IMG/VR virus record: IMGVR_UViG_3300046749_000089
Coordinates: 1 to 24,715 of that record
Length of the DNA: 24,715 nt
Reading direction: 5' to 3' (one strand)
From: a virus
Each line of letters begins with the position of its first letter. Within the stretch, counting starts at the first letter, position 1. The notes below the pieces were generated by a model, which was not told the origin of the DNA, ran no database searches, and saw only the letters and a program-made list of their open reading frames with translations. Both the position numbers and the translations under genes were made by a program. This document shows, piece by piece, positions 1 through 24,715 of this stretch.

Positions 1-123
1 AGAAGTATAATAGGAATACCTAGATATATTTTGGAACATACAAATACACATAACACAATAGTTATGAATGGTTTGTGGTTTAATAAAAAGAAAGCATTAC
101 AAATATTAAAGGATATAAAATGA
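1..123 (+). CDS. C-terminal fragment of unknown protein
   Basis: The frame is open from the first base of the window and ends at TGA 121-123, giving the last 40 residues of a protein whose start lies outside. The visible part is basic near its end (NKKKALQILKDIK) and has no motif I recognise. The stop overlaps the ATG of the next gene (120-122), the ATGA arrangement seen at many junctions here, which supports it being a real gene read in the same operon. No function can be assigned. Confidence 0.55.
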   Translation, partial: RSIIGIPRYILEHTNTHNTIVMNGLWFNKKKALQILKDIK

Positions 124-290
124 TACTTTATACAGAACAACAATTAGAGGAGTCTTGGCACATACATTGCGCAGAAATATTATACAGTAATGTTGAAAGC
201 AAAGTACAAGTTGTATTGCCAACACTAGAAGAATTTAGACCTATATATGAAGAGGCTATGGAGGACTACATGAATTATGGCGAACGATAG
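120..290 (+). CDS. Small hypothetical protein, 56 aa
   Basis: The ORF begins at ATG 120 in an ATGA overlap with the preceding stop and ends at TAG 288-290. The protein starts MILYTEQQLEESWHIHCAEI and is acidic, with no membrane segment, signal peptide or metal-binding pattern. Its end overlaps the next gene by 14 bases. Its position in a tightly coupled run of genes and its good start context argue that it is coding. I have an impression that proteins with a similar N-terminus occur in other marine phages, but this is not checked. The function is unknown. Confidence 0.6.
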   Translation: MILYTEQQLEESWHIHCAEILYSNVESKVQVVLPTLEEFRPIYEEAMEDYMNYGER

Positions 291-759
291 AGTAAGTAGA
301 GCAACAGCGGAGTTAGTACCCCTTCCGCCACATACTTGGTATGTGAGAACTGTGGGTTGGTTATTAGAACAACAAAAAGTACAAGAGAACATTAAAGATG
401 TACCAGAGAATGCACCACTAAAAGCAGCACTAATAAAAGAAGGCATACGGTCACCGTTTTTATGTATGCCAAACTGGTACCCAATAGCAGGTAGTCAAAG
501 ACTAAGAGTATTAGTAGATGTACCTGAATTACATAGTGCAGAAGTGAGAGTATGTAAATTCGATAAGGAATGGTGGTTATTATATTATTTATGGGGTGAC
601 GAAGAGTTTAGAAACAAAGCAATTGCTATTTGGTTTCAAATGGCAGAATTAGTATGGAAGTCAATGTATTATGAAGACGACCCTACATTTTTAGAACACG
701 AAGCATTAGGAGATGAGTTACCTTGGAAGCACAAGTCAAAGTTAACGGGCAAGTTATAA
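277..759 (+). CDS. ParB-like (ParB/sulfiredoxin fold) domain protein
   Basis: This 160-aa protein has a central stretch, about residues 50-75, that resembles the ParB N-terminal box: LKAALIKEGIRSP, a hydrophobic strand, then PIAGSQRLRVLV. That matches the family pattern of L..S+...G...P followed by (I/V).G.+RL.A. The C-terminal half is rich in Trp, Glu and Asp and has no helix-turn-helix that I can see, so a plasmid-type partition role is unlikely. Phage ParB-like domains are often stand-alone nuclease-like or NTP-binding domains. The start at ATG 277 has GGAGG at 260-264, a somewhat long spacing of 12 bases, and overlaps the previous gene. The fold is inferred from the short motif only; the substrate is unknown. 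Confidence 0.5.
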   Translation: MANDRVSRATAELVPLPPHTWYVRTVGWLLEQQKVQENIKDVPENAPLKAALIKEGIRSPFLCMPNWYPIAGSQRLRVLVDVPELHSAEVRVCKFDKEWWLLYYLWGDEEFRNKAIAIWFQMAELVWKSMYYEDDPTFLEHEALGDELPWKHKSKLTGKL

Positions 760-1217
760 TTCTAGCAGATACTAACCCTTTACATCAAGATGGGTATTGT
801 CAATGGAAAAATATACTGACAGGACAGATATGGAATATCGATGGCAGTGAGGCACAGGTATGCTTTAATGCTGAGTTAGCAGATGAATTTAAAATTAATT
901 TTCTTGCTCCAGTAATAACTAGACCGAATACCGTAGAAATATGTAGAAACAATAAAATAATAGAGCATACATGGGTAGAGATAATAGACACAGAATTAGA
1001 CCAAAATCAAATTATGGTACATGATTTATATGATGGCAATATATTTGTAGACATATGGGAAAAAGGTGTAGGTTATGTACCTAGTTGCGGAACAGGAGCT
1101 GCATCTGCAGCATTATTTAGTGACAATATATTTGTAGATGTATATTGTAGAGGCGGTAAGTATACAATCAAAAAGGATTATTACAGATGGACTATGGAAG
1201 CGGAAAATATTTCTTGA
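723..1217 (+). CDS. Miniature diaminopimelate-epimerase-like protein
   Basis: The 164-aa product resembles both halves of DapF in shortened form. Residues 107-131 (VDIWEKGVGYVPSCGTGAAS plus AAL) match the DapF C-terminal signature RV.ERG.GET.ACG.GACA, with C122 at the catalytic position. It is followed by VDVYCRGGKYTIKKD, like the DapF V.V.LPGG.L.I strand. Residues 37-56 (WNIDGSEAQVCFNAELADEF) resemble the N-terminal half signature FNADGSE..QCGNG.RC, with C47 in the equivalent place. DapF is normally about 270 aa and interconverts LL- and meso-diaminopimelate with two cysteines. Here the inter-motif region is about 100 residues shorter and the CGNG loop is changed to CFNA, so epimerase activity is uncertain. 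It starts at TTG 723, with AGGAG at 708-712 and no earlier usable start; the first in-frame ATG would remove most of the protein. It is the last gene before promoter P1. Confidence 0.6.
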   Translation: MEAQVKVNGQVIILADTNPLHQDGYCQWKNILTGQIWNIDGSEAQVCFNAELADEFKINFLAPVITRPNTVEICRNNKIIEHTWVEIIDTELDQNQIMVHDLYDGNIFVDIWEKGVGYVPSCGTGAASAALFSDNIFVDVYCRGGKYTIKKDYYRWTMEAENIS

Positions 1218-1246
1218 CACAAACTTAAAATTTTGATATAATATAT
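1212..1246 (+). promoter_or_regulatory. Consensus sigma70-type promoter P1
   Basis: TTGACA at 1214-1219 and TATAAT at 1237-1242 are separated by exactly 17 bases, and the bases before the -10 element read TGA, an extended -10 motif (TGnTATAAT). The expected transcription start is near 1249, only a few bases before ATG 1253 of the primase, so the leader would be nearly absent. The 35-base block is shared, with two mismatches, with the promoter at 12475-12509. It lies at the end of the preceding gene, whose stop TGA 1215-1217 falls within the -35 element. Confidence 0.88.
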
Positions 1247-1252
1247 ATAATT

Positions 1253-2092
1253 ATGATAGCAGAAGAATTACTACAAAGCAAAGGAATACAGTACCAAGTA
1301 AGTGGGAAGGATGCAAAAATACATTGTTTGAATCCTGAGCATGATGATACTAACCCCTCAATGAGAGTCGATAGAATAACAGGAATATTCCATTGCTTCT
1401 CGTGTGGCTATAAAGGTAATTTATTTACATACTTCGGTGCTCCCGAATCTCCAACTGAGGTTCGTATACACCGAATAAAAGACAAGATACAAAAAGTTAA
1501 AAGCGAAACTGTCGGCATACAACTCCCAAAAGACAGATTGGAATGGAGAGGTGGAGGATTTCGGAACATTTCCGAAGAGACTCTTGCAATCTGGGATGCG
1601 TTCACATGGAATGTACCTAGATTTGAGAATCGTATCATCTTTCCAATCCGAGACATTACAGGGAAGACAGTTTCATTGATAGGTAGAAGTCTGGACGATT
1701 TTAGTACAATGAAGTACTATATCTATCCAACAGGAGCGGAGATGCCGTTTTGTCCAGCAAAAGTAAAACCTATGCAAGGAAGAGTTATATTAACAGAGGG
1801 TATATTTGATGCCCTCAATCTTTGGGACAAAGGTCTCAAAAATTCTGTGTGCTGTTTCGGTACACAGCAAGTGAGTTGGGTCAAACTAAGTCTACTGAAG
1901 CTACAAGGCGTTCAAGGTATAGATATTATGTTTGATGGGGATGAGGCGGGCAGACAAGCTAGTGAGAAAGCGAAAGAGATTGCTGAGAAACTAGACATGA
2001 GTGCCAGGATAGTAAAGTTACGAGATAACATAGACCCTGGCAATTTAACAAAACCAGAAATAGAGAGATTAAAAGAAAAATTATATGGCTAA
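1253..2092 (+). CDS. DNA primase, zinc finger plus TOPRIM
   Basis: This protein should synthesise RNA primers for phage DNA replication. The N-terminus carries a CHC2-type zinc finger with C25, H30, C48 and C51 (CLNPEH ... HCFSCGYKGN). The C-terminal half is a TOPRIM domain with the catalytic Glu in VILTEGIFDAL (E182) and the metal-binding DGDEAGR (D228, D230). At 279 aa it is short compared with bacterial DnaG (about 580 aa) and lacks both a helicase domain of the T7 gp4 type and an obvious DnaB-interaction domain. It is the first gene after promoter P1, and its ATG lies only about 4 bases after the predicted transcript start. Its stop overlaps the polymerase ATG by 8 bases, a replication pair. 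The assignment is secure at family level. Confidence 0.9.
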   Translation: MIAEELLQSKGIQYQVSGKDAKIHCLNPEHDDTNPSMRVDRITGIFHCFSCGYKGNLFTYFGAPESPTEVRIHRIKDKIQKVKSETVGIQLPKDRLEWRGGGFRNISEETLAIWDAFTWNVPRFENRIIFPIRDITGKTVSLIGRSLDDFSTMKYYIYPTGAEMPFCPAKVKPMQGRVILTEGIFDALNLWDKGLKNSVCCFGTQQVSWVKLSLLKLQGVQGIDIMFDGDEAGRQASEKAKEIAEKLDMSARIVKLRDNIDPGNLTKPEIERLKEKLYG

Positions 2093-4349
2093 AGTAGCAC
2101 TAATAGAAACAACACCTAGTTCCACGAACTTTGATAGATACTTCGACTTTGAGTTCGAAAGGTTTGCATTGTGTAGTGATTCTAGTAAAAGAAAAATTTT
2201 GAAAAAAGATGTAGATATCGAAATCGATGTCGATGCGTACGATTGGCTCATTCTAGTAGGTTCTGAGCCCTTCAAAAACTTCACGAGAAAGACATCAATA
2301 ACTGAGTACAATGGAAAAATAATTGATGATAAATTTTTGGCTTTAATTAACCCTGCAATGATAAAGTTCAGACCAGAGGCAAAGAAGTCATTCGAGGAAG
2401 CAGTCGAGAGTATAACAGGATATGTAAGCGGAGATCTTCAGCAAGTATCCTTAGGAGAAGACAAATGTTATGGAATCACAGATAGTAGAGACCTATACAT
2501 ATTTTTAGACAAAGCACTTGATTCAGACTATGACTTCATAGCACTTGACTCAGAAACATCAGCGTTATACTGTAGAGATGGTTATATGCTAGGTTTCTCA
2601 ATGAGTTATGAACCAGAGCATGGCGTTTATGTAGATTGTGATTGTATAGATGAGAAAGCAGAAAAGCTTATGCAACAACTATTCGATAAGAAAAGAGTAG
2701 TCTTTCACAATGCTAAGTTTGATTTACAATGGTTTATTTATCATTTCAACTTCAAGTTTCCAAGATTTGAAGACACTATGCTTATGCATTATATGTTTGA
2801 TGAAAATCCAGGTACGCATGGTCTAAAGACACTAGCAATTAAACATACTGAGTACGGAGACTATGAGGCAGAACTTGATAACTGGGTAACAGATTATCGT
2901 AAGAGAACTGGTATACTCAAAGCAAGTTTCAGTTATGATTTGATACCATTTGATGTAATGAAGAACTATGCTGCAATGGATGCAGTTGTTACCTTCTTAC
3001 TATTCCAAAAGTTTGAAACAGCAATACTAAAGAATGAGAAACTTTATTGGGTTTACAAGAACTTACTGATAGAAGGTTGTAGATTTTTGAGTCAAGTAGA
3101 AAGTAATGGTGTACCATTTGATGCAGTTAGATTACAGTTTGGTCAAAAGCGTATGCAAGAAGATATTGATGCCGCAGTAGAGAAACTAAATAGTTATCCT
3201 GAAGTGAGACAATTTATCAAAGACAAAGGCGGGTTCAACCCGAACTCAACAGTACAATTACGAAGTCTATTATTTGATTATGTAGGCTTAGCCCCAACGG
3301 GTAAGAAAACGGGTACTGGAGCTGATAGCACAGATGCAGAAAGTTTACAGAAACTTGCAAGTAAGCATGCGATACCCGAGTTGATTTTAGAAGTTCGACA
3401 GAAAGTAAAAATCAAAACTACATATCTTGATAAAATTATACCTGCACTCGATATGGACGGCAGGTTACGAACAAACTTCAATCTACACGGTACGACATCG
3501 GGTCGTCTAAGTAGTAGTGGTAAACTGAATATGCAACAGCTTCCGAGAGACAATCCAACAGTAAAGGGTTGTATCAAAGCAAAAGCAGGTAATAAGATAG
3601 TCGCAATGGACTTAACAACAGCAGAAGTATATTGTGCTGCAGTTTTGGCAGATGATAAAAACTTAATGAAAGTATTCTCAGATGGTGGGAACTTTCACTC
3701 AACCATTGCAAAACAAGTATTCAAACTACCAGGTGAGGTAGAAGATGTAGCAGAACACTACACAGCAGAAAGACAACAAGCAAAGGCAGTTACATTCGGT
3801 ATAATGTATGGAGCTGGCCCTGCAAAAATCAGTGAACAGGTTACCAAGGATTCAGGTAAATACTTTAGTCCTGCAGAAGCTAAACATACTATTGATGATT
3901 ACTTCGAAGCTTTTCCTAAACTAAAAGGGTGGCTCAATAACACACAGAAATTTATACAAGCGAATGGCTTTATATACAGTCATTTCGGCAGAAAGAGAAG
4001 ACTACCAAATGTATTCTCACAAGACAAAGGTATTGCATCACATGAAGTAAGAAGTGGTGTAAATGCTCTCGTTCAATCCGTAGCAAGTGATGTAAACTTA
4101 CTCGGAGCGATAGAGATGCAGAAGTATATAGTCAAGACAGGAATGAAGTCAAAGATATTTGCACTTGTTCATGACTCTGTGTTAGCAGAAGTTCCTCTTG
4201 ATGAAGTAGAATTATATAGTGCAAAACTGAAAGAATTTATACAGAGAGACCGTGGTCTTTCTGTGCCAGGAACCCCGATTGGATGTGACTTTGATGTAGC
4301 TGATGATTATAGCTTAGGAAAGTTTGAAAAGCTATATGATTTGTCGTAA
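2085..4349 (+). CDS. polA: DNA polymerase, family A, with 3'-5' exonuclease
   Basis: This 754-aa protein is the phage replicative polymerase. Residues about 145-310 form a 3'-5' proofreading exonuclease with ExoI LDSETSALY (D155, E157), ExoII HNAKFDLQWF (D213) and ExoIII YAAMD (Y295, D299). Polymerase motif A is AMDLTTAEVYCAA (D509, E514), motif B is RQQAKAVTFGIMYG, and motif C is LVHDSVLAEVP (H696, D697). The position equivalent to E. coli Phe762, in the FG..YG segment of motif B, is Phe (F571). Motif A departs from the usual DYSQIELR: Tyr replaces the usual Arg. The N-terminal 130 residues do not match a known domain and there is no 5'-3' exonuclease domain; that activity is probably supplied by the separate gene at 18446. 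It overlaps the primase upstream and the sulfotransferase downstream. Confidence 0.95.
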   Translation: MAKVALIETTPSSTNFDRYFDFEFERFALCSDSSKRKILKKDVDIEIDVDAYDWLILVGSEPFKNFTRKTSITEYNGKIIDDKFLALINPAMIKFRPEAKKSFEEAVESITGYVSGDLQQVSLGEDKCYGITDSRDLYIFLDKALDSDYDFIALDSETSALYCRDGYMLGFSMSYEPEHGVYVDCDCIDEKAEKLMQQLFDKKRVVFHNAKFDLQWFIYHFNFKFPRFEDTMLMHYMFDENPGTHGLKTLAIKHTEYGDYEAELDNWVTDYRKRTGILKASFSYDLIPFDVMKNYAAMDAVVTFLLFQKFETAILKNEKLYWVYKNLLIEGCRFLSQVESNGVPFDAVRLQFGQKRMQEDIDAAVEKLNSYPEVRQFIKDKGGFNPNSTVQLRSLLFDYVGLAPTGKKTGTGADSTDAESLQKLASKHAIPELILEVRQKVKIKTTYLDKIIPALDMDGRLRTNFNLHGTTSGRLSSSGKLNMQQLPRDNPTVKGCIKAKAGNKIVAMDLTTAEVYCAAVLADDKNLMKVFSDGGNFHSTIAKQVFKLPGEVEDVAEHYTAERQQAKAVTFGIMYGAGPAKISEQVTKDSGKYFSPAEAKHTIDDYFEAFPKLKGWLNNTQKFIQANGFIYSHFGRKRRLPNVFSQDKGIASHEVRSGVNALVQSVASDVNLLGAIEMQKYIVKTGMKSKIFALVHDSVLAEVPLDEVELYSAKLKEFIQRDRGLSVPGTPIGCDFDVADDYSLGKFEKLYDLS

Positions 4350-4995
4350 TGAAACAATCTTTATACATATACCAAAGTGTGGCGGGACTGCCATCACAGC
4401 TCAGTATTTACATAAGTATGGTGTTCCAACTGACCCACAAATGCGAGTGGGAACACAGACCTGGAGTCAAGGATATGCAACTCATTATATAAGAGGTTGG
4501 AGAAATCATCCACCCTATAAAATGTATACTATGAATATGCATGCAACTTACGACCAGTATGCCTTACAATATCCTGATTGGAAATACCTTTCATCAGTAA
4601 GACATCCATATAATCGTTTTCGTAGTGCATGGAATCATCTATCAGATATTGAATTAGTAGATACACCTTTTAAAAATTGGGTTCCTCGTGCCATTGCTAG
4701 TATGCAAGAGGGTAAGTGGAACAAGTGTATAGATGACAAAGATGCATTGTATGAATTACATATAATGAAACCATCGTTTGACCCAAGTATAGTTATGAAA
4801 CCACAATGGCAATGGATAAGACCAGGAGTAGAAGTTCATAAGTTAGAAGATAAAACTATTTGGGAGAAACTAAAGATAAAAGAAGCTAGAAAGAATGTAA
4901 GTCAAAGCAGACCTTATGAATGGACAGATAAAAACAAAGAGTTAATATACGAGTATTACAAAAAAGATTTTGAGGATTTTTATTATGGAGCCTAA
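4336..4995 (+). CDS. Sulfotransferase family protein
   Basis: The product should transfer a sulfuryl group from PAPS to an unknown acceptor. The N-terminus carries the 5'-phosphosulfate loop ETIFIHIPKCGGTA (P13, K14, C15, G16, G17, T18), the form found in carbohydrate sulfotransferases of the Sulfotransfer_2 type. SSVRHPYNRFRSAW (R89, S97) matches the 3'-phosphate-binding motif R.P..R..S. It is 219 aa with no membrane anchor, so it acts in the cytoplasm. ATG 4336 is preferred over the TTG at 4324 because AGGAAAG at 4316-4322 is too close to the TTG; either way it overlaps the end of the polymerase gene. Two genes downstream is an APS-kinase-like domain that could supply PAPS. The acceptor could be a glycan, lipid or protein, and nothing in the sequence decides it. 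Confidence 0.8.
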   Translation: MICRNETIFIHIPKCGGTAITAQYLHKYGVPTDPQMRVGTQTWSQGYATHYIRGWRNHPPYKMYTMNMHATYDQYALQYPDWKYLSSVRHPYNRFRSAWNHLSDIELVDTPFKNWVPRAIASMQEGKWNKCIDDKDALYELHIMKPSFDPSIVMKPQWQWIRPGVEVHKLEDKTIWEKLKIKEARKNVSQSRPYEWTDKNKELIYEYYKKDFEDFYYGA

Positions 4996-5728
4996 GACTT
5001 ACTTAGATTTCGAGGATAGACAGCATAAAGGCGAGGGCGTAGCTGATTTTGAGAATATAGATACTATTATACCTCACGGTGGTGGAATAGAAAGCCAAGC
5101 AGCTTTGGCATGGGCAATAGATACAGGTAAAAAGCCTATTGTTTGGACAGATTTAATTGCAGAAGTGCCTGGAGCACATAACTTAGTTCTTGCTGCTAGA
5201 AAGTCAGCAGACTATTTTAAAGTGCCATTTGTATTGAGTACTAATTCAATACCTATGAAATCTATAAACATACCTGCAGGGTTTTTAAACATTGATAATG
5301 TAGTAAAACTAATAGTAGGAAACCCACAGTGGGCTATAGAATATGTTGTATTTGGAACGAACACTGATGATAGTGGACAACAAAGAGGTATGTTAAAAAA
5401 TGTACAAAGAAATGTAGAAATGATAAAAAATCAAGAGTGGGAAATACATGGGTTGCAGTGGGAAAAGAAATTAGGTACACCCCTAATGTTATTTCCATTT
5501 GAGCATAATACAAAGTCAGAGATATACTCATTTATTATGAGAAAATATCCTGTCCTAGTAGATTATGCATGGACTTGTATGCAACCAGTACAAGTAAAAA
5601 AAGATAAAAGATGGTTGCCTTGCGGTAAGTGTGCTAAATGTATAGAGTACAAGGCAGCAAAACAAACAGCAGAAAATGCATGGTTGAAAGTAAAAGTAGG
5701 AAAAAATTATAAGGATTTATTGAAGTGA
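4985..5728 (+). CDS. QueC-like PP-loop enzyme (7-cyano-7-deazaguanine synthase-like)
   Basis: QueC converts 7-carboxy-7-deazaguanine to preQ0 using ATP and ammonia. Family features seen here are a PP-loop near the start (IIPHGGGIESQAALAWA, residues 28-44), a middle YVVFGTNTDDSG stretch, PFEHNTKSEIYSFI like the QueC TK.EI segment, and a C-terminal cysteine set C198, C213, C216, C219 (WTCMQ ... PCGKCAKC) like the QueC zinc site. The PP-loop reads GGGIES rather than SGG.DS, so the usual Asp is Glu. No other 7-deazaguanine genes (FolE, QueD, QueE, DpdA or Gat-QueC) are in the window. ATG 4985 has TGAGGAT at 4971-4977 as ribosome binding site; the upstream TTG 4970 is less likely. A sulfur-pathway PP-loop enzyme is a weaker alternative because the zinc cysteines favour QueC. 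Confidence 0.7.
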   Translation: MEPKTYLDFEDRQHKGEGVADFENIDTIIPHGGGIESQAALAWAIDTGKKPIVWTDLIAEVPGAHNLVLAARKSADYFKVPFVLSTNSIPMKSINIPAGFLNIDNVVKLIVGNPQWAIEYVVFGTNTDDSGQQRGMLKNVQRNVEMIKNQEWEIHGLQWEKKLGTPLMLFPFEHNTKSEIYSFIMRKYPVLVDYAWTCMQPVQVKKDKRWLPCGKCAKCIEYKAAKQTAENAWLKVKVGKNYKDLLK

Positions 5729-6486
5729 AAGTATTAATTTTTGGACAATCTGGAGCAGGTAAAACAACTCTTTGTAAGAATATAAAGAAGATTATGACTG
5801 ACAGAGTTGTTCATATAAACGCAGACCAAATGCGCCACGAAGCCGATGACTGGGATTTCTCAGAACAGGGTCGTTGGAGACAGTTTAGAAGAATGTTGGA
5901 TAAAGCAAATGCAGTATCAGATAGTGGTAAAATTGCATTAGTAGATTTTATATGTCCATTCAAGTCAGGTAGAGAGCAGTTTGATGCTGACCTGACTATA
6001 TTTATGTCAGGAGTAGTAGAGAGTAAGTATGAAGATACTAACAAAATATTTGAGTGGCCTGAGTGGACGGAGTATGATTACGATATACATGAGTGGGATG
6101 ATGATGACCCTGTTGATGTATGTTGGAGTATAGGACATAGAATATGGAAAGATGAAACTCCCACAGTACAAATGCTAGGTAGGTGGCAACCATGGCATGA
6201 AGGACACGAGGCATTACTAGAAAGATGTCTAGAGAAAGAGCCACAAGTAGAAGTGCAGATTCGAAGTATGGAATGGGACGAAAATAATCCATATTCTGCA
6301 TATGAGATAGAGAAAAAATTAAAAAAGAAACTAGCACATTTAGCTGGTATAGTACAAATTAAATCTGTTCCAAATATAGTAAATATTACTTATGGAAGAA
6401 AGGTTGGGTATGTTATTGAACAAGAACATTTTAGTAAAGATATAGAGGATATAAGTGCGACAAAAATTAGACAAAATACCGCCTAA
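5725..6486 (+). CDS. APS-kinase-like domain fused to nucleotidylyltransferase
   Basis: This 253-aa protein has two domains. Residues 1-140 are a P-loop kinase with Walker A GQSGAGKTT (7-15) and HINADQMRHEADDWDFSEQG, resembling the adenylylsulfate kinase LDGD.VR....DLGFS region. Residues 148-253 are an HxGH nucleotidylyltransferase: MLGRWQPWHEGH (H158, H161) and DISATKIRQ (243-249 region), the pattern of NadM/NadR-type adenylyltransferases (GRFQP.H.GH ... ISGT.IR). APS kinase makes PAPS, the sulfotransferase donor, which fits the sulfotransferase two genes upstream. The second domain is much shorter than ATP sulfurylase, so calling the protein a PAPS synthase would be inference. GTG 5725 overlaps the previous stop. 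An acidic linker (about 113-127) joins the domains. Confidence 0.72.
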   Translation: MKVLIFGQSGAGKTTLCKNIKKIMTDRVVHINADQMRHEADDWDFSEQGRWRQFRRMLDKANAVSDSGKIALVDFICPFKSGREQFDADLTIFMSGVVESKYEDTNKIFEWPEWTEYDYDIHEWDDDDPVDVCWSIGHRIWKDETPTVQMLGRWQPWHEGHEALLERCLEKEPQVEVQIRSMEWDENNPYSAYEIEKKLKKKLAHLAGIVQIKSVPNIVNITYGRKVGYVIEQEHFSKDIEDISATKIRQNTA

Positions 6487-6949
6487 TTGTTTACATATAA
6501 ATTATGCATTAGACAAAGAATACTTAGAAGAAGTAGCATATACTTTGCCAAGAAAAGAGTTTTATTTCAAAGGTAAAAAGATACATGGGTATCATTATGC
6601 TCCTTGGAGTAATGCTTTACTTGAAGGAGAGTTTGTTGGAATGTTTGGTATAAAGGGTAGATTTAATATGAAATTTATATTCTTATCGCCAACAACTCGT
6701 TTAGACTGGCATGTAGACAAAGGTACAAAATCAGCAATAATATGGAAGATGAGTGGGGATGACCCTATAGAATTTAGAGATAAGTCTTACAAGTATGAGA
6801 TGGCGATTGTAGATACAAGTAAAGAGCATCGAGTCGCTCCACTAGCCAATGAAAGAGTATTATTTAAACTATCTTGTTTTGATATGCCTTATAAAGATTT
6901 AGCAAGTAATTTTGCAAGAAAATATATGTATTATGAACCGAAAAATTAA
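6455..6949 (+). CDS. Putative 2-oxoglutarate/Fe(II) oxygenase (Asp/Asn hydroxylase-like)
   Basis: The 164-aa product has a plausible iron-binding triad in a double-stranded beta-helix arrangement: HVD (H86, D88) in TTRLDWHVDKGTKSA and a distal His (H125) in KEHRVAPLANERVLFKL, with R134 well placed to bind 2-oxoglutarate. This spacing resembles small aspartyl/asparaginyl beta-hydroxylase-like proteins. The substrate is unknown. It starts at GTG 6455 with AGAGGA at 6444-6449, five bases upstream, and overlaps the kinase fusion gene by 32 bases. The call rests on motif spacing alone, without sequence alignment. Confidence 0.5.
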   Translation: MRQKLDKIPPNCLHINYALDKEYLEEVAYTLPRKEFYFKGKKIHGYHYAPWSNALLEGEFVGMFGIKGRFNMKFIFLSPTTRLDWHVDKGTKSAIIWKMSGDDPIEFRDKSYKYEMAIVDTSKEHRVAPLANERVLFKLSCFDMPYKDLASNFARKYMYYEPKN

Positions 6950-7406
6950 GTTTCCAATCTATGTACTTTCAGAAGAGCCAGAAGAAATTGATGGGCTAGT
7001 GCTTATTGGTGACCAAATAGTTGATGATAAAAACATGAGTGGTAAAACTATTGGTATGAGAAGATTACAAACACCAATGAAAAGTGTATATCCACTTCGA
7101 TATCAAGTAGATAATGAAGTAGGTATGATGAAACACAGGGGGAAACATTTTATAGACAGCGATGGAGTTTATTGGTATGATGAAAAGACAAAGACAACAC
7201 CACTAAAATACCATAAGATTCGCAAAGTAGAAAAGAAAGATATAGCAACAGTAGTATGGCTAAAAGATGTGCCATTTCCTTTTGTAGAGGCAAGACCTCC
7301 TATGAAAGGTAGTAGCTGGGCAGGAGTACTATATCAAAAGGGTATTCCGTGGAAGATATGGGAGTATTGTGAAGAAAAGAAAAAAGATACATGGAGAAAA
7401 ATATGA
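6933..7406 (+). CDS. Hypothetical phage protein, 157 aa
   Basis: I do not recognise this protein. It starts MNRKIKFPIYVLSEEPEEID and has a mixed hydrophobic/charged composition, a basic middle (KYHKIRKVEKKD) and an aromatic C-terminus (GIPWKIWEYCEEKKKDTWRK). There is no transmembrane helix, signal peptide or nucleotide-binding motif. ATG 6933 overlaps the end of the oxygenase-like gene; TTG 6912 is a longer but weaker start. Its stop overlaps the methyltransferase ATG (ATGA), which suggests translational coupling. Confidence 0.65.
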   Translation: MNRKIKFPIYVLSEEPEEIDGLVLIGDQIVDDKNMSGKTIGMRRLQTPMKSVYPLRYQVDNEVGMMKHRGKHFIDSDGVYWYDEKTKTTPLKYHKIRKVEKKDIATVVWLKDVPFPFVEARPPMKGSSWAGVLYQKGIPWKIWEYCEEKKKDTWRKI

Positions 7407-7894
7407 GTAGAAGTCCGTATGATTACTACCCCACACCAGAATGGTGTTATGAAAATTTACCGATAGATTGGAGTCAGTTTAAAACTGCAATGGAACCTTG
7501 TGAAGGAGATGGTAGAATAACAAAGTTTTTACAAAATAAAGGAATAGAAGTATCTACCTGTGAAATACAGCATGATAAAGACTTTTTTGACTATGGACAT
7601 GATTTTACAGAAGATCATGGGTTTGATTTAATATTTACAAATCCACCCTTTAGTATAGCGCAAGAGTTTATTGAACATGCAATGGGATTATCAACTACAG
7701 TAATAATGTTATTAAGAATAAATTTTTTAAGTAGTCAAAAGAGGTACGATTTTTGGCAACAGTTTCCGCCTGATGGGTTATTTGTACTAAGCAAAAGACC
7801 TTCATTTACAGGGACAGGAACTGATTCACAAGAGTATGCATGGTTTGTGTGGAGTGATATAAAAGAACTCCAAGGAATAAAATGGATAAGATAG
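7403..7894 (+). CDS. DNA (adenine-N6 or cytosine-N4) methyltransferase
   Basis: This small (163 aa) SAM-dependent DNA methyltransferase has the N-terminal DYYPTP sequence common in phage adenine methyltransferases. It has a motif I-like SAM site (AMEPCEGDGRITKFL, residues 29-43) and catalytic motif IV NPPF (80-83), the signature of amino-methyltransferases. It has no recognisable separate target-recognition domain. It probably protects or marks phage DNA as an orphan enzyme, since no restriction endonuclease lies beside it. ATG 7403 sits in an ATGA overlap and has GGAG at 7393-7396; the in-frame ATG 7391 is probably not used. N6-adenine is the likelier target, but m4C enzymes can share this motif. 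Confidence 0.8.
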   Translation: MSRSPYDYYPTPEWCYENLPIDWSQFKTAMEPCEGDGRITKFLQNKGIEVSTCEIQHDKDFFDYGHDFTEDHGFDLIFTNPPFSIAQEFIEHAMGLSTTVIMLLRINFLSSQKRYDFWQQFPPDGLFVLSKRPSFTGTGTDSQEYAWFVWSDIKELQGIKWIR

Positions 7895-8079
7895 AAAGAG
7901 ACTGGTACAAAGCACTATCATGGCGTATTATAGCTATGAGTGTAACTGCAATAATTGCAGTAACTGTAACAGGAAGTTATGAACTAGCAGCTAGTATAGC
8001 TGTAGCAGACAGTGTTATTAAAATAGTAGCATATGTCTATCACGAGAGGGCATGGAGATGGTTGACATCGAAAAATTAA
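7882..8079 (+). CDS. DUF2061-like small membrane protein
   Basis: The 65-aa protein carries the DUF2061 pattern: KALSWRIIAMSVTAIIAVTV, then TGSYELAASIAVADSVIKIV and YVYHERAWRWL. It has two short hydrophobic helices (about 12-30 and 36-53) joined by a TGS turn, so it is probably an inner-membrane protein. The family has no established function. It overlaps the methyltransferase by 13 bases and the next gene by up to 28. The ATG 7882 follows CAAGGAAT, a reasonable ribosome binding site. Confidence 0.75.
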   Translation: MDKIERDWYKALSWRIIAMSVTAIIAVTVTGSYELAASIAVADSVIKIVAYVYHERAWRWLTSKN

Positions 8080-8297
8080 GAGATAAATTAGCAACAAATA
8101 TAGTATTAATTGAATTTGAAAGTTTAAAATCAGGAAAAGTTTACGATAGAGAGTATACTTTAAATGAGAAATATATGGAAGTTCCTAATCATATAAAAAA
8201 TCAGAGTGGAGATACTGTGATATGTTATGATGTAGAATTTAAAAAATGGGAAGACTTACGAGTTGATTCAATACAAGGGTTTAAAGTAGTAGAATGA
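8058..8297 (+). CDS. Small SH3/beta-barrel-like phage protein
   Basis: This 79-aa protein, starting MVDIEKLRDKLATNIVLIEF, ends in a strand-rich segment TVICYDVEFKKWEDLRVDSI. The pattern of a V.F.K.dG-like start, a middle T(L) strand and a D...K.WR.fRvdSI ending is typical of short phage proteins of the DUF2693/SH3-beta-barrel type. ATG 8058 has GAGAGGG at 8044-8050 at good spacing; ATG 8052 in the same frame is possible but too close to it. Its stop overlaps the ATG of the next small gene. The role is unknown. Confidence 0.6.
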   Translation: MVDIEKLRDKLATNIVLIEFESLKSGKVYDREYTLNEKYMEVPNHIKNQSGDTVICYDVEFKKWEDLRVDSIQGFKVVE

Positions 8298-8431
8298 ATT
8301 TTGACAAAAGTTTTATACCAGTATGGATAATACTAGCAATGCTAGTGTCTATGACTGTGTATGAACAAGTAAAAGTTAAACAAGTATGTGATTATACATT
8401 TCATGGAATTTATATATGTGCGGATTCGTAG
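8294..8431 (+). CDS. Tiny single-span membrane protein, 45 aa
   Basis: This short ORF starts at ATG 8294, in an ATGA overlap with the preceding gene, and ends at TAG 8429-8431, overlapping the amidotransferase gene by 16 bases. The hydrophobic segment FIPVWIILAMLVSMTVY (residues 7-23) would form one membrane helix, followed by a short basic stretch and two cysteines (C32, C42). It fills what would otherwise be a gap of over 110 bases in a gapless operon, the main reason to believe it. The function is unknown. Confidence 0.6.
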   Translation: MNFDKSFIPVWIILAMLVSMTVYEQVKVKQVCDYTFHGIYICADS

Positions 8432-9921
8432 TAACAACAGATACTGAAAATTGTGGTGAGATGATGAAACGACAAGAGTTTCGTGGTCCCGATGCAATGT
8501 CTATGTGGAAAAACAAAGATATTGCTATGGCTCACGCATTACTAGATATCAATGGAGAAAAACAATTACAACCATATAAAACCAAAAAGAATAATTATTT
8601 AGTATTCAATGGCGAGATGTATGATACTAATATACAGAATGATACAAAGTACTTAGCTGATGGACTAGAAACATATGGATTTAAGTTTTTAGAGTGGAAT
8701 GATTGGCATGGAAGTTTAGCATGGTATCAACCAGAGAAAAGAAAATTAGTTATATGTAGAGACCACTTTGGAGCCAAACCTTTATGGATACATAAAAAAG
8801 GTAAAAATGTTACTGTTACTACAAGTCTAAGAAGCTTGTCAAATTTAGAAGAAAATACAAAAACAAAGCAAGGATATGTAATAAACTCATTATTACAAGG
8901 ACATGAGAGTCCTTACAAAGATGTTATGAAAGTAGCTGCTGGAGAGTATGTAATATTTGATTTCAATACAGATAAAATAATATTTAAGAATCTTTGGAAT
9001 AATTTTAAAATAAAAAGTAATCCGTTTAATAAAGAAGAGTTTAGAACAAGACTAATATCAAATATACAAAAGATAGCAAGTAATAAACAAAAGACAGGAT
9101 TATTTTTGAGTGGGGGATTTGATAGTACATTTGCTCTATCAGTAGTAAAAGATATGGATTTAGACCTTACTGTATACATATGTGCTTATGATAACACAAA
9201 AGGACTATATAATGACCATAATGGGTTTAGATTAGAGGCTAAATTAGCTGCACAAACTTGTAAAGAATGGGGTGTAAAACATAAAGTAGTTGTACTACAA
9301 CAAGACAAAATATATGACTACGATAGAAGATGGCTAAATAATGCTAGATTCCCTTGGTCAGATAGAAATAGACGAGCACCAAGATACTTTCTAGCAGAAC
9401 AAGCTGCTAAAGATGGTTGTAAAGTAATAATTACAGGAGATAGTGCAGATGAACTGTTCTCTGGATATTTACATCATCATAAGTATTGGATAGAAGGATA
9501 TTGTGAACATAAATTAGAATACTATAAATCAGAGCCATGGCTTCCTAAGATACAGTTTTCAGACGATAAATGGAACAATATGTTGATTTGTGATTTGATG
9601 ATAACATCCGAGCAGAATATACTAGCAACTGACCAAACCTGCGGAATGTTTGGAATGGAAAGTAGACCTGTATATTTAGGTCAAAATTTTGTTAGATATT
9701 GTTATGAATTTGATGGTATGACAAAATTTAAACAAAGATTTGGATGGGACACAGGAGTATATAAATACTTACTTAGAGAAGTTATGGGGGATATGTTACC
9801 AAAACATATTATAGACAGAAAGAAAAAGACAGGCTGGAGCAGTCCTTGGGATAACAACCACCCAAGAATACAAAAAGAATGGAGAATTGCAGATTGGCAG
9901 TACATGAAGGAACTAAGTTGA
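8416..9921 (+). CDS. asnB: Asparagine synthetase-like glutamine amidotransferase
   Basis: The 501-aa product has the two-domain layout of asparagine synthetase B. A class II glutaminase domain starts with the catalytic Cys2 (MCGFVVTT), followed by EFRGPDA, NYLVFNGEMYD and CRDHFGAKPLW. A synthetase PP-loop domain has LFLSGGFDSTFAL (S232-S237) and the downstream IITGDSADELFSGY. AsnB makes Asn from Asp, Gln and ATP, and relatives amidate sugars or peptides. It is slightly shorter than E. coli AsnB (554 aa). It starts at ATG 8416, since the Cys must follow the initiator Met. Between small membrane genes and a cytidylyltransferase, it could serve amino-acid supply or surface-molecule amidation; the sequence does not separate these. 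Confidence 0.88.
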   Translation: MCGFVVTTDTENCGEMMKRQEFRGPDAMSMWKNKDIAMAHALLDINGEKQLQPYKTKKNNYLVFNGEMYDTNIQNDTKYLADGLETYGFKFLEWNDWHGSLAWYQPEKRKLVICRDHFGAKPLWIHKKGKNVTVTTSLRSLSNLEENTKTKQGYVINSLLQGHESPYKDVMKVAAGEYVIFDFNTDKIIFKNLWNNFKIKSNPFNKEEFRTRLISNIQKIASNKQKTGLFLSGGFDSTFALSVVKDMDLDLTVYICAYDNTKGLYNDHNGFRLEAKLAAQTCKEWGVKHKVVVLQQDKIYDYDRRWLNNARFPWSDRNRRAPRYFLAEQAAKDGCKVIITGDSADELFSGYLHHHKYWIEGYCEHKLEYYKSEPWLPKIQFSDDKWNNMLICDLMITSEQNILATDQTCGMFGMESRPVYLGQNFVRYCYEFDGMTKFKQRFGWDTGVYKYLLREVMGDMLPKHIIDRKKKTGWSSPWDNNHPRIQKEWRIADWQYMKELS

Positions 9922-10319
9922 TAAAAGGATTTACTTGCGGAGCATTTGATTTATTACATGCAGGTCATGTAGTAATGATGAAAGAGGCAAAAGAGAATTG
10001 CGATTATCTTATAGTAGGATTACAAACTGACCCGAGTATAGATAGACAGGAGAAAAATCAACCTGTTCAGTCTGTATACGAAAGATATATGCAATTACAA
10101 GCTATAAAGTACATAGATGAAATTATTCCTTACGATACAGAACAAAGTCTGATAGATTTACTAGAATCAACAGAAATACATTTGAGATTTATAGGAGAGG
10201 ATTGGGCAGACAAGCATTTTACAGGAAAAGGATTGCATGAAGTATACTATACTAATAGACAGCACTCTTTTTCTAGTTCAGGATTAAGGAGACTTATTAG
10301 TGAAAGCAGTACTAAGTAA
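9918..10319 (+). CDS. Glycerol-3-phosphate cytidylyltransferase-like protein
   Basis: This 133-aa nucleotidylyltransferase has GFTCGAFDLLHAGHVVMMKE with the HxGH site (H14, H17) close to the N-terminus. It continues with RYMQLQAIKYIDEIIPYD and LRFIGEDWADKHF, matching the TagD/TarD family, which makes CDP-glycerol from CTP and glycerol 3-phosphate. The usual C-terminal STT-IR motif is changed to SSSGLRRL. TTG 9918 is preferred: it overlaps the preceding stop, GAAGGA lies six bases upstream, and the N-terminus then aligns with the family. ATG 9879 would add 13 residues encoded inside the previous gene. Ethanolamine-phosphate or sugar-phosphate substrates are alternatives. Confidence 0.78.
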   Translation: MIKGFTCGAFDLLHAGHVVMMKEAKENCDYLIVGLQTDPSIDRQEKNQPVQSVYERYMQLQAIKYIDEIIPYDTEQSLIDLLESTEIHLRFIGEDWADKHFTGKGLHEVYYTNRQHSFSSSGLRRLISESSTK

Positions 10320-11580
10320 TAGAATATATTTATCCGTTAATAAAGAACAAACTAATGAGTTAGAAAAAGAACTGACTTATACAATTGCTCCTCGAATACC
10401 TAGTGACCCACCTATCGTGTTCAAAACATTTCGATATGTTAGAGAGGGTTTGGTGTCTTTACCAATGGGGAGAGAAGATTTAATCCCATCCGATTACGAG
10501 ATAGTAGATAAACGAGTGGTAAATGAAATCGAACATCCAGAGTTTAAGTTTGATTTACGACCAAGCCAACAGGCGGTTTATGATGAGGTACAAGACAATA
10601 GTATAATTAACGCTTGGGTAAGTTGGGGAAAGACATTTACAGGTTTAGCAATCGCAGGAAAGCTAGGTCAAAAAACACTAGTAGTTACTCACACGACTAA
10701 CCTACGAAATCAGTGGGAAAAAGAGGTGAAGAAATGCTTTGGATATACAGCAGGGAGAATAGGTAGTGGTCAATGTAATATAGATGCTCCTATCGTCTGC
10801 GGGAATATTCAGACTTTATACCGTCGAATGGACGATATAAAAAAGGAGTTCGGGACAATTATATTAGACGAAATGCATCATGTTAGTAGTCCAACCTTTA
10901 CGAGGATTATAGATGAAATGCCGTGTCGTTACAAGATAGGACTTACTGGAACTCTTGAAAGAAAAGATGGCAGACATGTTGTTTTCCGTGATTATTTCGG
11001 TAGCAATGTGATGAAACCGCCAAAAGAAAACTATCTAGTTCCTAAAATTGATATTTATAAAACAGATATTAGATTTTTAGATGGTAGTTATACTCCATGG
11101 GCAGAACGCATAAATCACTTAACAAGAGATGCGGAGTATGTACATGGTGTAGCAATGACAGCTGCTCGTTACGCTGCAGAAGGACATAAAGTTCTTGTTG
11201 TATCAGATAGAGTAGCATTTTTAAAAAACTGTGCAGCTCTAGTAGGAGATAAAGCAGTTTCAATAACAGGGGATATGGATTTTGCTGAAAGAGAAGAGAC
11301 TATGGATATGATAAGAAAAGATAAACAAATCTTATTTGGAACACAGTCAATCTTCTCGGAAGGCATATCTATCAATGAGCTTAGTTGTTTAGTGTTGGGA
11401 ACACCAGTAAATAACGACCCCTTACTCACACAGCTTATTGGTAGGATAATAAGAAAAATAGATGGAAAGAAACAACCAGTAGTGGTTGACTTTAATCTAA
11501 AAGGTAAAACAGCAGCTCGACAAGCAAGTGCTAGAATGGGCTATTATATAAAACAAGGATACGAGGTAAATGTATTATGA
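10300..11580 (+). CDS. Superfamily 2 DNA helicase (UvsW/RadD-like)
   Basis: This 426-aa protein is an SF2 helicase of the DExH group. The Q-like segment DLRPSQQAVYDEV precedes Walker A, which reads WVSWGKT (S108-T112) instead of the usual PTGxGKT. Motif II is LDEMHH (D190-H194), motif III is GLTGTL, motif V is around FGTQSIFSEGISINEL, and motif VI is QLIGRIIRK (378-386). The first 85 residues have no recognised domain. Relatives in T4-like phages (UvsW) reverse forks and unwind R-loops and branched DNA. No DnaB-type replicative helicase is in the window. GTG 10300 has AAGGAG at 10287-10292 with good spacing. It overlaps the next gene (ATGA). Confidence 0.85.
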   Translation: MKAVLSNRIYLSVNKEQTNELEKELTYTIAPRIPSDPPIVFKTFRYVREGLVSLPMGREDLIPSDYEIVDKRVVNEIEHPEFKFDLRPSQQAVYDEVQDNSIINAWVSWGKTFTGLAIAGKLGQKTLVVTHTTNLRNQWEKEVKKCFGYTAGRIGSGQCNIDAPIVCGNIQTLYRRMDDIKKEFGTIILDEMHHVSSPTFTRIIDEMPCRYKIGLTGTLERKDGRHVVFRDYFGSNVMKPPKENYLVPKIDIYKTDIRFLDGSYTPWAERINHLTRDAEYVHGVAMTAARYAAEGHKVLVVSDRVAFLKNCAALVGDKAVSITGDMDFAEREETMDMIRKDKQILFGTQSIFSEGISINELSCLVLGTPVNNDPLLTQLIGRIIRKIDGKKQPVVVDFNLKGKTAARQASARMGYYIKQGYEVNVL

Positions 11581-12473
11581 ATGAAACTAAAATTGAACTA
11601 AACATACCTGAAATGCAGAAGATGAACATAATGTTTGCGACTCCAATGTATGGCGGTATGTGTCATGGGTTATACACTAAGTCTCTTATGGATACCACTG
11701 GTACATTTATGAATCATGGTATAAGTACACAGATTTATTATTTATTTAATGAATCTTTGATTACTAGAGCTAGAAACTATTGTGTTGCAAATTTTCTTAA
11801 ATCTGACGCTACTCACTTAATGTTCATTGATAGTGACATTTCATGGAGAGCTATGGATTTAATGTATATGGCTCACATTATGGCAACTACAGATGACATA
11901 AGAATATTAACTGGTTTATACCCAAAGAAAACTATTGCTTGGGAAAAAGTTTTGCATGTTGCAGAACAAGGACACGAGCATATAAAACAAAACCCTTCTC
12001 TACTATCTAAAGTAGCTGGAGATATGGTATTTAATCCACTGCCTGAGGAATATCCAGATGGCAAAGCACCTGTCTTTGAACCTGTAAAGATCAAAGAGGG
12101 AGCAACTGGATTTATGATGATAGAAAAGTCAGTATTTAAGGAATATGCAGACGCATACCCCGAGTTAGAATATACTCCCGACCACATTCGTGAAGGAGAT
12201 TTTCAAAGAGACGAAACAATACACGCTTTTTTTGACTGTATAATTAACGAGCAGAACAGATATCTAAGTGAAGATTACATGTTCTCCGAGTATTGTAGAA
12301 AGATTGGTATTGACATATGGGCACTACCAATGATTGAACTTACACATTCTGGCAGTTACATCTTTGAAGGTAGAATGATTGACATGGCACATATGGGTGT
12401 TCATGCGACAATCGCACCTGAGGATGCTGATAAAATCTTAGAGAATAAGCAGAATGAGAGTTCAGAAAAATAA
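11577..12473 (+). CDS. Glycosyltransferase, GT-A fold, phage type
   Basis: The 298-aa product starts a Rossmann-like segment at residues 17-25 (NIMFATPMYGG) and has ESLITRARNYCVANFL, then THLMFIDSDISWRAMDLMYM with a DSD metal/nucleotide-sugar motif (D85-D87). Further on are GATGFMMIEKSVF and LSEDYMFSEYCRKIGI (the ED pair of a catalytic acid region). It should transfer a sugar from a nucleotide sugar to DNA, protein or a host surface molecule; the acceptor is unknown. It is the last gene of the P1 operon, starting by ATGA overlap and ending just before promoter P2. Confidence 0.78.
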   Translation: MNETKIELNIPEMQKMNIMFATPMYGGMCHGLYTKSLMDTTGTFMNHGISTQIYYLFNESLITRARNYCVANFLKSDATHLMFIDSDISWRAMDLMYMAHIMATTDDIRILTGLYPKKTIAWEKVLHVAEQGHEHIKQNPSLLSKVAGDMVFNPLPEEYPDGKAPVFEPVKIKEGATGFMMIEKSVFKEYADAYPELEYTPDHIREGDFQRDETIHAFFDCIINEQNRYLSEDYMFSEYCRKIGIDIWALPMIELTHSGSYIFEGRMIDMAHMGVHATIAPEDADKILENKQNESSEK

Positions 12474-12474
12474 C

Positions 12475-12509
12475 TCTTGACACAAACTCAAAAATTTGAT
12501 ATAATATAT
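12475..12509 (+). promoter_or_regulatory. Consensus sigma70-type promoter P2
   Basis: TTGACA at 12477-12482 and TATAAT at 12500-12505 have a 17-base spacer and a TGA extended -10. The block matches promoter P1 over 35 bases with two mismatches. It drives the SSB, recombination and RNR operon. The first possible start codon, ATG 12508, lies two bases after the -10 hexamer, so the usual initiation point (about 12512) would fall inside or beyond it. Confidence 0.86.
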
Positions 12510-12918
12510 GTTACTATATAACTGGGATAAGATTGTAAAAATAAGCAAAGGGAATGTTGGAGATATCATAACAATCCTTAGAATTATTACATACAAAATC
12601 CAACCGAAAAACTATTACGATAAGACTTTTAAATTTTATAAGTACCGTTTTGGTGGGAAATCATTTCTGAAGAATCCGAAAGATTTGATGGAAGTCGGTA
12701 GGTCATATAGTGATAAAGAAGTAGCAGAGTATGCAGGTGTCGCATCCTTTCGCAATTATCACAACTATGTTAATAGTAAAGACACCACACTAGACCTTCT
12801 GGAATGTCCAATTTCAGAAGATATAATAAAAGCAAACAGACTGCTCAAAATAAAGGAAGGTCGGATTCACTTTATGTTTGAGGAGACACAAGGAGAAAAA
12901 AATGGCAATTGGATTTAA
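12508..12918 (+). CDS. Hypothetical protein, 136 aa, first gene after P2
   Basis: I do not recognise this protein. It is basic in its first half (ITYKIQPKNYYDKTFKFYKY), and residues about 60-85 (DLMEVGRSYSDKEVAEYAGV) could form a short helical segment, loosely like a helix-turn-helix but not convincing. ATG 12508 is the first codon after the in-frame TAA carried by the -10 element. The next in-frame Met is near residue 61. Because the expected transcript start is a few bases downstream of this ATG, the true start may differ, or the mRNA may be leaderless. It overlaps the SSB start by 17 bases. Confidence 0.6.
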   Translation: MLLYNWDKIVKISKGNVGDIITILRIITYKIQPKNYYDKTFKFYKYRFGGKSFLKNPKDLMEVGRSYSDKEVAEYAGVASFRNYHNYVNSKDTTLDLLECPISEDIIKANRLLKIKEGRIHFMFEETQGEKNGNWI

Positions 12919-13534
12919 CCAAACCAAGGGCTCAGCCCAAAAAGAAAAAATCGAAACCTATAACTATGCAGGTAAAGAAGACCACCACCTAAGAATGGTT
13001 GGAGACTTACTACCTAGATATGTCTATTGGATTAAAGGAGAGAATAACAAGAATATTCCTATGGAGTGTTTATCTTTCGATAGAAACTCTGAAACCTTTA
13101 ACAACAAAGAACATGACCATGTTCGTGACTTTTACCCTGACTTAAAATGTGGATGGTCTTACGCTGTCCAATGCATAGACTACGGCGACAAATCAGTTAA
13201 AGTTCTTAATCTTAAGAGAAAACTATTTGACCAAATGATTGTAGCTATGGAAGAGTTAGGCGACCCAACAGACCCTGTAACAGGATATGACATTCATTTC
13301 AAGAGAAAGAAAACAGGTCCACAGGTGTTTAATGTTGAGTATCAATTACAAGTTCTAAAGTGTAAACCAAGAGAACTTGAGGATTGGGAAAAAGACTTAG
13401 TAGCAAGTCTAAAATCTATGGATGATGTCTTACCAAGACCAACCGCAGATGCACAATTAGAGTTACTAAGAAGAGTGAATAATCAAGGCGATGAACCTTC
13501 ACAAGAAGTTTCTGACGAGTTTGACGTATCATGA
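12902..13534 (+). CDS. Single-stranded DNA-binding protein, phage type
   Basis: The 210-aa protein fits phage ssDNA-binding proteins, which protect template strands and recruit replication and recombination enzymes. Support comes from the central GDPTDPVTGYDIHFKRKKTG segment with the following NVEYQLQVL strand, typical of OB-fold phage SSBs. The C-terminal tail is acidic (GDEPSQEVSDEFDVS), ending in a cluster like the protein-interaction tail of T7 gp2.5 and T4 gp32. There is no Cys/His zinc site as in T4 gp32. ATG 12902 has AGGAG at 12891-12895 six bases upstream; the longer start at 12878 is unlikely. It sits directly before recombination genes. Confidence 0.75.
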   Translation: MAIGFNQTKGSAQKEKIETYNYAGKEDHHLRMVGDLLPRYVYWIKGENNKNIPMECLSFDRNSETFNNKEHDHVRDFYPDLKCGWSYAVQCIDYGDKSVKVLNLKRKLFDQMIVAMEELGDPTDPVTGYDIHFKRKKTGPQVFNVEYQLQVLKCKPRELEDWEKDLVASLKSMDDVLPRPTADAQLELLRRVNNQGDEPSQEVSDEFDVS

Positions 13535-14076
13535 TTGGAGTAGGAGATAAATTTCCAGAGTTTACACTTAACGGTGTAAGTGGTAACATGAGTTTTAACG
13601 AAGATTGGAAAGACGCAGACCATGACTTTATTAAAGTTAATAGTTGGGATTTATCTGACTGGTCTGTAATTTACTTTTACCCAAAAGACTTTACATTTAT
13701 TTGCCCTACTGAGATAGTAGGTATGGATAGCTTAATGGCAGAAACTGATGAAGTTTATGGCATAAGTCCTGATAACGAATATTGTAAATGGGAGTGGAAA
13801 ACAGGTGATGAACATGCACCTCTTTATGGCGTAGAACATGCACTTTTAGCTGACTGCAATAACAATCTTGCAACAGCTTTAGGAATTGTAAGCGATGAAG
13901 GTGTTCCTTATAGAACAACCTACATACTTGACCCAGAAGGAATAATACAGCATGTATCTGTTAACGCTCTAAACACAGGCAGAAATGCAAATGAAGTTCT
14001 TAGAACTTTACAAGCATTAAAAGCAGGTGGTCTCACAGGTTGTGAATGGACACCAGGAGATGACTTCGTAGCATGA
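13531..14076 (+). CDS. Peroxiredoxin, AhpC/2-Cys type
   Basis: This 181-aa thiol peroxidase should reduce H2O2 or organic peroxides. The active site YPKDFTFICPTEI has the peroxidatic Cys58 with the conserved Pro and Thr of P...T..C. R at GVPYRTTYILDPEG supplies the family Arg. Near the C-terminus GLTGCEWTPGDDF holds a candidate resolving Cys171, as in typical 2-Cys enzymes. There is no signal peptide, so it is cytoplasmic. It is linked by ATGA overlaps to the SSB upstream and the gp47-like nuclease downstream. A reductant could be the host thioredoxin system; the phage glutaredoxin at 17805 is another candidate. Confidence 0.9.
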   Translation: MIGVGDKFPEFTLNGVSGNMSFNEDWKDADHDFIKVNSWDLSDWSVIYFYPKDFTFICPTEIVGMDSLMAETDEVYGISPDNEYCKWEWKTGDEHAPLYGVEHALLADCNNNLATALGIVSDEGVPYRTTYILDPEGIIQHVSVNALNTGRNANEVLRTLQALKAGGLTGCEWTPGDDFVA

Positions 14077-15026
14077 TTTTATTTACAGCAGACTGGCATA
14101 TAAAACTCGGACAAAAGAATGTACCAGTACCATGGGCTTGTTCCAGGTATCAGTTATTCTTTCAACAAGTACAGGATGCTATAACAAATCATGATGTAAG
14201 TTTACATATCATTGGAGGGGACTTGTTTGATCGAGTCCCTTCTATGGATGAACTTACTCTCTACTTTGACTTTGTTAGACAACAGAAAGTAAGAACAATT
14301 ATTTATGATGGAAACCACGAAGCTACTAAGAAAAACTATACATTTTTTAGTAATTTAATTCGTGCGACTAAAGACATCAACCCTCTAGTAGAAGTAATAA
14401 CAGAAACATACTATGAGGATAACTGGGCGATACTGCCTTATGCTGATTTGCATAAAAAGAATTGTATAGAAACGATTGATGCGGACTACTTATTTACTCA
14501 TGTTCGTGGTGAGATACCACCTCATGTTATACCAGAAGTAGATTTGAAAAGATTTGATAAGTTTAAAACTGTCTTTGCTGGAGACTTACATGCTCACGAG
14601 AATACTCAACGAAATATTGTGTACCCAGGAAGTCCAATGACTACATCTTTTCATAGAAATATAGTAAAAACAGGTTATCTAACTATTGATGATAATTTTG
14701 ATTGGACATGGCACAAGTTTGAACTACCACAACTTATTCGTAAGACTGTTGATAGTCCCGATGAAATGGTACAAACAGACTTTCACCATACTATATACGA
14801 ACTAGAAGGAGATGTGCAAGACTTAGCAAAAGTTAAAAACTCAGAACTACTAGACAAGAAAGTAGTAAGACGAACGGTTGAAGCAACCTTAAATTTACAC
14901 GCAGAAATGACAATGTCTGATGAACTAGGTATTTACTTGAAAGAAATACTATCATTAGATGATGATAAAATAAGAAATATTATGGGAGTGTTTAATGATT
15001 ATTCTGCAAAAACTGAAGTGGGATAA
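14073..15026 (+). CDS. Recombination nuclease subunit, Mre11/SbcD/gp47-like
   Basis: The 317-aa protein is a calcineurin-like phosphoesterase with the Mre11 motifs in order: ADWHIK (D7, H9), IIGGDLFDR (D50), YDGNHE (N81, H82), FTHVRGE and AGDLHAHE (D171, H173, H175). These bind two metal ions for DNA end processing. It should pair with the Rad50-like ATPase encoded next, whose gene overlaps its end by 32 bases. In T4 the pair gp46/gp47 resects ends for recombination-dependent replication. Length is typical (T4 gp47 is about 340 aa). Confidence 0.9.
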   Translation: MILFTADWHIKLGQKNVPVPWACSRYQLFFQQVQDAITNHDVSLHIIGGDLFDRVPSMDELTLYFDFVRQQKVRTIIYDGNHEATKKNYTFFSNLIRATKDINPLVEVITETYYEDNWAILPYADLHKKNCIETIDADYLFTHVRGEIPPHVIPEVDLKRFDKFKTVFAGDLHAHENTQRNIVYPGSPMTTSFHRNIVKTGYLTIDDNFDWTWHKFELPQLIRKTVDSPDEMVQTDFHHTIYELEGDVQDLAKVKNSELLDKKVVRRTVEATLNLHAEMTMSDELGIYLKEILSLDDDKIRNIMGVFNDYSAKTEVG

Positions 15027-16812
15027 CTGTTTCTCTTATGGAACAGGAAACGAAATAGACTTATCCGAGTCTACACTTACACAATTAGTTGGAACAAACG
15101 GAGTAGGTAAATCTTCTATACCTTTAGTATTAGAAGAAGTTTTATTTAATAAGAATAGTAAAAATGTTAAAAAAGCAGACATCGCTAATAGATATGTTAA
15201 TCAAGGATACGATATATCTCTTGAGTTTAGTGTTGACAGTGATTCTTATTGCATTTCTGTTAGTCGTAGGTCTACACTTAAATGTAAGCTAACGAAGAAT
15301 GGAGAGGATATAAGTTCACATACTGCTTCTAATACATATAAGAGTTTGGGAGAAATACTTGGAATTGACTTCAAGACTTTCTCACAGTTAGTATATCAGA
15401 ATACAAATGCATCTTTACAGTTTCTTACTGCCACAGATACAAACAGGAAAAAGTTCCTAATTGACCTCTTAAAACTAGACGAATATGTGTCGTACTTTGA
15501 GAGTTTCAAGGAGGCAGTACGAGTAGCTTCAAGTAATATTACAGTAACCAACGCCAAAATCTCAACTATTGAGAAATGGTTGGAAGATAATTTTTTGGAA
15601 GATACGACACTACTTACAAAAATGGATTTACCATTTCAGTCAGAAGAAGACGAAAAGTCTTTAAGTTCTTTACAAATAGAGTTTGAAAATATCTCGGAAA
15701 AGAACAAAAATATAAATACTAATAATAATCTGAAGGAACAGTTAAAAACAATTGACCTTCACGAAAATAAAAGATTATTAGCAAAGCATACAGAACTCAT
15801 AGATACAGCTCCTCACCTAACTCGTTTAGGAGCATGGAAGTCAGAAGGTATACATGAGGAAAAGATGTTAGAAAAATACCAAGCCCTAGCGGGTATGGAA
15901 AACGCAGAGTGTGTTACTTGTGGTCAAGACATTAACCAAACCTTTGTAAATATGTCAATAAAAGAACACACAGAAAGAATGGAACAATGTGAAAAATTCG
16001 CAGAGAAAGATAGAGAAAAATTAAAAGAGGCAGAAGAACATAATGAGATACATAGGACAGCAACCAAAAACATCGAAGATTGGGAAAATCTCTACAGGAG
16101 TATCGACAACAAACTCCCTACACAAGTTATCAACGGAGAAGAGTTGGGGAATAAGATTAAAACGCTTCGCGAGAGGATTGCCGCTATTAGGGACTCTATT
16201 CAGACGGTAGTAGATGAGAATGAGAGAAGAGAACGACACAACACAAGAATTGGAATTATACAAGAGCAAACTCAGCAGTTTCAAGAACAACTTGACGCAC
16301 ACGAGCTTAGACTTGAGAGTTCAGAAAACAAACTTGCGGTTCTTGAAATACTTAAAAAGGCGTTTAGCACAAACGGTCTCCTTGCATACAAAATAGAATC
16401 ACTTGTCAAAGAACTAGAAATACTTACTAATGAGTATCTCGCAGAGTTCAGTGATGGTAGATTCAGTATAAATTTTGTTGTAGAGAACGACAAATTAAAT
16501 GTAGAAGTATCTGATAATGGAAACATTATTGATATTCTAGCACTTTCTTCAGGTGAGCTAGCAAGAGTAAATATTGCAACGCTAGTCGCAATTAGAAAGT
16601 TAATGACTTCGATTAGTAGAAGTCAAATCAATGTTCTTTTTCTTGATGAAGTTAATCAAGCATTAGATGAACAAGGAAAAGAAAAAGTAGTGGAAGTCCT
16701 ACTGAAAGAAGAAAACCTAAATACATATTTAGTTTCTCACGGTTGGACTCATCCATTGCTTGAAAAGATAGAGATAATTAAAGAAGATAATATATCGTGC
16801 CTCAGCAGTTAA
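14995..16812 (+). CDS. Recombination ATPase subunit, Rad50/SbcC/gp46-like
   Basis: The 605-aa SMC-like ATPase has Walker A VGTNGVGKSS (G33-S41), a Q-loop near VYQN, two coiled-coil arms around a zinc hook CVTCG (C306, C309), the ABC signature LSSGELARV (517 onward) and Walker B NVLFLDEVNQALDEQG (D551, E552), followed by a switch His in YLVSHGW. Size is close to T4 gp46 (560 aa), with short arms of roughly 100 residues each. It forms an end-resection complex with the preceding nuclease. ATG 14995 follows GGGAG. Its stop overlaps the next gene. Confidence 0.92.
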   Translation: MIILQKLKWDNCFSYGTGNEIDLSESTLTQLVGTNGVGKSSIPLVLEEVLFNKNSKNVKKADIANRYVNQGYDISLEFSVDSDSYCISVSRRSTLKCKLTKNGEDISSHTASNTYKSLGEILGIDFKTFSQLVYQNTNASLQFLTATDTNRKKFLIDLLKLDEYVSYFESFKEAVRVASSNITVTNAKISTIEKWLEDNFLEDTTLLTKMDLPFQSEEDEKSLSSLQIEFENISEKNKNINTNNNLKEQLKTIDLHENKRLLAKHTELIDTAPHLTRLGAWKSEGIHEEKMLEKYQALAGMENAECVTCGQDINQTFVNMSIKEHTERMEQCEKFAEKDREKLKEAEEHNEIHRTATKNIEDWENLYRSIDNKLPTQVINGEELGNKIKTLRERIAAIRDSIQTVVDENERRERHNTRIGIIQEQTQQFQEQLDAHELRLESSENKLAVLEILKKAFSTNGLLAYKIESLVKELEILTNEYLAEFSDGRFSINFVVENDKLNVEVSDNGNIIDILALSSGELARVNIATLVAIRKLMTSISRSQINVLFLDEVNQALDEQGKEKVVEVLLKEENLNTYLVSHGWTHPLLEKIEIIKEDNISCLSS

Positions 16813-16988
16813 ATTTAAACTTCAAACCTAGAGACGCCACACCTGAAGAATTTAAGGAGTGGGAAGAGAAAGAACTTAACTGGTGGGCTGAGATACAGAT
16901 ACCGTTAGTAGCTTTTATGGCTATTGTGCAGTTACTTGTATTCGGCTCTATGCTGATGGCATTTTACTTAATAGGAAAAGCAGTATGA
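16797..16988 (+). CDS. Small single-span membrane protein, 63 aa
   Basis: The N-terminal 30 residues are hydrophilic and acidic (ATPEEFKEWEEKELNWWAE). A hydrophobic segment from about 35 to 59 (IPLVAFMAIVQLLVFGSMLM onward) would span the inner membrane, probably leaving the N-terminus in the cytoplasm. The start is GTG 16797, inside the end of the Rad50-like gene, with only a weak ribosome binding site. It overlaps the next membrane protein gene by 4 bases (ATGA) and is two genes before the cytochrome c. The function is unknown. Confidence 0.6.
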   Translation: MPQQLNLNFKPRDATPEEFKEWEEKELNWWAEIQIPLVAFMAIVQLLVFGSMLMAFYLIGKAV

Positions 16989-17377
16989 AACAACCACCAA
17001 TACATAGAAGATTAATAATGTTTGTAGTTGATAGTTGGAGAGTGATTATGGATGCTAGATACAATCCACTAAAATATATTCCCGACCCAAGTCTACAGAC
17101 TTATTTTATGTTAGTATTATTTACAATGTGGAGTGTATACTTTGGATTTGTAGCAACCTACTATATGGGTTGGCTAGGGTATAGCACAGTAACAAGTATA
17201 ATTGTCCACATATGTATATTACTACCTCTTGCATTCACAAACGCAGTGTTTGCAGATGCAGAAAGAGACCATGCTCCCTGGTTACTACAGTGGAGAAAAG
17301 AACAAAAGTCATGGAAGTTTTGGCAAAGAAGAACAAAACCAAACATGGTAAGATGGGATATAGATAAAGAAGCATGA
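16985..17377 (+). CDS. Two-span membrane protein, 130 aa
   Basis: The protein has a basic N-terminus (HRRLIMFVVDSWRVIMDARY) and two hydrophobic helices, about 40-62 and 66-89. A hydrophilic C-terminal tail is rich in Trp and basic residues (WRKEQKSWKFWQRR). I do not recognise the family. Placed between another small membrane protein and a secreted cytochrome c, with ATGA overlaps on both sides, it may help localise or interact with the cytochrome, but this is inference from position only. A membrane-perturbing (holin-like) role cannot be excluded. Confidence 0.65.
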   Translation: MKQPPIHRRLIMFVVDSWRVIMDARYNPLKYIPDPSLQTYFMLVLFTMWSVYFGFVATYYMGWLGYSTVTSIIVHICILLPLAFTNAVFADAERDHAPWLLQWRKEQKSWKFWQRRTKPNMVRWDIDKEA

Positions 17378-17808
17378 AGTTTTACGTATTATCAATAGTA
17401 ACATTTATGGTATGTACCATAGCTTTAGCATATAACAATCTAGAGTATAAAGGATACTCAGGAGCACACTCTTGCACAGGCGAGTGTTATGCAGAATATG
17501 TAAAGATTCATGGTACACCAGCACAGATAGAACAGAAGAAAAAAGAACTTGCAAGTGCAGATGAATTTAGTTCTATTAGAAGTTTATGGGCAGGTTGTGC
17601 AGCTTGTCACGGTAACGAAGGTCAAGGCATGGCAGTATTTCCTAAACTGGCAGGCCAAAGTTCCGAGTATATAATCGACCGACTCAATACATATAAAAAT
17701 AGAGGAGAAGTCGGAAGTATGAGTTCTACAATGTGGGCTCAAGCAGGTATGCTTTCAGAACAAGAGATTAACACAATAGGAAAATTCATTGAGGAGACAA
17801 TGAAATGA
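17374..17808 (+). CDS. Secreted c-type cytochrome (class I)
   Basis: This is a phage-located electron-transfer protein of 144 aa. It starts with a Sec signal peptide (MKFYVLSIVTFMVCTIALA, AxA cleavage after residue 19). The haem attachment motif is CAACH (C75, C78, H79) in LWAGCAACHGNEGQG, followed by FPKLAGQSSEYIIDRLNTYK, as in the cytochrome c4/c5/c553 group. The sixth ligand is probably M116 or M120 in GSMSSTMWAQA. The helix EQEINTIGKFIEE closes the domain. Between signal and haem domain, residues 20-70 include a C34/C38 pair. It would be matured by the host Ccm system in the periplasm. Overlaps with its neighbours show that it belongs to the phage operon. Confidence 0.88.
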   Translation: MKFYVLSIVTFMVCTIALAYNNLEYKGYSGAHSCTGECYAEYVKIHGTPAQIEQKKKELASADEFSSIRSLWAGCAACHGNEGQGMAVFPKLAGQSSEYIIDRLNTYKNRGEVGSMSSTMWAQAGMLSEQEINTIGKFIEETMK

Positions 17809-18026
17809 TAGTAGAAATATATAGTATACCAAACTGTCCTTACTGTGTCAAAGCTAAGAACTTAGCAACGAACAAAGGACACGAAGTAATTTATAACATG
17901 ATGGGAGAAGAGTTTCAAGCAACAGATGTAAAAACACTATTCCCGACAGCTCGAACATTTCCACAGATTATTGTGGATGGAGAGAAGATTGGAGGTTATG
18001 TAGAGCTGGAGAAGATGATTGGTTAA
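17805..18026 (+). CDS. Glutaredoxin
   Basis: The 73-aa protein is a small glutaredoxin with the dithiol active site NCPYC (C11, C14) after a first beta strand, a cis-Pro loop TFPQIIVDG, and GGYVELEKM near the end. Phage glutaredoxins commonly reduce ribonucleotide reductase; here RNR genes lie about 1.3 kb downstream in the same operon, and the NrdA C-terminus has the CxxC that would receive electrons. The gene overlaps the cytochrome c gene by ATGA. Redox exchange with the peroxiredoxin is possible. Confidence 0.9.
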   Translation: MIVEIYSIPNCPYCVKAKNLATNKGHEVIYNMMGEEFQATDVKTLFPTARTFPQIIVDGEKIGGYVELEKMIG

Positions 18027-18507
18027 TTCTAGAAGGAAAGGACATGACGCAGAGTTAAAAGTCGCTGCCATGTTACATAGACATACTGGTCTGACTTTCA
18101 CACAGACTCCAGGAAGTGGTAGTGGTAAAATAAAAGGAGACCTTTATATACCACATAAGCATAACATATTTACAATAGAAGTTAAGTTCTATCGTGATAT
18201 GGCTTTCAATCACAAAATATTTACTCAAAAGAGTAATCAATTTGTTGGGTGGTGGTCAAAACTTTGTAAACAAGCACAGGAAATGAAACAAGAACCTTTG
18301 CTTATATTCAAAGAAAATCACTCTCAATGGTATGTGGCAACGACAAGAAAGCCACTTTACAAAAAACATATGTACATAAACTGGTTAGGGTGCTATGTCA
18401 CTTTAGCTGAAAAATATTTAGAAACAGAGGAAATAAAATTTACAAATGGCGATAAAATTTACGAGCCATGGAAAGCCGATCCCGAATGGGAACTTATTAA
18501 TAGTTGA
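18019..18507 (+). CDS. PD-(D/E)XK endonuclease, Holliday junction resolvase-like
   Basis: The 162-aa protein has a nuclease core: KGHDAELKVAAML (E12), then TPGSGSGKIKGDLYIP (D41) and FTIEVKFYRD (E54, K56). This E...GSG..KGD...EVK layout matches archaeal Hjc-type resolvases and T7 gp3-like enzymes that cut branched DNA. It would resolve recombination and replication intermediates before packaging. The only workable start is TTG 18019, with GGAG at 18008-18011; the first in-frame ATG lies after the catalytic E12. Its last 62 bases overlap the next gene in a different frame. Confidence 0.75.
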   Translation: MVNSRRKGHDAELKVAAMLHRHTGLTFTQTPGSGSGKIKGDLYIPHKHNIFTIEVKFYRDMAFNHKIFTQKSNQFVGWWSKLCKQAQEMKQEPLLIFKENHSQWYVATTRKPLYKKHMYINWLGCYVTLAEKYLETEEIKFTNGDKIYEPWKADPEWELINS

Positions 18508-19303
18508 TGGACTCAACTTAGCTTTTCGATGGAAACATCAAGGTAATTTGGATTTTGAACATGATTATGTTCGTACAGTTCAATCCCTTGCAAAGTCCTA
18601 TAACTGTGGAGAAATAGTAGTACTTGGAGATGGTGGTAGTAACTATCGAAAGTCTATTGACCCACAGTACAAAGCAAATCGTAAGGAACGATATGCAGAA
18701 CAAACCCCCGAAGAAGAACAAGAGTTTTTAGATTTTCTTGCGGAGTTTCAACTAACAATGAATACTCTAAAAGAGAAGGGGTATCTTACTCTCAAATATC
18801 AGGGAGTAGAAGCTGATGATATAGCAGCTCATATTTGTCAACAAAGAGAGAATCTTGGTATTGATGAAATATGGATGATATCTTCAGATAAAGATTGGGA
18901 TTTACTAGTTGACCCTAAAATAAGTCGTTTTTCGACAGTAACTAGAAAAGAAACAACAGTCCATAATTGGGATGAACATTATCAATTTGACCCTGAGTAC
19001 TTTCTTACTTATAAGTGCTTAACAGGAGACAAAGGAGATAACGTTCCAGGAGTTGATGGAGTCGGACCAAAGCGTGCTACTCAATTAATAGAACAATATG
19101 GAGATGTTTTTGATATTATGGCGAGTTTGCCGATAGAAGGAAAGTACAAATTCATTCAGAACTTAAACGAGTTTGGAAGTGAAGGACTTGAAACTGGAGT
19201 CAAACTTATGGATTTAACATATGATGTTGATGCCGCATTACTAGGGCATGGACAAGAAATAATAAAATTGGTAGAAAATTATGTCAGTGAAGATAGATTA
19301 TAG
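18446..19303 (+). CDS. 5'-3' exonuclease / flap endonuclease
   Basis: The 285-aa protein is a PIN-like 5' nuclease, the activity absent from the phage polymerase. It has LLIVDGLNLAFRW (D21), RKSIDPQYKANR with basic clamp residues, GVEADDIAAHI (E122, D124, D125) and SSDKDWDLLVD (D148, D150). These are followed by the helix-hairpin-helix GDKGDNVPGVDGVGPKRA (from G194). It resembles the N-terminal domain of E. coli Pol I, T5 D15 and T4 RNase H. It would remove primers and flaps. ATG 18446 lies inside the end of the resolvase gene. It overlaps nrdA by 23 bases. Confidence 0.9.
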   Translation: MAIKFTSHGKPIPNGNLLIVDGLNLAFRWKHQGNLDFEHDYVRTVQSLAKSYNCGEIVVLGDGGSNYRKSIDPQYKANRKERYAEQTPEEEQEFLDFLAEFQLTMNTLKEKGYLTLKYQGVEADDIAAHICQQRENLGIDEIWMISSDKDWDLLVDPKISRFSTVTRKETTVHNWDEHYQFDPEYFLTYKCLTGDKGDNVPGVDGVGPKRATQLIEQYGDVFDIMASLPIEGKYKFIQNLNEFGSEGLETGVKLMDLTYDVDAALLGHGQEIIKLVENYVSEDRL

Positions 19304-21056
19304 TAAAGATGAACTTTTAGACGATTTTGCAATGGCAACTCTAAAAGATAGATACATGATTCCAGGTGAGAACTCACCACAGGAAGCATTTGCTCGTGCT
19401 GCAGAAACATTTGCAGATGACGATGACCATGCACAGCGTTTATATGATTATGTAAGTAATCTATGGTTTATGTTTGCAACTCCCGTATTGTCTAATGGTG
19501 GTACGAGAAGAGGCTTACCAATAAGTTGTTTTCTTAATTATGTTGATGATAGTAGAGAGGGTATAACAGACCACTTTACTGAAAATGCTTTCTTAAGTAG
19601 TTTTGGTGGTGGTATCGGGGGTACTTGGAGTGATGTTCGTTCAGCAGGGACTAAAACATCAAAAGGCTCAGAGTCCACTGGAGCAATACCTTTTATGAGA
19701 GTAGTAGATGCAGAAATGCTGGCGTTTAGCCAAGGTGTAACTAGACGGGGAAGTTATGCTTCATATCTACATATGTCACACCCCGAAATAGAGGAGTTTT
19801 TAGATGTTCGTAAACCTACTGGTGGCGACACTAATCGTAAGTGCCTCAATCTTCATCATGCTGTGGTGGTTCCAGATGATTTTATGGAACTCATTCATAG
19901 TGCTACCAAACTTGATAATTTCGATGATAGTTGGCCTCTTATTGACCCTCATACCAAACGAGTGGTTAAGACTGTAAGTGCCAGAGCATTATGGGTAAAA
20001 ATCTTACAAAATAGAATGGAAACAGGTGAGCCTTACTTAATGTTTGAAGACGCAGTTCAAAATGATCTGCCCGACTTTCAGAAAAGAAAAGGATTACAAG
20101 TACATCACAGTAACTTATGTAGTGAAATTACACTTGCAACAGACGAAGAAAGAACAGCAGTATGTTGTCTTTCTAGTGTAAATTTAGAGTACTACGATAA
20201 GTGGAAAAACCACCCTGCATTTATACCTGACTTGATTCGTATGCTTGATAATGTGTTAGAATCATTTATCAATACAGCACCAAGTCAGTTAGAAAAAGCT
20301 AAGTTTAGTGCTTTCCGGGAGAGAAGTATAGGGCTTGGCGCAATGGGTTTCCATGCATTTCTACAAAAGAATAATATTCCTTTTGAGAGTGCAATGGCAG
20401 CTCAAATAAACTTAGAAATGTTTGGTTATATAAAATCAAACGCAGATAAAACAACTAGAGAATTAGCAATAGAAAGAGGAGCATGTCCAGATGATGATAC
20501 TGCTTCTGTGCGAAATGCTCATTTATTAGCTATTGCACCTAATGCTAGCTCTAGTATTTTATGTGGTAATACTTCTCCAAGTATTGAGCCATTTAGAGCA
20601 AATGCATATACACAGAAAACTAAGTCAGGAAGTAATCTAGTTAAAAACAAATACTTAGACGCTCTTCTTATGAATAAAATAGGACATAGTGATATATACA
20701 ATCAAACTTGGAAAGATATTGTTGCAAACAGAGGTAGTGTTCAACATTTAGATATACTAGATGATTGGGAAAAGGATGTGTTCAAAACAGCAGTTGAGAT
20801 TAATCAAGCCTGGCTAATAGAACATGCTTCTGAGAGACAGCCATTTATTTGTCAGTCTCAGAGTCTTAATTTGTTCTTTCCTCCTGACATAAATAAAGGA
20901 GAGCTACATAATATACATATGTTAGCATGGGCAAAAAATTTAAAAACATTATATTACTTGAGGAGTGAAGCTATCAGTAGAGCTGATAATGTTGCTTCCC
21001 AAGCTAAAAGGGAGATAATCTTTGAAAACCAAGATTGTCTAAGTTGTGAGGGATAA
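19281..21056 (+). CDS. nrdA: Ribonucleotide reductase class I, alpha subunit
   Basis: This catalytic subunit reduces ribonucleoside diphosphates. Conserved residues seen are the redox Cys pair C83 (LPISCFLN) and C295 (AVCCLSSVN), the radical site NLCSEI (N278, C280, E282), the tyrosine pair YY at 558-559 for radical transfer, and a C-terminal CLSC (C586, C589) for reduction by glutaredoxin or thioredoxin. At 591 aa it begins directly at DELLDDFAMATLKDRYMIPG, so the N-terminal ATP-cone of E. coli NrdA (761 aa) is absent and dATP inhibition is probably lost. It is immediately followed by nrdB with no gap. Confidence 0.96.
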   Translation: MSVKIDYSKDELLDDFAMATLKDRYMIPGENSPQEAFARAAETFADDDDHAQRLYDYVSNLWFMFATPVLSNGGTRRGLPISCFLNYVDDSREGITDHFTENAFLSSFGGGIGGTWSDVRSAGTKTSKGSESTGAIPFMRVVDAEMLAFSQGVTRRGSYASYLHMSHPEIEEFLDVRKPTGGDTNRKCLNLHHAVVVPDDFMELIHSATKLDNFDDSWPLIDPHTKRVVKTVSARALWVKILQNRMETGEPYLMFEDAVQNDLPDFQKRKGLQVHHSNLCSEITLATDEERTAVCCLSSVNLEYYDKWKNHPAFIPDLIRMLDNVLESFINTAPSQLEKAKFSAFRERSIGLGAMGFHAFLQKNNIPFESAMAAQINLEMFGYIKSNADKTTRELAIERGACPDDDTASVRNAHLLAIAPNASSSILCGNTSPSIEPFRANAYTQKTKSGSNLVKNKYLDALLMNKIGHSDIYNQTWKDIVANRGSVQHLDILDDWEKDVFKTAVEINQAWLIEHASERQPFICQSQSLNLFFPPDINKGELHNIHMLAWAKNLKTLYYLRSEAISRADNVASQAKREIIFENQDCLSCEG

Positions 21057-22016
21057 ATGAGTTTATTAAAAGAAAGAGAATATTATAAACCTTTTCAATA
21101 TCCGTGGGCATTTGAAAACTATAAAAAACAACAGCAAATGCATTGGTTACCAGATGAAGTACCACTACAAGATGATATTAAAGATTATAATTTAAAGTTA
21201 AGTGATGGAGAACGAACATTGTTAGATAACATATTTAAGTTCTTTACACAAGCTGATGTAGATGTATGTGGAGGCTATGCCCACCATTACTTACCTACAT
21301 TTAAGCAACCAGAAGTAAGAATGATGCTTGTTAGCTATGCTGCTATGGAAGCAGTGCATCAAGAAGCATACTCCTTATTATTAGAAACTTTAGGTAAGTC
21401 AGATGACATGTACCAAGAGTTTTTTGATATTAACGCCATGATGGAGAAACATGAATATCTACAAGATTTCAGTATGAACACTCCATTTGATATGGCAAAA
21501 ACTATGGCAGTATATAGTGCATTTACAGAAGGAGTACAGTTATTTAGTAGCTTTGCTATCCTTCTAAACTATCCTAGACATAACTTAATGAAAGGAATGG
21601 GACAAATTGTTACATGGAGTATTCGTGATGAATCATTACATGTTGAAGGATTGTCAAAACTATTTAGAACTTTCATTGCGGAAAATCCTGAGTTATGGAC
21701 TGATAAGTTAAAATACGAAATATACTGTGCTGCAGAAAAGACAGTAGAGTTAGAAGATAACTTTATTGATATTTGTTTTGATAAAGCAGATATACCAGAT
21801 TTGACAGCAAGAGAAGTCAAGGAATATATTAGATATATTGCTGACAGAAGGTTATTGGGTATCGGTATGAAGAAAATATTTCATAGTACAGAAAATCCAT
21901 TGCCTTGGATTGACATGCAAGTCAACGCAGTTGAGCATACCAACTTTTTTGAAAACCGTGCTACCGAGTATGCAAAGGCTAGTACACAAGGAAATTGGCA
22001 GGATGTATTTAAATAA
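21057..22016 (+). CDS. nrdB: Ribonucleotide reductase class I, beta subunit
   Basis: This 319-aa diiron subunit generates the radical for NrdA. Likely metal ligands are D67 (QADVDV), E98 and H101 (AMEAVHQEAY), E158 (FTEGVQLFSSF), and E192 and H195 (RDESLHVEG). Y105 lies four residues after H101, the position of the stable tyrosyl radical, favouring class Ia-like chemistry over metal-only variants. The ATG follows the nrdA stop directly (TAA-ATG). The last base of its stop is shared with the ATG of the next gene. Length is typical for phage NrdB. Confidence 0.95.
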   Translation: MSLLKEREYYKPFQYPWAFENYKKQQQMHWLPDEVPLQDDIKDYNLKLSDGERTLLDNIFKFFTQADVDVCGGYAHHYLPTFKQPEVRMMLVSYAAMEAVHQEAYSLLLETLGKSDDMYQEFFDINAMMEKHEYLQDFSMNTPFDMAKTMAVYSAFTEGVQLFSSFAILLNYPRHNLMKGMGQIVTWSIRDESLHVEGLSKLFRTFIAENPELWTDKLKYEIYCAAEKTVELEDNFIDICFDKADIPDLTAREVKEYIRYIADRRLLGIGMKKIFHSTENPLPWIDMQVNAVEHTNFFENRATEYAKASTQGNWQDVFK

Positions 22017-22204
22017 TGGATAATTCAATTAAAATTGATGATAAGGACTATCTCGTAGAAGATATGGATGACGACCAAAAAGCATTAGTACAAGCGATAA
22101 AGTTTTGTGATGTTAAATCAGCAGAAGTTCAAAACACACTAGCTGCTTTAAAAACAGCTCGTCAAGCATATGTGAATGATTTAGGCGAAAGACTAAAGTC
22201 GTGA
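22016..22204 (+). CDS. Small DUF6447-like protein
   Basis: The 62-aa protein begins with a short strand pair (IKIDDKDYLVEDMDDDQKAL) and then one long helix ending LAALKTARQAYVNDLGERLK. This matches the small phage and bacterial DUF6447 pattern I.I.G..Y....L.......L..L...D.EI..L...LA.L.TAR.AY...L. The function is unknown. Its ATG shares a base with the nrdB stop and its own stop overlaps GTG 22201 of the next gene. Confidence 0.65.
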   Translation: MDNSIKIDDKDYLVEDMDDDQKALVQAIKFCDVKSAEVQNTLAALKTARQAYVNDLGERLKS

Positions 22205-22869
22205 AAATCTTCATAGGATATGAAAGTGAATATCCTGAAGCATTTGAAGTATGTGCTGAATCTATTCGTAGCTTCAGTACAAAACACGAGATTATACCTC
22301 TTATCAAAAGCAAATTAGAGGATGAAGGAATGTACTCAAGAAAGTACCAGGGTGAGAGCACAGAGTTTGCTTTCACTCGTTTCCTCGTTCCTAAACTGTC
22401 TGATTGGACAGGTCACAGTCTTTTTTGTGATGGAGATTTTATGTGGAGATGTGACCCACAAGAAATCGAAGATTATGTAAAACAAAGTTCTCAATCTCCA
22501 ACTGTATGGGTAGTTAAACACCCTCAATTTCTAACAACACCTAGTGAGAAGATGAATGGCAAAGCAAATATGTCATATCCAAAAAAGTATTGGTCATCTC
22601 TCATGTACTTTAATAACGCACAATGTCTTCAACTATCCAGTAGGTCAGTTAACTATTGGACTGGCAAACAATTACACGAAATGGAGTGGGCGGATGAAAT
22701 TGGTGAGTTACCAGCAGAATATAATGCTATGGTAAATTACTATAATTTTCCTAGTCCTAAAGCAATACACTTTACAGATGGTGGACCGTGGCAAGACATA
22801 CATGATAATATACTTTACTCAAACGAATGGAAAAAACATTACAACAACTTACTAAAAATAAAACACTAA
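22201..22869 (+). CDS. Glycosyltransferase, GT8-like
   Basis: The 222-aa product begins MKIFIGYESEYPEAFEVCAE like GT8 enzymes. It carries TEFAFTRFLVPKL followed by the metal-binding DGD in HSLFCDGDFMW (D77, D79), and a late His in KAIHFTDGGPW (H190) like the GT8 H..G.KPW motif. It should use a nucleotide sugar to glycosylate an unknown acceptor. The start is GTG 22201, overlapping the preceding stop. It overlaps the next glycosyltransferase by 43 bases, suggesting co-translation of a glycosylation pair. Confidence 0.75.
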   Translation: MKIFIGYESEYPEAFEVCAESIRSFSTKHEIIPLIKSKLEDEGMYSRKYQGESTEFAFTRFLVPKLSDWTGHSLFCDGDFMWRCDPQEIEDYVKQSSQSPTVWVVKHPQFLTTPSEKMNGKANMSYPKKYWSSLMYFNNAQCLQLSSRSVNYWTGKQLHEMEWADEIGELPAEYNAMVNYYNFPSPKAIHFTDGGPWQDIHDNILYSNEWKKHYNNLLKIKH

Positions 22870-23477
22870 TACTTGTAGGAAACTCAGTAGAGATTCTACA
22901 ATACGAGTATGGAGATTATATAGAATCTTTTGATACTGTTGTTCGTTTTGGAAGGGGAGCTCCTTATGACTATACAAGTAGTCTAGGTAGTAGAACTGAT
23001 ATATGGGTAACAGGATTTCTTCGTGTAAATGCAAGAAAATTTTTTGACTGTCTTACTCTTTTTAATCGTAGTCGTATTCATATGAACAAACCTTCGACTA
23101 CTATACTCCCTAAAGATTTTAAATATACGGATATGTTTTCTGATGAAGAAATAATAGATATTCATGATAAGTTAGGAGTTGTGCCGAATAAACCTGTAGG
23201 ATGGAGACCATCACAAGGATTTATGGCAATATTATTTTTCTTGTTAAAGTGTGAGTGTAAAAGTATAACTTTGATAGGTTTCGATTTCTTTTCTAAGAAG
23301 TTGCCTTTCAAAACAGGAGAAGATAATCCTTCGAGTTGGCATATGCCAGTCAATACTCAAAAAGTAAATATTCATTCCAAAAAAGAAAAAGAACTTGTAA
23401 TTGATATGAAAAATCAGGGATTGATAGAGTGGAAAATTTTGTCAGACCTTGAAAATGAGATATTAAAGTTTACCTAG
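22827..23477 (+). CDS. GT29-like (sialyltransferase-like) glycosyltransferase
   Basis: The 216-aa protein has two stretches resembling GT29 sialylmotifs: LILVGNSVEIL ... ESFDTVVRFGRG (G18, N19, D36, R40, F41), like the large motif VVGNS..L...G..ID..D.V.R.N, and GWRPSQGFMAILFFLLKC ... ITLIGFDFF (S129, G131, G151-D153), like the small motif P.TG......C..+..YGF. Bacterial and phage members of this group exist with undefined substrates. Donor CMP-sialic acid is a family expectation only; the usual Asn after the Arg-Phe is Gly. ATG 22827 lies within the GT8-like gene. It is the last plus-strand gene. Confidence 0.7.
   Translation: MEKTLQQLTKNKTLILVGNSVEILQYEYGDYIESFDTVVRFGRGAPYDYTSSLGSRTDIWVTGFLRVNARKFFDCLTLFNRSRIHMNKPSTTILPKDFKYTDMFSDEEIIDIHDKLGVVPNKPVGWRPSQGFMAILFFLLKCECKSITLIGFDFFSKKLPFKTGEDNPSSWHMPVNTQKVNIHSKKEKELVIDMKNQGLIEWKILSDLENEILKFT
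23463..23477. other. Tail-to-tail overlap of convergent genes
   Basis: The plus-strand gene stops at TAG 23475-23477 and the minus-strand gene stops at TAA read from 23465 to 23463, so the two coding sequences overlap by 15 bases. There is no intergenic room and no hairpin plus T-run terminator visible around it. This marks the end of the long plus-strand region. Confidence 0.85.
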
Positions 23478-24404
23478 TTTAAATCCTGTTTGTAATAACT
23501 TTCCAAGCGTTGCTTTCTGTTTCGACGCTTTTGTCAACATCTGTTCATTTAATCTTGCATTTCTAAATTGCATAGGAATAGAATCAATCAAACGAGTATA
23601 ACAGTCCCAAGGTATTCCGAGTTGAACACTGATTGGAATATTTAAATAATCTCTCATAGCCCACTTATGTTGCACATTTAAACTGTACCCTTTTCTTAGC
23701 ATATTATTATAATCTGCAACTTCTTTCAAACCTAGACAATCTTTTTCTAGTAGACAATCTACTGTACCATTCATATACAAAGGCATATAGCTATGCTTGA
23801 ATTGAACTAAGTTTTTCATAAATGCTGTGTTAGTACAAGCATCTAGTCTGTGATCTAAGCTGTAAAAGTCTTGTGGCAAGTCTCCCCCTGGAAAGAATAA
23901 GTCTTCGTCTTTGAAAGTTTTCAATACATCCCAGTTAAGTAAAAGCATCTCTGGGTCTTGTTGATGAGCACTATTCTCATATGTTGGATTACCTATTCTT
24001 GAGTAGTAATTTTTATATTGTGAATGGTCTTTGAATCTATGCTTGTGTGATAAGAAAGATAAACTTTTCATAAAGAAACTTTCTTCTGGTAGATTACCTG
24101 TAACTATCTCTCTTAAAAATATTCTATTACCACCTGCTACTAATATTCTTTTGTTTAGACTAGGCGTTTTGTCTTTCCACCAGTTTTTAAGATGACATAC
24201 CATTTTTGCAGTATCTTCTGTTGTCCACCAAGTCTGATATATTTTTATCTCATCAAAGTGTTCTATAGCCCATGCTATAGGAGCATCGTTCCAATCTGCT
24301 TCATGGACATATAAATGAATCCTATAGTCTTTAGACTTATCCAGGAGTGAGGCTAGAGTAAACATACTCCAGTCTTTTTTATATTGATGTACTATTTCTA
24401 TCAT
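23463..24404 (-). CDS. Hypothetical protein, 313 aa, minus strand
   Basis: I do not recognise this protein. It begins MIEIVHQYKKDWSMFTLASL and has alternating hydrophobic and charged segments (IHLYVHEADWNDAPIAWAI, ILVAGGNRIFLREI), clusters of aromatic residues, no signal peptide, no membrane helix and a basic C-terminus (KASKQKATLGKLLQTGFKLG). The opening strand-helix pattern could suit a Rossmann-type enzyme such as a glycosyltransferase, but no motif confirms it. ATG at 24404-24402 forms an ATGA overlap with the stop of the upstream minus-strand gene, so it is preferred over the upstream TTG at 24425. Confidence 0.7.
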   Translation of the reverse strand: MIEIVHQYKKDWSMFTLASLLDKSKDYRIHLYVHEADWNDAPIAWAIEHFDEIKIYQTWWTTEDTAKMVCHLKNWWKDKTPSLNKRILVAGGNRIFLREIVTGNLPEESFFMKSLSFLSHKHRFKDHSQYKNYYSRIGNPTYENSAHQQDPEMLLLNWDVLKTFKDEDLFFPGGDLPQDFYSLDHRLDACTNTAFMKNLVQFKHSYMPLYMNGTVDCLLEKDCLGLKEVADYNNMLRKGYSLNVQHKWAMRDYLNIPISVQLGIPWDCYTRLIDSIPMQFRNARLNEQMLTKASKQKATLGKLLQTGFKLGKL

Positions 24405-24715
24405 TGTTCTATTTTGTATTCCCAAAAGTTTGCTAGATACTTTTCTAGCCTTTCGTCTGCGTCCTCGTCAAAATCAAAGATTATTCCTGAATTTTTTGCC
24501 GAGAACAGTTTTAATATTGTTTTCTTTGCATCTGTTCCTGCAACTGCTTCGTAAAAACTTTCATAAGTAAGTAAACTTTTCTCTCTCTTTTTTACAGGGT
24601 GAGAAACCATTCGTATATCTTTTTCTAGTAGTAATGCGACGATGCCCATTTCACTATTCTGTGCTGTTGCTATTTCAGTTGCATTAAGAAGAAGTTCATG
24701 TCCTCCCTCTTTCTT
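24401..24715 (-). CDS. Hypothetical protein, C-terminal part, runs off window end
   Basis: Reading the minus strand from the window end, the frame is open for 22 codons before the first ATG (24649), so this is probably the C-terminal 104 residues of a longer protein rather than an 82-aa one. The visible part ends IIFDFDEDADERLEKYLANF plus WEYKIEQ and is acidic there. It has a helical region rich in Leu and Lys before that. No motif is recognised. Its stop (TGA, 24403-24401) is coupled to the next minus-strand gene. It may belong to a different functional module, but nothing in the sequence shows which. Confidence 0.65.
   Translation of the reverse strand, partial: KKEGGHELLLNATEIATAQNSEMGIVALLLEKDIRMVSHPVKKREKSLLTYESFYEAVAGTDAKKTILKLFSAKNSGIIFDFDEDADERLEKYLANFWEYKIEQ

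Follow-up and report, generated by a model that had tools for sequence, protein, structure and literature searches.

The mini-DapF gene of this uncultured virus is, as judged by sequence comparison, a real gene for a remote homologue of diaminopimelate epimerase (DapF), and its product is probably a minimal, cofactor-independent two-cysteine racemase or epimerase of some amino acid built on a condensed DapF fold. The gene lies in the window, by which we mean the whole 24,715-base IMG/VR viral record analysed here, and the features discussed below are collected in Table 1. The initial annotation had assigned this DNA to a phage, in agreement with the viral record from which it comes and with its phage-type replication genes.

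Table 1. Positions of the mini-DapF gene, its motifs and associated features (window coordinates unless a relative is named)
Feature	Position	Strand	Remarks
Mini-DapF gene	723-1217	+	164 aa, TTG start; DapF model, predicted fold, relatives, dN/dS
N-half motif N-x-D-G-S-x-A-x-x-C	834-863	+	Residues 38-47; C47 (861-863) candidate catalytic residue
C-half motif E-K-G-V-G-Y-V-P-S-C-G-T-G	1059-1097	+	Residues 113-125; C122 at 1086-1088
Upstream neighbour gene	277-759	+	160 aa; no family match; ParB/sulfiredoxin-type likeness by eye only
Perfect sigma-70-type promoter	1214-1242	+	TTGACA, 17-base spacer, TATAAT, TG preceding; 12/12 consensus bases
Primase-like gene	1253-2092	+	Zinc ribbon and Toprim; Pfam PF13155, PF01807; downstream edge of the slot
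Nested tRNA-Ala	L148 4603-4678 (in ORF 4447-5040); L146 2910-2985; L147 4603-4678; L149 3290-3365		

The NCBIfam DapF model TIGR00652 matches the window protein at E 9e-9 with 35.1 bits, under its curated cut-off of 114.65, and the Pfam DAP_epimerase family (PF01678) matches residues 113-128, which include C122, at E 7.2e-7 with 29.7 bits (cut-off 34.7). The clear C-terminal DapF signature around C122 that had been read from the sequence by eye is thereby corroborated, as is the contrast in length with a DapF of about 270 aa, since the E. coli enzyme used as a control has 274 aa (348.5 bits on TIGR00652). The weaker N-terminal signature with C47 has held up as well: in relatives, this half (residues 38-50) is matched alone by the DapF model at model positions 37-76, with E values of 0.008 and 0.013 in the case of one virus record. 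This separate match, together with the invariance of the N-half signature in much more divergent subfamilies, argues that the two motifs do not occur together by chance. A profile of the three subfamilies described below matches DapF at E 2.3e-9 in an alignment of 161 columns, and the best-scoring of them, subfamily C, reaches 48.4 bits on TIGR00652 (E 8e-13), still under the cut-off. The match of the window protein to PHROG 13202 has an E value of 0.045. The protein is thus a homologue within the DapF superfamily that falls outside DapF proper in its curated score, in its length (164 aa, and 164-205 aa among relatives, against about 270 aa for a full DapF) and in its far-carboxylate site.

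Searches with the protein, with alignments, with the neighbour gene and with two DNA motifs brought up relatives in about 39 uncultured viral contigs, some of them partial. These relatives form three subfamilies. Subfamily A, which includes the window, comprises proteins of 164-186 aa with 43-100% identity; subfamily B (L146-L149) has 197 aa, and subfamily C (L173, L177, L179) about 205 aa from an inferred GTG start. With its DapF match at E 8e-13 and its retained C-terminal VYEG strand, subfamily C bridges the window protein to DapF. The homologues elsewhere that the initial annotation had proposed to look for therefore exist among uncultured viruses, whereas the cultured phages and phage records searched yielded no relative of either the window protein or subfamily C, and no cultured phage was found close to the window in DNA. 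Nor did a search of GTDB genomes return a relative; a full-length DapF, sought in three related contigs, was not found there, the mini form being the only one recovered, and a search of the accessible literature for phage DapF or mini-DapF retrieved nothing relevant. Two candidates were set aside: the matches of L046 to cultured phages reach only E 7-8, the Synechococcus phage BUCT-ZZ01 among them looking unrelated, and L178, picked up by the motif scan, matches only fortuitously in a 40-residue frame. The carriers are a group of uncultured marine phages; one relative, a 105-kb contig (L007), has 37% G+C and a T5-like terminase about 48% identical to that of Pectobacterium phage My1.

Several other genes were noted in these genomes. 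The window encodes a c-type cytochrome with a signal-peptide-like start and a CAACH haem motif (17374-17808; PF00034, E 2e-8), a relative of which also occurs in the 105-kb contig, as well as a peroxiredoxin of the AhpC/TSA type (13531-14076; PF00578, E 2e-23), an asparagine-synthase-type amidotransferase (8416-9921; PF00733, E 3e-31) and, as judged solely by eye, a QueC-like ATP-pyrophosphatase (4970-5728). An IscU/NifU-type iron-sulphur scaffold is encoded in a 105-kb relative (L082 5297-5713, minus strand; PF01592, E 8e-40). An attempt to trace the host through the phage cytochrome c led to two MAG contigs that may be phage themselves. None of the neighbouring genes points to a pathway.

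At the position of the TTG start, relatives have ATG, GTG or TTG. The 160-aa upstream gene, which shares 37 bases (723-759) with the mini-DapF gene, is 78-94% identical among relatives and lies 5' of every mini-DapF locus for which the flank was read. The promoter at the end of the mini-DapF gene recurs with the same sequence in relatives L012 and L148, and the primase follows the slot in relatives as well; further downstream in the window is a family A DNA polymerase, which is matched most closely in T5-like phages. The mini-DapF gene is constrained by purifying selection yet evolves faster than its neighbours (dN/dS 0.09-0.44 against 0.03-0.23).

The residues that are invariant across the three subfamilies are mostly DapF active-site residues. 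They are M1, N8, Q10, Q27, N38, D40, G41, S42, A44, C47, N49 and I58, followed by H82, E113, G115, V116, G117, V119, S121, C122, G123, A130, G144 and G145. Both candidate catalytic cysteines, which the initial annotation had noted in the window protein, are kept in all three subfamilies, in N-x-DGS-x4-C and E-x-G-x-G-x3-[AS]-C-G-[ST] contexts; the N-half motif aligns with DapF N-x-DGS-x4-C73 (N38, D40, G41, S42, A44 and C47 invariant), and the C-half motif matches DapF ERGxGxTxACGSG (E113, G115-G117, S121, C122 and G123 invariant). In H. influenzae DapF, Gly74, Asn75, Gly218 and Ser219 bind the reacting carboxylate and Asn11 binds the reacting amino group; at the far end, the amino group is held by Glu208 and Gln44, and the carboxylate by Asn64, Asn157, Asn190 and Arg209 (PMC8225329). 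When aligned, the phage proteins retain Asn75, Gly218, Ser/Thr219, Glu208, Gln44 and Asn64, while Asn11 is replaced by Gln (the invariant Q10) and Gly74 by Phe or Tyr. Among the four far-carboxylate ligands, Asn64 is kept, Asn157 is absent, the placing of Asn190 is uncertain (N95 or Q96), and the Arg209 position holds Lys, Arg or Glu (Glu in L051). Such a pattern is what might be expected of an amino-acid racemase with a changed far-end pocket.

The paired half-barrel fold that had been suggested for this protein is also predicted. An AlphaFold2 model from a 15-sequence alignment has a pLDDT of 82.4 and a pTM of 0.77, values to be read in the light of the few related sequences, all from one clade, and of the predictor having seen DapF folds; it supersedes a 12-sequence model (pLDDT 75.6, Z 11.6). 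The model superposes on diaminopimelate (DAP)-bound C. glutamicum DapF (5m47) with Z 15.2 and 2.4 A over 156 of its 164 residues, its residues 1-161 aligning with DapF 6-266, so that both halves are present in the prediction, each as a half-domain with a central helix and with the active site between them. All 50 matches listed in the PDB search belong to the DapF/PhzF/proline-racemase superfamily, and 97 chains have a Z of at least 8. Predicted helices 48-55 and 123-132 begin right after C47 and C122; likewise, in solved DapF-fold enzymes the helices begin just past the cysteines (PMC11602996). Ligand-bound DapFs account for three of the four best matches (Z 14.7-15.2), whereas ligand-free or oxidised DapF reaches at most 13.6, and these superpositions imply that in the predicted structure C47 and C122 should face each other across the cleft. 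The first 40 residues of the model have pLDDT values of 59-79. By alignment, where local confidence is low, size would have been lost mainly in the first alpha-helix of each half, in the middle strands and, in the window's subfamily, in the C-terminal strand, which is shortened in the window protein and kept as VYEG in subfamily C. Assigning the strands before residue 95 to the N-half was considered and dropped, as the profile alignment sets the invariant H82 on the C-half residue His159 of DapF, again with low local confidence. A search of a viral structure library, which may nevertheless contain a relative, gave no match at E 0.001 or better.

On this basis, we propose that the two half-domains oppose each other with C47 and C122 as an acid/base pair, in which one cysteine would strip the alpha-proton from one face of the amino acid and the other would return a proton on the opposite face. 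The loops that follow the cysteines (F48-N49 and G123-T124) would bind the alpha-carboxylate, and Q10, E113 and Q27 the amino groups. As substrate, we consider probable an amino acid whose far end is smaller than that of diaminopimelate or differs from it. DapF (PDB 5m47, 1gqz, 3ejx) resembles the phage protein in the predicted two-half fold, both cysteines, the N-x-DGS and E-x-G-x-G / CG[TS] motifs and most active-site residues; the phage protein differs in being phage-borne, in having 164-205 rather than about 270 aa, in lacking Asn157 and a conserved Arg209, and in the replacements at Asn11 and Gly74. These four changes also count against a racemase, and the shortened C-terminal strand, which builds the dimer in HisR, could impair a dimeric enzyme. 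The closest parallels besides DapF are racemases derived from it that use two cysteines and no cofactor and have altered far-end pockets, namely O-ureidoserine racemase (7vdy; Z 15.0 to the phage model), the histidine racemases HisR/CntK (Z 11.7-12.7) and the diaminobutyrate racemase PddB, which also lost the DapF far-carboxylate ligands (PMC8225329). Unlike the phage form, these are bacterial proteins of about 240-290 aa. PhzF, YddE and proline racemase/hydroxyproline epimerase share the fold at Z 11-13, with 6-14% identity in the superpositions, the proline racemases among the matches listed having 329-376 aa; PhzF is not known to use a cysteine pair. DapF genes in phage-collection records are full-length or cut forms of the bacterial type, none of them condensed, and several of these records are plainly bacterial DNA (Salmonella, Acinetobacter).

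The initial annotation had left three functions side by side, namely a change in peptidoglycan precursors, action on another amino acid, and a non-enzymatic re-use of the fold. The conserved active site speaks for an enzyme, and the partly lost second-carboxylate site makes diaminopimelate a less likely substrate. Re-use of the fold as a small non-catalytic binder of an amino acid or a partner protein, which might for example modulate replication or RNA decay, is rather unlikely. It would suit the position of the gene in the replication region and its faster evolution, as is often seen in host-interaction proteins, and such functions do exist, as E. coli DapF binds RppH directly and stimulates it (PMC4227774). 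However, a scaffold needs no invariant cysteine pair, anion-binding loops and E113, Q27 and N38 maintained over three divergent subfamilies. We consider it more improbable still that the protein is a true miniature diaminopimelate epimerase that changes the LL/meso-DAP balance, and with it peptidoglycan or lysine supply, during infection. DapF is its closest family by sequence and among the best by fold, and the far-end residues Gln44, Asn64 and Glu208 are kept; but Asn157 is absent, Arg209, which forms the far-carboxylate salt bridge, is not conserved, the score is 35 bits against a cut-off of 115, and in PddB the loss of far-carboxylate ligands accompanies a changed substrate (PMC8225329). 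That the gene is a decayed remnant of a captured dapF or a functionless chance motif match is scarcely credible, for although single-sequence scores are below the curated cut-offs and the length is 60% of that of DapF, the frame is open in about 39 contigs, dN/dS is well below 1, the active site is invariant and the predicted chain superposes as a whole on DapF.

The mini-DapF gene is an accessory module that these phages exchange at a single fixed site among their replication genes. This variable accessory slot, seen in the window (277-1253) and in the surveyed loci, is bounded by the 160-aa gene and the primase. Among 64 viral loci recovered through the 160-aa upstream neighbour, the slot before the primase holds subfamily A in 16, subfamily B in 4, a methyltransferase-like gene (weak Pfam matches) in 16 and a DUF1281-like gene in one; it is empty in 26 and cut in one. 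Subfamily C has the same 160-aa upstream gene. Two loci, L041 and L051, share 95% identity across the 6 kb upstream of the gene and 93% across 1.4 kb downstream of it, whereas the gene itself shows no match at the nucleotide level and only 42% protein identity; one junction falls about 47 bases into the gene from its 5' end and the other immediately ahead of the stop. Since a diverged gene is set between near-identical flanks, whole alleles have been exchanged.

In subfamily B, the ORFs contain, in frame, an intact tRNA-Ala(TGC) with CCA (ARAGORN; Rfam 68.8 bits), which starts immediately behind the C-Y-N codons of the first catalytic cysteine and is found in four contigs from four IMG datasets and two subclades. 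Between the subclades there are no differences in the 76 tRNA bases against 36 in the ORF (P about 0.007), and these 36 are concentrated at third positions of codons (10/3/23; P 2e-4); removal of the 76 bases causes a frameshift and a stop at codon 56. With the tRNA unchanged, the third-position bias and the break in frame, both the tRNA and the protein appear to be maintained. A different tRNA-Ala(TGC) is located upstream of the 160-aa gene in L012 (2890-2965), L039 (3793-3868) and L051 (5465-5540), which indicates that the region gains tRNA-Ala genes more than once.

A more specific reading can be offered tentatively: the protein may be the smallest known complete two-half DapF-fold racemase, of a phage-specific lineage that retains the two-cysteine active site within 164 residues. 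By acting on some amino acid that is not DAP, it would change the metabolism of the host or counter a defence, and it would pass between phages as a cassette. The solved DapF-fold chains among the matches listed have 242-376 residues, and a 164-residue form that keeps the active site would, if this is true, reveal how small a part of the fold suffices for catalysis and provide a handy model for two-base racemases. The graded lengths of about 270, 205, 197 and 164 aa provide a natural record of this shrinking. That alleles are exchanged at one constant site suggests that the host exerts selection. If the reading is right, this group of uncultured marine phages would carry a novel type of auxiliary enzyme for phages, one that alters the stereochemistry of amino acids.

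Follow-up and report, generated by a model that had tools for sequence, protein, structure and literature searches.

The window, by which we mean the whole stretch of 24,715 nucleotides that was analysed (IMG/VR record IMGVR_UViG_3300046749_000089), carries a T5-like gene set; its DNA polymerase shares 46% identity with the polymerases of T5-like phages. Among its genes for nucleotide and DNA metabolism (NrdAB, SbcCD and FEN) lies a gene for a small c-type cytochrome, flanked by genes for two small membrane proteins, here called TM63 and TM130, and for a glutaredoxin (Table 1). The ATGA overlaps reported in a preliminary description of this sequence are present on both sides of the cytochrome gene. 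Elsewhere in the window, translations judged by eye resemble a sulfotransferase (4324-4995), an asparagine synthase (8416-9921), a cytidylyltransferase (9879-10319) and a glycosyltransferase (22201-22869), which suggests surface-sugar or nucleotide-modification functions for these four genes.

Table 1. Features of the cytochrome locus, in window coordinates; protein parts are given by residue number.
Feature	Position	Strand	Basis
AhpC/TSA peroxiredoxin, upstream in the same gene run	13531..14076	+	Pfam AhpC-TSA 2.4e-23
TM63, one-helix membrane protein	16797..16988	+	No known family
TM130, two-helix membrane protein, invariant H75 in second helix near short loop	16985..17377	+	
ATGA overlap, TM130 stop with cytochrome start	17374..17377	+	Sequence; translational coupling
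Predicted monohaem class I cytochrome c, 144 aa	17374..17808	+	ORF, Pfam and alignment
Cytochrome parts: N-terminal helix 3-24 (anchor or signal); C34-x-G-x-C38-Y; haem site C75-A-A-C-H79; likely axial M120			
ATGA overlap, cytochrome stop with glutaredoxin start	17805..17808	+	Sequence
Glutaredoxin, 73 aa	17805..18026	+	Pfam Glutaredoxin 1.2e-10; PHROG 22

Residues 72-140 of the cytochrome match Pfam Cytochrom_C (PF00034) at 2.1e-8, with 35.8 bits against a cut-off of 21.3. C75, C78, H79 and M120 are invariant in all 29 diverse relatives that were aligned, in agreement with the CAACH haem site and the likely methionine ligand of the preliminary description. Because of this invariance M120, in the motif TMW, is the most likely axial ligand; the methionine of GMLS, another conceivable choice, is not conserved in the same alignment. 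Profile comparison with the PDB pointed to cytochromes c4, c552 and c554, and a Foldseek search of the PDB with an AF2 model (pLDDT 72), in which the protein is predicted to adopt the class I fold, pointed to c546/556, c554, c553 and c552. Cytochrome c4 has two haem domains, whereas the 144 residues of the phage protein hold a single CxxCH; it would work like half of a c4 and is not a c4. Against the curated NCBI families c550, c551 and CcoP it scored below the cut-off (best 24 bits against 125). Taken together, the sequence comparisons indicate that the protein is most likely a class I cytochrome with a single haem, of the same type as the small c4/c5/c552/c554 proteins, with its haem domain predicted to lie in the periplasm.

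In the stretch that links the N-terminal helix to the haem domain, the 29 relatives share an invariant C34-x-G36-x-C38 segment that is described by no family library; the two cysteines could form a disulfide in the periplasm. The dN/dS ratio of the cytochrome is 0.11-0.19 when it is compared with relatives at 77-83% identity and with the more distant L110. By this measure the gene is under purifying selection, and its haem ligands and whole haem domain appear strongly constrained, as in working carriers.

The N terminus is a single hydrophobic helix, which had been read as the clean signal peptide of a secreted protein. In the window A17-L-A19 does end the hydrophobic core, and cleavage after A19 is conceivable. 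However, an AXA-like site follows the core in only 14 of the 29 relatives; in many of them the core is followed at once by a conserved segment with the pattern Y-x-N/D-L-E-Y. On the strength of this count, we lean towards an uncleaved anchor in the family, and the helix most likely tethers the window cytochrome to the host inner membrane. That the cytochrome faces the periplasm is strongly supported, but a soluble form, as the term secreted would suggest, is doubtful for most of the family. A distant phage relative (L223, 9656-9970, minus strand) is short and without the CxGxC segment; its signal peptide is of the normal kind and it looks soluble, so that soluble and anchored phage cytochromes may both exist.

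Cytochrome genes in viromes have in general come under suspicion as cellular contamination, a matter that has been addressed for viral metagenomes (PMC3877843). At this locus, contamination by host DNA or a chimeric assembly is refuted and its probability is negligible. Two contigs from other metagenomes (L002 and L003) have the same genes in the same order as the window at ~100% identity, and since they carry this arrangement independently, chimerism is ruled out. A 103-kb relative has a terminase ~50% identical to those of T5-like phages together with T5-type structural genes. A profile scan of viral contigs found relatives of the cytochrome encoded in 492 stretches. The family also extends to T4-like phages, with the typical order NrdA - NrdB - small membrane gene - cytochrome - glutaredoxin. 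No cellular sequence falls within the family. The preliminary description held that the cytochrome is encoded by the phage and is no contaminant, and these observations, with the dN/dS ratio, support it strongly; it had also named chimerism or absence from related phages as grounds for abandoning that view, and L002, L003 and the 492 viral relatives dispose of both decisively. Carried by phage genomes, kept across relatives and under purifying selection, the gene is in these respects like a phage auxiliary gene.

The family is nonetheless absent from the catalogues that were searched: tblastn at E 0.01 against 50,697 deposited phage records gave no match to the cytochrome, and neither did PHROGs. 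A survey of the open-access literature found no account of this particular family. What we regard as new is a phage family of electron carriers of respiratory type with a conserved membrane cassette and a link to the singlet-oxygen response.

A phylogeny against the c4/c5/c553 cytochromes of marine bacteria had been proposed as a way to find the donor of the gene. The choice of fold family was right, but no donor was found among the 385 alphaproteobacterial and 369 gammaproteobacterial genomes sampled, and a donor in a genome outside these samples is possible. Genuine cellular matches are 36-45% identical and confined to the haem domain. The sampled genomes contained one match at 1e-20 and none at 1e-22, against ~1e-70 to 1e-81 for phage members. 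A haem-domain tree placed no cellular row among the 41 core phage rows and intermixed T5-like with T4-like phages; it is built on few columns, and support at this fork is weak (80/83). The only full-length matches in bacterial and archaeal genomes, four in number and at 62-70% identity (L162-L165), are themselves T4-like phage contigs binned into MAGs. The MAGs concerned, of three GTDB species (Synechococcus CPC35, Planctomycetaceae TMED10 and Sphingobacteriales), thus contain apparently misbinned T4-like phage contigs. We reject a recent capture of the gene from a marine bacterium, as its full-length matches are phage contigs and the sampled genomes hold only distant ones.

The neighbours of the cytochrome gene are conserved as a set. 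In 37 of the 51 distinct cytochrome loci with enough flanking sequence, from both T5-like and T4-like phages, TM63 or TM130 directly adjoins the cytochrome, in shuffled order; in the other 14 neither does. A glutaredoxin adjoins it in 28 of the 51. TM63 is found on either side of the cytochrome, and TM130 before it. The peroxiredoxin directly adjoins TM130 in several relatives (L011, L113, L127 and L143), and the order peroxiredoxin - TM130 - cytochrome - SbcD occurs in L011, L143 and L144. Three long records (G004, G008 and G009) contain both TM130 and the cytochrome, ~11 kb apart in G008 and G009. The cytochrome belongs to what we take to be a mobile phage cassette of redox proteins and small membrane proteins, with TM63, TM130 and glutaredoxin, and with peroxiredoxin nearby. 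This cassette of small membrane proteins, which holds most of the functional information, and the C34-x-G36-x-C38 segment were both missed in the preliminary description.

Some T4-like phages have other, unrelated-looking single-helix proteins directly before the cytochrome (L164, 4774-4938, and L165, 4592-4980, both on the plus strand). On a long T5-like marine contig (L206, 11797-13611, plus strand), we observed an adenylate/guanylate cyclase that has ~36% identity to its counterparts in Pelagibacter phage HTVC008M and OM43 phage Melnitz. One further record (L004, IMGVR_UViG_2823148864_000008) is numbered in a style unlike that of the metagenomes; it may stem from an isolate or a single cell and so could point to the host.

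These linkage data bear on a purely bioenergetic explanation, in which an extra cytochrome c boosts electron transfer between bc1 and the terminal oxidase and thereby the supply of ATP, there is no stress role, and TM63 and TM130 are unrelated bystanders in the same accessory region. The nearest structural relatives of the cytochrome are soluble carriers, among them the c4 of the bc1-cbb3 supercomplex structure 8smr, and surroundings of NrdAB, SbcCD and FEN would suit an early, energy-hungry phase of infection. A shared location is, however, a poor explanation for membrane proteins that accompany the cytochrome in 37 of 51 loci, in distant phages and in shuffled order, and bacteria too have a locus in which TM130 neighbours a cytochrome (see below). 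We consider the purely bioenergetic explanation possible, though we do not favour it.

TM63 matched no family in Pfam, PHROG or PDB profiles, and a search of 230 alphaproteobacterial genomes gave one marginal partial match and no convincing cellular homologue. A weak resemblance to PufX (E 0.03) was not supported. Small phage membrane proteins are often factors of host takeover, and this, with the lack of a known family for TM63, could be taken to mean that the cassette diverts or blocks host electron flow, whether to take over the host, to depolarise it ahead of lysis or to exclude superinfecting phages, and that its small membrane proteins act as inhibitors. Yet the haem ligands and haem domain are constrained as they are in working carriers, the genes belong to a metabolic rather than a lysis cluster, nothing connects the cytochrome with a lysis gene, and no defence family was matched. 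We judge such a modifier of respiration unlikely, and the preliminary description's suggestion of a part in lysis or superinfection control found no support.

TM130 could not be named by Pfam, NCBIfam or PDB profiles. Homologues are present in 17 of 289 alphaproteobacterial genomes, and in 23 of 337 with a better profile; among 274 gammaproteobacterial genomes none was convincing, and a match to a 733-aa frame (5.6e-5) was taken as chance. OM43 phage Melnitz and phage C48C1 have relatives of TM130, in C48C1 two genes before a peroxiredoxin. A mixed alignment of phage and bacterial sequences has L17, L32, M35, W36, F40, H57, T67 and A74 of the bacterial reference as invariant residues, H57 corresponding to H75 of the window protein. 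In the structural model, helices are predicted at residues 35-61 and 68-94; H75 is in the second of these, about seven residues past the short loop. By the positive-inside rule this loop would be periplasmic, which would place H75 on the cytochrome's side, in the membrane half that faces the periplasm.

The bacterial relatives of TM130 connect the cassette to a stress response. Of 37 bacterial TM130 genes, 15 are preceded by the strict motif TGATCY-N15-17-CGTAW, where first-order Markov sequences give an expectation of 0.006, with a maximum of 1 over 500 trials. Some of these loci are orthologous to one another; ~11 distinct contexts have the motif or a looser form of it. Among 97 control upstream regions it was found once, before a fasciclin gene. 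The motif matches the published RpoE-ChrR consensus, TGATCC-n16-CGTA (PMC5507510; PMC4336711). In one locus (L267) TM130 adjoins an ECF sigma factor and a ChrR-type cupin protein, and elsewhere its neighbours, in gene scans covering 1.5 kb, include fasciclin, photolyase, short-chain dehydrogenase (SDR), GTP cyclohydrolase and peroxiredoxin. The bacterial TM130 loci to which this description of the family refers are L228, L237, L240, L244-L251, L255, L264-L267, L269, L274 and L275.

According to one study (PMC7074977), the RpoE regulon of R. sphaeroides includes CycA (cytochrome c2), fasciclin, FolE2, the SDR RSP_1087 and photolyase. CycA was not clearly induced there, and TM130 was not seen among the regulon members listed. 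Cellular TM130 thus resembles the RpoE-ChrR (ECF11) singlet-oxygen regulon in having its promoter and in sitting among its known members, whereas the phage form has no such promoter: the strict RpoE-type motif is absent from the window and from the ten phage loci scanned, which implies that expression of the cassette is under phage control. Comparative sequence data suggest that the two-helix TM130 of Alphaproteobacteria is probably an unrecognised member of this regulon, and the phage cassette was the means of exposing it. Phage and bacterial TM130 are only ~30% identical, so the bacterial stress role may not carry over to the phage.

Within one order of Alphaproteobacteria, the gene after TM130 encodes a small, secreted cytochrome c (L237, L244, L245, L249 and L250), a single syntenic locus shared by five genomes rather than five independent cases; the cytochrome of this pair is of a different subfamily from that of the phages.

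We combine the evidence on the cytochrome and on TM130 in the reading that the cassette sustains and protects electron transfer in the inner membrane during infection, to which we assign a probability of about one half. That a phage cytochrome keeps respiration running or reroutes electrons, as the preliminary description had offered, is plausible from the sequence and compatible with the neighbouring genes. After infection, we infer, the cytochrome c maturation (Ccm) system of the host would attach haem to the phage cytochrome, and the anchored protein would carry electrons from a quinol-oxidising complex of the host to a terminal oxidase or to some other acceptor in the periplasm; TM130 would serve as its membrane partner. 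Electron flow and ATP supply could in this way continue during the takeover of host protein synthesis, and over-reduction and oxidative damage would be limited in an aerobic, sunlit cell.

A bolder proposal is that TM130, TM63 and the cytochrome make up a small electron-transfer complex of the phage in the host inner membrane, where the intramembrane histidine of TM130, perhaps in a dimer, would bind haem or quinol and pass electrons to the anchored cytochrome. Such a complex would amount to a respiratory branch owned by the phage, which would relieve over-reduction and singlet-oxygen or peroxide stress. We think this quite improbable. Through TM130 the cassette as a whole is tied to a defined bacterial stress response, and it can therefore be tested with single proteins whether phages of heterotrophic ocean bacteria manage their hosts' respiration and oxidative stress, a question of long standing.

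The phage cytochrome has the haem domain sequence and fold of the c4/c5/c552/c554 group (1h1o, 1etp, 2zzs and 1cno), with CxxCH and a C-terminal methionine. It differs from c4 in having one haem instead of two, and from the group as a whole in its anchor-like N terminus and an extra N-terminal segment of ~50 residues with the invariant CxGxC. The phage members also form a distinct cluster that contains no cellular member. Rhodobacter cytochrome cy is a respiratory cytochrome c that is anchored in the membrane and has its class I haem domain in the periplasm. The phage protein, which has a putative anchor at its N terminus and likewise a class I haem domain predicted to be periplasmic, likely works in a similar manner, but its linker appears structured and carries the CxGxC segment where cytochrome cy has a long flexible tether.

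Phage-borne electron carriers are best known from cyanophages, which have genes for plastocyanin, ferredoxin and PTOX; these serve the photosynthetic electron transport of cyanobacteria. These are likewise borne by phages and presumed to keep electrons flowing during infection; the present case differs in the carrier, a c-type cytochrome, in the phages, which have alphaproteobacterial links, and in the accompanying cassette of membrane proteins. Related discussion of the cyanophage carriers can be found in PMC5082946 and PMC10452541. Phage-encoded SoxD, a protein of thiosulfate oxidation, has been reported in marine data, and two phage soxD contigs discussed there lack one or both haem motifs (PMC8190135). 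Viral reads of cbb3-type oxidase have also been reported from marine data (PMC3474794); that report concerns the catalytic subunit I and not a carrier. The large and uncatalogued family of marine phage cytochromes described here, with its 492 viral loci, points to a strategy like that of the cyanophages, in which phages with alphaproteobacterial links supply a working part of the respiratory chain.
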